Of a DNA stretch of 64,000 nucleotides, positions 1-64,000 are shown one piece after another. Source of the DNA: Marinobacter qingdaonensis. Its GTDB lineage: Bacteria > Pseudomonadota > Gammaproteobacteria > Pseudomonadales > Oleiphilaceae. A program made the translations under genes and the position numbers. The DNA lies in the NCBI RefSeq assembly GCF_034555935.1, contig NZ_JAYDCJ010000003.1, positions 1,302,001-1,366,000 on the forward strand, written 5' to 3'. The notes beneath the pieces were generated by a model, which worked only from the letters and a program-made list of their open reading frames with translations, ran no database searches and had not been told where the DNA came from. Every line of letters starts with the position of its first letter. The first letter of the stretch is position 1.

Positions 1-223
1 CAGCGGCGTCGTCGTTACCGGCGAGGCCGGCGTAGGAACCCGAACGCGTGCTGAGCGCCTGGTTGCTGTCGATGTCGTAGCTAGCGTTGAAACGCGCGTA
101 GCCGTAAACAGCCATATCGTAATCGCCAGCGGTGAAGCTGACGGCACCGGCCTGGCCCGCGACACCAAGGACTGCCGCTGCTGCCGTTGCACGAATAGCT
201 GTTCTCAATTTGTTGCTTTGCAT
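1..223 (-). CDS. Porin-like outer membrane protein, N-terminal part only
   Basis: Only the first 74 codons lie in the window; the gene continues past the left edge. The start is an ATG at 223 read leftwards. Residues 1-28 form a signal peptide (basic start, alanine-rich core, AGA cleavage-like end). The mature protein begins VSFTAGDYDMAVYGYARFNA, typical of the first beta strand of trimeric general porins and DcaP-like proteins. It would form an outer-membrane channel; substrate cannot be judged from this fragment. It is divergent from the exonuclease gene at 387, with about 160 bases between the two starts. Confidence 0.7.
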   Translation of the reverse strand, partial: MQSNKLRTAIRATAAAAVLGVAGQAGAVSFTAGDYDMAVYGYARFNASYDIDSNQALSTRSGSYAGLAGNDDAA

Positions 224-386
224 CGTTGTTGTCTCCACACGTTTATTGTTGTTGGACCCACATCCAAGGTAGTTACCAATTTGTGACAATTCAAATAAAA
301 ACGGCGATTATTTAGACGAATGTCTAGGGCGGTATTTCGTTGCTATACAGACATCTGCGGTTGCACAAAAGGCGTACAATCGTCCT

Positions 387-3153
<2,767 letters not shown>

Positions 3154-3162
3154 GGAGTCGGT

Positions 3163-4179
3163 ATGTGGCTTGTACGTCCGGCGCAACCGGATGACCTTGA
3201 ACAGATTCTAGAGATAGCGGGCACCCAGAGTGCCCGCCTTTCCTCCACCCTGCCCAAACAGACGGAAGCCCTGGCCCAGAAGATTGAGCATTCGCTGGCG
3301 TCGTTCGCGGGCAAGGTGCCGGCCAGCCAGGCCCCGCGCTTCCTGTTCGTGCTGGAGAACACGGAGACCGGCTCGGTGGATGGCACCGCTGGCATCGATG
3401 CCCGGGCCGGCAACGGTCAGCCCTTCTATAATTACCGTCGCGATGCCCTGATTCATGCCTCCCACGAGCTGGGTGTGTCCCGTCGGGTGGAGGTGCTCTA
3501 TCCCTCGCACTCGCTGACCGACCAGACCCTGTTGTGTTCCTTTTCCATTCGCCCGCAACTGCGCGGCACCGACGCCTTTGAGCTGCTCTCCCGGGCGCGG
3601 ATGCTGTTCATCGCCGACCATCGTGACCGGTTCGCCTCGCATCTGGTGGTCGAGATCCAGGGTGTGCAGTCGGAGGACGGCAGTGTGCCCTTCTGGGACA
3701 GTCTGGCCCGGCATTTCTTCAACATGGACTTTGAGACCGCCGACCAGTATTCGTCCTTGCACAGCAAAACCTTCATCGCCGAGCTGATGCCTCCCAACCC
3801 CATTTACGTCACCCTGCTGACCGACCCGGCCCAGGCGGCGCTGGGCCAGCCCCACGCGCTGACCGTGCCGAATCTCGAGTTGCTGCAGCGGGAGGGCTTT
3901 CATGCCGGCTGTTATCTGGACATCTTCGACGCCGGTCCGGTGCTGGAAGCGCGAACCGACGCGATACGCACCCTGGTGACCAGTCACCGGAAAGTGCTGC
4001 ACGGACGCCACGACGAGGCCGGCGAGCTGTGCCTGATCGCCGCCGGAGAGGGCACCGACTTCCGTTGCACCCTGACCCGGGCCGAAGAGAGCATCGACGA
4101 CGAAGTGAAGGTGTCGGTAAAAACCTGGACGGTGCTGAACAAGAGCGCCGGTGATGACGTAAGGATCGCGCCCCTGTGA
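3163..4179 (+). CDS. aruF: Arginine N-succinyltransferase, alpha subunit
   Basis: This 338-residue AstA-family protein (MWLVRPAQPDDLEQILEIAG) carries the GNAT-like N-terminal fold. Together with the next gene product it would catalyse succinyl-CoA plus arginine to N-succinylarginine, the first AST step. In Pseudomonas the enzyme is a heteromer of AruF and AruG, unlike the single AstA of E. coli, and the order here (alpha then beta) is the same. It starts 10 bases after the astC stop with an AAGGAG site, which implies co-transcription. Confidence 0.92.
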   Translation: MWLVRPAQPDDLEQILEIAGTQSARLSSTLPKQTEALAQKIEHSLASFAGKVPASQAPRFLFVLENTETGSVDGTAGIDARAGNGQPFYNYRRDALIHASHELGVSRRVEVLYPSHSLTDQTLLCSFSIRPQLRGTDAFELLSRARMLFIADHRDRFASHLVVEIQGVQSEDGSVPFWDSLARHFFNMDFETADQYSSLHSKTFIAELMPPNPIYVTLLTDPAQAALGQPHALTVPNLELLQREGFHAGCYLDIFDAGPVLEARTDAIRTLVTSHRKVLHGRHDEAGELCLIAAGEGTDFRCTLTRAEESIDDEVKVSVKTWTVLNKSAGDDVRIAPL

Positions 4180-4222
4180 TGCCCCAAACCCCGACAATTG
4201 TTACCGGTCCGGAGGGTCAGAC

Positions 4223-8127
<3,905 letters not shown>

Positions 8128-8131
<4 letters not shown>

Positions 8132-8763
8132 GAGGCGATCGACGAGGTCAGCATCTCCATGGCGTGGCGAATCAGGGCGTCGGCGGCCGCCGGCTCGGCC
8201 CCGGTCGCCAGTTCCGACTGACACAGCGAAATCACCCCGTGCAGGGCGCCGCGCAGGTAGTTGGCAGTCTGTTCCGGGTCGACAATGCGGGCCCGGTTGA
8301 TGGTGCCGTCTTCCAGGCCCAGCCGGATGGCGCCAATCATCAGGTTCATCAGGTCCGACTTGGAGCACATCATGTCCTCCACCTGGCTGGCGTCCGCCTC
8401 GGCCAGGGCGGTGGGTGCCGCCGTCAGAGCTGAGAAGTAGTCCGGCTCGTCCTGGTAAAAGCGGTAATACGCTTCGCCCATGGCAACAATCTGGCCCAGA
8501 CCGGTTTCTGCGCTGTTTCGGGCCTCCTCGAAATGCGCCGCCAGACTCTGGCCGGCCCGCAGCATGATCCCCCGCTGAATCGCCGCTTTATCCTTGAAGT
8601 ATACGTACAACAGCGCCCGGCTGAGACTGGCCGTGCGGGCTATGTCATCCATGGACGTGCGCTCATACCCCTTCTCCGAGAATACCAGCTCGGCAGCATC
8701 TAGGATGGCGTCGTAGCGGGCCTGTTTTTCCCGTTCCCGGCGTGTTTTCAGCGGCTCATTCAT
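8128..8763 (-). CDS. TetR/AcrR-family transcriptional repressor
   Basis: A 211-residue TetR-type protein. The N-terminal helix-turn-helix reads [20 protein letters not shown] (about residues 36-55), followed by the usual FKDKAAI helix. The C-terminal ligand domain is divergent and gives no clue to the inducer. It is transcribed divergently from the RND efflux genes at 8931-13036, the classic arrangement for a local repressor of an efflux pump. Two palindromes in the gap (8829-8859) overlap a plausible promoter for the pump genes and are the likely operator. Confidence 0.9.
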
Positions 8764-8828
8764 GGCGTCTTCCGATTGGTTTCAACTGCAGGAGCATCAT
8801 ACCCATTGAGAGAATAAAAACCGATCAT

Positions 8829-8859
8829 TGACAAAATGTCAAAGAGTGACATGATGTCG
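8829..8859. promoter_or_regulatory. Paired palindromic operator, probable TetR binding region over the efflux promoter
   Basis: Two inverted repeats, TGACA-AAA-TGTCA (8829-8841) and TGACA-TGA-TGTCG (8847-8859), lie 18 bp centre to centre. The first overlaps a TTGACA -35 match (8828-8833), and the second overlaps a CATGAT -10 match (8850-8855) after a 16-bp spacer. Binding would block rightward transcription toward the efflux genes. The motif is seen; assigning it to the adjacent TetR protein is inference. Confidence 0.6.
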
Positions 8860-8930
8860 GAAAGAATCTCTCGGGTTTTCGATGGAGCGGAGACCTGTCA
8901 CTGACGCAAACACGGACGAAGGGACCCATC

Positions 8931-10010
8931 ATGAAGCCACTTGCTCACTCCTTAGCCGCTGTAACCCTGATAGGTCTGATCTCATCGCTGACCGGCTGCA
9001 AGGCCGGCGACGTTGCCGCCGAAGCGCCGGGCGCCGCCGTGACCGTGCGCGTGGCCGAAGTGAGTGGCGGTGACAACCAGGCCATGCCCCTGCGTTTTTC
9101 CGGCATTGTCCGTTCGACCCAACGGGCGACCCTGACCTTCCAAGTCAGCGGTACGCTCAAGGAGCGCGCGGTCGAACTGGGTCAGCGGGTGGAGGCCGGC
9201 GACCTGCTGGCCAGGGTCTACAGCCCGGCCCTGGCGCCGGCACGGGACTCGGCCCGGGCCAAACTGGACGAACTGAACACCCAGTACGAGCAGGCCAAGC
9301 GGGAGTGGGAACGCTCGAGCCGGCTGCACGAGCGCGGGGTGGTGTCGGAACAGGGCCTGGAGCAGCTGGCCGCCCGCCGTGATTCGTTGCGGGCCAGTGT
9401 GGCTACCGCCGAGGCGGCCCTGGCCGAGGCAACCCAATTGCTGAACGAGAGCAGCCTGCGCGCCCCGTTTGCGGGTCGGGTCGAGGCTCTGATGGTCGAG
9501 CCGGACGAGTTTGTCGCCGCCGGTCAGCCGGTCATGCGGCTGTCGTCGCCGGAAGGCCGGGAAGTGGAAGTGCGGGTGCCGGCGTACCTGCTGGACCACG
9601 TGGTCCTGGCCCAGCAGCTGCCGGTGTGGTCGGTCCAGGACCGCACCCGGCCCGAGCAGACCGGATTGGTGGTGGAAATAGCCCAGGCTGGCGCGGTCCG
9701 GGGTGAGCTGCACCCAATCCTGGTGAGTCTGTCGGATCAGGTCCTGGAACCCGGTGAGCCGGTAGAGGTAGGCATCACCCCGGAGTACACCTCAGCGACC
9801 ACGGTGCCGCTGCTGTCGGTCATGCGCACCAGCGAAGGCACCGGAGTGTTCCGGGTTCGCAACGGTCAGGCCCAGCGGGTACCGGTCTCGGTCCAACGGG
9901 TGGTCGGAGAGCAGGCGGTGGTGAGCGCCGACCAGCTCAAGCCGGGGGACCAAGTGGTCTACGCCGGCATGACCCGTCTGGCTGACGGTGACGCGGTGGA
10001 GGTGCACTGA
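8931..10010 (+). CDS. RND efflux periplasmic adaptor (membrane fusion protein), lipoprotein
   Basis: A HlyD/AcrA-type adaptor of 359 residues. The N-terminus is a lipoprotein signal with lipobox LTGC (acylated Cys23). A barrel-sandwich/lipoyl half-motif (VSGTLKERAVELGQRVEAGD) is followed by an alpha-helical hairpin at about residues 100-165 and the second half (LRAPFAGRVEALMVEPDEFV). The adaptor links the inner-membrane pump encoded next to an outer-membrane channel. No channel gene is nearby, so it probably uses a shared TolC-like protein. Its stop overlaps the start of the pump gene by one base. Confidence 0.9.
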   Translation: MKPLAHSLAAVTLIGLISSLTGCKAGDVAAEAPGAAVTVRVAEVSGGDNQAMPLRFSGIVRSTQRATLTFQVSGTLKERAVELGQRVEAGDLLARVYSPALAPARDSARAKLDELNTQYEQAKREWERSSRLHERGVVSEQGLEQLAARRDSLRASVATAEAALAEATQLLNESSLRAPFAGRVEALMVEPDEFVAAGQPVMRLSSPEGREVEVRVPAYLLDHVVLAQQLPVWSVQDRTRPEQTGLVVEIAQAGAVRGELHPILVSLSDQVLEPGEPVEVGITPEYTSATTVPLLSVMRTSEGTGVFRVRNGQAQRVPVSVQRVVGEQAVVSADQLKPGDQVVYAGMTRLADGDAVEVH

Positions 10011-13000
10011 TGACTCGCCGGCTTCTGAACTGCCAGCGGTTGTTGGGCATGGTGGTGACCATGCTCTGCCTGCTGGGTATTGCCGCCTACAGCACCATGC
10101 CCCGCCAGGAGGATCCGTCCTTTCCCTACCGCGCCGGCATGGTCACCGTGAACTACCCGGGTGCCAGCGCCGATGCCGTCGAGCGGCTGGTCCTGCGGCC
10201 CCTGGTCGACGAGCTGCGTCAGGTCGAAGAGGTGGATTTCAGCCAGGGCACCGCCCGCACGGGGGTCGCCCTGGCCCGAGTGAAACTGAACGACACCATC
10301 TACGACACCGACTCAGCCTGGGACCGGGTGCGCCTGGCCATGGAGCGGGCCAAACAGGATTTTCCCGATGACGTCGGGCAGATGTCCCTGGATGATCGGC
10401 TGATCGACATTCCAGCGGTGGTACTGGCGGTGTCCGGCGCCGCCTCGGTGACCGAGCTGAGCGATGTGGCCGAGCGGCTGAAACAGAACCTGTCGGATAT
10501 TGCCGGGGTGTCCCGCATCGAGCTGGAGGGCGACGCCGACGAGCAGATCACCCTGGCCCTGGATGACGCCGCCCTGTACCGCCTGGGCATCTCGCCGGCC
10601 CGGGTGATGGACACCCTGGCGCGGCGGAACCAGACCATTCCCGGTGGCTTCGTGGTGGTGGATGGCCGGCGCCTGTCGGTGCTGCCCAACAGCGAATTCG
10701 CCGACATCGAGGCCATCCGGGCCACGCCGATTGAATTGCCCGACGGCTCCCAGGTGCCCCTGGCGGCGGCCGCCGAAGTCTGGCGGGGGCCGGTGGAGCC
10801 GCGTCAGCCGGAAACCTGGTTCGACGGCGAGCGAGTGGTCCTGTTGTCGATCATCATTGAAGAGGGCTCCACCGACGCCATCCGGTTCGGCCAGCGCATC
10901 CGGGAGCGGGTTGCCAGCGTGCGCGAGAAGTTCGCCCCCTACGACATCCAGGAGATGTTCTTCCAGCCCGATAAGGTGGAAGAACGGCTCGATAACCTGG
11001 CCTGGAGCCTGGTGCTGTCGGTACTGATCATCGTGGCGGTGGTGTTCACCGGCATGGGCATCCGCATGGGCGTGCTGGTGGCCTCGATCCTGCCCATGGT
11101 GGCGCTGATCAGTATTGGCCTGTACGACCTGGGTGGCGGGGTGCTGCACCAGATCGCGGTGATCGGCATGGTGATCTCCCTGGGCATACTGATCGACAAC
11201 GCCATCGTCATCGTCGAGAACATCCAGCATCACCTGGACGCCGGCAGCCGTCGGCTGGACGCCTTGCGCACCGCCGTGGGTGAGCTGGCCGGGCCCTTGG
11301 GCGCGTCCACCGGCACCACCCTGGCGGCGTTTGCGCCGTTGCTGCTGTCCAAGGGCGGTACCGCCGATTTCACCCGGGGTGTGCCGGTGATGATCATGCT
11401 TACCCTCTCGGTGAGCTACCTGCTGGCGATCTCGGCGGTGCCGCTGCTGGCGGCCCGGTTCCTGAAACCGCGCCGCCAGGCCGGCAAGGACCGCTTGATT
11501 GGCCTGGCCCAGTTCCTGGGCGGGCTGGTATCCCGCTATCCGGGCCGGCTGATCGTGGCCGGGACAGCGCTGGTGGCCATCAGTGTCGCGATGACCCCGT
11601 TCATGGCCCAGCAGTTTTTCCCCAACGCCGACCGGCCGCGGGTCATCGTCGAATTGTACATGCCCGAGGGCACCGACCAGGCCCGCACCGCCGAGGCCGC
11701 CGAAGCGCTGGAGCGGATGATCCGGACCCAGTCCGATGCCCTAGAAGTGCACCGGTTCGTCGGCTTTACCGGCCCAAGCTTCTACTACAACCTGCAGCGG
11801 TCGCCCCAGGCCCCGAACCGGGCCCGACTGGTGATCCGCACCCCGACCCTGGCCGACACCACCGAGATGATCCGCTGGGTCCGCGCCCATGTGCGCGAGG
11901 AAATGCCCGAGCTGGACGTGACCGTCGGCATTCTCGGTCAGGGGCCGCCCAGAGCAGCACCGGTCGCGGTGCGGGTCTATCACGCCAGCGACGAGACCCG
12001 GGCCGAGGCGGTCGAGCGGGTATTTGCGATCCTGCGGGGTACCGAAGGCACGGTTGACGTTCGCCACGACCTGGACATCGGCGTGCCGAGCATCGCCATC
12101 AACGTGGACGACGCCACCGCCGCCCGTTACGGCCTGACCCGGGCCGACGTCGCCCAGAGCCTGTATGGCCAGAGCTTTGGGGTGGTGGCCGAACGCTACC
12201 GCAAGGAAGACGACCCGATTCCCCTGGTGCTGAGGTCCCGGGAGGGTACCTCGCTGTCGCTGTCGCGACTGCTGTCGGTCAACATCTACAACGACCGGGG
12301 CGACGCTGTGCCGCTGTCGGCAGTGGCCACGGTGGAAACCAGCTGGGAGCCGGCGGTGTGGTACCTGCGTGACGGTGTGCGTATGAACACGGTCACCGCC
12401 AACCTCGAAGCCGGTTACAGCTTCAGCAGCGCCCTCGACAGCCTATACCGGGCCATCGAAGAGAACCCGTTGCCGGCAGGCACCCGCATTGCCCTGGGCG
12501 GCGATGCCGAAGGCTCGGGCGACGCCAACACTGCGCTGCTGACGGCTGCGCCTATTGGCGTGTTGCTGCTGCTGTTCTTCCTGTTGCTGCAGTTCAATTC
12601 CTTCCGCCGGGTGGCAATCATCCTGCTGACCGTGCCGCTGGCTACGGTGGGGATCTTCCCCGGACTGGTGCTGTCGGGCTCGCCCTTCGGCTTCCAGTCG
12701 TTGCTCGGGGTCATCGCGCTGGTGGGGATTGTGGTGAACAACGCCATCGTGCTGCTGGACGTCATGGACCGTCAGCTGGCAGCGGGGGAATCCATTCGGG
12801 ACGCGGTGCGCAAGGCTGTGGAGCAGCGTACCCGGCCGATCCTGCTCACCACCGCCACCACCGTGGCCGGTCTGCTGCCGCTGGCGTTTTCCAGCTCAAC
12901 CCTGTGGCCACCCATGGCCTGGGCCATCATCTCCGGCCTGCTGGCATCCACGGTCCTGACCCTGCTGGTGATACCGGCGGTGTGCACCCAACTGATCCGC

Positions 13001-13036
13001 ACACCGGTGCCCGAACCGCAAAACGCCCCGGCCTGA
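10010..13036 (+). CDS. RND-family efflux transporter, inner-membrane pump
   Basis: At 1008 residues this is a complete AcrB/MexF-like resistance-nodulation-division pump with 12 membrane segments (clusters at about 330-480 and 840-1000) and two periplasmic loops. It is driven by the proton gradient and works with the adaptor upstream. In transmembrane segment 4 the motif is GILIDNAIVIVEN: the first proton-relay aspartate of AcrB is kept and the second is asparagine, as in many members of this subfamily. The second half has NNAIVLLDVMD. Substrates cannot be inferred. The gene is convergent with astE, 12 bases apart. Confidence 0.92.
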   Translation: MTRRLLNCQRLLGMVVTMLCLLGIAAYSTMPRQEDPSFPYRAGMVTVNYPGASADAVERLVLRPLVDELRQVEEVDFSQGTARTGVALARVKLNDTIYDTDSAWDRVRLAMERAKQDFPDDVGQMSLDDRLIDIPAVVLAVSGAASVTELSDVAERLKQNLSDIAGVSRIELEGDADEQITLALDDAALYRLGISPARVMDTLARRNQTIPGGFVVVDGRRLSVLPNSEFADIEAIRATPIELPDGSQVPLAAAAEVWRGPVEPRQPETWFDGERVVLLSIIIEEGSTDAIRFGQRIRERVASVREKFAPYDIQEMFFQPDKVEERLDNLAWSLVLSVLIIVAVVFTGMGIRMGVLVASILPMVALISIGLYDLGGGVLHQIAVIGMVISLGILIDNAIVIVENIQHHLDAGSRRLDALRTAVGELAGPLGASTGTTLAAFAPLLLSKGGTADFTRGVPVMIMLTLSVSYLLAISAVPLLAARFLKPRRQAGKDRLIGLAQFLGGLVSRYPGRLIVAGTALVAISVAMTPFMAQQFFPNADRPRVIVELYMPEGTDQARTAEAAEALERMIRTQSDALEVHRFVGFTGPSFYYNLQRSPQAPNRARLVIRTPTLADTTEMIRWVRAHVREEMPELDVTVGILGQGPPRAAPVAVRVYHASDETRAEAVERVFAILRGTEGTVDVRHDLDIGVPSIAINVDDATAARYGLTRADVAQSLYGQSFGVVAERYRKEDDPIPLVLRSREGTSLSLSRLLSVNIYNDRGDAVPLSAVATVETSWEPAVWYLRDGVRMNTVTANLEAGYSFSSALDSLYRAIEENPLPAGTRIALGGDAEGSGDANTALLTAAPIGVLLLLFFLLLQFNSFRRVAIILLTVPLATVGIFPGLVLSGSPFGFQSLLGVIALVGIVVNNAIVLLDVMDRQLAAGESIRDAVRKAVEQRTRPILLTTATTVAGLLPLAFSSSTLWPPMAWAIISGLLASTVLTLLVIPAVCTQLIRTPVPEPQNAPA

Positions 13037-13048
13037 GTGCCGGATAGA

Positions 13049-14098
13049 TCAGGTCCCGGCTGACTGCCGGGGCCTGATCAACAAACCAACCCGCTGCCCC
13101 ACCGGCACCTGCCGGTTCGGGAATACGATGGCCTCGGCCACCGCACCAACCCGGTAGTGCGTCTTCTCATCCTCCCAGATCACCGTGCCGCTCGGATACT
13201 CGGTGAAATTGGCGACGTCGTCCGGCACGTGGAACTGGAACGATGGGCCGGTGTTGAGAATTTCATGCACCACCTCGAAGACGGTCAGCCGGTCGAGTGA
13301 CGGGTCCGACCGGCCGGAGGCGGGTTGCCCCCTGAACCGACGGCGTAGGGCATCCTTGATACCGGTAAACCGGCTCAGATCGTTCTGGCCAAACGGCCGC
13401 ACCTTACCCAGCTCGACGGTGAAACTCTCGGCACCCAGCTGTGTGGACGAAAAGGAAGAAAAGGTGGTCCCGGCCCTGTGCTGCAGCAGCAAGGTTTCCA
13501 CCTCCGCTTCCAGCAGGAATGCGCACTGGCCGTTTGGCACCTCGCGACCCTCGACATAGGGGTAGAGAGCGAACTTCTCCCGCTGCGAGGGTCGGATGGC
13601 GGTATGCAGGTCGTAGTGGGACAGGGCGCCGCCACGATTGCGAGCAAAATCCTGGCAAAAGCCCTCCAGCTGCCGCGCCCGCTCCGCCTCGGCCAGGCCC
13701 TGGTGCTCCGGTTTGCCGTGGGCGCCGTGGAACAGCCGGTTCATATTCACCTCCAGGAAACGCTCACCTGCCACCATTGCCGGCGGGTTGCCCAGAATCA
13801 GCAGCAGTGGGCAGGCCAGTTGCCAGTCGCCGTTCAGCAGTTCCTGAACCAAACCATTCAGCACCTCGATGGGCGCGGTCTCATTGCCATGGACGCCGGC
13901 CGAGACGATGAGTTTCTCCGCGTTTGGGTTAGTGCGGTCGGCGGGAGGCGTGATTTCCAACACGCCCACGGCCCGGCGGATCACCGTTGTGCCGTCGGTC
14001 AGGGCGATGGTTGTTTCGGGCAAGTCCGAGGAAGGGTAGCGGAGAGTGTGATCCAGCCAGTCCGTCGAGTCGTGGAAGAGTCGGGTGTCGTCTGCCAT
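13049..14098 (-). CDS. astE: Succinylglutamate desuccinylase
   Basis: AstE (349 residues) releases succinate and glutamate from succinylglutamate, the last AST step. It is a zinc carboxypeptidase-like AstE/AspA enzyme: SAGVHGNETAP holds zinc ligands His and Glu, and SHYDLHTAIRPS supplies the third ligand. It completes the pathway encoded at 1939-8131 but sits 5 kb away on the other strand, downstream of the amino-acid transporter genes. The 178 bases separating it from the permease gene contain a REP-like repeat, so co-transcription is possible but attenuated. Confidence 0.93.
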   Translation of the reverse strand: MADDTRLFHDSTDWLDHTLRYPSSDLPETTIALTDGTTVIRRAVGVLEITPPADRTNPNAEKLIVSAGVHGNETAPIEVLNGLVQELLNGDWQLACPLLLILGNPPAMVAGERFLEVNMNRLFHGAHGKPEHQGLAEAERARQLEGFCQDFARNRGGALSHYDLHTAIRPSQREKFALYPYVEGREVPNGQCAFLLEAEVETLLLQHRAGTTFSSFSSTQLGAESFTVELGKVRPFGQNDLSRFTGIKDALRRRFRGQPASGRSDPSLDRLTVFEVVHEILNTGPSFQFHVPDDVANFTEYPSGTVIWEDEKTHYRVGAVAEAIVFPNRQVPVGQRVGLLIRPRQSAGT

Positions 14099-14121
14099 GG
14101 GAATCCCCGAATAGAGTTAGA

Positions 14122-14231
14122 GGGCAGGTGCCGGTCAGCTTGCCGGGAGTGTGTGAAGCCATGGATGGCTTCACTCAAGCGCCCATGGATGGGCTCGAAG
14201 CGGCTCCCGGCAAGCTGACCGGCGCCTGCCC
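14122..14231. repeat. REP/BIME-like palindromic element, three nested hairpins
   Basis: Two 28-bp arms at 14122-14149 and 14204-14231 are inverted repeats with a single mismatch. Between them lie two smaller perfect hairpins, TGAAGCCAT-GG-ATGGCTTCA (14154-14173) and GCCCAT-GG-ATGGGC (14181-14194). The whole can fold as a long stem topped by two short stem-loops. It is intergenic, between the transporter stop and the astE start on the same strand. The shape is typical of dispersed extragenic palindromes that stabilise or partly terminate transcripts; only one copy was noticed here. Confidence 0.7.
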
Positions 14232-14276
14232 ATCCACCCATGTTGAGCAGAGCCATGGGCCAGTGTTAGCTGTGGA

Positions 14277-14999
14277 TCAGTTGCTGATCGGCCGCTGGTG
14301 CCGCAACAGATGATTTTCCAGCTTGCGGAAGGCAAACACCAGAATGAACGTCAGGATCATGTACAGCAGCGCGACAAAAATGAACGCGTCGAACGGCGCA
14401 TAGAACCGCGAGTAGATGTTGCGGGCAGCCCCGGTCAGATCCACGATGGTCACCACGCTGGCAATCGCGCTCGAGTGCAGCATGAAAATAACCTCGTTGG
14501 AGTAGGCCTGCACCGCCCGGCGCGCCGCGCTCGGCAGAATGATCCGGCGGGTACGCAGGAACCAGTTCATGCCGTAGGCCTTGGCCGCCTCGATTTCGCC
14601 ATGGGGCGTGGCCACGATGGCGCCGCGGATGATTTCCGTGGTGTAGGCCGCGGTGTTGAGCGTAAAGGCCAGCAGGGCCGGGTAGAACGGTTCCCGGAAG
14701 ATCTCCCACCAGAAGGTCTGCTGGATGCCCGGAACCTGGGCAATGCCGTAGTAGATGATGTACAGCTGGATCAGCAGCGGCGTGCCCCGGAACAGGTAGG
14801 TGTAGAGCCAGACCGGCCCGGACACGAAGGGGTTCTTGCTGCAGCGCATCAGCGCCAGCGGCACCGCGCACAGCAAGCCAATCACCAGCGACAGGAACAC
14901 CAGCTGGACCGTATTCACCAGCCCGTCCCAGTACTCCAGCAGGGTCATCGCCGTGAAGATGTCGTTCTGGTCGAGCCATTGGGCGATAAATTCAGGCAT
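14277..14999 (-). CDS. aotM: Basic amino acid ABC transporter permease (ArtM/HisM/AotM type)
   Basis: A 240-residue inner-membrane permease of the polar amino acid family. It has about five membrane segments and the coupling-loop signature EAAKAYGMNWFLRTRRIILP that docks on the ATPase. It pairs with the permease at 15003-15707, whose stop is three bases upstream. Together with the binding protein and ATPase it forms a histidine/arginine/ornithine-type importer. Its position beside astE and the AST operon suggests arginine or ornithine as substrate; this is inference from context. Confidence 0.85.
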   Translation of the reverse strand: MPEFIAQWLDQNDIFTAMTLLEYWDGLVNTVQLVFLSLVIGLLCAVPLALMRCSKNPFVSGPVWLYTYLFRGTPLLIQLYIIYYGIAQVPGIQQTFWWEIFREPFYPALLAFTLNTAAYTTEIIRGAIVATPHGEIEAAKAYGMNWFLRTRRIILPSAARRAVQAYSNEVIFMLHSSAIASVVTIVDLTGAARNIYSRFYAPFDAFIFVALLYMILTFILVFAFRKLENHLLRHQRPISN

Positions 15000-15002
15000 C
15001 GT

Positions 15003-15707
15003 TTATCCCCCCTGGACCACGCCAACATTGGCGCGTTTGTCGAGCCATCGGATGAACAGCTCGGACCCGGCGGTCAGGGCCAGATACACGGCGGCCACCG
15101 GGATGAAAAAGTGGAATGGCATGCGTTCGGCCTTGGCCGCTTCTTCGGCCACCCGAACCATGTCGGTCAGGCCGATGATCGACACCAGTGCGGTGGTCTT
15201 CAGCAGCACCTGCCAGTTGTTGCCGAGGCCCGGCAGGGCATGGCGCAGCATCTGCGGGAAGATGATCCGACGGAAGGTGTGCCAGCGGGTAAACCCGTAG
15301 GCCCGCGCCGCTTCAATCTGGCCGGTTTCCACCGCCAGGAAAGCACCGCGAAAGGTTTCGGTCATGTAGGCGCCGAAAATCAGACCGATGGTGACCACGC
15401 CGGAAATGAACGGGTCGAACTGGAAGAAAAAGTCGATTTCGTAGGCGTCCCACAGAAAGTCAGACAGGTTGTTCACCGCCACCTGGCCGCCGTAGTAGAA
15501 CAGCAGCATCATCACCAGGTCGGGGACACCGCGGATCAGTGTGGTGTAGGCGGTTGCCACGCCCTTGGCGACACGATTGCTGGACAGCTTGGAGGAGGCG
15601 CCAATCAGTCCGAGAGTGACTGCCAGGGCCAGGGAGAGGAAGGCCAATTCAATGGTGACGACTGCCCCGTCCAGTAGTGCCGGGCCATAGCCTTTCAGAT
15701 CGAGCAT
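15003..15707 (-). CDS. aotQ: Basic amino acid ABC transporter permease (HisQ/AotQ type)
   Basis: The second permease, of 234 residues. It begins MLDLKGYGPALLDGAVVTIE, typical of HisQ/AotQ proteins, and carries the coupling motif EAARAYGFTRWHTFRRIIFP. It forms the channel as a heterodimer with the downstream permease. It lies 47 bases downstream of the binding-protein gene in a four-gene run (ATPase, binding protein, Q, M) read leftwards. Confidence 0.86.
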   Translation of the reverse strand: MLDLKGYGPALLDGAVVTIELAFLSLALAVTLGLIGASSKLSSNRVAKGVATAYTTLIRGVPDLVMMLLFYYGGQVAVNNLSDFLWDAYEIDFFFQFDPFISGVVTIGLIFGAYMTETFRGAFLAVETGQIEAARAYGFTRWHTFRRIIFPQMLRHALPGLGNNWQVLLKTTALVSIIGLTDMVRVAEEAAKAERMPFHFFIPVAAVYLALTAGSELFIRWLDKRANVGVVQGG

Positions 15708-15754
15708 GGAAGAGTCCGGTAGTCAGGGGTGGCCGGGTGGCCACCCCTGCGGTT

Positions 15755-16510
15755 TTACATCTTGATGTCGTAGCTGAAGTATTTCTGCATGATGGCGTCG
15801 TAGGTGCCATCGTTCTTCAGTTTCTTCAGAGTGGCGTTGACCTTGGCGGCCAGGTCCTTGTCACGCTGACGCATGGCCACGCCGACGCCTTCACCCAGCT
15901 TGACCGGCTCGCCCACTTCCTTGAAGCCGTCCTTGCTCAGGATGGTCTGCTCGCCCACCGGGTAGTCTACGAACACCACGTCCAGGCGCTGACCCTCGAG
16001 GTCCAGAACCATGTCATCGGCGGTGGTGTAGCGCTTGATGGTGACGTTGCCGCCCATGGTGTCGGTCACGAAGGTGTCCATGGTGGTGCCGCGCTGGACG
16101 CCCACAACCTTGCCCTTCATGGCGTCCATGTCGGTCACGTCGGTGTCGAAGCCGTCGCGGGCAAACCAGCCGCCCGGGGTGTTGTAGTACGGCTCGGAGA
16201 ACAGCACGCGCTCGGCCCGCTCCGGGGTGATGGACATGGACGACATGATGGCGTCGAACTTACGCGCCAGCAGCCCCGGGATCATGCCGTCCCAGGCCTG
16301 GATCACGAATTCGCAGTTGGCCTTCATTTCGGCACACATGGCTTCGGCCAGTTCCACCTCGAAACCGGTCAGTTCACCGTTTTCGTCTTTGTACTCGAAC
16401 GGCTCGTAAGGCACGTCAAACGCAATGCGGATGTCTTTCCAGTCCTTGGCCTGGACGGTTCCCGCCGCCAGAGCCAGGGCACAGCTTGCTGCAACAAACA
16501 GTTTCTTCAT
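15755..16510 (-). CDS. aotJ: Periplasmic amino acid binding protein (arginine/ornithine type)
   Basis: A 251-residue SBP family 3 protein with a Sec signal peptide (MKKLFVAASCALALAAGTVQA). Mature motifs are IRIAFDVPYEPFEYKDENGE, GFEVELAEAMCAEM and AKVNATLKKLKNDGTYDAIM, all common in ArgT/HisJ/AotJ proteins. It captures a cationic amino acid in the periplasm and delivers it to the permease pair encoded downstream. The link to arginine rests on family resemblance and on the neighbouring AST genes. Confidence 0.88.
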   Translation of the reverse strand: MKKLFVAASCALALAAGTVQAKDWKDIRIAFDVPYEPFEYKDENGELTGFEVELAEAMCAEMKANCEFVIQAWDGMIPGLLARKFDAIMSSMSITPERAERVLFSEPYYNTPGGWFARDGFDTDVTDMDAMKGKVVGVQRGTTMDTFVTDTMGGNVTIKRYTTADDMVLDLEGQRLDVVFVDYPVGEQTILSKDGFKEVGEPVKLGEGVGVAMRQRDKDLAAKVNATLKKLKNDGTYDAIMQKYFSYDIKM

Positions 16511-16595
16511 GTGTCACTTCTCCAATCGTTTGCCTTTTCGGCTTATTTTTTATGGAAGCTTCGCATCCAGTACGAATTCAAGATAGCACCCAGTG

Positions 16596-17366
16596 TCAGA
16601 AGTTGGGAGCCAGGAACTGCTTCATGCGTTCCGAGTCCGGATGATCAAACACTTTCTCGGGTGTACCTTGCTCTTCGATCACGCCCTGATGCAAAAACAG
16701 GACCTGAGTTGACACATCCCTTGCAAACGCCATCTCGTGGGTCACCACGATCATGGTCCGGCCTTCCTCGGCCAGGCTCTGCATGACCCTCAGCACTTCC
16801 CCCACCAGTTCCGGGTCCAGTGCCGAAGTCGGTTCGTCGAACAGCATCACTTCCGGCTCCATCGCCAGCGCCCGGGCGATGGCGGCCCGTTGCTGCTGGC
16901 CGCCGGACATCTGGGCCGGGTAATAGTCCTTGCGCTCATAGATGCCCACCTTCTGCAGGTAGGCCTCGGCCCGCTCGATCGCCTCTTTCTTGGGGACCTT
17001 TAGCACGTTGACCGGGGCTTCAATAATGTTCTCCAGCACGGTCATGTGAGACCACAGGTTGAAGCCCTGGAACACCATGGACAGCTTGGAGCGGATCCGT
17101 TCGACCTGCTTGTTGTCGGCCGGAATCCGTTCGCCACGGCGGTTGTTGGTGAACCGGATTGGGTCACCGTGCACGATAATGTCGCCGGAGGTTGGGGTTT
17201 CCAGCAGGTTGATGCAGCGCAGGAAGGTACTCTTGCCGGAGCCGGAACTGCCGATCAGGGAGACGACATCGCCCTTGCGGGTTTCCAGCGAAATGCCTTT
17301 CAGCACTTCCAGCTTGTCGAAGGTCTTGTGAATATCCCTGCAGATCAAAGGCGATTCGTCCGCCAT
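16596..17366 (-). CDS. aotP: Amino acid ABC transporter ATP-binding protein
   Basis: The 256-residue ATPase of the importer. Walker A is GSSGSGKST (about residues 36-44), the signature is MSGGQQQR, and Walker B is [14 protein letters not shown]. The insertion [20 protein letters not shown] is typical of HisP/AotP-like ATPases. It is the first gene of the leftward transporter run and has a CGGGAG ribosome site. An 85-base gap separates it from the binding-protein gene. Confidence 0.9.
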
Positions 17367-17518
17367 TGTTGGCTCCCGAGGCTGTTATTCAAAGGCGCAT
17401 GTTTTACGGACTGTGGCGGTGGAAATCAATACCCGATGCCGAGGGTTTTGCAGCTTTTCACCACCGGATCCGCTCACGTTATTGAGTGTCTCGGTCGTTT
17501 GCCCGCCCGGTCCCGAGT

Positions 17519-18277
17519 TCACAACCGGGACGGCGAAGGGTGGCTGCTGGCGTCCGCCGGAATCGGCATCCGGATCACCTCACTGCCTTCATTTTCCATC
17601 GCCCGCATGGCATCGCTGACAAACCGCACGTGGGCGGTGGCTGCTTTCTGGGCCGCCGCCGGCTTGCCGGCGATCACCGCTTCGTACAACTGACGGTGCT
17701 GGCGGACGATCTTCTTGCGCATTTCCTGGCGCGGGTTCAGGTTGGCGACCGAGGCCTGCACCGTCATCAGCATCATGTTCTTGAGGCTGTTGAGCACGTG
17801 CACCAGTACCGGGTTATGGGACGCTTCGACGATTCTCAAATGGAAGCTGTGGTCCGAGCGGGCGTTGCTGAGGGGGTCGGTTTCCTCCAGCGCCCGGAAC
17901 GCCTTGGTAATCCGGTGCCGATCGACACTGTTGGCGCGCTTGGCGGCCAGGAACGCGGCCTGTCCTTCCAGTTGCTCGCGCACCTCGAGCAGGTCATACA
18001 GGGTGCGGGGATGACCCTCGAACAGGTGCATCAGTGGGCTCTGGTCATCGACGCTGTCGGAGCCCGGCACCATGCTGGCGACGAAGGAGCCTTTGCCGTG
18101 GCGGGTTTCAATCACGCCGCGCCCCTGCAGCTCGTGCAGCGCCTCCCGGATGACCGCCCGGGACACCCCAAGCCGGGTAGCCAGTTGCCGTTCGGAGGGG
18201 ATTTTCTGCTCGGGCGCCAGCCCACCATCCAGTATGAGCCGCTCGAGCCGGTACGAAATTTCCTGGGAAATAGCCAT
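17519..18277 (-). CDS. FadR/GntR-family regulator with FCD domain, probable regulator of the glycolate/TRAP genes
   Basis: A 252-residue regulator. The winged helix-turn-helix is at residues about 20-70 (IPSERQLATRLGVSRAVIRE, then GRGVIETRHGKGSFVA). The FCD ligand domain has the metal-site pattern RSDHSFHLRIVEASHNPVLV. It is divergent from the TRAP transporter and glc genes, and GlcC of E. coli has the same family and position relative to glcDEFG. Two TGGTCTGACCA-type palindromes in the gap fit the FadR-family operator style. It likely represses or activates the divergent operon in response to glycolate or a related 2-hydroxy acid. Confidence 0.82.
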   Translation of the reverse strand: MAISQEISYRLERLILDGGLAPEQKIPSERQLATRLGVSRAVIREALHELQGRGVIETRHGKGSFVASMVPGSDSVDDQSPLMHLFEGHPRTLYDLLEVREQLEGQAAFLAAKRANSVDRHRITKAFRALEETDPLSNARSDHSFHLRIVEASHNPVLVHVLNSLKNMMLMTVQASVANLNPRQEMRKKIVRQHRQLYEAVIAGKPAAAQKAATAHVRFVSDAMRAMENEGSEVIRMPIPADASSHPSPSRL

Positions 18278-18299
18278 TCGAATGCCTGTCTGAACTCGG

Positions 18300-18310
18300 T
18301 GGTCTGACCA
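18300..18310. promoter_or_regulatory. Operator-like palindrome TGGTCTGACCA, copy 1
   Basis: A perfect palindrome of 5+1+5 bases lies 23 bases upstream of the FCD regulator start. FadR-family proteins generally bind TGGTN(2-3)ACCA-type sites. This copy is well placed for autoregulation of the regulator gene. Confidence 0.65.
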
Positions 18311-18414
18311 GTCACGGTTGTAATTGTACGAGGATAGTCCGTCAGTCGATGTGCGTCCAAGCCCTGTAAATATGGCTGATTCCTAGCAATTCGTCCATTT
18401 GCGGGCCACGAAAA

Positions 18415-18429
18415 ACTGGTCTGACCAGT
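18415..18429. promoter_or_regulatory. Operator-like palindrome ACTGGTCTGACCAGT, copy 2
   Basis: A perfect 7+1+7 palindrome with the same core as the copy at 18300. It lies about 130 bases upstream of the TRAP binding-protein gene. Sharing an identical 11-bp core in one divergent gap is strong internal evidence for a common binding protein, most simply the adjacent FCD regulator. Confidence 0.7.
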
Positions 18430-18559
18430 GGCCTTGTGGCTGGACTAAAACCACATTGGCTACGAATATCTTTCTAATGTCGGACCACCAAGTGCACAAC
18501 ACGCAACGGGCCGGCGTTGATAAGACGCTGATAACAACAACGCTAACGGAGATGTGTCG

Positions 18560-19696
18560 ATGATCTCGAACAAGAAACTGCAGAATCTCTCTGACCTTGC
18601 CGAAGCCCCTCCGCGCAGGAGTTTCCTGAAATCCATCGCGGTCGGTGCCACCTTCGCCGGAGCCATGCTCATGGGCGCCGGTCAGGCGCAGGCCGCCACC
18701 ACCTGGAAGATCCAGTCCGTCTGGGACGCCGGCACCGTCGGCTACGATCTGTTCGAAGAGTGGTGCCAGAGCATCGAGGAAAAGTCGGGCGGGGAGCTGG
18801 TCTTCAAGCCATTCCCGGCCAAAGCGGTTGCCGCCGACAACAACGCGCTGTTCGATGCCGTGCGCAACGGCGTACTCCAGGGCATGAACCCGTTCACCCT
18901 GTACTGGTCCGGCAAGATTCCGGCCTCGGTGTTCCTGTCGTCCTACCCGGCCGGTCCTGACCAGCCCCACCAGTGGGACACCATGTTCTACAGCATGGGC
19001 ATGCTGGAAAAGACCCGGGAAATCTACAAGAAGTTCGGGCTGTTCTACGTGGGCCCGATTCAGCACGACGCCAACATCATCCACTCCAAGAAACCGGTGA
19101 ACAGCCTGTCCGACCTCAAGGGCATGAAGATCCGGGTGCCGGGCGGCATGGTGGCCGAGGTGTTCCAGCAGTTCGGCGTGTCCACCGTGAGCCTGCCGGG
19201 TTCTGACATCTTCCCGGCTCTGGAGAAGGGCACCATCGACGCGGCCGACTACGTGGGCCCGGCGGTGAACTGGGAACTGGGCTTCGCCCAGGTGACCGAC
19301 TACATCATGTTCGGACCTCCGGGCGTCATGTCCATCTACCAGCCGGTGGATTTGATGGACCTGACCGTCAACCTGCGGGCCTGGAACGCGCTTGATCCGA
19401 AACTGCAGCAGTTGGTGGAAGACGAGGTGCGCAACTACTCCCAGCGCCACTACCTGACCATCCAGAAGCGCAACATCGCGGCGATGGAGAAGTTCAAGGA
19501 ATCCGGTGACCAGGTCACCCGTCTCAGCCAGGAAGACCTGCAGGAGTTCCGGCGCGCTGCGATTCCGATCTGGTACAAGTGGGCCAACAAGGACGAGGAC
19601 GCCCGTGCCATCTTCGACATGCAGCTGGAATACATGATGAACGAGACGGTCGGCTACGTGAACGCGTCCGACCTGGAAGGCGTCGAGGGTAAGTAA
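18560..19696 (+). CDS. dctP: TRAP transporter substrate-binding protein (DctP family), Tat-type signal
   Basis: This 378-residue solute-binding protein carries a twin-arginine signal (PRRSFLKS, then an alanine-rich core ending AQAA). The stretch DAADYVGPAVNWELGF resembles that of TRAP proteins reported to bind lactate and other 2-oxo or 2-hydroxy acids. A GTG at 18554 is in frame, but the ATG at 18560 is correctly spaced from the GGAGA site at 18548-18552. It feeds the membrane subunits encoded at 19796-22032. Next to glycolate oxidase genes, a 2-hydroxy acid ligand is likely but unproven. Confidence 0.88.
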   Translation: MISNKKLQNLSDLAEAPPRRSFLKSIAVGATFAGAMLMGAGQAQAATTWKIQSVWDAGTVGYDLFEEWCQSIEEKSGGELVFKPFPAKAVAADNNALFDAVRNGVLQGMNPFTLYWSGKIPASVFLSSYPAGPDQPHQWDTMFYSMGMLEKTREIYKKFGLFYVGPIQHDANIIHSKKPVNSLSDLKGMKIRVPGGMVAEVFQQFGVSTVSLPGSDIFPALEKGTIDAADYVGPAVNWELGFAQVTDYIMFGPPGVMSIYQPVDLMDLTVNLRAWNALDPKLQQLVEDEVRNYSQRHYLTIQKRNIAAMEKFKESGDQVTRLSQEDLQEFRRAAIPIWYKWANKDEDARAIFDMQLEYMMNETVGYVNASDLEGVEGK

Positions 19697-19724
19697 GCCT
19701 TCCGAGCAATAACAAAAACACGAC

Positions 19725-19775
19725 GGGGAAGGGCAGGGACTGCTCCGCACGGAGGGGTTCCACCTTCCCCATTTT
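19725..19775 (+). terminator. Intercistronic hairpin after the TRAP binding-protein gene
   Basis: GGGGAAGG at 19725-19732 pairs with CCTTCCCC at 19763-19770, followed by ATTTT. The long loop can form further pairs. Hairpins here commonly lower expression of membrane subunits relative to the abundant binding protein; probably an attenuator and mRNA stabiliser rather than a full stop. Confidence 0.5.
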
Positions 19776-19795
19776 GTGGCTGAGGTAGCAACAAC

Positions 19796-20500
19796 ATGTC
19801 TGATCTTGAAGGTTTCGGATTCGTCCTGCCGCACTGGTTCTACTGGGGCTGGCTTGCGGTCATGCCGCTGATCATGATGGCTTGGGACAAATGGAGCAGT
19901 AGCCATGGCGGCGATACCGGCGTGCCAGAGAAAACGCCGGCCGAGATTCAGGCGGAAGAGGAAGATCCGCTGATCTATCTGGGGTTTGAAGGCAACTGGT
20001 TCACCAAGACCATCGACTGGATCAGTGAGAAGTCCGGTGTCTTTGTCGCGTTCTGGACCGTGAACGCGGTGGTTTTCTATTTCTTTGAAGTGGTCATGCG
20101 TTACCTGTTCAACATGCCGACCATCTGGGTGCACGAGGCCAGCTTCCTGCTGCTGGGTATGCAGTACCTGCTGGCGGGTGCCTTCGCCCTGCTGCACGGC
20201 GCCCATGTGCGGGTGGATGTGATGTACAACCTGTTGCCGATTCGCGGGCGCGTGGGCATGGACATCTTTACGTCCATGTTCTTTTTCATGTTCGCGCTGA
20301 TTCTGATGGTGACTTCCTGGACCTTCTTCCAGAACTCCTACTCCATGGGAGAAACCACCGTGGAGACCTGGGGCATCCAGTACTGGCCGGTTAAGGCCAT
20401 GATGTTGCTGGGCTCCATTCTGCTTTTGCTGGCAGGCATATCCAAGCTGATCAAGGATATCGTCCTGTTCGTTCGTCTTGGCCGGGAGGGCACCGTATGA
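19796..20500 (+). CDS. dctQ: TRAP transporter small permease (DctQ family)
   Basis: A 234-residue DctQ-type protein. Besides the four-helix core (about residues 85-225) it has an extra N-terminal segment with a membrane helix (about 12-30) and a charged linker. Motifs such as EVVMRYLFNMPTIWVHEASF and GAHVRVDVMYNLLP are standard for DctQ. It forms the membrane complex with the DctM subunit, whose start overlaps its stop by four bases (ATGA). Confidence 0.9.
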   Translation: MSDLEGFGFVLPHWFYWGWLAVMPLIMMAWDKWSSSHGGDTGVPEKTPAEIQAEEEDPLIYLGFEGNWFTKTIDWISEKSGVFVAFWTVNAVVFYFFEVVMRYLFNMPTIWVHEASFLLLGMQYLLAGAFALLHGAHVRVDVMYNLLPIRGRVGMDIFTSMFFFMFALILMVTSWTFFQNSYSMGETTVETWGIQYWPVKAMMLLGSILLLLAGISKLIKDIVLFVRLGREGTV

Positions 20501-22032
20501 CTTCGATTACAACAACGGCGCCGGCCAGCAACCTGATGGGTAAGCTGGGTACCTGGCTGATGATTCTGGGCACGGTGGCGCTGGCGTTTGTCATCTGTGT
20601 CGAAATGATCAACATCCTGTTCTACGACCCGTTCAGCGATGAGAAATTCCTCTTCAAGCTGTCCGGGAGCCTGTCCGATGTGAAGATCGGGCCGCTGACC
20701 TACCTGATGTTCGGCTCCCTCGCGGTCGCCCTGATGATGGGCCTGCCCCTGGCGTTCGTGACCGGTGGTCTGGGGGTCATGTTCATCTACCTGGTGGGCG
20801 ACTCGCTGATGCTGAACATCGTGCCGAGCCGGATCTTCCCGATGATGACCAACTCGGACCTGGCGGCGATCCCGCTGTTCATCTTCATGGCCTCCATGCT
20901 TGAGCGGGCCGGGTTGATCGAGGAAATGTTCAGCGTGGTGTACAAGTGGATGGGCGGCCTCAGTGGCGGTCTGGCCACCGCCACCATCCTGGCCTCCACC
21001 ATCCTCGCCGCCATGGTCGGGGTCATCGGTGCCGCCGTGGTGACCATGGGCATCATCGCCCTGCCGGCGATGCTCAAGCGCGGGTACGACCACAAGATCG
21101 CCCTGGGCTCGATCATGGCCGGTGGTACCCTGGGCATCCTGATTCCGCCCTCGATCCTGGCCATCCTGTACGCGGTGGTGGCCCAGCAGTCGGTGGGTGA
21201 GTTGTACCTGGGCTCGGTGGTTCCCGGGCTGATGCTGTCCGGCCTGTACATCACCTATGTCCTGGTGCGCAGCTGGATCAACCCGAAACTGGGGCCGCCG
21301 GTGCCGGTGGAGGAACGCATCTCCCTGCGTGAGAAGCTGATCCTCCTGCGCGGCCTGATCGCCCCGCTGATCCTGGTCGGCCTGGTGCTGGGCCTGCTGT
21401 TCGGGGGTATTGCCACGCCGGTGGAAGCGGCCGGTATCGGCTCCTTCGGCGCCATCGTGGTGGCCATGATGCACGGCAAGTTCTCCATCAGTGGCCTGCG
21501 TGAGGCCTCGGTGACCACCGCCAAGGCCTCGGCCATGGTGCTCTGGATCATGTTTGGTGCCTCGGTATTCGTGGGTTTCTACATCCTCCAGGGCGGCCAG
21601 CAGTTCGTGACCGAGGCCATCCTGGGTACCGGGCTCTCGGCCTACGGCATCCTGTTCCTGCTGATGGTTCTGCTGGTTGTTCTTGGCATGTTCCTGGACT
21701 GGGTTGGTATCCTGTTGCTGGCCGTGCCCATCTTCATTCCGATCGTGGAGGCACTGGAGTTCCAGGGCCTGTTCGGCTTCCCGCCGGTGTCCGGCGAGGA
21801 TGTGGTGCTCTGGTTCGGTGTGCTTTACCTCGTAAACATGCAAATGTCGTTTCTCAGCCCGCCGTTTGGTTATGCGCTGTTCTACATCCGTGGGGTCTGC
21901 CCGCCGGAAATTTCCATGGGCACCATCTTCCGGTCGTCCCTGGTGTTCCTGGCCATTCAGGCTTTCGGACTATTTATGTGCATCCTGATTCCGGGCATCG
22001 TGACCTGGCTGCCGGGACTGGTTTACGGCTAA
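20497..22032 (+). CDS. dctM: TRAP transporter large permease (DctM family)
   Basis: The 511-residue main transport subunit, with about 12-14 membrane segments. Typical stretches are GLPLAFVTGGLGVMF, AIPLFIFMASMLERAGL, and GGTLGILIPPSILAILYAVV. It imports the solute with a sodium gradient. It is coupled to dctQ by a four-base overlap and followed 22 bases later by glcG, placing transport and oxidation in one transcript. Confidence 0.92.
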   Translation: MTSITTTAPASNLMGKLGTWLMILGTVALAFVICVEMINILFYDPFSDEKFLFKLSGSLSDVKIGPLTYLMFGSLAVALMMGLPLAFVTGGLGVMFIYLVGDSLMLNIVPSRIFPMMTNSDLAAIPLFIFMASMLERAGLIEEMFSVVYKWMGGLSGGLATATILASTILAAMVGVIGAAVVTMGIIALPAMLKRGYDHKIALGSIMAGGTLGILIPPSILAILYAVVAQQSVGELYLGSVVPGLMLSGLYITYVLVRSWINPKLGPPVPVEERISLREKLILLRGLIAPLILVGLVLGLLFGGIATPVEAAGIGSFGAIVVAMMHGKFSISGLREASVTTAKASAMVLWIMFGASVFVGFYILQGGQQFVTEAILGTGLSAYGILFLLMVLLVVLGMFLDWVGILLLAVPIFIPIVEALEFQGLFGFPPVSGEDVVLWFGVLYLVNMQMSFLSPPFGYALFYIRGVCPPEISMGTIFRSSLVFLAIQAFGLFMCILIPGIVTWLPGLVYG

Positions 22033-22054
22033 TTCACTCAAGGAGCAAAATTTT

Positions 22055-22480
22055 ATGTTGACCATTAACCGACTGGATCTGGCGGATGCCCGGATCCTCA
22101 TCGAAGGCGCCGCCGAAAAGGCGCGGGAAATTGGCGTGCCCATGTGCATCGCCATCGTGGACGAATCCGGCAACCTGATCGCCTTTGAGCGCATGGACGG
22201 CGGCAAGATCACCAGTGTGACCATTGCCCAGGACAAGGCGTTCACGGCGGCGGCCGCCAAGAAAGCAACCCACGACTACAACAAGGTCAATACCCCGGGC
22301 AGTCTGGCCTTCGGCATTCACACCGAAGTCGGCGGCCGGCTCAGCTCGGTCGGCGGTGGCCTGCCGGTCGTGGTCAATGGCGAAGTGGTGGGCGGCATCG
22401 GCCTGAGCTCCGGTACGCCTCAGCAGGACATGGACTGTGCCCAGGCCGGTATCGACCACTTTGAAACCAAACGCAGTTAA
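22055..22480 (+). CDS. glcG: GlcG/HbpS-like protein
   Basis: A 141-residue protein of the GlcG/HbpS family (ARILIEGAAEKAREIGVPMC, IAIVDESGNLIAFERMDG, GGLPVVVNGEVVGGIGLSSG). Members accompany glycolate oxidase genes and other catabolic clusters; the biochemical role is unsettled, with haem binding shown only for distant HbpS. A strong AAGGAG site lies before the ATG. The gene sits between the transporter and glcD, not at the end of the glc operon as in E. coli. Confidence 0.85.
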   Translation: MLTINRLDLADARILIEGAAEKAREIGVPMCIAIVDESGNLIAFERMDGGKITSVTIAQDKAFTAAAAKKATHDYNKVNTPGSLAFGIHTEVGGRLSSVGGGLPVVVNGEVVGGIGLSSGTPQQDMDCAQAGIDHFETKRS

Positions 22481-22496
22481 CCGCTGTCACACCTGA

Positions 22497-22522
22497 ACTG
22501 GCAGGCCTTGGGGCCTGCCAGT
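22497..22522 (+). terminator. Perfect 11-bp intra-operon hairpin between glcG and glcD
   Basis: ACTGGCAGGCC (22497-22507) pairs perfectly with GGCCTGCCAGT (22512-22522) around a TTGG loop. No T-run follows, so it is more likely an RNA-processing or stability hairpin, or a weak attenuator, than a true terminator. It ends 48 bases before the glcD start. Confidence 0.5.
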
Positions 22523-22570
22523 GTGCCCGCCTCCGGGCGGCCCCGACGTGACACGAATTCAGAGATTGTT

Positions 22571-24043
22571 ATGACTACCAAGCCAACAGTCAGCAAAGCC
22601 GAGCTGGCGGAGCAGTTCCGGTCGTTCATCGACCCGAACTTCGTCATCTCCGACAGCGAGACCATGAAGCCCTACGAGTGCGACGGCATGTCGATGTACT
22701 GCGAGATGCCGCTGCTGGTGGTGCTGCCCGAAACCGTGGAGCAGGTGCAGCGGGTGATGCGCATCTGCAACGAGCACAAGGTGCCGGTGGTGGCCCGGGG
22801 TGCCGGGACCGGGCTCAGTGCCGGTGCCATGCCTCACAAAGAGGGCGTGGTGCTGTCGCTGGCCAAGTTCAATCGCATCCTGGAGATTGACCCGCTGGCG
22901 CGAACGGCGCGTTTGCAGCCGGGGGTCCGTAACCTCGCGATCAGTGAGGAAGCGGCCCAGTACGGCCTGTATTACGGCCCGGATCCGTCGTCGCAGATTG
23001 CCTGCACCATTGGTGGCAACGTTGCGGAGAACTCCGGCGGTGTGCACTGCCTGAAGTACGGGCTCACCGTGCACAACCTGCACAGCGTCGAGATGGTCAC
23101 CGCCGAAGGCGACGTGGTGACTGTCGGCAGCGATGCCCTGGATGTGTGCGGCATGGACCTGCTGGCGCTGATGACCGGCTCGGAGGGCCTGCTTGGGGTA
23201 GTCACCGAAGTGAAGGTGAAACTGCTGCCCAAGCCGGAGGTGGCCCGGGTGGTCATGGCCGGCTTCGACAGCGTCCAGAACGGTGGCGATGCGGTTGGTG
23301 GCGTGATCTCCCACGGCATCATCCCGGGCGGGTTGGAAATGATGGACAGCCACGCCATTGTCGCCGCCGACGATTTTGCCAAGGCCGGCTACCCGCGGGA
23401 AGCCAAGGCCCTGTTGCTGTGCGAGGTGGACGGTACCGCCGAGGAGGTGGACGAGCACATCGCCCAGGCCGAGGAGGTGTTCCGCAAGTTTGGCGCCACC
23501 TCGATCCGCACCTCCGAAAGCGAGGAGGAGCGGGCCCTGCTCTGGAAGGGGCGGAAGTCGGCGTTCCCGGCGGTGGGCCGGATCTCGCCCGACTACTACT
23601 GCATGGACGGCACCATTCCCCGGCGCGAGCTGGCCAACGTGCTGCTGCGCATGGAGGAGATGTCCGAGGAATTTGGCCTGCGCGTGGCTAACGTGTTCCA
23701 CGCCGGCGACGGCAACCTGCACCCGCTGATCCTGTTCGATGCCAACGTGCCCGGTGAGTTCGAGCGCACCGAGGCCTTCGGCAGCAGCATCCTCAACCTC
23801 TGTGTCGAGGTGGGTGGCTGCATCACCGGTGAACACGGCGTGGGCGTCGAGAAGATCCGGCAGATGGCGGTGCAGTTCAACGACGACGAGCTGCAGCAGT
23901 TCCACGATGTCAAAGCCGCCTTCGACCCCGCCGGGATCCTGAACCCGGGCAAGGGCGTGCCGGCCCTGAAATTCTGTCAGGAATACCGCTCCCTGGAACA
24001 CAAACAACACAAGCACGAACAGACGGAAGCCGCCCATGGCTGA
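22571..24043 (+). CDS. glcD: Glycolate oxidase subunit GlcD (FAD-linked)
   Basis: A 490-residue flavoprotein with an FAD-binding PCMH domain (VVARGAGTGLSAGAMPHKEG, IGGNVAENSGGVHCLKYGLT) and an FAD-oxidase C-terminal domain (NVFHAGDGNLHPLI, CITGEHGVGVEK). It oxidises glycolate, and often D-lactate-like substrates, to the 2-oxo acid with GlcE and GlcF. An upstream in-frame reading exists from 22508, but the ATG at 22571 gives the usual N-terminus and length. The stop overlaps glcE by eight bases. Confidence 0.92.
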   Translation: MTTKPTVSKAELAEQFRSFIDPNFVISDSETMKPYECDGMSMYCEMPLLVVLPETVEQVQRVMRICNEHKVPVVARGAGTGLSAGAMPHKEGVVLSLAKFNRILEIDPLARTARLQPGVRNLAISEEAAQYGLYYGPDPSSQIACTIGGNVAENSGGVHCLKYGLTVHNLHSVEMVTAEGDVVTVGSDALDVCGMDLLALMTGSEGLLGVVTEVKVKLLPKPEVARVVMAGFDSVQNGGDAVGGVISHGIIPGGLEMMDSHAIVAADDFAKAGYPREAKALLLCEVDGTAEEVDEHIAQAEEVFRKFGATSIRTSESEEERALLWKGRKSAFPAVGRISPDYYCMDGTIPRRELANVLLRMEEMSEEFGLRVANVFHAGDGNLHPLILFDANVPGEFERTEAFGSSILNLCVEVGGCITGEHGVGVEKIRQMAVQFNDDELQQFHDVKAAFDPAGILNPGKGVPALKFCQEYRSLEHKQHKHEQTEAAHG

Positions 24044-25103
24044 TATTTCCCAACAACTGATTGAGAGAGTGCTCGAAGCCCGCGACGGCGGGCACAAACT
24101 GAACATTGTCGGCGGTGGCAGCAAGGCCTTCATGGGCCGGGCGGCCGATCCGGATGCCGGCACCCTGAACGTTGGCGAACACACCGGCATCGTCGAGTAC
24201 CACCCGGTGGAGTTGGTGCTGACCGTGCGCGCCGGAACCACGATCAGCGAGATCGAGGCGACGCTGGCAGAGCAGGGCCAGGCCCTGCATTTTGAGCCAC
24301 CGCGGCTGGCGCCGGAGGCGACCATTGGTGGCACCCTGGCGACCAACCTGTCGGGCCCGGCCCGACCCTGGTCCGGCTCGGTGCGCGACCAGGTGCTGGG
24401 TGTCCGGCTGCTGAACGGCAAGGGCGAGCATCTGCGCTTTGGTGGCCAGGTCATGAAGAACGTGGCCGGTTACGACGTCTCCCGCCTCCAGGCCGGTGCC
24501 ATGGGCACCCTGGGCGTGATGACGGAGATCAGCCTCAAAGTCATGCCCAAGCCGGCCGCGTCCATGACCCTGGTGCAGGAGATGGCCATGGATGAGGTGA
24601 TTCACTACATGAACAGCCGGTCGGCCGAACCCAAGCCCATCACCGGCGCCTGCTGGGTCGATGGCAAGGTCTATCTGCGCTTGTCCGGTGCCCGCTCGGC
24701 GGTGGAAGCCACGGCCGAGAAATGGTCCGGCGAGGTGCTGGAGCAGGGCGATGCCTTCTGGCAGCAGGTCCAGGACATGCAGCACGAATTCTTCGCCGGT
24801 AATGACGTGCCCCTGTGGCGCTTCTCGGTGGGCTCGACCGCGGCCACGCCGCCCCTGGAGGGTAACTGGTTCATCGACTGGGCCGGCGCCCAGCGCTGGT
24901 ACCGGGGTGAGGGCCAGCTCAGCGATATGGAGCCCCTGGCCCGGGCTGCGGGCGGACAGGTCAGCCTGTTCCGTGGCGGCGACCGCAACGGCGAGGTGAT
25001 GCACCACCAGCCCGATGCGCTGAAGAGCATTCAGCGTCGGGTCAAGAATTCCTTCGATCCGGACAACATTTTCAATCCCGGACGTTTATACAGCTGGTTG
25101 TAA
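24036..25103 (+). CDS. glcE: Glycolate oxidase subunit GlcE
   Basis: A 355-residue second FAD-binding subunit. The N-terminal PCMH-like half contains NIVGGGSKAFMGR, TIGGTLATNLSGPARPW and GGQVMKNVAGYDVSRL, which are diagnostic for GlcE. The C-terminus ends FDPDNIFNPGRLYSWL. It works as a complex with GlcD and the iron-sulfur subunit GlcF. It begins inside the end of glcD, so the two are translationally coupled. Confidence 0.93.
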   Translation: MADISQQLIERVLEARDGGHKLNIVGGGSKAFMGRAADPDAGTLNVGEHTGIVEYHPVELVLTVRAGTTISEIEATLAEQGQALHFEPPRLAPEATIGGTLATNLSGPARPWSGSVRDQVLGVRLLNGKGEHLRFGGQVMKNVAGYDVSRLQAGAMGTLGVMTEISLKVMPKPAASMTLVQEMAMDEVIHYMNSRSAEPKPITGACWVDGKVYLRLSGARSAVEATAEKWSGEVLEQGDAFWQQVQDMQHEFFAGNDVPLWRFSVGSTAATPPLEGNWFIDWAGAQRWYRGEGQLSDMEPLARAAGGQVSLFRGGDRNGEVMHHQPDALKSIQRRVKNSFDPDNIFNPGRLYSWL

Positions 25104-25116
25104 GAGCAGGAATACG

Positions 25117-26325
25117 ATGCAAACGAATCTGGTTCAACAATTTGCCAATACCGCGGAAGGGCAGGAGGCCGAATCCATCTTGCGGGCCTGTGTCCACTGC
25201 GGCTTCTGTACGGCCACCTGCCCGACCTACCAGGAACTGAACGACGAACGTGACGGCCCAAGAGGCCGGATCTACCTCATGAAGATGTTCCTGGAGGGGC
25301 AGGAGGCCACGGAAAAAACCCGGGAGCACCTGGACCGCTGTCTGACCTGTCGCAGCTGCGAAACCACCTGTCCCTCCGGCGTGCAGTATGGCCGCCTGGT
25401 GGACATCAGTCGCGGCCTGATGGAGCAGGAGCTGCCCCGGGCGCCCAAGGACAAGTGGATCCGCTGGGCCCTGGCCCGGGTGATCCCGAACCGACAGCTG
25501 TTCGGTCTGTTGTTGCGTCTGGGGCAGGTGTTCCGGCCGGTGCTGCCGGCGCCGTTGCGCACCAAGGTGCCACCGCGTAAACAGGCCAGCCCCTGGCCCG
25601 CGGCCAGTCACAACCGCATTGTGCTGGCGCTGGCCGGGTGTGTGCAGCCTTCGGCCACGCCGAACACCAATGCGGCGGCGGCCCGGGTGCTCGACAAACT
25701 GGGCATTACCATGGTGGAGGCACCGGAAGCCGGTTGCTGCGGCGCGGTGAACTATCACCTGTCCGAGCACGAGAAGGGTCTGGAACGCATGCGCCAGAAC
25801 ATCGACGCCTGGTGGCCCGCCATCGAGGCTGGCGCCGAGGCAATCATCATGACGGCTTCCGGCTGCGGCGCCATGGTGCAGGATTACGGTCACCTGCTGA
25901 AGGACGATCCAGTCTACGCCGCCAAGGCCCAGAAAGTCAGCGAACTGAGCATCGACATCGGTGCCTTCCTGCTCAAGCAGGATCTGGACAAGCTCAAGCT
26001 GAGCCAGAGCCCGGGCAAGGTGGCCTTCCATTGTCCCTGCACCCTGCAGCACGCCATGCAGCAGAACGGCGTGGTCGAGCAGGTGCTGACCAAGGCCGGG
26101 GTCAATCTGGCCGCCACCAAGGACAAGCACCTGTGCTGCGGCTCCGCCGGTACCTACTCGGTGCTGCAACCGGAGCTGAGCCAGAAGCTCCTGGGCAACA
26201 AGCTCGAGGCGCTGACCGTGGACAACCCAGACCGCATCGTCACCGCCAACATCGGCTGCCAGATGCACCTGGAAACCAAGGCGCAAGTGCCGGTCCAGCA
26301 CTGGATTGAGCTGCTGGATCAGTAA
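25117..26325 (+). CDS. glcF: Glycolate oxidase iron-sulfur subunit GlcF
   Basis: A 402-residue protein with two 4Fe-4S motifs, CVHCGFCTATCP and CLTCRSCETTCP. Two cysteine-rich CCG-type domains follow, shown by EAGCCGAVNYHL and HLCCGSAGTYSV. It passes electrons from the flavin subunits toward the quinone pool at the inner membrane. It is the last gene of the run; a strong terminator follows at 26336. Confidence 0.94.
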   Translation: MQTNLVQQFANTAEGQEAESILRACVHCGFCTATCPTYQELNDERDGPRGRIYLMKMFLEGQEATEKTREHLDRCLTCRSCETTCPSGVQYGRLVDISRGLMEQELPRAPKDKWIRWALARVIPNRQLFGLLLRLGQVFRPVLPAPLRTKVPPRKQASPWPAASHNRIVLALAGCVQPSATPNTNAAAARVLDKLGITMVEAPEAGCCGAVNYHLSEHEKGLERMRQNIDAWWPAIEAGAEAIIMTASGCGAMVQDYGHLLKDDPVYAAKAQKVSELSIDIGAFLLKQDLDKLKLSQSPGKVAFHCPCTLQHAMQQNGVVEQVLTKAGVNLAATKDKHLCCGSAGTYSVLQPELSQKLLGNKLEALTVDNPDRIVTANIGCQMHLETKAQVPVQHWIELLDQ

Positions 26326-26335
26326 AACCTCTCTG

Positions 26336-26380
26336 GGCCAGGGAATAGTTTCCCTGGCCTCTTTCCCCTCTTTTTTCCCT
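26336..26380 (+). terminator. Rho-independent terminator of the glycolate operon
   Basis: GGCCAGGGAA (26336-26345) pairs perfectly with TTCCCTGGCC (26350-26359) around a four-base loop, followed by a T-rich tail (TCTTTCCCCTCTTTTTT). It ends transcription 10 bases after the glcF stop. Confidence 0.85.
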
Positions 26381-26465
26381 TTCTTTTCTCAGTTCGTTGC
26401 CCCAATTGCCCAACTAAACCCGCTCCGGGCTACCGTTTACCGTTTCGGCGACCAAATGCCACAGG

Positions 26466-26494
26466 GTGTTTCACGCATTGCGACAATGTGTTCC
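26466..26494 (+). promoter_or_regulatory. Probable upstream activator site for the E1 alpha operon
   Basis: Two direct copies of GTGTTYC (GTGTTTC at 26466, GTGTTCC at 26488) lie 22 bp apart, two helical turns. Between them is the palindrome CATTG-CGA-CAATG (26476-26488). The region lies 55-80 bases upstream of the sigma-54 promoter match, where an enhancer-binding protein such as the AcoR-like protein at 34279-36279 would bind. The same half-sites recur before the porin gene. Confidence 0.5.
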
Positions 26495-26546
26495 AGTCAG
26501 TTTTGCTGAAGTTGCTTTAATCCATGTAAATCAGTGCCTTGGAGTT

Positions 26547-26562
26547 TGGCACGCGAGATGCT
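26547..26562 (+). promoter_or_regulatory. Sigma-54 (-24/-12) promoter of the E1 alpha operon
   Basis: TGGCAC-GCGAG-ATGCT has the invariant GG at -24 and GC at -12 with exactly 10 bases between. It lies about 80 bases upstream of the E1 alpha start. A sigma-54 activator gene belongs to the same cluster, which supports the call. Confidence 0.7.
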
Positions 26563-26642
26563 GTCCCTGATTGAAAGTAAACCGCGAACGCTAGAGGCAA
26601 GCGGAAAATCTTTCATCCCATGACCGCAAGGGGGACACAACA

Positions 26643-27629
26643 ATGACGCCAACCCAAGAACAAGAACTCTGGATGTACCGAAACATGGTCGTCAGTCGTT
26701 TCTTTGAGGAAACGATTGAGAAGATTTACATGGAGGGGAAAACCCCGGCATTCAACATGGCCAAGGGCCCGATTCCGGGCGAGATGCACTTGTCCAATGG
26801 GCAAGAGCCTTGTGCCGTGGGTGTGTGTGCACACCTCAATAGTGATGACATCGTCGTTTCTACCCATCGTCCTCATCACGTTGCGATCGCCAAGGGCGTC
26901 GACCTGAAGAAGATGGCCGCGGAGATCTTCGGTAAGAAAACCGGATTGAGTGGTGGTCGTGGTGGGCACATGCACATCTTTGACGCTCAGGTGAATTTTT
27001 CCTGCTCTGGGATCATCGGTGAGAGTGTCGGTGTCGCAGCAGGCGCCGCGTTGTCCCGGAAAATGCAAGGAAAGCCAGGGGTAGCGGTTGCCTACTTGGG
27101 AGAGGGTGCCGCGAACCAAGGCGCGTTTCACGAGGCGCTCAACCTGGCCGCGGTGTGGAAACTGCCGGTTGTCTTTGTCATTGAGGACAACGCCTGGGGA
27201 ATTTCGGTATCCAAGCAGGCCAGCACCGCCGTCAAGTACAACTCCGACCGAGCTTCGGCCTATTCAATGCCCGGTGTGCACATTCCCAACAACGATCCCA
27301 TCGAGATTTTCGCAAAGGCCGGAGAAGCCATTGAGCGCGCCAGAAAGGGCGAGGGCCCAACCCTCATAGAAATTGAAACGTCTCGGCTTGCGGGCCATTT
27401 CATGGGCGATGCCGAGGCTTATCGCCCCGCCGGTGAAAAGGAGCACCTTGCAGAGATCGACCCGATTCCGGGGTTCAAGAAACGATTGCAAGACCAATAC
27501 CAGTGGACCGAAGCGCAGGATGAAGCGCTCAGAGGTCAGGCGCGAGAACTGGTCGACGCCGCCATTCAATTCGCTCGTGACAGTGACTATCCGGCCCCCG
27601 AAGAGGCGCTGGACAAGGTCTTCGTTTGA
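26643..27629 (+). CDS. Thiamine-diphosphate-dependent dehydrogenase E1 alpha subunit (AcoA/PdhA-like)
   Basis: A 328-residue E1 alpha protein of the acetoin/pyruvate/branched-chain dehydrogenase family. The thiamine-diphosphate motif is GEGAANQGAFHEALNLAAVW, ending in VIEDN. SGGRGGHMHIFD is also typical. With the E1 beta subunit it would decarboxylate a 2-oxo acid or cleave an acyloin such as acetoin and load the acyl group on lipoate. AcoA is the best guess because the cluster has an AcoR-like activator, but the substrate is not shown. A GGGGGA ribosome site precedes the ATG. It heads a run of seven rightward genes. Confidence 0.88.
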   Translation: MTPTQEQELWMYRNMVVSRFFEETIEKIYMEGKTPAFNMAKGPIPGEMHLSNGQEPCAVGVCAHLNSDDIVVSTHRPHHVAIAKGVDLKKMAAEIFGKKTGLSGGRGGHMHIFDAQVNFSCSGIIGESVGVAAGAALSRKMQGKPGVAVAYLGEGAANQGAFHEALNLAAVWKLPVVFVIEDNAWGISVSKQASTAVKYNSDRASAYSMPGVHIPNNDPIEIFAKAGEAIERARKGEGPTLIEIETSRLAGHFMGDAEAYRPAGEKEHLAEIDPIPGFKKRLQDQYQWTEAQDEALRGQARELVDAAIQFARDSDYPAPEEALDKVFV

Positions 27630-27658
27630 GATTTGGGCATTTAATCAGGAGAAGAAAG

Positions 27659-28687
27659 ATGACGCAGGTTCAAGCGAAAGCTCGCAAACTGACCATCGCT
27701 CGCGCCATGGCTGAGTCCATCGCCATGGAGATGCGTACCGACGACAAAGTGTTTGTCATGGGTGAGGACATCGGTGAACTGGGTGGAGTGTTCGGTAATA
27801 CACGGGGGCTGTACAAGGAGTTCGGGTCGGAGCGTGTGAAAGATACCCCGATCTCTGAAACCGCCTTTATCGGTGCTGCGGTCGGCGCCGCCTCAGACGG
27901 GATGAAACCGATAGTCGAGCTGATGTTCGTGGACTTCTTTGGGGTTTGTTTTGACGCCATCTACAACATGATGGCGAAGAACACCTATTTCTCGGGGGGT
28001 GAGGTCAACGTGCCGATGGTGCTGATGACCTCAACTGGCGGCGGCTACAGCGATGGCGGTCAGCATTCGCAATGTCTGCACGCGACCTTCGCACACCTGC
28101 CTGGCATGAAGGTTGTCGCACCGTCCAACGCCTACGATGCCAAGGGGCTAATGACCGCCGCTATACGTGATCCCAATCCGGTAATTTTCATGTTCCACAA
28201 GGCGCTGCAGGGAATGGGCTGGTTGGGCACTGAGAAAGACGCCATCGTCAATGTGCCGGAGGAGGTTTACGAAGTGCCTCTGGGTCAGGCCGCCATCACC
28301 AGAACCGGTAGCGACGTCACGATCGTTGGCATCACCTCGGGGGTGCATCATGGCCTGAAAGCCGCACGGGAGCTTGAGCAGCAAGGTGTCAGCGCCGAGG
28401 TTGTGGACCTCCGTTCGCTGGTCCCGTTGGACCGGGACACTGTCATCCAGTCTGTACGGAAAACGGGCCGACTCATCGTTGTGGATGAGGATTACCACAG
28501 CTACGGCATGACCGCAGAAATCATCGCCTCGGTCACTGAGGCCGGCGTCCCCATGAAAGCACCACCTCAACGGGTGGCTTACCCCGATATTCCAATTCCG
28601 TTCACGCCTGTCATGGAACAGTGGGCACTGCCCAGTGCGGAAAAGATCGTCAAAGCATTCGAAAAAATGAAGGAGAACGAAGAATGA
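27659..28687 (+). CDS. Thiamine-diphosphate-dependent dehydrogenase E1 beta subunit (AcoB/PdhB-like)
   Basis: The 342-residue E1 beta partner. It has the transketolase pyrimidine-binding N-terminal domain (KVFVMGEDIGELGGVFGNTR, PISETAFIGAAVGAA) and a transketolase C-terminal domain (GVSAEVVDLRSLVPLDRDTV, FEKM end). ATG at 27659 has an AGGAGAAG site and gives the usual start; an upstream in-frame start at 27626 would add 11 atypical residues. The stop overlaps the start of the lipoyl-protein gene (ATGA). Confidence 0.9.
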   Translation: MTQVQAKARKLTIARAMAESIAMEMRTDDKVFVMGEDIGELGGVFGNTRGLYKEFGSERVKDTPISETAFIGAAVGAASDGMKPIVELMFVDFFGVCFDAIYNMMAKNTYFSGGEVNVPMVLMTSTGGGYSDGGQHSQCLHATFAHLPGMKVVAPSNAYDAKGLMTAAIRDPNPVIFMFHKALQGMGWLGTEKDAIVNVPEEVYEVPLGQAAITRTGSDVTIVGITSGVHHGLKAARELEQQGVSAEVVDLRSLVPLDRDTVIQSVRKTGRLIVVDEDYHSYGMTAEIIASVTEAGVPMKAPPQRVAYPDIPIPFTPVMEQWALPSAEKIVKAFEKMKENEE

Positions 28688-28917
28688 GCACAGATGTCCT
28701 GGTTCCGCATGATTTGTGGGAAGAAGACGATGAGGCGGTGATCACGTCATGGTTGGTCAACGATGGCTCCGAGGTTTCTGAAGGCGACATGATTGCGGAG
28801 CTGATGGTGGCGAAGATCCAGTATGAACTTTTGGCACCCACCTCCGGCACCTTGTCGATCCAAAAAGACATTGACGATGTGGTCGCAAAGGGCGACTGCG
28901 TCGCTACCATCGCATAG
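28684..28917 (+). CDS. Free-standing lipoyl-domain carrier protein
   Basis: Only 77 residues: one lipoyl/biotinyl domain and nothing else. The probable modified lysine is Lys44 in the hairpin ELMVAKIQYELLAPTSG; the usual DKA triplet is replaced by AKI. VNDGSEVSEGD and VVAKGDCVATI are the flanking half-repeats of the domain. In standard complexes this domain is the N-terminus of E2; here it is a separate protein and would shuttle acyl groups between E1 and the short E2 encoded next. It is translationally coupled to E1 beta by a four-base overlap. Confidence 0.85.
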   Translation: MSTDVLVPHDLWEEDDEAVITSWLVNDGSEVSEGDMIAELMVAKIQYELLAPTSGTLSIQKDIDDVVAKGDCVATIA

Positions 28918-28935
28918 GCTTTTGGAGCCAACGCC

Positions 28936-29622
28936 ATGTCAGAGAACGAACATATCAACGTGATCCCGCTCAGAGGAATGCGGGGCATGATCGCTAGCAA
29001 CATGCGGCGCAGTCTCGATGAGGCGGCCCAGTTGACCCACCACGCGGAGTGCGAGCTGGACGCCCTGCTGAGCTTCAAAGAAGCGCTGGCGGAAAGCGGG
29101 ACCAAGGTTTCTATCGAAGATTTGTTGGCGGACTGCGTCGTGAAAACCCTGGCGAGACATCCGGGGCTGAACGGTCGGATCGAAGACAAGGAGATTCGCC
29201 AGTACCGCAACGTGCATCTGGGGTTTGCCATTGCCCTGCCGGGCGACAAGTTAGTCGCACCGGTGGTCTTCGATGCCAATGAGAAAGGTCTGACCGAGAG
29301 GGCGGACGCCCGGAAAAACCTGCTGGAGCGGGCAAGGAAAGGTGACCTCTCCGTGCCGGAGATGACCGGCGGAACGTTCACGCTCAGCAATCTGGGGCGC
29401 TCCCGTGTTCGCTTTTTTACCCCCATCGTCAATCTTCCTCAACTGGCGATTCTGGGGATAGGCGAAACCTACACCAGGCCCATCGAGGATGGTGCCGGAC
29501 GATGGCAATCCCGCCGCTTCATGGGACTGTCGTTGACTTTCGATCACCGGGCGGTCGACGGCGGGCCTGCGGCGGCGTTTCTCAGCGAATTGTGTGAGGA
29601 GATCGAAAGTGCTGGCCGCTAA
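28936..29622 (+). CDS. Minimal dihydrolipoamide acyltransferase (E2 core only)
   Basis: This 228-residue protein is just the catalytic domain of a 2-oxoacid dehydrogenase E2. It starts directly with VIPLRGMRGMIASNMRRSLD, and the active-site block is FDHRAVDGGPAAAF at about residues 200-214. Normal E2 proteins of about 400 or more residues carry lipoyl and E1/E3-binding domains in front; both are absent. It would transfer the acyl group from the separate lipoyl carrier to CoA. Its end overlaps the lipoate ligase gene. Confidence 0.88.
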   Translation: MSENEHINVIPLRGMRGMIASNMRRSLDEAAQLTHHAECELDALLSFKEALAESGTKVSIEDLLADCVVKTLARHPGLNGRIEDKEIRQYRNVHLGFAIALPGDKLVAPVVFDANEKGLTERADARKNLLERARKGDLSVPEMTGGTFTLSNLGRSRVRFFTPIVNLPQLAILGIGETYTRPIEDGAGRWQSRRFMGLSLTFDHRAVDGGPAAAFLSELCEEIESAGR

Positions 29623-30367
29623 AGAGACAGGGGTTCTGGCGCAGAACGCCCTTTGCTGTACGACGCCGATGCCCGTTCAAGAAGGGCTGGCGATTGAGCA
29701 GCGTCTGCTGGAACAGGTCACGTCCGGGCGCAACCGCTGGGGTTATGCCATCTGGAGATGCCATCAGGCGCTGGTCGTGCCGCGCAGTGCTACCCACAAG
29801 CCCGGTTTTGAGCTGGCGTCGCGATACTGTGAGTCTCAGGGCTGGCCCGTGGTGGTTCGAAGTACTGGCGGTGAAATGACGCCGCAGACCCATGGCTTCA
29901 TAAATCTGTCGATGGTGGTGCGTAGCAACGGGGTAAAAACCGGCATCAGGGACAGTTACTTGCTGATCTGTCAGCCGCTCATTCAGTGGCTGGAGGCGAT
30001 GGGTATTCACGCCTATTGCTCCCACGTCGATGGCGCGTTCTGCGATGGTGATTTCAACCTGGTCGTTAACGGGAAAAAAATCGCGGGCACGGCACAGCGG
30101 AGGAAACGTCTCAAGGTTCCGTCGTCAACCGGTCAGGACGAGGATACGGCGATTTTGCTACATGCCGTGATTCTGTGTGACGAAGGTCTGGAACGCATCT
30201 GGAAAATCTCCAACGAGTTCTACAAGGCCTGCCAACTGCCGCCGTTCATCATTGGCGATCGCCATATCTGCATGTCGGAGGTGACGCAGCAGCACGGTGA
30301 GTCGTTTATCAGTGGGGCAATGAGGGATCTGGACAAGGTGATCAAACAGCACATTTCCCTGTTTTGA
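29609..30367 (+). CDS. Lipoate-protein ligase A-like enzyme
   Basis: A 252-residue member of the BPL/LplA/LipB family. RSTGGEMTPQTHGFINLS corresponds to the RRxGGG lipoate loop. CDGDFNLVVNGKKIAGTAQR is the adenylate-binding region, with the active lysine in GKKIAGTAQRR. Two GTG starts are possible; GTG at 29609 lies seven bases after a GAGGAGA site inside the E2 gene. Its place in the operon suggests it lipoylates the free carrier protein specifically. The short size fits enzymes lacking the accessory C-terminal domain. Confidence 0.85.
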   Translation: MLAAKETGVLAQNALCCTTPMPVQEGLAIEQRLLEQVTSGRNRWGYAIWRCHQALVVPRSATHKPGFELASRYCESQGWPVVVRSTGGEMTPQTHGFINLSMVVRSNGVKTGIRDSYLLICQPLIQWLEAMGIHAYCSHVDGAFCDGDFNLVVNGKKIAGTAQRRKRLKVPSSTGQDEDTAILLHAVILCDEGLERIWKISNEFYKACQLPPFIIGDRHICMSEVTQQHGESFISGAMRDLDKVIKQHISLF

Positions 30368-30443
30368 AGAGAGGGTCGAAGCGCAGTTCGAAGAAATCTT
30401 TTGATCAAAAACCGAGAGTAAACAAAAGGCATGTGGAGGGGGT

Positions 30444-31004
30444 ATGAACAACGACAAAAACATTGCGAAACGCCCGAAAGTTCCGGGACACCGGATGAGT
30501 CGGAGGGGCTTCATCGCGGGTTCGGGCGCTACGCTCGTAGGGGGCGCGGCGCTGGTGTACAGCTCGGGCTTGTTCGCAGCGGACAGCCCGGCGGCAAAGA
30601 AGATTGGTGAAGAAGGTAACCGGACCCTGCTGCGAATGGCCAGGGACGTTTTCCCGCACGACAGCCTCGAAGACAAGTACTACCAGCAGGTCATGGTGCC
30701 TCTTGCGAAACGAGCTGAGACTGACCCGAAACTGATGGAACTGCTCACCGTAGGCATTGCGGCCCTTAACCAGGAATCGAGAGCCAAGCATGGCGCCATT
30801 TATTTGAACGTGAAGGCAGAGGAAGACCGGGTGGTGGTTCTGAAAGCCATGGAGTCCTCAGCCTTTTTCCAGAGGATCAAGGGCGATCTCATGATGGGAA
30901 TCTACAACAACCCGGAAATCTGGGAAAAGTTTGGATTTGGCGGTTCTTCATGGGAGCGCGGCGGCTACATCAATCGCGGCTACGACGAAATCGACTGGAT
31001 TTAA
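30444..31004 (+). CDS. Gluconate 2-dehydrogenase subunit 3-like protein with Tat signal
   Basis: A 186-residue protein with a clear twin-arginine signal, MSRRGFIAGSGATLVGGAAL (about residues 14-33). The mature part resembles the small subunit of FAD-containing gluconate and other sugar or polyol dehydrogenases (ARDVFPHDSLEDKYY, YNNPEIWEKFGFGGSSWERG). That subunit is needed to export the signal-less catalytic subunit, here encoded 14 bases downstream. It probably acts in the periplasm. The usual cytochrome c subunit is not in the cluster. Confidence 0.82.
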   Translation: MNNDKNIAKRPKVPGHRMSRRGFIAGSGATLVGGAALVYSSGLFAADSPAAKKIGEEGNRTLLRMARDVFPHDSLEDKYYQQVMVPLAKRAETDPKLMELLTVGIAALNQESRAKHGAIYLNVKAEEDRVVVLKAMESSAFFQRIKGDLMMGIYNNPEIWEKFGFGGSSWERGGYINRGYDEIDWI

Positions 31005-31017
31005 GGGGGAGTGACCA

Positions 31018-32595
31018 ATGGCTCAATTTGATCTTAACGACGACAGCGTGGTGGTGATCATCGGTTCAGGCGCTGGTGGCGGCACCTTGGCCAACGAGTT
31101 GGCGCAGAAAGGCATCCGCTCTGTGGTACTTGAAGCCGGCAAACGCTTCAAGATGTCGGATATTGAGAACGACGAATGGAAAATGTTCGGCAAAATTTCC
31201 TGGCTGGACAAGCGCTACGTTGAAGGGCCGGCCCGTCTCGCCAAGGACTTTCCAAATCTTCCGGCGTGGATTGTAAAAGGGGTGGGTGGCGCTACCGTGC
31301 ACTGGGCTGGAGTTGCGATGCGATTCCAAGAGCATGAGTTCAAGATGAAAACCACGAATGGCGTGGTTCCCGGCGCGAATGTCTTGGACTGGCCCATCAC
31401 TTTGCAAGAAATGGAGCCTTATTACGAAAAGGCTGAGAAGAAAATGGGCGTGTGCGGGACCAAGGCCACGGGTATGCCATTCCATGGCAAGAGTAGCCAT
31501 TATAAGGTCGTCGAGGAGGGTGCGAAACGGATTGGAGCGCATTGCGAGCAGGCGCACCTTGCTATCAATACCCAGCCCCGTGACGGGCGTGCATCCTGTC
31601 AGGTCACAGGTTTTTGCATGCAAGGCTGCCGCTTTGGAGCGAAATGGTCGACCATGTACACCGAGATTCCCAAGGCCGAGGCCACGGGAAATGTGGAGGT
31701 TCGCCCGCAGTCTATGGTGTTGCGCATTGAGCACGACGCGAATGGCAAAGTTAATGGCGTTCTGTATGCCGATGGCGATGGTAATCAACACTTGCAGAAG
31801 GCCAGGGTCGTGGCCGTCGCCGGTAACTCTATCGAGTCACCGAGGATGCTGCTTAACTCCGCGTCCAGCTTGTTTCCCAATGGCCTTGCGAACTCCTCCG
31901 GCCAGGTCGGTCAGAACTATATGACCCATACCACCGGTGGGGTGTACGCGGAATTTGAGAAACCGGTCCATATGTACAAGAGCACCGTGGTGCCGGGGAT
32001 CGTCACGGAGTACCAGAATAACGATCCCACCCGCGGTCATTTGGCGGGGTACGAGCTGGAGATTCTGCACCTGGGGTTGCCTTTCATGTCTGCGTTCATG
32101 AATCCGGGCAAAAGTGGCTGGGGCCGGGAGCTGGCAGAGTCTCTGGAAAACTATGATCACATGGCCGGTTTTTGGATTTGTGGCGAGGACATGCCGGTCG
32201 AGTCCAACAACATCACTCTGCATCCCACCGAGAAGGATCAGTACGGACTGCCAGTACCGGTGGTTTATAAAACTGATCACATCAACGATACCCGCATGCG
32301 CAACCACGCCTATGCGCGCTCCAAGGAGTTGTTCGAGTCAGTGGGTGCCCTCAAGGTGACGGACCTGCCGCCATATCCCGCGAGTCACAACATGGGTACC
32401 AATCGCATGAGTGAGCGAGCGCGTGACGGAGTGGTCAATCGATGGGGACAGAGCCATGACATCGACAATCTCTTCGTCTCTGATGGCAGTCAGTTCACCA
32501 CCAGCGGAACCGAGAACCCGACCCTGACAATCGTCGCTCTCGCGATTCGACAGGCAGACTATATTGCGGATCAAATGAAAAAGCGAAATATCTGA
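31018..32595 (+). CDS. GMC-family FAD oxidoreductase, periplasmic dehydrogenase catalytic subunit
   Basis: This 525-residue flavoprotein has an N-terminal dinucleotide fold (VVVIIGSGAGGGTLANELAQ) and the C-terminal GMC domain with HNMGTNRMS, containing the probable active-site histidine, and TTSGTENPTLTIVALAIR. It lacks a signal peptide, as expected for a subunit carried out by the Tat-exported partner. It would oxidise an alcohol, polyol or sugar acid. In this cluster it may produce the keto or acyloin compound that the E1/E2 enzymes then cleave; that order is inference. A terminator follows 46 bases after the stop. Confidence 0.87.
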   Translation: MAQFDLNDDSVVVIIGSGAGGGTLANELAQKGIRSVVLEAGKRFKMSDIENDEWKMFGKISWLDKRYVEGPARLAKDFPNLPAWIVKGVGGATVHWAGVAMRFQEHEFKMKTTNGVVPGANVLDWPITLQEMEPYYEKAEKKMGVCGTKATGMPFHGKSSHYKVVEEGAKRIGAHCEQAHLAINTQPRDGRASCQVTGFCMQGCRFGAKWSTMYTEIPKAEATGNVEVRPQSMVLRIEHDANGKVNGVLYADGDGNQHLQKARVVAVAGNSIESPRMLLNSASSLFPNGLANSSGQVGQNYMTHTTGGVYAEFEKPVHMYKSTVVPGIVTEYQNNDPTRGHLAGYELEILHLGLPFMSAFMNPGKSGWGRELAESLENYDHMAGFWICGEDMPVESNNITLHPTEKDQYGLPVPVVYKTDHINDTRMRNHAYARSKELFESVGALKVTDLPPYPASHNMGTNRMSERARDGVVNRWGQSHDIDNLFVSDGSQFTTSGTENPTLTIVALAIRQADYIADQMKKRNI

Positions 32596-32640
32596 ATGTT
32601 GTCTGTTTAGGTAAGTAGTGCAGTTTTAAGTCAACTTTAA

Positions 32641-32668
32641 AGCCCCGCAGTTTAGCGGGGCTTTTTTT
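32641..32668 (+). terminator. Rho-independent terminator after the GMC oxidoreductase gene
   Basis: AGCCCCGC (32641-32648) pairs with GCGGGGCT (32655-32662) and runs into seven Ts. It closes the seven-gene dehydrogenase operon before the separately promoted porin gene. Confidence 0.9.
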
Positions 32669-32712
32669 ATATAAAAGATAAGATATCGATCTACATTTTG
32701 TGTCAGCAGTTT

Positions 32713-32728
32713 GGAACACAGTGTTTCA
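32713..32728 (+). promoter_or_regulatory. Probable activator site upstream of the porin
   Basis: GGAACACA-GTGTTTCA joins the two half-sites seen before the E1 alpha operon (GTGTTTCA and TGTGTTCC), here head to head as an imperfect palindrome with core AACAC-A-GTGTT. It lies about 70 bases upstream of a sigma-54 promoter match. This suggests the porin and the operon share one activator, most simply the AcoR-like protein. Confidence 0.5.
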
Positions 32729-32796
32729 GTGAGATTGATGAATTAATTTAATTTATAAAAAACAAGTAAATTCAATGTCTTGCGGTTTTTGGTTTT

Positions 32797-32812
32797 TGGA
32801 ATAGATGTTGCG
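32797..32812 (+). promoter_or_regulatory. Sigma-54 (-24/-12) promoter match of the porin gene
   Basis: TGGAATAGATGTTGCG keeps TGG and TTGC with GG and GC exactly 10 bases apart. It lies about 170 bases before the porin start, so the leader is rather long. The rest of the gap (32596-32982) is AT-rich and holds no gene. Confidence 0.55.
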
Positions 32813-32982
32813 TTATTGCGATTCGGGTTCTGTCAGTGGAATGCCATGGACTTTGTCTTGGTAAGTCGAGTGCCTGGCTTTCAGTAGTTCTTAAAAGATC
32901 CCTTATTTGATGTTGGCAGTGGCGTGAGCCGGAATAAACCGGCGCAACCTCTCCCCAAAACAAGAAGCGCAGGAGTAAACCA

Positions 32983-34179
32983 ATGAAAGTGTTCAAAATC
33001 ACCCGCAGTATGCACCTTGGGTTAACGTCGCTAGCGGCCGTTGCAATGTTAAGTGGCACGGCGTCGAATGCAAAGGCCGAGGTTCAGATTGGCGAGGTCG
33101 CCGACACCCAACTGGCAATGTACGGAATTCTTGATGGCGGAGTCCTTTATCAAGATAAAGTGACCACCGACGGTGACCGGAAGATAGGCGTGGAAACCAG
33201 CGGGCTTACCCCAACTATCCTGGGGTTTAAAGGTTCGCGCACGCTGGACAACGATTGGAATGCCTTCTTCAATCTGGAAGCCCATTTTGATCTGGATACC
33301 GGCATGTTCCACGGCTCCGGTGACGCAGATACTGACGCCGATGACGGCAGCGGCCGAGTTCTCTTCCGGCGTCAGGCCAATGTTGGTCTCTCTGGCGACT
33401 GGGGTACGGCTATTATCGGACGTCAGTATGGGCCCGCTGTGTTAGCTCATCTGGCAACCGAACCACGTGGGTTCAAAGAGCAGTTTTCGAACACTTATGC
33501 ATGGGCCTACAGCCAACTATTCACGACCGTGAACGATTCCTCCGGCATGGCCGGCAGGAACGCCAACAATGATGTCGGTTTTTTCTTCAAGAACGCCGTG
33601 CAGTATCGCAATAACCTGGCTGGCGTTGATTTCGGAATACTCTACTCGTTCGGAGGGCAGGAAGGCTCCACCGCTGAGGGCGATGTTTTATCCATTGGTG
33701 CGGCCTACGCTGCCGGGCCTCTTACATTGTCCGGCTCTTATCAGCGTATGCGAGACCAGCAAACCGCCGAGGACCTGGTTACCAGCTGGGCGACCGGCGC
33801 TGCGTATAACCTTGCCGACTGGACGTTCAAGCTCCACTTCATGAACACCGAAAACAAGGACGCTTCCGGAACAGAAGTGCTGGACGTGGACGCACTGGGT
33901 TTTGGTGTTGATTGGCAGTGGAACCTCAAGAACAGTGCCACTGTTGCTTATTACATCAATGAGGACGATGCGCCAGCAGCAAGTGCCAAAACCAGATCGC
34001 TGGTGGTAAGCAACGACTACAGCCTTTCTGAATCAACGATCCTGTACGCCCAGATGGCTTATGTTGATGCCGATGATATGGGAGTTGTTTCTCAGTTTGC
34101 CACTTCGATTGTCGCCAATCCGACACCGGTCAATGAAAAGACCGCACTCCTCAATGTCGGGGTGAATTACGCGTTTTGA
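32983..34179 (+). CDS. Porin (general/DcaP-like outer membrane channel)
   Basis: A 398-residue beta-barrel protein with a signal peptide ending about residue 31 (SNAKAE). It has gram-negative porin-like strands throughout (TPTILGFKGSRTLDNDWNAF, RQANVGLSGDWGTAIIGRQY) and ends in an aromatic residue (LLNVGVNYAF), required for outer-membrane insertion. It lies between the dehydrogenase operon and the activator gene, with its own sigma-54-type promoter, so it probably admits the substrate of the cluster. Confidence 0.87.
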   Translation: MKVFKITRSMHLGLTSLAAVAMLSGTASNAKAEVQIGEVADTQLAMYGILDGGVLYQDKVTTDGDRKIGVETSGLTPTILGFKGSRTLDNDWNAFFNLEAHFDLDTGMFHGSGDADTDADDGSGRVLFRRQANVGLSGDWGTAIIGRQYGPAVLAHLATEPRGFKEQFSNTYAWAYSQLFTTVNDSSGMAGRNANNDVGFFFKNAVQYRNNLAGVDFGILYSFGGQEGSTAEGDVLSIGAAYAAGPLTLSGSYQRMRDQQTAEDLVTSWATGAAYNLADWTFKLHFMNTENKDASGTEVLDVDALGFGVDWQWNLKNSATVAYYINEDDAPAASAKTRSLVVSNDYSLSESTILYAQMAYVDADDMGVVSQFATSIVANPTPVNEKTALLNVGVNYAF

Positions 34180-34226
34180 TGTCCAGGCTGAGTCGCAGCC
34201 TCAGCGAGTTAACCCTCAGTTCTTGC

Positions 34227-34254
34227 AACCCGGCATAGTCTGCCGGGTTTTTTG
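34227..34254 (+). terminator. Rho-independent terminator after the porin gene
   Basis: AACCCGGCA (34227-34235) pairs with TGCCGGGTT (34241-34249), followed by a run of Ts. It sits between the convergent porin and activator genes. Confidence 0.9.
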
Positions 34255-34278
34255 GTTAACGGGTTCCGTACATCTTGG

Positions 34279-36279
34279 TTAGCTTTCTTGAGGTTCGAGC
34301 AGAAGTCCGTGAGCTTTTATTTTTCGGTGCAGGGTTGAGCGGCTGACGCCCAGGGCTTTGGCAGCACGCGTAACATTCCAGCGATTGGTTTCCAGCGCGG
34401 CGATCAGTTGCTGTTTCTCCGGCGACTGCGAAGTTGCGCCGTTGCCGCTGGACTGGGCTACCGAAGCCGTGCCAGCAGAGAAATCTTCAAGGCCAGGATT
34501 AAGCACCTCGCCCGCAAGATCGTCGATCTGGATGTCCCGGCCTTCGCGCATACACGCGGCGCAATGCAGAACGTTCTTCAATTGACGGATATTGCCAGGC
34601 CAGGGGTAGCTCACCAGGGCTTGCTCTGCTTCCGTGGCTAATCCAATGGGATCAGGGTCTCCCAGTTCCGAGCGAATCTGTTCCAGCACTTTCCGTATCA
34701 GCTCGCTTTTATCCTGTCGATTCCTGAGTGCTGGAAGCGTCACTTTGAAAACGCTGATTCGGTAGTAAAGATCTTCCCGAAAGTCGCCCTGACTGACATA
34801 TTGCTCCAGATCTCGGTGGGTGGCGCAGATCACATTGATGTCGATTGGTACGGGCTCCACCTCGCCCAATGGAATGATCTCCTTTTCGGCAAGCACACGT
34901 AGCAAGCGAGCTTGAAGCTCAGCCGGCATATCACCAATTTCATCCAGAAACAGGGTGCCACCGTCACTGGCTTCTATTTTGCCTTTCTTGCCCGATTTCA
35001 GGCCTCCGGTGAACGTGCCAGCCCCGTAACCGAACAGTTCGCTTTCAATCAATGTTTCCGGGATGGCGGCACAATTTACGGCAACGAACGGACGTCCGCG
35101 TCTTGCACTGCTGTCATGAAGCGCCTTCGCCCACACTTCTTTGCCGGTGCCGGTTTCACCCTGAATCAACGTAATAACACCGCGATCGACTATGCGCATG
35201 CAGCTGTTGGCCTGCCTGATCAGGGCAGGGTCGGACCCTGCAGCTTCGAGTAGCGGCGTGTGCTGCTCAGGGGGCAAGCGCTTCAGGCCAATGCTTGAGG
35301 TGCGCTTTGTCTGCGCAGCTGCAGTCTGCCGGCGCAATGTCTCCTGCTGGGGTTTGGCTTCTGGTGGGCGCAGTTCCAAGTGGAGATCGAATTCGGCGTT
35401 GTTGAATTGGAACTGGTGGTGGAATGGCGCAGGCTGGAATAGCTCGTTCCTGCTGATTTGGAACGCCTCTTCGACACCCTTTCCTACGAGGTCATATCTC
35501 TGCCGGCAATTGAGCGCCATTAAGGCCGTGGTCGTGGCCGCGATCACTGTTCCGTTATCGTTAAAGGCGACCAGCGCGGTGTTCATGTTAGCCGCACCGG
35601 CCAGGTTGATTATATGCTGGTTTTTGTAGGCACCTCGAAAAATAAGCGCCTCAATCTCATTGGCAGTCTCTGTCACGAAATTCAGTGCCAGGGCCTGGCC
35701 GAGGCGGTTGCCACTGGCGAACGTGGACATGTCCAAGCCGCCGACGATACTTCCATCGGCCCCAATGAGGGGGGCAGCAGAGCAGCTGAAACATTGCAGG
35801 TTCGTGCCGTAGTGCTCGCTGGCGTCAACCGTAATAGGTCGCTTTTCCTCCAGACAGGTACCTAATCCGTTGGTGCCAACTATGGCCTCTTGCCAAAGCG
35901 TGCCCTGTCTCAAGCCCTTCGACTGCAATGCACGGTCATGGTCCGAGTCGGTGAACGCCTTGACCGTCACTCCTTCAGCATTGCTGATCAGCACGCTGTA
36001 GCCGCTTTGTCGCGCTACCCGGCGTATTCTTTGAATGATGCTGTGAGAATCGAACAAGAGCTGTTCCAGGGGTTCTCGTTTTTCCTGGATTTCCCGTTCA
36101 GTCAGAGAGCAAAGTTTGATGGTTCTCTGAGGCTCAATCTTGTATTTGTCTTTACACCGCTGCCAGGAGGATTGGATATAGCTGGCGTCATTCTCTGGGG
36201 TGACGGCCGGAGCGGTTGAAGTACTGGATGTGTAAGAGCCATTATTGTTGCGCATGTGCTCATTCTCATTGGCGACCAT
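34279..36279 (-). CDS. acoR: AcoR-type sigma-54-dependent transcriptional activator
   Basis: This 666-residue enhancer-binding protein has an N-terminal GAF-like sensor (about residues 80-220: GTNGLGTCLEEKRPITV, HYGTNLQCFSCSAAPL), a PAS-like middle, an AAA+ domain (Walker A GETGTGKE near 373; GGTLFLDEIGDMP) and a Fis-type helix-turn-helix at the C-terminus (NVTRAAKALGVSRSTLHRKI). The sigma-54 contact loop reads GTFTGG instead of GAFTGA. Family members of this build regulate acetoin and alcohol catabolism. It is convergent with the porin and most likely drives both sigma-54 promoters found in this cluster. ATG at 36255 is an alternative start. Confidence 0.85.
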   Translation of the reverse strand: MVANENEHMRNNNGSYTSSTSTAPAVTPENDASYIQSSWQRCKDKYKIEPQRTIKLCSLTEREIQEKREPLEQLLFDSHSIIQRIRRVARQSGYSVLISNAEGVTVKAFTDSDHDRALQSKGLRQGTLWQEAIVGTNGLGTCLEEKRPITVDASEHYGTNLQCFSCSAAPLIGADGSIVGGLDMSTFASGNRLGQALALNFVTETANEIEALIFRGAYKNQHIINLAGAANMNTALVAFNDNGTVIAATTTALMALNCRQRYDLVGKGVEEAFQISRNELFQPAPFHHQFQFNNAEFDLHLELRPPEAKPQQETLRRQTAAAQTKRTSSIGLKRLPPEQHTPLLEAAGSDPALIRQANSCMRIVDRGVITLIQGETGTGKEVWAKALHDSSARRGRPFVAVNCAAIPETLIESELFGYGAGTFTGGLKSGKKGKIEASDGGTLFLDEIGDMPAELQARLLRVLAEKEIIPLGEVEPVPIDINVICATHRDLEQYVSQGDFREDLYYRISVFKVTLPALRNRQDKSELIRKVLEQIRSELGDPDPIGLATEAEQALVSYPWPGNIRQLKNVLHCAACMREGRDIQIDDLAGEVLNPGLEDFSAGTASVAQSSGNGATSQSPEKQQLIAALETNRWNVTRAAKALGVSRSTLHRKIKAHGLLLEPQES

Positions 36280-37070
36280 GCTCTTTGTCAGAGAGCATAA
36301 GCCTAATTGTTGTTATGTGTTCTACGCGTCCCGTTGGTGGTGGCTGGCGAGCGGTCCACCTTAGTGGTGGGAAGTCTCGAGCAGAAACTGATCGCTGAAA
36401 GCAGCGACCCTACGTCAGCCAAGCGGCGCTTCCGTGCTTGCTCTTGGGGATACCAGCCTTCAGTTGCTTCAGAAGCTTTGCCCCTTTGGCCCGATGAACT
36501 TCCAACAAGTAGATAGCAACTGCATCAAGTTGTCAAACGCCCCACGGACAGCGGCGCTGCAGGCGTTGCCTGGATTGTCTGGCCAGGCCTCAGGGACAAA
36601 AAAAGAGCGCGGGAACCGCGCTCAAAGCCCTGTGCTGCTGATGCGTGACAAAACACAGGGGACCGCAATGCCTTCCTTCAAGGCGAGGAACCCTCGGTAC
36701 GCATAGGAAACGTCAGGCAATAACTGAGCCAGTGGTTTTGCTGGAATCAAGGCCCGCGAAGGGGGGATAAGTTCACGGGTTACAGCTTGAGATCGTTCTT
36801 TACTGAGACAGTGTGTCGTAGAGACTGAGTCAAGCTGTCGCGTAGAGAGGTCCGCAATGTGAGCCGCACACGTTTACCGACACCGGTATGGAAGGTTTGA
36901 CCTGGGTGTACTTCCTGGCGCCCTGGGGGATGCAGCTTGAAATAGTTAGCTACCCTTATGGTCAGGGTTATGAGCAGAATACCGGTCGCCGGATGTGGGA
37001 TCCCCGGTACTGAGCTTTTCAATGTCAGAGCCCAGGGCCTCGTCCGGATGTGCCAGACGAGGCCAAACGT
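36280..37070. other. Unassigned intergenic stretch of about 790 bases
   Basis: No convincing gene was found on either strand; the short open frames lack good ribosome sites and recognisable composition. The stretch contains a minus-strand terminator (36598-36623). It may hold decayed sequence from an old insertion, since it borders a cluster that itself looks acquired, but no transposase remnant could be recognised. Confidence 0.5.
36598..36623 (-). terminator. Rho-independent terminator, minus strand
   Basis: GAGCGCGG (36605-36612) and CCGCGCTC (36616-36623) form a perfect stem. A run of seven As at 36598-36604 gives a U-tract on the leftward transcript. The nearest leftward gene upstream is the cupin-like gene ending at 37071, some 450 bases away, so an unseen transcript may lie between. 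Confidence 0.75.
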
Positions 37071-37934
37071 TCAAAACGCCGGTCGCTTGAAGCTCTTGTG
37101 CCGGACTTCGTCGTGTCCCTTCAGCCGTTCCAGCCACTCATCGATCGCCACCACGCCGTATTTCACCGGGTCGGGTAGGAATCGCAGTCCGGGCAGCCTA
37201 GTGTCGAACAGGCTGGCCCGGCGAATCTGGTCGGCCAAGGGGCTGACGAACGACAGGCTGGCGGTAATCGACAGATCCCGACTCAGGGTCTCGGTTCGAT
37301 GCGGGCTGGTTGACGGCATATAAACGCCCAGTCCTGGCTTGAGCTCCACCGTGAGGGCGCGCTGATCGAACGACGGATCATAAACCTGCGAGAGAGGGTT
37401 GGCTTCGCCGCGAAAGAACTCGCCGAGACTTTGCTTGGAGACCATTTCCGGGTCGTTCGGGCTGTAGGCCAGAAAACGTTTCTCGCCGGCCAGTTGCAGC
37501 AGCAGGTTGCTGCCGTAGTCCATGTGGAAGGGGGTGCTGGCCTTGCCCCGGCTGATGAACAGCGAGCCGGTGCAGTACTGGACGTTGCCGTACCGCGGGG
37601 GCAAGGACGACCGCAGGGCGTTGGCCATGGCGGCGAATACCCCGCGTAGGGTCGGAACCTGTTCGATTTCATGGAGCGTGACCCAGACGTCCCGCGCCGG
37701 GTCGCTCAACAGCGCTTGCAGGTCCGTCCGCGACAACTGTTGCACGTTAAAGTCTTCATTCCTGGCTTGGTAAGCCGTTTTGCTCTTGATGCTCTGGCTC
37801 GGCACGCCTTGCAGTAATGTGTCCAGGTACGCGGGGTCAAAAAGGGCCTGCCGATGCAGGTCGTGGGTGACGGCCGCCGGTTCGCTACCTGGTGTTCTGG
37901 CTCTAATGCTCTCCGAAAAATTTAGGTTTATCAT
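37071..37934 (-). CDS. Cupin/JmjC-like 2-oxoglutarate-Fe(II) oxygenase family protein
   Basis: A 287-residue protein with a cupin-8/JmjC-type core. The HxD iron motif is in TPFHMDYGSNLLLQLAGEKR, and the distal histidine is probably in YMPSTSPHRTETL. Such proteins hydroxylate proteins or small molecules; the target here is unknown. The frame is open further upstream to 38024, but the ATG at 37934 has an AGAGG site and begins MINLNFSES. It is divergent from the DUF4124 gene at 38098. Confidence 0.72.
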   Translation of the reverse strand: MINLNFSESIRARTPGSEPAAVTHDLHRQALFDPAYLDTLLQGVPSQSIKSKTAYQARNEDFNVQQLSRTDLQALLSDPARDVWVTLHEIEQVPTLRGVFAAMANALRSSLPPRYGNVQYCTGSLFISRGKASTPFHMDYGSNLLLQLAGEKRFLAYSPNDPEMVSKQSLGEFFRGEANPLSQVYDPSFDQRALTVELKPGLGVYMPSTSPHRTETLSRDLSITASLSFVSPLADQIRRASLFDTRLPGLRFLPDPVKYGVVAIDEWLERLKGHDEVRHKSFKRPAF

Positions 37935-38097
37935 GACCTTGCCTCTTTTCGCTTCCAAGGTCGACGACTTCGCCTGAAGTCCTGCGTCATGATTAAGATT
38001 AGTTACAGGGGCTGGGAACGACAACCAGTCGATATTGAATTTTTTGTGGCTTGGCTATACTCCCGAGGCTCAATTCAGACCCACAGGGAGTGGAAAA

Positions 38098-38532
38098 ATG
38101 CCATGGACGACGGCCATTGTTATTGCGTTGATTGCCCTTGCTGCACCGGCCAGCGCCGAAGTGTTTACCTGGATCGATCGCCAGGGCGTGGCGCATTTTT
38201 CGGATTATCCGCCAGGTGAGTTGCCGCACCAACAGCTGAGTCTGCCCCGGCCTTCAACGGTGCCCATGTCGGAAAACCTCCAGCAGGAGCGCCGTATTTC
38301 CGGTATCCGCGACGAGGTGCGGGACCTTTTAGCTAAGCCCGGGCGCGCCCAGGGTCGCGACCAGAGGGCTGAGGAGGCCGACCGCGCCCGAGTGTGTGAC
38401 GGCTACCGCGACAAGCTGGCGCGCATTCAGTCGAAGCTGCGAGCGGGTTATGGCAACGACAAGGGCAACACCTTGCGCCGCCAACGCCGGATTACCAGCC
38501 AGAAGCTCAGCCGGGAATGCATCCTGCGCTAG
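38098..38532 (+). CDS. DUF4124-domain periplasmic protein
   Basis: A 144-residue protein with a signal peptide (MPWTTAIVIALIALAAPASA) followed directly by the DUF4124 motif EVFTWIDRQGVAHFSDYPPG. The rest is rich in Arg, Gln and Glu and probably helical. The function of DUF4124 is unknown, although it is common in gammaproteobacterial envelope proteins. ATG at 38098 follows an AGGGAG site and gives the signal peptide; an in-frame ATG at 38035 would mask it. Confidence 0.82.
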   Translation: MPWTTAIVIALIALAAPASAEVFTWIDRQGVAHFSDYPPGELPHQQLSLPRPSTVPMSENLQQERRISGIRDEVRDLLAKPGRAQGRDQRAEEADRARVCDGYRDKLARIQSKLRAGYGNDKGNTLRRQRRITSQKLSRECILR

Positions 38533-38594
38533 CCCTTGTGGTGTCATAGGGGTGCTATATTGCCCGGACAGCAACAACAACCGGGAGCCCTCCG

Positions 38595-39398
38595 ATGACT
38601 AACTTGCCCAAGCTGACCGACGCACGGCTGACCCTCGAAGACCGCGTGGCGGTGCTCACCCTGGATCGCCACGACGTGCGTAACGCCCTGACCGGCACGC
38701 ACCTGATCGACGACATCATTGCCACCACGGAGTGGGTCAACCAGTGCCAGGAGGTGTCCGTGCTGGTCATTACCGGCGCCGGTTCTGCCTTCAGCGCCGG
38801 TGGCAACATCCGGGACATGGCCGAACGCACAGGCGACTTTGCCGGCGATGTCGCCGAGTGTGCCGAGCGCTACCGTCGCGGTATCCAACGCATTCCCCTG
38901 GCCATGCAGGGAGTGGAAGTGCCGGTGATTGCCGCCGTCAACGGGCCGGCGATTGGCGCCGGCTTCGACCTGGCCAACATGGCGGATATCCGCATGGCAT
39001 CCGACCGGGCCAAATTTGGCGAGACCTTCCTCAATCTGGGCATCATTCCCGGGGACGGCGGCGCCTGGTTCATGCAGCGCCAGATCGGTTACCAGCGCGC
39101 CTTTGAACTGACGCTGACCGGGCGAGTGGTGGAGGCGGCCGAAGCGCAAGAGCTTGGCATTGCCATGGACGTGGTGCCGGCCGATGAACTGATGCCGGCC
39201 ACGCTTAAGTTGGCCCGGCGCATGGCCGAGCAGCCGCCCAAGGCGACCCGCCTGACCAAGCGTCTGATGAAGACGGCGCAGCGGATGGAGCTGAAAGACT
39301 TCCTGGATCTGTGCGCCTGTTTCCAGGGCATGTGCCACAACGAGCCCGAACACCTGGAGGCGGTCAATGGCATGCTCGCGGCCATGGCCCGGAAGTAG
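38595..39398 (+). CDS. Enoyl-CoA hydratase/isomerase (crotonase) family protein
   Basis: A 267-residue crotonase. The oxyanion-hole segments are ITGAGSAFSAGGNIRDMAER and AAVNGPAIGAGFDLANMADI. FGETFLNLGIIPGDGGAWFM carries the region with the usual catalytic glutamate, where the second position reads as aspartate/glycine-rich GDGG. It probably hydrates or isomerises an enoyl-CoA in fatty or aromatic acid breakdown; the exact substrate is not evident. It stands alone. In the island-free ancestor it would have lain just beyond the tRNA-Phe terminator. Confidence 0.88.
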   Translation: MTNLPKLTDARLTLEDRVAVLTLDRHDVRNALTGTHLIDDIIATTEWVNQCQEVSVLVITGAGSAFSAGGNIRDMAERTGDFAGDVAECAERYRRGIQRIPLAMQGVEVPVIAAVNGPAIGAGFDLANMADIRMASDRAKFGETFLNLGIIPGDGGAWFMQRQIGYQRAFELTLTGRVVEAAEAQELGIAMDVVPADELMPATLKLARRMAEQPPKATRLTKRLMKTAQRMELKDFLDLCACFQGMCHNEPEHLEAVNGMLAAMARK

Positions 39399-39499
39399 CG
39401 CCTGTTAGCGAAACAGGATGTACAGAATCCAGAGCCCCTGTGTTATTTGTAGCAGCCGAACGAAGCCAATGCGGGGTTTTTGGGAGGGCCAGAAACGAC

Positions 39500-39520
39500 A
39501 AAACCCGCACGAGGCGGGTT
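39500..39520 (-). terminator. Former tRNA-Phe terminator, now 20 kb from the tRNA
   Basis: AACCCGC (39502-39508) pairs with GCGGGTT (39514-39520), with As at 39500-39503 giving a U-tract on the leftward strand. It lies 15 bases beyond the left attachment repeat. Before island insertion it would have ended the tRNA-Phe transcript. Confidence 0.65.
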
Positions 39521-39535
39521 CTGTCAGAATTCGGA

Positions 39536-39586
39536 TGGTGCCCGGAGGCGGAATCGAACCACCGACACGGGGATTTTCAATCCCCT
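39536..39586. repeat. attL: 51-bp direct repeat, partial tRNA-Phe
   Basis: These 51 bases are identical to the 3' 51 nucleotides of the tRNA-Phe gene at 59698-59773, including the CCA end, T arm and anticodon arm. After 39586 the sequence departs from the tRNA. This is the left attachment site left by site-specific integration. Confidence 0.93.
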
Positions 39587-39638
39587 CCAAACCGAAGTTT
39601 TCCCTTAAAAATACCTTTTAAAGCAGAGTCTTAAGTTT

Positions 39639-39648
39639 AGCGTAATCC
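39639..39648 (+). repeat. Single AGCGTAATCC repeat near the left island end
   Basis: One copy of the AGCGTAW motif found four times beside the right end (59589-59628). It lies 52 bases inside attL. It may be the left arm-binding site for the integrase. Confidence 0.4.
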
Positions 39649-39695
39649 CCGAGGGGAAGTGGAGGGGAGAGTGGGCGCCTTTAGGGTGTTCACCG

Positions 39696-40160
39696 TCAGT
39701 CATCACTTTCGATCTTTAAGCCACGCTTTTTACGCAGAAAGCTACCATCCTCCGCTTTGACGTCTGTAAACCCGTAAAGCCCCTCTTTCTCCAGGATACT
39801 GATAACTGTAGCTGCATGGATGGAGCGTCCTATCTCGGCGCTTATGGTCTTAGCGATGGAGTTTGCAGACCCAAAGTCGCCACTTCGTGCCAAGCTGACA
39901 ACCCTTTCGCGGACGCTTTCGGGCGTCTTCCTTGCCAATCGTTTTGGTCTTTTGGATCGAGGTTTCCACGCGTCTCGGTCACCACTCGCCTCAGCCTCCT
40001 CTAGCTTCTTCCAGCGATAATACTGGCTGTGGTGAACGCCTGCCACCTGACAGGCTTCCAAAACAGTGAAGTGCTCTTCATGAACCAGCTCACCCACCTT
40101 CCTGATGATGCGTGCCTTTTCGCGGTTGCTGCGATTGTCGTATCGCTTCGATTTAATCAT
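39696..40160 (-). CDS. HTH protein resembling the N-terminus of an IS3/IS481-type transposase
   Basis: A 154-residue basic protein. Residues about 15-55 form a helix-turn-helix of the transposase type (KARIIRKVGELVHEEHFTVL, then CQVAGVHHSQYYRWKK). A second HTH-like part follows (ESVRERVVSLARSGDFGSAN). There is no DDE integrase core and no second transposase frame downstream. It could be a transposase remnant or a DNA-binding protein recruited by the island, for example in excision control. Not assignable further. Confidence 0.6.
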   Translation of the reverse strand: MIKSKRYDNRSNREKARIIRKVGELVHEEHFTVLEACQVAGVHHSQYYRWKKLEEAEASGDRDAWKPRSKRPKRLARKTPESVRERVVSLARSGDFGSANSIAKTISAEIGRSIHAATVISILEKEGLYGFTDVKAEDGSFLRKKRGLKIESDD

Positions 40161-40324
40161 GGAAGGTTTATTGAGACATTTGCGAAATTAAAGCGCAATG
40201 AACGACTAATTACAAGAAAGGTTATCCATCCTGGGTTTTTCGGCGGAAGAGCTCACATTGGCTAGTACCCGAATGGTCATCAGTACCTGGTGGGGCGCAG
40301 TAAATACAACAAAAAGGAGATGTA

Positions 40325-40519
40325 ATGATTGTCTATATGGGTAGTTTGAATAGGGTTTGTGATTTATCGATAGTAGTAGAAGGTCTGTTGGATGAGGGGT
40401 ATTCGCCAGAAAATGTTGTTCAAGAAGTTATCGAATTTTGCGCAAGAAATGGAGTGCTCGTTTATACGTTTGATGTAGAAAGGATGCTAGAGGAAGTGGT
40501 TGGTTTGGGGTGTGGTTAA
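40325..40519 (+). CDS. Small hypothetical protein (64 aa)
   Basis: An acidic protein with no recognised family. A very good AAGGAG site precedes the ATG, which supports real translation. Segments VEGLLDEGYSPENVVQEVIE and DVERMLEEVVG look helical. It lies at the island's left end ahead of the AlpA-like gene. No function can be proposed. Confidence 0.55.
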   Translation: MIVYMGSLNRVCDLSIVVEGLLDEGYSPENVVQEVIEFCARNGVLVYTFDVERMLEEVVGLGCG

Positions 40520-40610
40520 GAATGCTGGTTGACCATTTCTTCTAATGAAAAGTGCCAACGTTGGTGGAAAATCTTGATTAAGATTTAACTTTATGAAAAT
40601 AAAGAAAAAA

Positions 40611-40638
40611 TTGACTATTCCTGCTGTCGGTGTATGAT
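40611..40638 (+). promoter_or_regulatory. Sigma-70-type promoter of the AlpA-like gene
   Basis: TTGACT (40611-40616), a 16-bp spacer and TATGAT (40633-40638) lie in an AT-rich stretch 22 bases before the AlpA-like start. Confidence 0.6.
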
Positions 40639-40659
40639 TGGGTTCGTAAGGAGATAACA

Positions 40660-40863
40660 ATGACAAAAATGATAAATCTCAGTGAACTTGATGCAGAGGA
40701 GTTGGTAGACGCAAGGGTAGCCGCGCGACTTTTAGGGTTGTCAGTTAGAACAGTTGGAGACCTGGCGGCAAGACGAGCGATTCCACTGTATAAGATTGGA
40801 AGGGGAAACCGGTTTAAGGTGAGCGACATCATCGAATACCGTGAAGCACGCAAGGTGCATTAA
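40660..40863 (+). CDS. AlpA/excisionase-type helix-turn-helix protein
   Basis: A 67-residue MerR-like excisionase-family protein. The helix-turn-helix is VDARVAARLLGLSVRTVGDL, followed by a wing (AIPLYKIGRGNRFKVSDII). AlpA-like proteins in tRNA-integrated islands act as excision factors or switch on the island's genes. ATG at 40660 follows an AAGGAG site. It is 26 bases upstream of the HUH Rep-like gene and probably co-transcribed with it. Confidence 0.8.
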   Translation: MTKMINLSELDAEELVDARVAARLLGLSVRTVGDLAARRAIPLYKIGRGNRFKVSDIIEYREARKVH

Positions 40864-40889
40864 GAAAATAATAAAATAAGAAAAATAAA

Positions 40890-41399
40890 ATGAAGTCCAC
40901 ATTTGAAAGTCAGCAGTTTCAGCCTGGCTTCGCTCAACGCTTGGCATATGAAAAAGCACTGAACGACTGGCTGCGAGATTACGAGTTCAAATATTTCTAC
41001 ACATTGACTTTTCGATCCGATGTCTCCGTTCATAAGGCTCGCGCAACGCTGAATCATTTTGCGCAGAGGCTGTCCCGTAGGGCGTTCGGGGATAGCTGGA
41101 AGTCTCCCGATTTTCCCATGAATAGGGTGAGCCTTGTGGCTGGTTTGGAGCGTCAAGCCTCGTCCCGTCTTCATTGGCATGTCGCCATGCAACCCCTTGA
41201 TCACTCCCGCCGATTATCAAGCATCGTCTTGGTGGAACTGGCTGTTCGCGAGTGCTGGGCTGCAAGCGGAGGCTCGCCACAGCAGTTAGATTTCCAAGTG
41301 ATAAATAAAAACGAAGACGACAAAGTGGTCAGTTACTCCATGAAACAGGTGAAATATGACACTGACACGTTCTACGAAGAGTGGTTCTCACGCCAGTAG
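40890..41399 (+). CDS. Small HUH-endonuclease (rolling-circle Rep-like) protein
   Basis: A 169-residue protein with the three-motif pattern of HUH nucleases. FYTLTF (residues 36-41) is motif I, LHWHV with His95 and His97 is motif II, and YSMK with Tyr149 and Lys152 is motif III. The spacing and order fit rolling-circle initiators of small plasmids, filamentous phages and satellites, although the protein is short and overall similarity is weak. It would nick one strand at an island origin, perhaps allowing replication after excision. A 9-bp inverted repeat at 41518-41551 downstream is a possible target. Confidence 0.6.
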   Translation: MKSTFESQQFQPGFAQRLAYEKALNDWLRDYEFKYFYTLTFRSDVSVHKARATLNHFAQRLSRRAFGDSWKSPDFPMNRVSLVAGLERQASSRLHWHVAMQPLDHSRRLSSIVLVELAVRECWAASGGSPQQLDFQVINKNEDDKVVSYSMKQVKYDTDTFYEEWFSRQ

Positions 41400-41668
41400 T
41401 GGCTCAAGCCTAACGGGTAGGGTTGCTGTGAGAGGCACGGAAAACAGGGTAGGGCCGTAATAACGGACTGCCTTGATAGGTTAGTAATGTTCAGAGAAAA
41501 GTTGTTAAAGAGATATTGTTCGATGAGTAGATGATATGACGATCATCGAACGGGTAACTGGAACTATGTTGATCTCATACCAAATGATGAACTGAACGCT
41601 CAAGAGAGTAATAGTCTGACTGACGACGATCAGGGATGAAGTGCAGACTACTACCCGTTAAGTACCTG
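41400..41668. other. Gap with inverted repeats, possible origin region
   Basis: There is no gene. A perfect inverted repeat GTTCGATGA (41518-41526) / TCATCGAAC (41543-41551) encloses 16 bases. TAACGGGTAG (41411-41420) is matched by CTACCCGTTA (41651-41660), a perfect 10-bp inverted repeat spanning the gap. These lie directly after the Rep-like gene and may be its origin or plain terminators. Confidence 0.4.
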
Positions 41669-42883
41669 TTAGCCTGTGGCACAGATATGGAAACGGTATC
41701 CTTCCTGATGACGCTCGATCTTTGAAACGTTGATACTGAATTCCTCTCCACTGAACTCTTCTGCGTCGTTGAACCGATCATTGATCTCGTAGGACAGGCG
41801 ACTAATGAATGATTGGTTCAGCACCTTCATGAATCCCTGTGACGATAGATGACTTACCCACGGAACGACTCCTACCTGTTCAATGGCCGACTCAATGCTT
41901 GAATCGAATGATACGTTTAGCGTCAGTTCGACGGGGTCAGACGTCACCTGTCGTCGTTGTCCGAAAACAGCATGCTTCGGTTTCACTTCATCGAATGCTT
42001 CCCTGAGTTGCGGCACCACATCAACGGCTGCTTGTTTTACTAACGGAAAGATCGTACCGGCGGCTATCGGCGGGGCAATTTCAAGAACGCGGTTGTAAGC
42101 CCATGCAGACTGCGACAGTTGCCACTGGTGCCATACTGGAGGACACACGAGACTATCGTCCCTATCGCCGCCACGGATCAATTCAAGAGCTCTCTGGCGA
42201 CTGTATAAGTCTGTCGCACTGAAACCCGTGGCATTCGCCAACTTCCCCTTGATGCTCGCTTCAATGGCTCGAACCTTCTCGGCCAATCGTGGGAATCGTT
42301 CCTGCTGATCCACAACAAAGCTGAACACCATTCCGAGCGAGAGGTAGTCGACTGCATTCAACAAGTCCCGGTTAGCCTCGTGACCAGCGCCCTTCAGGTC
42401 CTTGGTGAAAATGAATCGTAATCCTCGACGCAGTGAAGCATCCAGTCCTTGAACTCTAAGTGCGACGTCGGAATGCCTCTCTTTAACGAGCACCAACCAG
42501 GCGACCGCGAGATACGATGGAACGAACGCGAAATCAACAGCGGCATCCCCCGGTATTGCCGTGTCCTCCGGCACTGTCCAGGAACCATGACCAAAGTGAA
42601 GTTCTGGATCGTTGCGTTGGTTTTCAACCAGGTATCGCGTGTAATCTTCGATCTGGGTATCCGTCGGTGACTGCGCAGTGTTTCTGGCGCAACGCAGCAA
42701 AGTCAGGCGTTGATAGAAGCTCTTTACGATCTCCCGGTAGCCCTTCAAGTCGTAATCAACGATAGGCAACGGGCTAGCCGGAGTATCCCAGCAGAACGCC
42801 TCTAACGGCTTCTCAGGCACAAGATGGTGAAATTGATCCGATGTCAGATTATCGAAGTCCAAGTCTTCGGTGATAAAAATCAT
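41669..42883 (-). CDS. Hypothetical protein (404 aa), divergent from an NrtR-like gene
   Basis: No family is recognised. The protein is soluble, with no signal or membrane segment. Residues about 40-230 look helical, and the C-terminal part from about 300 is strand-rich. Conserved-looking stretches are FVPSYLAVAWLVLVKERHSD and PVWHQWQLSQSAWAYNRVLE. It is divergently paired with the NrtR-like gene at 43072, and shared ATACWGTAT palindromes lie between, so the two are probably co-regulated. In a defence island, a role in phage defence or in NAD/nucleotide signalling is possible but is only inference. Confidence 0.6.
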   Translation of the reverse strand: MIFITEDLDFDNLTSDQFHHLVPEKPLEAFCWDTPASPLPIVDYDLKGYREIVKSFYQRLTLLRCARNTAQSPTDTQIEDYTRYLVENQRNDPELHFGHGSWTVPEDTAIPGDAAVDFAFVPSYLAVAWLVLVKERHSDVALRVQGLDASLRRGLRFIFTKDLKGAGHEANRDLLNAVDYLSLGMVFSFVVDQQERFPRLAEKVRAIEASIKGKLANATGFSATDLYSRQRALELIRGGDRDDSLVCPPVWHQWQLSQSAWAYNRVLEIAPPIAAGTIFPLVKQAAVDVVPQLREAFDEVKPKHAVFGQRRQVTSDPVELTLNVSFDSSIESAIEQVGVVPWVSHLSSQGFMKVLNQSFISRLSYEINDRFNDAEEFSGEEFSINVSKIERHQEGYRFHICATG

Positions 42884-42907
42884 GTCAGTCTCCCATTAAC
42901 GTTAAAG

Positions 42908-43037
42908 ATACAGTTGCATTAACTGATTGGCAATACTGTATTAATAACGTGGGTCGACAATGATGACCTTTGAAATCGCCAGTGGCTTGGGGTCGGTAGC
43001 ATGCAGAAGGATGAATTCTTGATTAAGAATACAGTAT
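42908..43037. promoter_or_regulatory. Operator region with ATACWGTAT palindromes
   Basis: AATACTGTATT (42932-42942) and AATACAGTAT (43028-43037) are near-perfect palindromes of the same motif, with a partial third (ATACAGT, 42908-42914). They flank the starts of two divergent genes (42883 and 43072). The spread suggests one repressor controls both, most simply the NrtR-like protein encoded at 43072. Confidence 0.6.
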
Positions 43038-43071
43038 CCTTTTCATTGTCAATCCCAGTGAGTTAAGTTCC

Positions 43072-43773
43072 ATGGACGTAAAAATCACCCTGATCGCACT
43101 GACGATGAAGCACGCCCAGCTGCATCTGATGCTTCCGAGCGATAACAATGCTCTGCCTTCAGCGACCCTCGATAGCGGTGACCCGGACACAGTGGCGAAT
43201 GAGCTTGCAGCTGACTTATCGGGGTGTTCGGAGGGCGTTCAACGTCATAGCTTTCTCGCGCCCTGCGAGACGGGGACCGACAAACTGACCCTTGTCTATT
43301 TCCAACTGCTTACTGAGGAGACGCTTCAAACATCCAAGGATAGGAATACTTTGGTCCCCGCCGTGAAAGCCGGCACCTCTCTCGGTGCTGTCGAAACGAA
43401 AATTGTGGAAGACTTCGTCGGACACCTGAAAGCGGACCTGGACCAGGTAATGCAGTCCAGATTGAACAAGCGTGGATTGATCCATTTGTTGGGATTGTTA
43501 CCGGATATTTTCGATCACAAGGAACTTGCAGCCGCCTATTTCGCCCTCACAGGTGAAAAGCCCTCCAGTTCTTTGATGCTCGCCCGGATGATGCTCGATC
43601 GTTACACCATGGGCAGTGGTGAGCGGCAAAGGGAAGTAAAAGGTCGGGATTTGATTGAGGCGTACGAATCTGAAGCTGAAGAGCTTCTGGGGGAGAAGTG
43701 GGAGAAGAATAAAGACCTGTACCGAACAGGTGGACCCAAGGCTAAGCGGCTATACAGAAAGAAAGCCCAGTAG
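43072..43773 (+). CDS. NrtR-like (Nudix-related) regulator, tentative
   Basis: A 233-residue protein. The N-terminal part (MDVKITLIALTMKHAQLHLM, then DKLTLVYFQLL) fits a degenerate Nudix-fold sensor without the catalytic Nudix box. The later segment RGLIHLLGLLPDIFDHKELA, continuing YFALTGEKP, resembles the winged helix of NrtR regulators (LLP..FT..EL...YE.I.G). NrtR proteins sense ADP-ribose or NAD intermediates. The C-terminus is basic and probably helical. The resemblance is by pattern only and should be tested by structure search. A terminator follows at once. Confidence 0.5.
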   Translation: MDVKITLIALTMKHAQLHLMLPSDNNALPSATLDSGDPDTVANELAADLSGCSEGVQRHSFLAPCETGTDKLTLVYFQLLTEETLQTSKDRNTLVPAVKAGTSLGAVETKIVEDFVGHLKADLDQVMQSRLNKRGLIHLLGLLPDIFDHKELAAAYFALTGEKPSSSLMLARMMLDRYTMGSGERQREVKGRDLIEAYESEAEELLGEKWEKNKDLYRTGGPKAKRLYRKKAQ

Positions 43774-43795
43774 GGTATTCCCTGGGCTTTCCTTC
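43761..43795. terminator. Terminator between convergent genes, possibly bidirectional
   Basis: GAAAGCCCAG (43761-43770) pairs with CTGGGCTTTC (43782-43791). The stem begins inside the end of the NrtR-like gene. Short T-rich stretches lie on both sides, so it may serve the lipoprotein gene too. Confidence 0.65.
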
Positions 43796-43816
43796 TCAAC
43801 ATAGTTCTACGCCTCG

Positions 43817-45253
43817 TTAGCTACAAGGCTCCCAATTTTCTCCATCGGAAGAACACTCTGTCGTGCGTGTCCCGTCAGGATAGGTTGTTGTCTTTTCGTA
43901 TTGCCCCGAATCGTTCTTGTACAGTGCGACCTGGTTTTCCCCTTCCTGATACGCCTTTCGCTTATGCCACGAATCGGCACCGCCCATGCCGATTTCCGAG
44001 TAGCCATACGGCAAGCCCTCATAGGTATCGACCAGCACGGCAGAGTCCAATGTATCAAGTTGGGACTTCAGTCCCAGCCAGTCGCTCAACGGCATCAGAT
44101 CGGTATCGGGCGGCAGGTAAATAAACTGGCTGCTGTAATCCGAGGTTCCATCAGAAAACTCGACAAACGCGTATCTCATGTACGTCTCGGTCGTGAAGTC
44201 CACCGCTTGGCATTCGGCAAACTCAGTTGCCTGCTTGTTAACCAGGTTCGTCAGCTCATAGGTTTTCCCGTCCTGAACGGTGATCACGCCTTCCTTACTA
44301 TCGCAGCTGTAGTTCGAACCGTCTCCGCCTCGCGATTCGAATTCGAAACTGTCGTAGTAACTGAGGTCACCCTCTTCCAACCTTCCGACTTCGCCATAGA
44401 TGATCGGACGCACCACTTCAGAAAGATCGTCACTCACCTTGTCCAGGCGGAATATCTGCCGAGTTTCATTGATCAGATGGAATTCGAGATACCACGCATC
44501 CGGATATTGATCGCCAGCATCGCGCTCATCGAATTGGTGGTAGTCCGCTCTTACCAGCAATGCGTTCGGGTACTCATTCTTCAACCGTGCGGTTTCAGCG
44601 AAGCTTTTCTTCAGCCCCTTCACGATGCTGATCGCTTTCGCTTGGGTAGCTACATCTCCATTGGCGACGAAGTCCGAGAACAGCTGAGCCTCGGAGATGT
44701 TGTAATGCGACACAACCTCAACAATTGAAGTTTCTAGGATGGAACGAAGTTGTTCCCTTTTTTGTTCCTGATCGAGAACGTCCGCACAAGTGAGGTCCGT
44801 CAGGTCCGCATTTAGCTCATCCTGAATGGCTGTCCACAGCACGGATGTTAGCGGCGATATGTTGAAGAACTCACGATCACTGACCTGCTCGAAAGGCGGT
44901 GCAAAGACCATTTGATAGGGCTCATCCACTTCACCCTGATCTTCATCGATCGCACCCGCAGGCACATCGACGACGAGAGGCGCATACCCCAAGCACTGGC
45001 GATCCGCTGAGGACAGCTGCAGGGTGTAGTCTCCAAAATCACCAGATACGGTTTGAGGCTCGCCCGCATCCAGGACGCCATTGAAGTTGAGGTCGAGAAA
45101 GACCGTGGCACCTGAAATATAGCCATCGATCACCTTTCCTGAGGCGCTTGCGACGTTTTCGGACGAGCTCGTGGAGCCGCCAGAGCCGCCACCACAGGCA
45201 GAAAGAATGAACACGGACGAGAGAAAACATGCGATTGATTTTTTGTGCATCAC
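43817..45253 (-). CDS. Hypothetical lipoprotein (478 aa)
   Basis: The N-terminus is a lipoprotein signal with lipobox LSAC (Cys20), followed by a Gly/Ser linker (GGGSGGSTSSS). Residues about 38-75 resemble a carboxypeptidase-regulatory or SdrD-like beta domain (GYISGATVFLDLNFNGVLDA), often seen in surface lipoproteins. The remainder is unrecognised, with a strand-rich C-terminus. It is anchored to the outer membrane or exported. Its role in the island is unknown; it could alter surface properties or phage adsorption. Confidence 0.75.
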   Translation of the reverse strand: MMHKKSIACFLSSVFILSACGGGSGGSTSSSENVASASGKVIDGYISGATVFLDLNFNGVLDAGEPQTVSGDFGDYTLQLSSADRQCLGYAPLVVDVPAGAIDEDQGEVDEPYQMVFAPPFEQVSDREFFNISPLTSVLWTAIQDELNADLTDLTCADVLDQEQKREQLRSILETSIVEVVSHYNISEAQLFSDFVANGDVATQAKAISIVKGLKKSFAETARLKNEYPNALLVRADYHQFDERDAGDQYPDAWYLEFHLINETRQIFRLDKVSDDLSEVVRPIIYGEVGRLEEGDLSYYDSFEFESRGGDGSNYSCDSKEGVITVQDGKTYELTNLVNKQATEFAECQAVDFTTETYMRYAFVEFSDGTSDYSSQFIYLPPDTDLMPLSDWLGLKSQLDTLDSAVLVDTYEGLPYGYSEIGMGGADSWHKRKAYQEGENQVALYKNDSGQYEKTTTYPDGTRTTECSSDGENWEPCS

Positions 45254-45513
45254 TAATCCATTAGATTGATTTTTATAGGGGATTTCCTACGGTGACATGC
45301 AGTCTAGAACGTGAATGAAAAAACGAAAACCGTTTTGGAAAATTCACAATCGCGGTCAGTCAGAACCACTCACGGAAAGAAGTGACATTTCCACAGATTG
45401 TCACCGCACTCCATTGCTGCACCTGAATCGGGTGGCTACACTCATCGCGAACTTGCCGGCGTTAGTGCCTTTTTGTCTTGTGATAGTCATAAGCAGTAAA
45501 TGGAACCTTTTGA

Positions 45514-47238
45514 ATGAGCCACAACATCTCCTTGCAACAACTTGAATCCTTTCTATGGGAAGCCGCCGACATTCTGCGCGGCAACATGGATGCATCCGAA
45601 TACAAGGACTACATCTTCGGGATGATGTTTCTGAAGCGCCTGTCGGATGCCTTTGAAGAAGCACAGGAAGGCGTTGTCCGGTACTACATGGACAAGGGCA
45701 AGGCCGAAGCACAAGCCAGGGCGCTGGCGGACGATGAAGACGAATACGACACGACCTTCTATATACCACCCATTGCGCGCTGGGGTGCCATCAAGGACCT
45801 GAAGCACGACATTGGCTCTGAGTTGAACACCGCCACCGAAGCCATCGAAGAATTCAACCCCGTGCTGGAAGGGGTGCTGGTTTCCATCGACTTCAACATC
45901 AAGAACAAGCTGTCTGATAAAAAACTGCGCGACCTGCTGAGCCACTTCAGCCGTTACCGCCTGCGCAACGAAGACTTCGAGCGCCCTGACCTGCTGGGTA
46001 CCGCCTACGAATACCTGATCAAGATGTTCGCGGACAGCGCCGGTAAAAAAGGCGGTGAGTTCTACACCCCGTCTGAAGTGGTGCAACTGCTGGTTGCTTT
46101 GCTGAAGCCTCATGCCGGGATGCGTATATACGACCCTACCGCCGGCTCTGGCGGCATGTTGGTACAGACCCGGAACTATCTGGCGACCCACGGTGAAAAC
46201 CCGTCCAACTTGTCCCTGTTCGGTCAGGAGATGAACCTTAACACCTGGGCGATTTGCAAGATGAACATGTTCCTGCATGGAGTCTACAGTGCGGACATTC
46301 GCAAGGGCGATACGCTCGGTGATCCGCAGCACACCCAAGGTGGCGAACTGATGACCTTTGACCGGGTCATTGCCAACCCGCCCTTCAGCCTGAAGAAGTG
46401 GGGTAAGGAAGAAGCGGACAGCGATTCCTACGGGCGCTTCCCCTACGGCACACCGCCCAAGGATGCCGGTGACCTGGCATTCGTCCAGCACATGATCGCC
46501 AGCCTGAACGCCGAAGGCATGATGGGCGTAGTAATGCCCCACGGTGTTTTGTTCAGGGGTTCCAGTGAGAAAGCCATTCGCCAGGGCATCCTGAACGATG
46601 ACCTGCTGGAAGCGGTGGTTGGCTTACCCGCAGCCCTGTTCTACGGCACCGGCATCCCAGCCTGCCTGTTGATCATCAACAAGAACAAACCGGCAGATCG
46701 CAAAGGCAAGGTGCTGTTCATCAACAGCGAACTGGAATACGAAGAAGGCAAGAACCAGAACAAACTCCGCCAGCAGGACATTGAAAAGATCGTCCAGACC
46801 TTCGACGACTACGCGGAAATCAAACGATATTCAAAAGTCGTCACTCTGGCTGAAATTGCCGAAAACGATTACAACCTGAACATCCGCCGTTACGCCGACA
46901 CCAGCCCGCCTCCGGAAATCTTCGATGTGCGCGCTATCTTGCACGGGGGTATTCCGGTGCGTGAAGTGGAAAGCGAGTACATCCGGGAAGAAGTTCTGGA
47001 AGATTTCGACGTGTCCACCGTTTTCGTGAAACGGGATGCTGACTACTACGACTTCAAGCCGAGGATCGACACCAAAGAAGCCATTCGGGAAACCGTGGGG
47101 GATGTAGATGCCAAGGTAATCACACAGCTGGAGCGTTGGTGGCACAAGTACCGGTTGTCATTGAGCGATCTTGATGCACAGGTGGCTGAAGCTGAAAACG
47201 TGATGAAGAGGTATCTCGAGGAGTTGGGGCATGTTTAA
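45514..47238 (+). CDS. hsdM: Type I restriction-modification methyltransferase subunit
   Basis: A 574-residue HsdM. An N-terminal helical N12 domain (about 5-150) precedes the N6-adenine methylase domain with [11 protein letters not shown] (SAM motif I, near residue 210) and [11 protein letters not shown] (NPPF catalytic motif IV). With HsdS it methylates adenine in a bipartite target; with HsdR it restricts unmodified DNA. Its stop overlaps the hsdS start by eight bases. The long gap before it (45254-45513) shows no other gene. Confidence 0.95.
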
Positions 47239-48493
47239 AACTATTCCCGGGGAATGGCGGCGGGTACCCCTATCAGCACTGGGACAACGTGTTAGGCGCC
47301 GCAATACTATTGGCAATACTAATGTTCTAACCATCTCGGCGGTTCATGGTCTGGTAAACCAAAGAGAGTTTTTTAATAAGATTGTCGCCAGCGAGAACCT
47401 CTCTAACTATTTTCTATTGAAACGCGGAGAATTTGCTTACAACAAAAGCTATTCAAATGGGTACCCTGTTGGCGTAGTCAGACGCTTAAAGAGGTATCAG
47501 TCTGGGATTCTGTCACCGCTATACATTTGCTTCGACATGTCATCATCGGACGTTGATGAACGATATGCCGAACATTTTTTCGACAGCCAATGGTTTATCG
47601 ACGAAATCAACCAAATCGCAAAAGAAGGTGCGAGAAATCACGGCTTGTTGAATGTGGGGGTTGGAGATTTCTTCGATCTGGAGTTCGTTCTTCCCCCACT
47701 CCCCGAACAACGAAAAATCGCAGCCATCCTGTCGTCCGTCGATGACGTGATCGAAAAAACACGCGCACAGATCGACAAGCTGAAAGACCTGAAAACCGGC
47801 ATGATGCAGGAGTTGTTGACCAAAGGGATTGGGCACGTTGAGTTTAAGGATTCGCCGGTGGGGCGGATACCGGCATGCTGGGAAGTCCGCAAGGCCGACG
47901 ATATTTCTGGTTCAATCATGGTTGGCGTAGTAATCAAGCCCACTCAATATTACGTTGATCAAGGAGTGCCAGCCTTGCGCTCCGCCAACGTCAGAGAGAA
48001 TGGCTTGACGATGGACAATCTGAAGTATTTCTCGCCAGAATCCAACGACCAACTACACAAAAGCAAGCTCAGAAAAGGCGATCTGCTAACCGTACGCACT
48101 GGATACCCTGGTACTACAGCAGTTGTAACCGATGAATTTGAGGGCTGTAACTGCATTGATGTGGTAATCACTCGTCCTTCAGCAGAAATGGACTCTCACT
48201 TTTTCTCCCTGTGGGTGAACTCGGATCAGGGGAAAGGTCAGGTTCTGAAAGCCCAGGGAGGGCTCGCACAACAACACTTCAACGTAGGTGATATGAAAAA
48301 CCTGTTGGTGCCAGTCCCACCTCTAGAAGAGCAACGAGATATTTTTCGAGCGGTCGATTCTGTAATCAAGAAGTTGTCAACGAGCGAAAAGCGGCTCGCT
48401 GGGTTAAACAACCTGAAAAAAGCCCTCATGCAAGACCTTTTAACAGGCAAGGTCAGAGTTAACGTCAGCGAGAAAGAAACCGCAGTTGCGTGA
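47231..48493 (+). CDS. hsdS: Type I restriction specificity subunit
   Basis: A 420-residue HsdS with two target recognition domains (about residues 1-155 and 215-370). Each is followed by a conserved helical spacer that starts [14 protein letters not shown] and [14 protein letters not shown]. These recognise the two halves of the target and place the two HsdM subunits. The N-terminal half is richer in A and T than hsdM, as expected where recognition domains are exchanged by recombination. The target sequence cannot be predicted from this. Confidence 0.94.
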
Positions 48494-48497
48494 ACGT

Positions 48498-48528
48498 AAA
48501 AATGGCGGAGGCAATCGCCCCCGCCATT
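48498..48528 (-). terminator. Rho-independent terminator of the 38-aa gene, minus strand
   Basis: AATGGCGG (48501-48508) pairs with CCGCCATT (48521-48528). The A-run at 48498-48502 gives Us on the leftward transcript. It lies just beyond the stop of the small minus-strand gene, which supports that gene being expressed. Confidence 0.7.
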
Positions 48529-48531
48529 CAA

Positions 48532-48648
48532 TCACCGCTTCTTACGAACCTTGATCGGAAAGACCTTGCCCTTCTTCGGGCGGATGATCTTGCCGTTCTT
48601 ACGGATGTAAGGGCGGAAAATAATCTCATAGTCGTCTTTGCGAGCCAT
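48532..48648 (-). CDS. Micro-protein of 38 aa, strongly basic
   Basis: A short open frame starting MARKDDYEIIFRPYIRKNGK and ending in a Lys/Arg-rich tail. The ATG at 48648 is preceded by GGAGGTGATC, a near-ideal ribosome site, and a terminator follows its stop. No family is recognised. It lies antisense between hsdS and the ImmA/IrrE gene. The composition suggests RNA or DNA binding, for example a small regulator or an anti-restriction modulator; this is inference. Confidence 0.6.
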   Translation of the reverse strand: MARKDDYEIIFRPYIRKNGKIIRPKKGKVFPIKVRKKR

Positions 48649-49000
48649 GGGATCACCTCCAGCTACAACCACGGCCTTGGAAACTTCGCAAAGTTGACGT
48701 TTTGCGCGGTGAGGTCTAACCTTCCGTTCGCAATAATCCGATTGCAACCTGCCAAGAGAACAGGGCCGCCATGCTAAGTCCTGCTCTTTTGCGTCCTCCC
48801 GGCTCGGGTTGCCGCCCGAGCCGGGAATCCTTACCAAGAAAGCCTTCTTAGACTCTCCTGATACACATCCGGTTGGTGCTTCTTGCAATAAAGCACTACA
48901 TCTTGTGTTTTTCTGTGAACAATGTACCTATAAGGTTGACAGTCGTCAACATCAAACTAAAATCGTCAACCAATAGTTGTCAACTTTAAGGAAGAGAGCC
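48649..49000. other. Gap with strong hairpin and operators
   Basis: No gene is clear. The perfect 11-bp hairpin CCCGGCTCGGG / CCCGAGCCGGG (48798-48825, six-base loop) has no T-run and may be part of a leader RNA for the 38-aa gene, or a small RNA. The right end (48935-48985) holds GTCAAC repeats upstream of the ImmA/IrrE regulator gene. Confidence 0.4.
48935..48985 (+). promoter_or_regulatory. Operator cluster of GTTGAC/GTCAAC repeats
   Basis: GTTGAC-AGTC-GTCAAC (48935-48950), GTCAAC (48965-48970) and AGTTG-T-CAACT (48975-48985) lie within 16 to 66 bases of the XRE-ImmA start. The first overlaps a TTGACA -35-like hexamer. This is typical of autoregulation by XRE repressors and of antitoxin operators. 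Confidence 0.65.
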
Positions 49001-50092
49001 ATGTTGCATGATCGGTTGCGTCGTGCACGAGTCCTGAAAAACATGTCCCTGCAGCAGGTCGCCGACCAGCTGGGAGACATCACCAAACAGGCATTGTCGA
49101 AGTATGAACAGGGAAAGGATGCGCCTAACTCAACTCGTTTGATCCGTCTGGCGGATGTGCTGGGGGTAAACCCGGAATACTTCTTCCGCTCGGACTCCGT
49201 GGAACTGGGTGAGGTGGACTTTCGAAAGCACTCGGCGTTCGGTAAGAAACAACAGGAAGCCGTAAAGGAACAGGTTCGCGAACATCTGGAGCGTTACCTG
49301 GCCGCTGAACGCCTGTTTGATACCGAGAATGACGACAAAGGCTTCGCTCAGTGGCGTGAGCATTTCCCAGTGTCGAATACCGACGATATCGAAAAGGCTG
49401 CAGAAAACCTACGGGAAGCCTGGCACCTTGGTACTAACCCTATCGCCAACCTGACCGAAACCCTGGAAGAAAACGGAATCAAGGTGGTGGGTCTTGAGGC
49501 TCATGAAAAGTTCGATGGTTTGTGCGCGGTTGTGAATGATGGCGCCGATGCCGTTATCGTTAGTAACATCTCTCGCCCCGGAGAACGTCAACGGTTTAAC
49601 CTTGCCCACGAGCTTGGTCATCTGGTGATGGATATTCCTGATGATATTCATGGCACTCGCGATGAAGAGAATTGGTGCCATCGGTTCGCAGGAGCCTTTC
49701 TGTTTCCTGCCAGTCAGGTTAGGGCTGCTTTCGGAAGTCACCGGAGTCGCGTGCTTCTTAGGGAGTTCCTGCTCGCCAAAGAGGAGTGGGGAATTTCCAT
49801 TCAGGCATTATTGCGCCGGCTATATGACCTTGGCATCGTTCAACAAGGGTTTTACCAAAGTACCATCCGTTTCTGGTCCTCACGAGGCTATCGGAAGAGC
49901 GAGCCAAAGCCGCTGCATGAGGAAAATTCCTATCGTCTGCGCCAACTCGTATATCGGGCACTGGCAGAGGGGCTTGTGACCCCTTCCAGAGCGGCGGAAT
50001 TACTGGGTGTCGGTCTTGGAGAGATCGAGGATGTCATGGCTAATGGACAAGCAGGTGACGGCGCCGATGCCCTCGAAGATTCTCGTCTCTGA
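49001..50092 (+). CDS. XRE-family regulator with ImmA/IrrE metallopeptidase domain
   Basis: A 363-residue fusion. Residues about 5-65 are an XRE helix-turn-helix (MSLQQVADQLGDITKQALSK). A linker leads to an ImmA/IrrE peptidase domain with zinc motif HELGH at residues 203-207 (FNLAHELGHLVM), and a C-terminal helical tail follows. Such proteins regulate mobile elements and toxin-antitoxin or defence operons by cleavage-linked derepression. ATG at 49001 has an AAGGAAGAG site; an in-frame TTG lies upstream at 48977. The end overlaps the PIN gene, so the two form a unit embedded within the hsd locus. Confidence 0.88.
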   Translation: MLHDRLRRARVLKNMSLQQVADQLGDITKQALSKYEQGKDAPNSTRLIRLADVLGVNPEYFFRSDSVELGEVDFRKHSAFGKKQQEAVKEQVREHLERYLAAERLFDTENDDKGFAQWREHFPVSNTDDIEKAAENLREAWHLGTNPIANLTETLEENGIKVVGLEAHEKFDGLCAVVNDGADAVIVSNISRPGERQRFNLAHELGHLVMDIPDDIHGTRDEENWCHRFAGAFLFPASQVRAAFGSHRSRVLLREFLLAKEEWGISIQALLRRLYDLGIVQQGFYQSTIRFWSSRGYRKSEPKPLHEENSYRLRQLVYRALAEGLVTPSRAAELLGVGLGEIEDVMANGQAGDGADALEDSRL

Positions 50093-50561
50093 CACCAACA
50101 TCTGGATCGACCTGCACCACAGCAACCTGCTGGAAAAAGTCTTTCAGTTACCCCATGAGTTCGTCACCACGGACTTCGTTTGGCGGGAGCTTCGAAAACC
50201 GCCCGGAGCGCAACTGCAGGACTTGGGGCTCACCATTGAAGGGATCGGCGGTGATGAAACCCAACAGCTGTTTGGTCTAAAACAGACGCTGAACAACTCA
50301 TCTCTGGCAGACGTCTCATGCTACTTTGTGGCCAGGGAACGGGGCTGGACTTTGTTGACTAATGACGGCGCTCTCAGGAAGTCCGGCCAACGCGCCTCTA
50401 TGGACGTACGAGGCGTGCTTTGGATATTGGATGAGCTAGAACACCGTCAGGTTCTATCCCCCGCAGCTCTGTCCACCGCATTAACGGCAATGCTCAACGC
50501 AGGAGCCCGCCTGCCCGAACATGAATGTGATAAACGTCTGGCCAAATGGGGCGTCGGCTGA
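50031..50561 (+). CDS. PIN-domain protein, probable toxin-like ribonuclease
   Basis: A 176-residue PIN protein. The acidic residues of the family are visible: Asp21 in SDTNIWID, Glu in FVWREL, Asp in SSLADVSCYFVA, and Asp in LLTNDGALR. It would cleave RNA. ATG at 50031 has a GGAGA site eight bases upstream and lies inside the ImmA/IrrE gene, with a 62-base overlap; later ATGs at 50043 and 50067 are possible. Pairing of an XRE-ImmA protein with a PIN protein suggests a toxin-antitoxin module guarding the restriction system. The pairing is inferred, not proven. Confidence 0.82.
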   Translation: MSWLMDKQVTAPMPSKILVSDTNIWIDLHHSNLLEKVFQLPHEFVTTDFVWRELRKPPGAQLQDLGLTIEGIGGDETQQLFGLKQTLNNSSLADVSCYFVARERGWTLLTNDGALRKSGQRASMDVRGVLWILDELEHRQVLSPAALSTALTAMLNAGARLPEHECDKRLAKWGVG

Positions 50562-50629
50562 CATCCAGTTTTCCCCTTCAAGCTGCTAATCTACGGTGAT
50601 ACCAATTAGTTGCCTCATGCAGGAGGCAC

Positions 50630-53600
50630 ATGCTTATCAGGGAGCTTTCCTTGTTTCAGGATGAAGTCGAAAAGGTTGAACTGCCCGCCATTGAACACCT
50701 AACTCGCCTTGGCTGGACCTACGTGCCCGGTGCGGACCTTGCGCCGGTGTCGACGGTTGATGGCTCACCGGTTGGTGAAAGGGGGTACTATCGGGATGTG
50801 GTGTTGTCCAAACGATTGGAAGCTGCCGTTGTCCGATTGAACCCGTGGATAAGTGAAGAAAACCTGCGCAAAGTCGTGCGCGAATTCACCCACCCGAACC
50901 ACGCGGGTCTGATGGAATACAACCAGTCCATTTACGACCTGCTGGTGAACTACCTGTCCGTTGAACAGGACCTGGGTTCCGGTCGCAAGGGGCAGACCGT
51001 CAAGGTTATCGACTTCGACAACCCTGAAATCAACGAATTCCTGTGCACCAACCAGTTCAAGGTTGAAGGCATCAACCAAAACATCATCCCGGATATTGTC
51101 TGCTTCGTGAACGGCTTGCCGCTGGCGGTGATTGAGTGCAAATCGCCGTATGTAGCCGACGCGGTAGTCGAAGGCATCAACCAGCTGCGCCGGTACGCCA
51201 ACCTGCGCAGCCCGGAAGACGATGAAGGTGCCCAGAAGCTGTTCTGGTACAACCAGCTGATGGTCTCTACCTGCCGGGATCAGGCGAAGGTGGGCACCAT
51301 CAGTTCCAGTGCGCAGCATTATGGGGATTGGAAGGACGCTTACCCGTATACCGATGCCGACATTCAGGCAATGGTCCAACAGCCTGCCTTCATTTCCACC
51401 GGCTCGACAGCATCCAGCCACAAGACCGGTGACGTACCCTCACCGGAGTATCTGGTTGCCGCTAAACAGGTCGCTTCAGGTACTGGAACCCGTTCAGGCG
51501 AAGTTACCCCGCAACAGCGGTTGCTTGCTGGCATGTTCAACCCCGCCAGCTTCCTGGACCTGATGCAGAACTTCACCCTGTTTGAACCGGTAGATGGTCG
51601 CCTGATTAAGAAGGTCGCGCGGTATCAGCAATACCGGGCAGTGAACAAGGTCATAGAGCGCCTCAAGAACGGCACCACACGCAAGGAAAAGTCCGGGGTA
51701 GTCTGGCATACCCAAGGGTCCGGGAAGTCCCTGACGATGGTCATGCTGGCGGTGAAGATGCGCCGTGACGCGGAGCTGAAGCAGTACAAGCTGGTGTTCG
51801 TGACCGACCGTACCCAGCTGGACGGTCAACTATCCAAAACCTTCCGGGATGCTCAGAACGAAACCATCCATAACGCCGGATCAGTGGCGGAACTGAAGGA
51901 ACTGCTGTCCAAAGATTCTTCCGACATTGTGACTGCCATGGTGCAGAAGTTTCAGGAAGCCGAGCAGGAAGGCGACTTTACGGACCTGAACCCCAGCGAG
52001 AAGATCATTGTGCTGGCGGACGAAGCCCACCGCACCCAGTTTGGCGGGCTGGCAATGACCATCAATGCCGCCCTGCCCAACGCCCCGAAGATCGGTTTTA
52101 CGGGCACGCCCCTACTGAAGTCCCAGAAGATGGACAAAGCCTTCGGCGGCTACATCGACAAGTACAAAATCAACGAAGCGGTGGACGACGGCGCCACCGT
52201 GCGCATCATCTACGAAGGGCGCCAGGTTCAGAGCGACGTGGTGGGTGACTCCCTGGATGCGCTGTTTGAAGAATACTTCAAAGACAAAAGCGACGACGAA
52301 AAGCGGGAAATCAAAAAGAAATACGGTGTGGAACGCGCGGTACGGGAAGCCCCTGCCCGTATTCGCTGGGTGTGTATCGACCTGCTGAAGCATTACCGGG
52401 AAAAGATTCAGCCCAACGGCTTCAAAGCCATGATTGTGGTGGGTAGCCGCCATGCTGCCACGGTGTTCAAAAAGACCCTGGACGACCTGGAAGCGCCCCC
52501 TTCTGAAGTGATCATTTCTGGCACTCACAACGACCCGGCATACCTGAGCCAATACACCGACAGCGCCCATCAGAAACAGGTAATCAAGAACTTCACCAAA
52601 CCACTGGGCACGGATAAAGAGAAGGAAGACCCAACCAGCTTCCTGATTGTGAAGGACATGCTGCTGACCGGTTTTGATGCTCCCATCGCCCAGGTGATGT
52701 ATATCGACCGGAGTTTGAAGGACCACACCTTGATGCAGGCAATCGCGCGAGTGAACCGGACCTACAAGGGCAAAGCCTGCGGTTACGTGGTGGACTACTA
52801 CGGTCTGTCAGACTACCTGACCGACGCTCTGAACCAATTCAGTAGTGAAGACGTGGAAGGCACCTACCACACACTGAAAGACGAGATACCGCGCCTGAAA
52901 GCGGCTCACACCCGTGTGGCTTCCATCTTCTCCGGGGTTAAAAGTACGGATGTAGATGACTATGTGCTTCACCTGAAGGATGAAGACACCCGCCAGCAGT
53001 TCGAACTGGCGTTCAAGAAGTTCGCCAAGCAGATGGATGTGATTCTGCCGGATACTGCCGCCAAGCCTTTCATTCCGGACCTGAAATTGTGGGGCAAGGT
53101 GCAGAACGTTGCCCGCAACCGCTACCGAGATGCGGGGTTGAACATCAGCGATGCCGGGGCAAAAGTCCGCCAGCTGGTTGATGAACACATCGTCAGTACC
53201 GGAGTGGACCCGAAAATTCCGCCGGTGGACCTGATGGCAGCGAACTTCAAGGAGACCGTGGAGCGGATCAAATCCCCGGAATCCCGCGCATCCGAAATCG
53301 AAAGCGCCATCAAGCACCACATCACCGTTAATCTGGATGAAGACCCGGAATACTACAAATCCCTGAGCCTTCGCCTGAGGGACATTATCGAAAAGACGGC
53401 GGGTAAGTGGGACCAGCAGCTGGAACTGCTGCTTCAGATGGTCGATAGCATGGAGTCTGAACACAAACAGGCTGCGGACGATCTGGGGCTGAGTGAAACC
53501 GAATTCGCGTTCTACAACATCTTGATGGCAGAAGTGACCAGCCATGCCGGTGAAGATGCCATCAGCGAAGCCGTACACGACGAGATCAAGGCAGCCAGCC

Positions 53601-53785
53601 AGGACCTGGTGGGCATGTTCGACGAAGCCACCCAGATTGTGGACTTCTTCAGTAAGCCGGACGAAGTAAAGCGGATGAAGAAGGAAATCAAACGGGCGGT
53701 TCTGGATTGTTCGTTTGGTGAGAAAGCCCTGGTGAACGTGGTTCAGGATCGCTTCATGGACCTGGCGAAGAACAAGTTCAAATGA
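50630..53785 (+). CDS. hsdR: Type I restriction endonuclease/translocase subunit
   Basis: A 1051-residue HsdR. The PD-(D/E)XK nuclease motif ends in VIECKSP near residue 170. Superfamily 2 helicase motifs follow: TQGSGKSLTM (Walker A), ADEAHRTQ (DEAH box), GFTGTPLL and QAIARVNR (motif VI). It translocates and cuts unmodified DNA in complex with HsdM and HsdS. All key residues are intact. It is separated from hsdS by the ImmA/PIN insertion. Its stop overlaps the next start (ATGA). Confidence 0.95.
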   Translation: MLIRELSLFQDEVEKVELPAIEHLTRLGWTYVPGADLAPVSTVDGSPVGERGYYRDVVLSKRLEAAVVRLNPWISEENLRKVVREFTHPNHAGLMEYNQSIYDLLVNYLSVEQDLGSGRKGQTVKVIDFDNPEINEFLCTNQFKVEGINQNIIPDIVCFVNGLPLAVIECKSPYVADAVVEGINQLRRYANLRSPEDDEGAQKLFWYNQLMVSTCRDQAKVGTISSSAQHYGDWKDAYPYTDADIQAMVQQPAFISTGSTASSHKTGDVPSPEYLVAAKQVASGTGTRSGEVTPQQRLLAGMFNPASFLDLMQNFTLFEPVDGRLIKKVARYQQYRAVNKVIERLKNGTTRKEKSGVVWHTQGSGKSLTMVMLAVKMRRDAELKQYKLVFVTDRTQLDGQLSKTFRDAQNETIHNAGSVAELKELLSKDSSDIVTAMVQKFQEAEQEGDFTDLNPSEKIIVLADEAHRTQFGGLAMTINAALPNAPKIGFTGTPLLKSQKMDKAFGGYIDKYKINEAVDDGATVRIIYEGRQVQSDVVGDSLDALFEEYFKDKSDDEKREIKKKYGVERAVREAPARIRWVCIDLLKHYREKIQPNGFKAMIVVGSRHAATVFKKTLDDLEAPPSEVIISGTHNDPAYLSQYTDSAHQKQVIKNFTKPLGTDKEKEDPTSFLIVKDMLLTGFDAPIAQVMYIDRSLKDHTLMQAIARVNRTYKGKACGYVVDYYGLSDYLTDALNQFSSEDVEGTYHTLKDEIPRLKAAHTRVASIFSGVKSTDVDDYVLHLKDEDTRQQFELAFKKFAKQMDVILPDTAAKPFIPDLKLWGKVQNVARNRYRDAGLNISDAGAKVRQLVDEHIVSTGVDPKIPPVDLMAANFKETVERIKSPESRASEIESAIKHHITVNLDEDPEYYKSLSLRLRDIIEKTAGKWDQQLELLLQMVDSMESEHKQAADDLGLSETEFAFYNILMAEVTSHAGEDAISEAVHDEIKAASQDLVGMFDEATQIVDFFSKPDEVKRMKKEIKRAVLDCSFGEKALVNVVQDRFMDLAKNKFK

Positions 53786-54501
53786 TGGCAGCCTCACAGA
53801 AACCAGAATATCGAGACGGGCATGGCTTCATTGCCGAAGTCATTCGCACCAATCGGCGGAAGTCTGCGGATATTCGCGTGGAAGATGGCGCGGTGTCTGT
53901 CGTGGTGCCCGTGAACACCCCTGCCGAAAAGATCGACCAGCTACTGGCAGCCAAACGCCGCTGGATTAAAGAAAAGATCACCCTGCACCGGGAAATGACA
54001 CCCGCCAGCAGCAAACGCTATGTCTCTGGCGAAGCCTTCGGTTATCTGGGGCGTAACTACCGACTGAAGGTAGAAACGGGCAACTTCGCGCCTGTGAAAC
54101 TGTTGAATGGACGTTTAGTGGTCACCGTACCCACTGGCACCGAGCAATCCCACATGGTGCGCAATGCTCTTGTGCGCTGGTACAAACGGCAGGCTGAACA
54201 GAAGCTCACTGACAAAGTGGAACGTTTCGCTCCCGATGTCGGTGTTGAACCTGCCGGAGTCGGAGTCCGCACCTTCAAATCCCGCTGGGGCAGCTGTACC
54301 ACCAAGGGCAAGCTGGAATTTAACTGGCAGATCATGATGGCACCGAACCGGATGGTGGATTACGTGGTGATTCACGAACTCTGCCATTTGATACGGCATG
54401 ATCATTCCCCCGAATTCTGGCGGGAAATGGCGCGGGTGATGCCGGACTATCAGCGGTGTCGGGAGTGGTTAAAGCTGAACGCAAGAAACTTGGAAGTATA
54501 G
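53782..54501 (+). CDS. YgjP/SprT-like metallopeptidase (DUF45) linked to type I RM
   Basis: A 239-residue YgjP-family protein. The zinc motif is VIHELCHLIRHDHSPEFW, giving HExxH and a later His; FKSRWGSCTTKGKLEFN is the family signature before it. Family members are often encoded just after hsdR, as here with a four-base overlap, but their role in restriction is not established; control of HsdR by proteolysis is a reasonable guess. A degenerate second copy of its C-terminal part lies at 55509-55724. Confidence 0.9.
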   Translation: MMAASQKPEYRDGHGFIAEVIRTNRRKSADIRVEDGAVSVVVPVNTPAEKIDQLLAAKRRWIKEKITLHREMTPASSKRYVSGEAFGYLGRNYRLKVETGNFAPVKLLNGRLVVTVPTGTEQSHMVRNALVRWYKRQAEQKLTDKVERFAPDVGVEPAGVGVRTFKSRWGSCTTKGKLEFNWQIMMAPNRMVDYVVIHELCHLIRHDHSPEFWREMARVMPDYQRCREWLKLNARNLEV

Positions 54502-54508
54502 GTTTGTT

Positions 54509-55480
54509 ATGACACGGAAGGCGCTGATATTCGGCAACGGATTAGGAATGGCTTTGGATCATGAGCACTTCAATCTAACCAATGCCATTGATTATATTTG
54601 GGGTCATGAGGACATATTAAGTGACGATGATCGGCGGTACATTGAAACGTGCTTGCCCGGAGTCGAAGGGAGACCGCCCGAAGGCGAACATGAATGGGGA
54701 GTTTTGCACCTTGCAGTTACTGCATGCGGCTTTCTAAGGAAGCTGAGCGGCAATGATGTGGAATGGCTGAGCGAACAAGGTCGATTGTTTCCAGACACGA
54801 TCTCAAGGTTTGTTCACAAGGTAGCCACCAAGCTACATAACTATGAGGATGGGGGGCTCCCCGATGCGTTTATTGAGCCCTTGTGTGATTTTCTTAAGGA
54901 TACGAAATCACATGTGGCAACACTGAACTATGACCGTCTGCTCTATGGAGCGATGATCGACAATGGTGTGTTGGATGGCTTTAATTTTCTTGTAGATGGG
55001 ATGTGGGACGCAGGTTTCCATCGCGACAATCTCGAACGCCTTTATGGCCGAGATTTTGGATATTACTTGCACCTGCATGGATCGCCACTCTTCGTGAATC
55101 GAAACGGTACTCCGACGAAAAAACAGCGCCATCAGCTGTCTGTTGATAGCGACTTTATAGGCAGGCACATCGTACTAACTCATGTTGATTACAAAATGTC
55201 TGTCATAAGTTCATCCCCAGTTTTGTCAGCCTATTGGGAGTATTTGGATTACGCATTAGGCGAAGCGGAAGAAATCGTTGTTTTCGGATGTTCTGGTGAT
55301 GACGAGCATCTCAATCAGAAACTGAAAGCTTATGGCAGTGTCCCAGCCAAATCCATAAGGGTGATTGAATGGACTGGGGCGGGTGATCATGAAGAACGTA
55401 GGAGATTCTGGCGGAGAAAACTGGGGAATAAAGTGCGACTGACCCAATTGGATAACATCTTAGAATTCGCGGACTGGTAG
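54509..55480 (+). CDS. SIR2-like domain protein, probable defence NADase
   Basis: A 323-residue protein with the pattern of bacterial SIR2-like proteins: a glycine-rich N-terminal loop (LIFGNGLGMALD), VATLNYDRLL (about 136-144), YYLHLHGS with the conserved HG (about 185-192), and VVFGCSGDDEHL (about 256-267). SIR2-like proteins deplete NAD+ on phage infection in several defence systems (Thoeris, DSR and others). This one is alone and starts seven bases after the YgjP gene, so it is co-transcribed with hsdR. Whether it acts as a backup to restriction is inference. No partner with a sensor domain is evident. Confidence 0.72.
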   Translation: MTRKALIFGNGLGMALDHEHFNLTNAIDYIWGHEDILSDDDRRYIETCLPGVEGRPPEGEHEWGVLHLAVTACGFLRKLSGNDVEWLSEQGRLFPDTISRFVHKVATKLHNYEDGGLPDAFIEPLCDFLKDTKSHVATLNYDRLLYGAMIDNGVLDGFNFLVDGMWDAGFHRDNLERLYGRDFGYYLHLHGSPLFVNRNGTPTKKQRHQLSVDSDFIGRHIVLTHVDYKMSVISSSPVLSAYWEYLDYALGEAEEIVVFGCSGDDEHLNQKLKAYGSVPAKSIRVIEWTGAGDHEERRRFWRRKLGNKVRLTQLDNILEFADW

Positions 55481-55508
55481 CCAACGACGATTCCCACTCT
55501 GGTGTGAG

Positions 55509-55724
55509 TTGATACGCTTCCCCGTCAGCGGCAAGTTGGGATTTAACTTATTGACCGTGGTGGCACCTAACCAAATGGTGGATTACGTCGTGATTCACGA
55601 ATTCTGCCAACTGATACGCCACGACCATTCCCCAGAGTTTTGGCGGAAGCTGGAGAGGATGATGCCGAAGTACCTGCAAAGCTGCGAGTGGCTGCGGGAC
55701 AACGCAATGAGATCGAGTATATGA
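55509..55724 (+). pseudogene. Degenerate C-terminal copy of the YgjP-like gene
   Basis: Residues GKLGFN, APNQMVDYVVIHEFCQLIRH and SPEFW match the C-terminal third of the intact protein at 53782-54501 almost in register. The zinc motif is broken: HELCH has become HEFCQ. The N-terminal two thirds are missing, and the similarity fades upstream of about 55510 with frame disruption. It is a leftover of a duplication or of a related RM locus, lying between the SIR2-like and DUF4268 genes. Confidence 0.8.
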
Positions 55725-55727
55725 GCC

Positions 55728-56885
55728 ATGTATAGGATCAACAGGTCATCCAACAGCATCCAGCGGCTAGAGAAGAAGTCGTTCTCGGGGCTTGGCTTTC
55801 GGGAACGGGAACATCTTCAGGAATGGATTGCGAAACAACCGGACGTGCTCGGCGAAGACCTGCTGATTATTCAGAAGGAGTTTTCGGGCTTTAACGATAC
55901 TCAGGAGCGACTGGACCTGCTGGCACTGGATAAGCAGGGTGCGCTGGTGATCATCGAGAACAAGCTGGACGACACAGGGCGGGACGTTACCTGGCAGGCA
56001 CTTAAATACGCTTCATACTGTTCGGGGCTCTCCAAGTCGAATATCGCCAATATTTACCAGCAATACCTTGACCGGTCCCAGCCTGGCACCAAGGCGGAGG
56101 ATTTGTTGTCTGAGTTCTTCGATAACCAGGATTTCGCAGACATAACACTGAATAAGGGTGTCACCCAGAGGATAATGCTTATTGCGGCGAACTTTCGAAA
56201 AGAAGTGACAAGCACCGTCCTTTGGCTGCTCAACTTCAAGGTTAGGCTGCAGTGTTTTCGTGCCACGCCCTACGCCATGGGAGAGGAGCTTTTCTTGAAT
56301 GTCGAACAAATCATTCCGACTCAGGATACGGAAGAATACATGATCGGCATGGCAGAGAAGGCTCAGGACGACATTGAAGACCAAGTTGAACAAAAACACC
56401 GCCACATTACCCGTCGTGAGTTCTGGGGGCGGGTAATAGAAGCTATGAATGAAACACAGTCCAGCCTTTACCAAAGCATCAGCCCAGGGGACTCCAGCTG
56501 GATAGGTGCTGGATCGGGTGTAGGGGGTATTGGCTTGCACTTCGTGGCGACCCGCCAATATGGAAGAGCGGAACTTTACATCGATCGACCTGATAAAGCA
56601 GATAATGAGTATGTCTTTGGGCAACTGCTAGCACGGAAAGAAGAAATCGAGAGGGACTTTGGCGGCCCTCTGGAATGGGAGCCTCTGGAGGGTAGGAAGG
56701 CATGTAGGATCAAGGCAGAGGCGCCTGGAAACATCTTTGAACGTGAAAATTGGGACAGCATGGTCAGTTTCATGGTTGATGCCATGTTCCGACTGGAGCG
56801 GGCTGTAAAGGGTCCCTTGAGGGAAGTTTGGGCGGCAAGGAGAAACCAAGCAGCAGCGGACACTGGTAGACAACCGGAAACCTGA
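55728..56885 (+). CDS. DUF4268/PD-(D/E)XK nuclease-like protein
   Basis: This 385-residue protein has an N-terminal PD-(D/E)XK fold: RLDLLALD (Asp63, Asp68), VIIENK (Glu77, Lys79) and a trailing Gln90 in TWQALKYAS. The C-terminal part (about 235-375) fits the DUF4268 domain (FWGRVIEAMN, FVATRQYGRAELYIDR). It is probably a DNA endonuclease or DNA-end-binding protein in defence. It starts three bases after the YgjP remnant and seems part of the hsdR transcript. Substrate unknown. Confidence 0.72.
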   Translation: MYRINRSSNSIQRLEKKSFSGLGFREREHLQEWIAKQPDVLGEDLLIIQKEFSGFNDTQERLDLLALDKQGALVIIENKLDDTGRDVTWQALKYASYCSGLSKSNIANIYQQYLDRSQPGTKAEDLLSEFFDNQDFADITLNKGVTQRIMLIAANFRKEVTSTVLWLLNFKVRLQCFRATPYAMGEELFLNVEQIIPTQDTEEYMIGMAEKAQDDIEDQVEQKHRHITRREFWGRVIEAMNETQSSLYQSISPGDSSWIGAGSGVGGIGLHFVATRQYGRAELYIDRPDKADNEYVFGQLLARKEEIERDFGGPLEWEPLEGRKACRIKAEAPGNIFERENWDSMVSFMVDAMFRLERAVKGPLREVWAARRNQAAADTGRQPET

Positions 56886-57267
56886 TGGAACTCTCTGTCG
56901 AAACGGCTAAAGGAAAGTTCCTTTAGATCGATATAAGGGTGCTCTGATTAGACTGGCGGTCTTGGTGACGGGCTGGGAATCAGACTCGAGTTCTCGTTGC
57001 CGGGGATATTCGAGCCGAATTCGGATAGGAAGGGAGGTAGTCCTTTCAATCTCAAGCCGGGTGAATGGACGGACGACACTTCGATGGCTTTATGTCTCGC
57101 TGAGAGCATCCTGGAAACTGGCGGCTTTGATCCACAAGACCAGATGAGTCGATACCTTCAATGAAGGGATGAGGGTTATCTTGCAACCATATTTCGCATG
57201 AATTGGTTAGCCATAGATACATAGTCTACTGTCATTACGGTAACTACTATAAAAAAGGGATGGAGCG
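56886..57267. other. Intergenic stretch, nothing recognised
   Basis: About 380 bases between the DUF4268 and membrane-protein genes. Short open frames exist but none has both a ribosome site and protein-like composition. No repeats or hairpins stood out. Confidence 0.4.
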
Positions 57268-57948
57268 ATGTCAGAGCAGGGAAAGCACCAGTGCAGTGAA
57301 GTAAATAGCGGAATGTCTTCTTTTATAGTGTTTTGGCGCCGACTTTCATTTGTCGAACGAATTTGGTTCGTTTTGGCAATGTTAATCGCCCCGGTGGTTT
57401 TTATACCCCTTCTCATTAGTAGCGATACCCAACCGGAGCAAAATATCCAAGGTGCAGAAGATAGCCGGTCCATTAATGCGCAGGCTAAGGCAGAGAATGG
57501 ACTTGTTACAGTAAGCGAAACGCAGTCAGTTTCTACTGCAGAGACAGACAATGATGAGAAGGGTGCTATCAGTAATTTCAATGCCTCAGTAATCTCCAAT
57601 GCTACCTACTGGGGAGAGTACAGTTCCTGGTCCACCTGGAAGGTTTTCATTGTCCCGACAGACCTTAATCGTGAAGAAATAATCTCACTGGCTAGAGGTG
57701 TTCATAAAAAATACCCAGAAACCAGGGTGCGCTTTTTTGATGATGATCAGAAGCTTCAACAGCAAATACAGGCAGAAAAGTATGCTTGGGATACGACAGG
57801 TGAGATTCCCCGCACGCAATTTCCAACCGAATGGAGAAAAGCGCACCAAATTGCAATTATCAACGATCAATCTGAGAAGGCTCGCAATCGTTGGCAGCTT
57901 ATTTATGCAAAGGGCGGGGTGAATGAGTTTGTGACCTTTTTGGACTAA
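57268..57948 (+). CDS. Hypothetical single-span membrane protein (226 aa)
   Basis: One membrane segment at about residues 32-52 (ERIWFVLAMLIAPVVFIPLL) separates a short cytoplasmic N-terminus from a large extracytoplasmic or soluble part. The middle is polar and probably disordered (about 55-100). The C-terminal 115 residues look folded (YSSWSTWKVFIVPTDLNREE, KYPETRVRFFDDD). No family is recognised. A GGGATGGAG site precedes the ATG. AT-rich composition fits island cargo. Confidence 0.65.
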   Translation: MSEQGKHQCSEVNSGMSSFIVFWRRLSFVERIWFVLAMLIAPVVFIPLLISSDTQPEQNIQGAEDSRSINAQAKAENGLVTVSETQSVSTAETDNDEKGAISNFNASVISNATYWGEYSSWSTWKVFIVPTDLNREEIISLARGVHKKYPETRVRFFDDDQKLQQQIQAEKYAWDTTGEIPRTQFPTEWRKAHQIAIINDQSEKARNRWQLIYAKGGVNEFVTFLD

Positions 57949-58308
57949 CTCATTCACTGATTAAAAAGGGGCTACGTGCTAGCAGGAAGCCGCTGCTGGG
58001 CTGCCAATCACTGATTTTCCTCAGGGAAGCGAACCTATCGCATGGTTGTCGTTGTGCTGGCATGCCCCTGCTATTCTTGAATCATTTCTAATTCGACATC
58101 ATTTTCCGAGGTACGAGTTGCAAAAGTATGCTTTTGGACATGGCGCCATTCCGCTGACTGGGTGTGCGCCCGTTTTCGCATTCGTCCTTGCGGTAGAAGG
58201 CGCCCTTGAAGTTTGCTTTCGCTCTTTGACTACGCGAGGAAGCATCTGGTTTCTCGGCGAAAACAGCCACAACTACCAGTAGGCTCCCCATCCATTGGAA
58301 CGCTTCGC
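57949..58308. other. Intergenic stretch before the integrase, nothing recognised
   Basis: About 360 bases between the membrane-protein gene and the integrase stop. One 78-codon open frame (58046-58282) lacks a ribosome site and was not called. No repeats were noticed. Confidence 0.4.
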
Positions 58309-59532
58309 CTAGTCCAGGAGTTTAGCAGCTGCCTCCAAGTGTTCTTCTGTCGAGTGTACATAGATCATCGTGGTTGAGATGCTCGCATGTCCCAGCCACT
58401 TTTGAATCGTTTTCAGGTCGATGTTCTTCTCTGAGGCTCGTGTTGCGAAGGTGTGCCGCAGCGCGTGATAGCCTTTATCGGATGTGATGCCGGCTCGTTT
58501 TTTCATACGTCCAAACATTACCTGAATCTGGTTGTAGGGGGCGACGCCGTTTCTGGACAGCAGTAGACCGTTCTCACGTTGACCCTCGACGTGGTGTTGT
58601 CTGAGGTCTTCAAGGAGTGGTTTCAGTGAACTCGTTATCGGTACCATGCGAGGCTTGTAGGTTTTGGTGGAGTCTCGGATAGTACCTTCCTTCGCAACTT
58701 GATCGATTCGAATCAGCCCTTGTTCAAGATCGACATTTTCCCATGTGAGCCCGAGGGCTTCTGACGCCCTGAGTCCAGCGAAGAGTGCGAGCCCAATTAT
58801 CACGCGGAATTCGGCAGTTTTCGCTTTGTTTTCAGTTTTTTTGCCTTTGTCGGGACCGCGAGTAACGGTGTTGTACTGTATTGCACCGGTGTTCAGGAGG
58901 GCATCCGTCTCCTCTCGTGTAAACGGCACAACCTCCTTCTTTTGATGCTTCACCCGGCTGAGTCGTGTCGTTGGATTGTCGAGATTCGGGTCCGATTTCT
59001 GCGCAAAGTCGAACGTGCAGGAAAGCAGGCTCACAATTCGTTGGATCGTCTGGGCGCTTACCTTGGCGCGCCGCAGCTCGGTCCGCATTGTCTCGATCAT
59101 CGCTGTCGTAATATCGCCCAGGCGGCGGTCACCAAAACGTGGCAGCAGGTGGTTATTCATTCGGCTGACGTTGTGCCTGTGATCCTGGTGATGAGTTTCG
59201 CTCCAATCCAGGTACTCATTGGCGACCTCTCTGAAAGGGCGGCTGGATTGTGTGGATCGACCGGTCCGACCACTAATGCGATCGGTGATTGCCTTGGCTC
59301 GAAGTTCCGAAATAACATCCCGAGCCTGGCTTAGTGTCACGCCATCGCGGTCAGAGCCAATAACGCCTTTGTGTCTGGTGCCGGATTGCGTGAAGTCATA
59401 GCGCCAGGTTCCGAATCCATCCTTACGCTTGCGATAAATAATACCGCTCTCGCTGATCTCCTCACCCGGAGCCAGTCCCTTTTTTGCCTTCTCGTTGAAT
59501 GTGCTTGTGCGTTTCTTGGTTGCTGTAGTCAC
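58309..59532 (-). CDS. int: Tyrosine-type integrase of the island
   Basis: A 407-residue phage-type site-specific recombinase. Catalytic residues are Arg255 in LRASEALGL, His356 and Arg359 in HALRHTFAT, His382 in WLGHAS and the nucleophile Tyr391 in TTMIYVHS. An N-terminal arm-binding DUF4102-like part and a SAM-like core-binding domain (about 90-185) precede them. GTG at 59532 is chosen because a GGAGG site lies just before it; the frame stays open upstream to 59631. It is next to the intact tRNA-Phe, its target, and reads away from it. Confidence 0.93.
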   Translation of the reverse strand: MTTATKKRTSTFNEKAKKGLAPGEEISESGIIYRKRKDGFGTWRYDFTQSGTRHKGVIGSDRDGVTLSQARDVISELRAKAITDRISGRTGRSTQSSRPFREVANEYLDWSETHHQDHRHNVSRMNNHLLPRFGDRRLGDITTAMIETMRTELRRAKVSAQTIQRIVSLLSCTFDFAQKSDPNLDNPTTRLSRVKHQKKEVVPFTREETDALLNTGAIQYNTVTRGPDKGKKTENKAKTAEFRVIIGLALFAGLRASEALGLTWENVDLEQGLIRIDQVAKEGTIRDSTKTYKPRMVPITSSLKPLLEDLRQHHVEGQRENGLLLSRNGVAPYNQIQVMFGRMKKRAGITSDKGYHALRHTFATRASEKNIDLKTIQKWLGHASISTTMIYVHSTEEHLEAAAKLLD

Positions 59533-59588
59533 TAATACCTCCAATTGTGTGAAGGTATTTAGAAGGGGGAGCGGAGGGGGAGGGCACC

Positions 59589-59628
59589 AGCGTAATTCAG
59601 CGTAAACCAACGTATTTGAGCGTATTGG
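59589..59628. repeat. Four tandem 10-bp-period AGCGTAW repeats (integrase arm sites?)
   Basis: AGCGTAATTC, AGCGTAAACC, AACGTATTTG and AGCGTATTGG start at 59589, 59599, 59609 and 59619, exactly one helical turn apart. They lie between the integrase start and attR. A single AGCGTAATCC occurs near the left end at 39639. Position and phasing suit arm-type integrase binding, which may also repress the int promoter. Confidence 0.6.
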
Positions 59629-59642
59629 CAACGCCAGAAACT

Positions 59643-59689
59643 AAAAAGCCGAATCAACCCTTACGCTTGGTAAGTTCTTGATTCGGCTT
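59643..59689 (-). terminator. Minus-strand terminator supplied by the island behind tRNA-Phe
   Basis: AAGCCGAATCAA (59646-59657) pairs perfectly with TTGATTCGGCTT (59678-59689). As at 59643-59647 give a U-tract on the leftward strand. It begins nine bases after the tRNA 3' end and lies inside the island. Confidence 0.8.
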
Positions 59690-59697
59690 GGAATTAG

Positions 59698-59748
59698 TGG
59701 TGCCCGGAGGCGGAATCGAACCACCGACACGGGGATTTTCAATCCCCT
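59698..59748. repeat. attR: 51-bp direct repeat within intact tRNA-Phe
   Basis: Identical over 51 bases to 39536-39586. It is the 3' part of the intact tRNA gene, so integration has rebuilt a full tRNA-Phe. Confidence 0.93.
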
Positions 59749-59773
59749 GCTCTACCAACTGAGCTATCCGGGC
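59698..59773 (-). tRNA. tRNA-Phe (GAA anticodon)
   Basis: The 76-base cloverleaf reads leftward: acceptor GCCCGGA/TCCGGGC, D arm, anticodon stem AGGGG-ATTGAAAA-TCCCC with GAA, T arm with GGTTCGATTCC, and an encoded CCA end. It is the integration target of the island to its left. Its 3' 51 bases are duplicated at 39536. Confidence 0.97.
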
Positions 59774-59894
59774 GTGTTGCGCTACTGCTGTGCAACGGGG
59801 CGCTATTAAACCGGTTTCGCTGTTTTGAGTCAAGGCCGGGTCGGAAAAATTTCTGAATCTTTTCAGGGGGTGATCAAGCCTTGATCAGCGCGGT

Positions 59895-60167
59895 TTACTG
59901 CTCCGGCGGCACATAGCCTTCGGCCTGGTCGAACGGCTCGTTATCGAAGAAGCGTTCCATCTGCGCCTGCAGGTATTTCCGGGTGTTCGGGTCCATCAGG
60001 CTCAGGTGTTTTTCGTTGATCAGCATGGTCTGCTGGGCCTGCCACTCTTCCCAGGCCTGCTTGGAGACGGTCTCGAACAGCTCCTGGCCCTTCTTGCCGG
60101 GCATGGGCGGGAAGTCCAGGCCGTCCAGCTCTTTCTGGAATTTGCGGCAGAATACGGTGCGGCTCAT
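59895..60167 (-). CDS. yggX: YggX-like Fe(II)-trafficking/oxidative damage protection protein
   Basis: A 90-residue protein of the YggX family ([40 protein letters not shown]). It is linked to iron handling and protection of iron-sulfur clusters. Cys7 is the conserved cysteine. It lies downstream of mutY on the same strand, as in E. coli and Pseudomonas, and helps place this end in the core genome; MutY itself holds an iron-sulfur cluster. Confidence 0.95.
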
Positions 60168-60236
60168 GGGGCCTCCTGTTGGTGAATGAATCTGGCGGGA
60201 TGATAACAGATCCTTCCTAGTGCGCGGTGTGCCGGG

Positions 60237-61301
60237 TCAGAGCAGGGCGGCCTGTTCCGGTTCGGTCAGCAGGGTGCGAATGGGCGCTGGCAAGCCCAGG
60301 GCCAGGGCCTCGTCCCGATGGAACCAGGCCAGCACGTCGTCGTCAGCCGCGGCGTTGGCGTTGTGAACGAGGAGTCGCGCCGGCTGTATGTGCAGGTGGT
60401 AATGGCTGAAGGTGTGGCGAAAGCCGCTGATCAGCTCCGGTTCGCCACATCGCAGGCCCAGTTTCTGCTCGCAATGGTCCTGCAGTTCGTCAGCGCCCAG
60501 GGCCGGATCCAGTTCCGGCAGGCTCCAGAGCCCGCCCCAGATCCCGGTCGGTGGCCGGCGCTCGAGCAGGATGCGGCCGTCCGCATCCTCCAGGATGGCC
60601 ATCCAGGTGGTTTTCTCCGGTTTGGCTTTCTTTGGCTTGGAGCCGGGGTAGAGTGTCGCCTCGCCCCTGGCATGGGCCGTGCAATCCTGCTGCAGCGGGC
60701 AGGCTTCGCACTTGGGTCGGCTTCGGGTGCAGACCATGGCGCCCAGGTCCATGATGGCCTGGGTGTAGTCTCGCACCCGGGTGTCCGGCGTGTGCGCTTC
60801 CGCGTGCTGCCACAGCTGCTTCAGCACGGCGGTCTGGCCGGGCCAGCCGGGCACGGCGTGGTACCGGGCCAGCACCCGCTTCACGTTGCCGTCGAGGATG
60901 GCGGCGCGTTTGCCGTAGGCCTGGGCAACAATGGCCGCCGCGGTGGAGCGGCCGATGCCGGACAGGGTCTCCAGCTGTTCCGGGTCGTCCGGGAATTCGC
61001 CGCCGAAGTCCTGAACCACGGTTTGCGCGGCCTTCTGCAGGTTCCGGGCGCGGGCGTAGTAACCCAGGCCGGACCAGTGGCTGAGCACGTCGTCCACCGG
61101 CGCATTCGCCAGGGCGTGGACATCCGGGAACCGCGCCATAAAGGCGTTGAAGTACGGAATCACCGTGGTCACCTGGGTCTGCTGCAGCATGATCTCGGAC
61201 ACCCAGACCCGGTAGGCGTTCTGGTTGTCATGCCATGGCAGGTCGTGCCGGCCATGGCGGTCGTACCAGTCGAGCAGTCGGTCGGCAAAGCGTTCTGGCA
61301 T
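60237..61301 (-). CDS. mutY: A/G-specific adenine glycosylase
   Basis: A 354-residue MutY that removes adenine opposite 8-oxoguanine. The helix-hairpin-helix/GPD core includes SEIMLQQTQVTTVIPYF with the catalytic Glu, LSGIGRSTAAAIVAQAYG and the catalytic Asp in AILDGNVKRVLARY. The 4Fe-4S ligands are CTRSRPKCEACPLQQDC. A NUDIX-like C-terminal domain (about 230-350) recognises 8-oxoguanine. The ATG at 61301 gives the standard MPERFADRLLDWYD start and overlaps the upstream gene's stop by one base. Confidence 0.95.
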   Translation of the reverse strand: MPERFADRLLDWYDRHGRHDLPWHDNQNAYRVWVSEIMLQQTQVTTVIPYFNAFMARFPDVHALANAPVDDVLSHWSGLGYYARARNLQKAAQTVVQDFGGEFPDDPEQLETLSGIGRSTAAAIVAQAYGKRAAILDGNVKRVLARYHAVPGWPGQTAVLKQLWQHAEAHTPDTRVRDYTQAIMDLGAMVCTRSRPKCEACPLQQDCTAHARGEATLYPGSKPKKAKPEKTTWMAILEDADGRILLERRPPTGIWGGLWSLPELDPALGADELQDHCEQKLGLRCGEPELISGFRHTFSHYHLHIQPARLLVHNANAAADDDVLAWFHRDEALALGLPAPIRTLLTEPEQAALL

Positions 61302-63499
61302 CAGTTGAACAGGCCCTTGAGTTTGTCGCCCAGCTTCTCCTGCAGCTTTTCTTCCACCTTTTCCTTGGCCTTGGTCTTGGCTTTGTCCACTTCCTCCTTG
61401 GCCTTCGCTTTGGCGGCGTTGGCGGCAATGGTTTTCAGCGTGTCGCGGAACCGGGACCCGTCGAACGAGCACAGGCCAGCCGGATCCTCGGCAAAATTGC
61501 CCCGGCACTCAACCGGGATCACCACGTTCTCCACGACCTCGGTCACCCGACAGGCCTCGTCGCGGTGAATCTCGCCCACGATGCGCAGGCCGGCCTCGTA
61601 ATCCATCAGACTCTGCTTCAGGTCGATGGTGCCGTCGCCTTCCAGTTTCATGCCGGCGAGCGCGGCGACCAGGTCGGTGTTTTTCAGGGTGTTGCCGTTG
61701 ATTTGCAGGGTGCCGCGCATGTCGTTGAACGGCGTGGTGGTGCCCCAATCCTGGGTGCTCAGGCTCTCCTGGTTGACCAGCGCGATGCCCTGGCAGGCCA
61801 TGCGGGTCAGGTTCATCTTGCGGAATTCACCCTTGGCCAGGTTGAAGCTGATCTGGCCGTCGGCCTTGTCACGCAGCACCGAGACGCGGTTGCCCGTGGT
61901 GGTCAGGTTGACCTTGAGGTTGGCGCCACCGGACAGCATGTCCACTTCGGCCAGATCGGTTAACAGCGGCAGAGTCTGGACGTTGGTGACGTCGGAGCCG
62001 ACTTTCCATTTTGGGTTATCGGTGCGGGCATCCAGGGTCACCTGGGCGCCAAAACCACCCTCGTAGAGTTTGCCACTGAATTCATCCACCTTGATCAGGC
62101 CCTTGTCGGCGGTGGTGCTGGCCTTGATGTCCTTGATGGTCAGGTTGCTGACGATCAATTCCGCCAGACCGAGGTCGATGTCCAGCGCCAGGGTGCGCAG
62201 GGTTTCCAGTGGCAGCAAATCGCTTTCCGGTGCGGCCTGGGCGGAGGTTGTCTCGCTGGTGCTGCCACCGGAGCCGGCTTCGGTGTTGGTACCCTCCTCG
62301 GTCTCGCCCTCGGCCTTCGGTGGCAGGTAGCGGTCGGCATTCAGCTTGTCGCCCTGCAGGCGGAACACCACGCCGGAGTTGGCCAGGGTGTAGCTGCCTG
62401 AGCCGTTGAAGGAGGTGTCGTCCAGCTTCAGGGTCAGGTCGGAGAGTTCGACCTGACCGGCCGGGCCGCCGATGTTGGTGGAGAAGGCCAGGGCGCTGAG
62501 CACGTCCGGATCACTGGTTTCCACGGCCGGTTGGCCCAGGTTGTCGAGCAGTTGCTTCAGGGAAAATTCGCCGACCTTGAGCTGGCCTTTCAGGGCTGGC
62601 TGGTCGCCGAAGCCGCTCACCTGAAGATCGGTGTTCACCGTCAGGTTGGCGAGGCTGGCGCTGAAGTTGCTGATCGCGGCGGTCTCGTTCTCGAGGTTGG
62701 CGCTGGCGGAGCCAGCCAGCTCGGCGGTGACCGACTTGCCGCCGAAGGGCTCGCCGTTCATGTCGAAGACGGCAGACAGACCGGAGACGGCGAACTCATT
62801 GAGCGCCTCGTTGGCGGCCAGCCGGGCACTGATCGTGCCGTCCACCTCGAACTGGGGTTTGGCGGTCTCCACCCGGAAACTGAGGTCGAGAGGAAATTCC
62901 GAGCCCAGGGTGATGTCGCTGGCGGTCAGGGTGAAGTTGTCGAGCGTGACCGCCTGGCCCGTGCTCTTATCGGTGTAGTGGACCTGGGCGTTGCTGATCT
63001 CGACACTGTCCACGTTGAAATTCAGTGGCTCGCCGCCGCTGTCCGGGGCGGCCGTTTCTGCCGGCTGGGCCGGTTTGGAATCACCGGTGCTGGTCTCCCC
63101 GGTATCAGTCGGCTCCGGCATTATCCGGGTCCAGTTGCCCTGGCCCTGTTCGTTCACTTCCAGGTTCGCATCGAGGCCGCTCAGCACAAAGGTGTCCACC
63201 TGCGGCGAGAGGGTGATCAGCGACCAGAAGTCGATCTGCGCCACCAGTCGCTCCAGCGCCACGAACCGGTCGCCCTCCAGTTTCGCTTCGACGTTGTTCA
63301 GTTCCAGGCCCAGGGGAATGAAGGACCAGCCAATGTCGCCTTCAAGCACCAGGTCGAGATTGGTCTGGTCCTCGACCGCCTTTTCAATCTGCGGCTTGTA
63401 GTCATTGGGGTTGATCACCGCCATGGCGATGGCAATCGCCACCACGGCCAACAAGATGATGGCAACGATCGCGATCAGCAGATAACGCACAGCTTTCAT
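61301..63499 (-). CDS. AsmA-family envelope protein
   Basis: A 732-residue AsmA-like protein with an N-terminal membrane anchor (about residues 5-28, YLLIAIVAIILLAVVAIAIA) followed by NPNDYKPQIEKAVEDQTNLD, the usual AsmA start. The long periplasmic part is strand-rich, and the C-terminal region has the AsmA repeat (NTDLVAALAGMKLEGDGTID). The end is a Lys/Glu-rich coiled coil (about 700-730). AsmA-like proteins help lipid transport and outer-membrane balance. Its stop overlaps the mutY start, so the two are co-transcribed with yggX. Confidence 0.9.
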   Translation of the reverse strand: MKAVRYLLIAIVAIILLAVVAIAIAMAVINPNDYKPQIEKAVEDQTNLDLVLEGDIGWSFIPLGLELNNVEAKLEGDRFVALERLVAQIDFWSLITLSPQVDTFVLSGLDANLEVNEQGQGNWTRIMPEPTDTGETSTGDSKPAQPAETAAPDSGGEPLNFNVDSVEISNAQVHYTDKSTGQAVTLDNFTLTASDITLGSEFPLDLSFRVETAKPQFEVDGTISARLAANEALNEFAVSGLSAVFDMNGEPFGGKSVTAELAGSASANLENETAAISNFSASLANLTVNTDLQVSGFGDQPALKGQLKVGEFSLKQLLDNLGQPAVETSDPDVLSALAFSTNIGGPAGQVELSDLTLKLDDTSFNGSGSYTLANSGVVFRLQGDKLNADRYLPPKAEGETEEGTNTEAGSGGSTSETTSAQAAPESDLLPLETLRTLALDIDLGLAELIVSNLTIKDIKASTTADKGLIKVDEFSGKLYEGGFGAQVTLDARTDNPKWKVGSDVTNVQTLPLLTDLAEVDMLSGGANLKVNLTTTGNRVSVLRDKADGQISFNLAKGEFRKMNLTRMACQGIALVNQESLSTQDWGTTTPFNDMRGTLQINGNTLKNTDLVAALAGMKLEGDGTIDLKQSLMDYEAGLRIVGEIHRDEACRVTEVVENVVIPVECRGNFAEDPAGLCSFDGSRFRDTLKTIAANAAKAKAKEEVDKAKTKAKEKVEEKLQEKLGDKLKGLFN

Positions 63500-63693
63500 G
63501 GGTCAGATTTCCTTATTCCGGCGAGCCTGGAAAGTTTCGGAACGAATTCGGACGTTTACACGTCAAAGGATAACGCAGGGGATTCAAATTAAAAGCGTGG
63601 CAGTATGACAATGCCGTAGTGTTGGGCCAGAATACACGCACTTGCGCTTTCAACCACTGTACAACGACAAACAAACACAACGAGGAGTAACCC

Positions 63694-64000
63694 GTGGCAA
63701 TAACTGTTTCGATTGAGCTGAACCGGGAACTGGAACTTCCGGCTGGCTACGATGAAGTCTTTGAGTTATTGGCGGATGTGCCACGCTCTGCGAGTCATTT
63801 TCCCAAGGTGCACAAGCTGGAAGACCTGGGCGATAACACCTATCGCTGGGAAATGGAAAAGGTCGGCGTCGACAAGCACGCCATCCAGTCTATTTACGCC
63901 TGCAAGTACCAGTCGGACAAAGAGGCCGGCCGAATCACCTGGGAGCCGGTGAAAGGCGAGGGTAACGGTGTCGTGCGCGGATCCTGGACCCTCAAGGCCA
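63694..64000 (+). CDS. SRPBCC-domain (START-like) protein, N-terminal part
   Basis: About 102 codons are visible, running off the right edge. The GTG at 63694 follows a GAGGAG site. The sequence MAITVSIELNRELELPAGYD, with VFELLADVPRSASHFPKV and RITWEPVKGEGNG, fits the polyketide-cyclase/SRPBCC fold that binds hydrophobic ligands. It is divergent from the AsmA gene. Function is not evident. Confidence 0.75.
   Translation, partial: MAITVSIELNRELELPAGYDEVFELLADVPRSASHFPKVHKLEDLGDNTYRWEMEKVGVDKHAIQSIYACKYQSDKEAGRITWEPVKGEGNGVVRGSWTLKA

Follow-up and report, generated by a model that had tools for sequence, protein, structure and literature searches.

Organisation of the locus

Five genes, tightly packed or overlapping, span positions 26643-30367 on the forward strand of the window, i.e. 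the whole stretch of 64,000 nucleotides analysed here (G000:C3:1302001-1366000), which comes from the 4.0 Mb genome of Marinobacter qingdaonensis. The first two encode an E1alpha of the thiamine diphosphate (ThDP)-dependent type (26643..27629, 328 aa; PF00676, 247 bits) and an E1beta (27659..28687, 342 aa, with its ATG at 27659; PF02779 and PF02780; NF006667 at 324 bits, cut-off 321). The end of E1beta overlaps by 4 bp with the start of a free lipoyl carrier of 77 aa (28684..28917; PF00364, 39.6 bits, cut-off 22.1), whose Lys44 is encoded at 28813-28815. A gap of 18 bp separates the carrier from the fourth ORF, a core-only E2 acyltransferase of 228 aa (28936..29622; PF00198, 205 bits) with the catalytic-type residues His204 (29545-29547) and Asp208. 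The last gene (29609..30367; PF21948) encodes an acyl transferase of 252 aa from the GTG at 29609, or 257 aa from the GTG at 29594, with Cys145 (30041-30043) and Lys157 (30077-30079); we call it LipL/LipM-like, a joint label under which LipL and LipM are not told apart. None of E1alpha, E2 and the transferase of the window reaches a curated cut-off of the NCBIfam models listed for it.

The surroundings of the operon include, about 83 bp 5' of the E1alpha start and on the same strand, a sigma-54 type -24/-12 element, TGGCACGCGAGATGC (26547..26561), and directly 5' of the operon the genes GlcD, GlcE and GlcF. Downstream on the forward strand lie a Gluconate_2-dh3-like small subunit (30444..31004; PF13618 at 22.7 bits, just below the cut-off of 23.4) and a GMC-family flavoprotein oxidoreductase (31018..32595; PF05199, PF00732), followed on the reverse strand by a sigma-54 activator (34279..36279; PF01590, PF00158, PF02954), which we take to be of the AcoR type from its domain order of GAF, sigma-54 AAA+ and Fis-type HTH. 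A scan of the window against Rfam at the gathering threshold found a single tRNA and nothing more.

Conservation and distribution of the gene order

Protein searches return only hits of 0.55-1.75 times the query length, so that the uniform carrier length of 77 aa is partly a matter of construction. Relatives were taken from a DNA-level carrier scan, which is free of this length bias, with one genome per GTDB species; the scan detected 106 relatives, and all counts of loci given below cover the best 80 of these 106. All five genes, E1alpha-E1beta-carrier-E2-transferase, occur in the window's order in 72 of the 80 loci. Among the eight exceptions, four are cut by contig ends (L058, L066, L071, L073), three are without a transferase at the locus (L038, L081, L091), and one is without both transferase and E2 (L092).

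The separation of carrier and E2, present in 79 of the best 80 of 106 loci, extends over Gammaproteobacteria (Marinobacter, Marinobacterium, Amphritea, Neptuniibacter, Granulosicoccus), many Alphaproteobacteria and one betaproteobacterium, Acidovorax. Copies of the operon are plasmid-borne in Phaeobacter and Roseibium, and an Aminobacter plasmid carries a copy without an annotated E1alpha. Within Marinobacter the carrier is found at E < 1e-30 in 4 of 124 genomes, one of which has two, and the four Marinobacter loci inspected, the window's included, all show the order E1alpha-E1beta-carrier-E2-transferase. The system is a patchy accessory trait, conserved wherever it is present. A literature search, with subscription journals mostly outside its reach, returned no earlier report of it.

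E1, regulation and probable substrate

In E1 trees of 31 rows, in which the window and 21 of the 80 loci represent the system, these 22 members form one group (100/99) apart from two E1s of the window's own genome. The E1beta tree, and only this one, places the system weakly as sister to three aco rows (92/76), with long branches flagged.

The sigma-54 promoter resembles those of acetoin operons. The site in the window is on its own no better than chance (one match against 0.78 expected), while across upstream regions, with simple base shuffles as control, sites matching at least 9 of 11 positions occur in 28 of 75 (window included) against 1.3% of the shuffles, and sites matching at least 10 of 11 in 24 of 75 against 0.1%; the other 47 of the 75 regions stay below 9 of 11. 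Relatives of the sigma-54 activator are found in 62 of the 80 loci, and the AcoR-type activator likely regulates the operon. Relatives of the GMC oxidoreductase and of the Gluconate_2-dh3-like protein accompany 45 and 46 of the 80 loci, respectively, and the former could possibly supply an alcohol-oxidising step upstream in the pathway.

Acetoin cleavage yields acetaldehyde. An acetaldehyde dehydrogenase, ExaC, lies 5' of the operon in a sphingomonad (L059; 908.3, cut-off 900), and genes of the same ORF cluster in L054 and L077 bring ExaC to 3 of the 80 loci (counting only genes 5' of the operon and on its strand). It is accompanied by a propionate/acetate-CoA ligase-like protein, which was scored in L077 and falls below the cut-offs. 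For ExaC, as for the E3 and lipA genes discussed below, one member per neighbour cluster was scored by a curated model and the rest were assigned by similarity. Regulation and some of the neighbours thus point, with a fair degree of probability, to the cleavage of an acyloin of the acetoin type. That the substrate is instead a 2-oxoacid, delivered for example by the neighbouring glycolate/lactate-type oxidase, appears doubtful: GlcD, GlcE and GlcF do lie directly 5' in the window and in two further Marinobacter loci, L014 and L015, but these two are the only ones among the 80 with a full GlcDEF set within the flanks analysed, as against the frequent AcoR-type regulator and GMC oxidoreductase, and ExaC in the sphingomonad locus is a further point against a 2-oxoacid. 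The glycolate-oxidase genes 5' of the window's operon may be unrelated to the system.

A free lipoyl carrier and a bare E2 core

Lys44 is present in all 81 carriers (the window's and those of the best 80 of 106 relatives). The eight-residue hairpin around it reads MVAKIQYE in the window and starts with M in 80 of the 81, the exception being LVEKVTLE of L092; the commonest forms are MTAKVQYE (32), MVQKIQYE (10) and MVEKIQYE (9), and the DKA motif occurs in none of the 81 hairpins. Other strongly conserved residues are the stretch DLWEED and W23. AlphaFold2 models the carrier as an all-beta fold (pLDDT 91.8) in which a tight turn connecting strands 36-42 and 45-50 bears Lys44. A fold search ranks lipoyl and biotinyl domains together, and the fold alone therefore cannot decide between a lipoyl and a biotinyl carrier; lipoate is the sensible reading of the cofactor in the light of the partner genes. 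A biotin carrier is not supported, as no carboxylase was found among the ten neighbour proteins scanned, and the hairpin lacks the AMKM motif of biotin carriers.

As a small free lipoyl protein the carrier resembles the H protein of glycine cleavage and LbpA of sulfur oxidisers, the latter with a dedicated loading enzyme according to passages of PMC6067878, as is proposed for the split system. It is nonetheless excluded from the H protein/LbpA class, since PF00364 is its best match, a GcvH-related model gives 22.5 bits against a cut-off of 150, and there is no match to GCV_H at 1e-3: unlike these proteins, it is an E2-type domain of 77 aa whose partners are E1 and E2. The comparison with H protein drawn in the preliminary description accordingly stands for the logic of the system, while the parts themselves are those of the 2-oxoacid/acetoin dehydrogenase superfamily.

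The E2 has the PF00198 core with the DHRAVDG motif, as in pyruvate and 2-oxoglutarate dehydrogenases, but differs from those E2s in having neither a lipoyl nor a subunit-binding domain and in its shortened tail. Indeed, PF00198 (residues 6-225 in the window) is the sole Pfam match in 80 of 80 E2s (relatives again from the best 80 of 106), and neither of the two other domains was found by Pfam in any of them, whereas among four longer E2s the same scan detected a subunit-binding domain in all and a lipoyl domain in three. The catalytic His is conserved in 79 of the 80, and the acidic or amide position is Asp in 71 and Asn in 9, i.e. one or the other in all. These results bear out several earlier observations on the window, namely a free lipoyl protein of 77 aa beside the E2, a hairpin VAKIQ in place of DKA, an E2 of 228 residues reduced to the catalytic core, and the lack of a subunit-binding domain.

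In canonical E2s a terminal 3-10 helix links trimers by a knob-and-socket contact, and actinobacterial E2 stays a trimer through displacement of this helix, according to passages of PMC10415282. In 67 of the 80 E2s, the window's among them, the chain ends at most 25 residues after the catalytic His, and of the 13 with longer tails none has a clear LLL-type end, judged on sequence only. In a comparison set, a hydrophobic tail ends 7 of 8 longer E2s; the eighth, L106 from the window's own genome, has a short tail, so that an E2 with a lipoyl domain can likewise have a tail without the knob. Most E2s of the split system thus appear to lack the tail with which cubic or icosahedral cores are built, and they are probably trimeric. 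The actinobacterial OdhA/AceF system, in which E2 activity uses the lipoyl domains of another protein and the E2 is trimeric (passages of PMC10415282), is comparable, but relies on an E1-E2 fusion that borrows the lipoyl domains of AceF, in contrast to the free carrier protein of the split system.

The carrier would be lipoylated at Lys44 and would diffuse freely. We give an even chance to the strict form of this reading, that there is no complex at all and that a soluble E1 tetramer, E2 trimer, E3 and 8-kDa carrier exist separately, with a private transferase and sometimes a private lipoyl synthase. Rather unlikely is a stable complex held together by contacts that do not involve the classical subunit-binding domain, so that the carrier would not be truly diffusible. 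The strict operon order would suit such a complex, and the conserved DLWEED and W23 of the carrier could serve as docking sites; against it stand the 80 E2s devoid of the subunit-binding domain and the window's E1alpha and E1beta, in which Pfam finds no extra domain, and glycine cleavage operates with a mobile H protein.

The probable transferase and lipoyl loading

The enzyme encoded at the end of the operon had at first been taken for an LplA-type ligase, a reading that the comparisons do not support. It scores 29 bits with the LplA model TIGR00545 (cut-off 280), and Pfam finds no LplA accessory domain in it. The LipL model NF053589 gives 58.7 bits, far below its cut-off of 400, and this model is matched by 22 of 22 transferases sampled and is the top model for 7 of 7 more from other loci. 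The nearest matches by profile and, among the matches listed, also by fold are 2p5i and 2p0l, at about 20% identity; aligned as in these structures, a Cys in a SYCPG loop, which we take to be the catalytic one, and a Lys in GKKxAG are kept in 76 of 76 transferases of the best 80 of 106 loci. The transferase thus appears closer to the cysteine transferases LipL and LipM than to LplA, and would share their chemistry. It resembles LipL and LipM of Firmicutes in fold and in the aligned Cys and Lys, but occurs in Proteobacteria and remains far below the curated LipL cut-off. Passages of a survey (PMC10332631) state that Proteobacteria have only LipB and never LipM.

Model scores, the Cys/Lys alignment and the fold matches rule out LplA as the best reading, and we regard it as improbable that the enzyme is an ATP-dependent LplA-type ligase salvaging free lipoate for the carrier. 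Extra lipoyl synthase genes favour a route in which octanoyl is transferred first and sulfur is then inserted on the carrier: a lipA-like gene lies near the operon in 6 of the 80 loci (L052, L061, L062, L068, L086, L089), of which that of L052 was scored (364.5 bits, cut-off 310.25), and these six genomes have at least two lipA genes each over the cut-off, 13 altogether.

That the carrier has a dedicated loading enzyme, as first described, is supported by the 72 loci with the transferase in the full operon; three loci, L038, L081 and L091, stand against strict dedication. In the window's own genome the PF21948 proteins are a confirmed LipB and the operon transferase, with no third one found. 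A single PF21948 protein, of LipB strength, is present in each of the L081 and L091 genomes, which means that a dedicated enzyme is not strictly needed; LipB may suffice there. The L038 genome, by comparison, has a second PF21948 hit (45 bits, in a frame of 257 aa; operon transferases elsewhere reach 36-82 bits) and may possess an unlinked copy of the transferase.

Other split lineages

A second lineage with separate parts was found on plasmids of Paraburkholderia, Diaphorobacter and Azospirillum and in one Marinobacter genome. Like the system of the window it combines a free lipoyl protein, here of 76 aa, with an adjoining core-only E2 of about 250 aa, and E1alpha and E1beta lie 5' of this pair, except in Azospirillum, which has transposases there instead. 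The E2 cores of the two lineages are about 31% identical. Unlike the window's carrier, however, the second-lineage protein has the canonical hairpin ESDKS, and a search with one query sequence found no transferase in these loci. Among the loci examined, the transferase accompanies the lineage in which the canonical hairpin motif is lost; since carriers with a canonical hairpin are free as well, a carrier can be free without the odd hairpin.

A Variovorax relative of the second-lineage E2 has the lipoyl and subunit-binding domains in a single chain. Among 120 relatives listed of 7999 scored, in a search that excludes longer proteins, one (383 aa) has a subunit-binding domain and the others match PF00198 only. 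A Thermus plasmid carries E1alpha, E1beta and a lipoyl protein of 82 aa, with no E2 nearby. Split forms therefore exist in more than one lineage, and the split itself is not unique.

Canonical E2s do unite lipoyl, binding and catalytic domains in one chain, yet it can be dismissed with near certainty that a local mutation or an assembly error has cut the E2 gene of an otherwise normal acetoin or 2-oxoacid dehydrogenase in two, since the same split recurs, with both pieces as separate, highly conserved ORFs, in 79 of the best 80 of 106 loci, which rules out a local frameshift or wrong start, and since in the long mechanical ORFs for E2 the part across the carrier gene is out of frame, which rules out the longer E2 start that had also been put forward for checking.

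Proposed mechanism and comparison with known systems

We consider it probable that the operon encodes a scaffold-free member of the acetoin/2-oxoacid dehydrogenase superfamily, made of E1, a free carrier, a bare E2 and its own LipL/LipM-like transferase. With thiamine diphosphate, E1alpha and E1beta would cleave an acyloin (or a 2-oxoacid) and carry out the reductive acylation of the lipoyl arm of the separate 8-kDa carrier, which would then travel to the bare, probably trimeric E2, where the acyl group would be handed to CoA. The carrier would be primed by the cysteine transferase of the operon with octanoyl from ACP or, alternatively, with octanoyl or lipoyl relayed from another lipoyl protein, and lipoyl finishing would fall to the general LipA or to a second LipA that some genomes have near the operon.

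A whole-genome search for E3 gave no hit in the window, in agreement with the preliminary description. A single E3 of the genome exceeds the curated cut-off; its neighbour is an E2 recognised by the SucB model, and the reduced carrier would be re-oxidised by this E3, presumably borrowed from the 2-oxoglutarate dehydrogenase operon. An E3-like gene lies nearby in 9 of the 80 loci, one of which was scored, and in such relatives a local E3 could take over this step.

That these dehydrogenases work is usually attributed to giant scaffolds and tethered swinging arms. Here a family of giant assemblies probably works as loose parts, and in many marine and soil bacteria the swinging arm is a tiny separate protein, probably with its own loading enzyme. 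A conserved natural version without tether, docking domain and core-building tail would let the contribution of scaffolding be measured directly. The small carrier/transferase pair might offer a useful, orthogonal tool, and it hints at a branch of lipoyl loading in Proteobacteria, for which passages of the survey mentioned above report no LipM (PMC10332631).

Among known systems, acetoin dehydrogenase (AcoABC plus E3) has E1alpha and E1beta of similar size, near in the tree, and a sigma-54 activator. It differs in its E2: in the Paracoccus operon this is one AcoC chain, while the lipoyl protein and the E2 core are separate here and a transferase is added. AcoC carries the lipoyl domain, which fits model PRK14875. 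Similarly to acetoin operons, a few split-system loci have AhpD/CMD-like and ExaC-type neighbours.

Other split lipoyl carriers and core-only E2 proteins

A second lineage combining a free lipoyl protein with a core-only E2 has a member in the same genus as the window, in another Marinobacter (locus L145, 3613-6629, contig C1 of genome G114), and further members at L146, L147 and L148, the last from Azospirillum. Its genes run E1alpha, E1beta, free lipoyl protein (76 aa, hairpin ESDKS) and core-only E2 (about 250 aa), and are preceded by MMPL and YCF48-like genes in three of the four loci, the exception being Azospirillum. With one query sequence, no LipL-like gene was found at the loci searched.

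On the Sphingobium plasmid pTomTYG72a, a 231-aa core-only E2 annotated as hypothetical (L132, 5989-6684; also L144) matches the window E2 at 166 bits, nearer than the longer E2s tested. An epoxide-hydrolase-like gene adjoins it, the E1 genes lie on the opposite strand, and no carrier was found near it.

On Thermus plasmid pTF28b (L129, 4995-7185), E1alpha and E1beta are followed by an 82-aa lipoyl protein of canonical type, annotated as hypothetical. Genes of a TRAP transporter come next, and the vicinity contains no E2. A sphingomonad MAG (L092, 7269-8237) encodes E1alpha, E1beta and a carrier with the divergent hairpin LVEKVTLE; neither core E2 nor transferase was detected within 8 kb.

The window's own genome encodes a 373-aa E2 with a lipoyl domain (G000, contig C1, 367435-368541), which also lacks the hydrophobic core-joining tail.

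Genomic neighbourhood

Directly upstream of the window operon (20497-26325) lie genes for a TRAP permease, an HbpS/GlcG-like protein, the only one scored, and a glycolate oxidase of what we take to be GlcD, GlcE and GlcF type from length and order. Among the best 80 of 106 carrier relatives, two share this GlcDEF set, both Marinobacter.

The operon copy on an Aminobacter plasmid (L109) is surrounded by transposase genes; its E1alpha is unannotated, a short hypothetical ORF alone occupying that place. AhpD/carboxymuconolactone-decarboxylase-like proteins are encoded near the operon at L052 (11147-11482) and L110 (14483-14821), and likewise in a Paracoccus acetoin operon (L131); AhpD enzymes can take electrons from lipoyl proteins. 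On an Acinetobacter plasmid (L128, 3684-4658), too, lipA lies beside the operon, here an acetoin operon.
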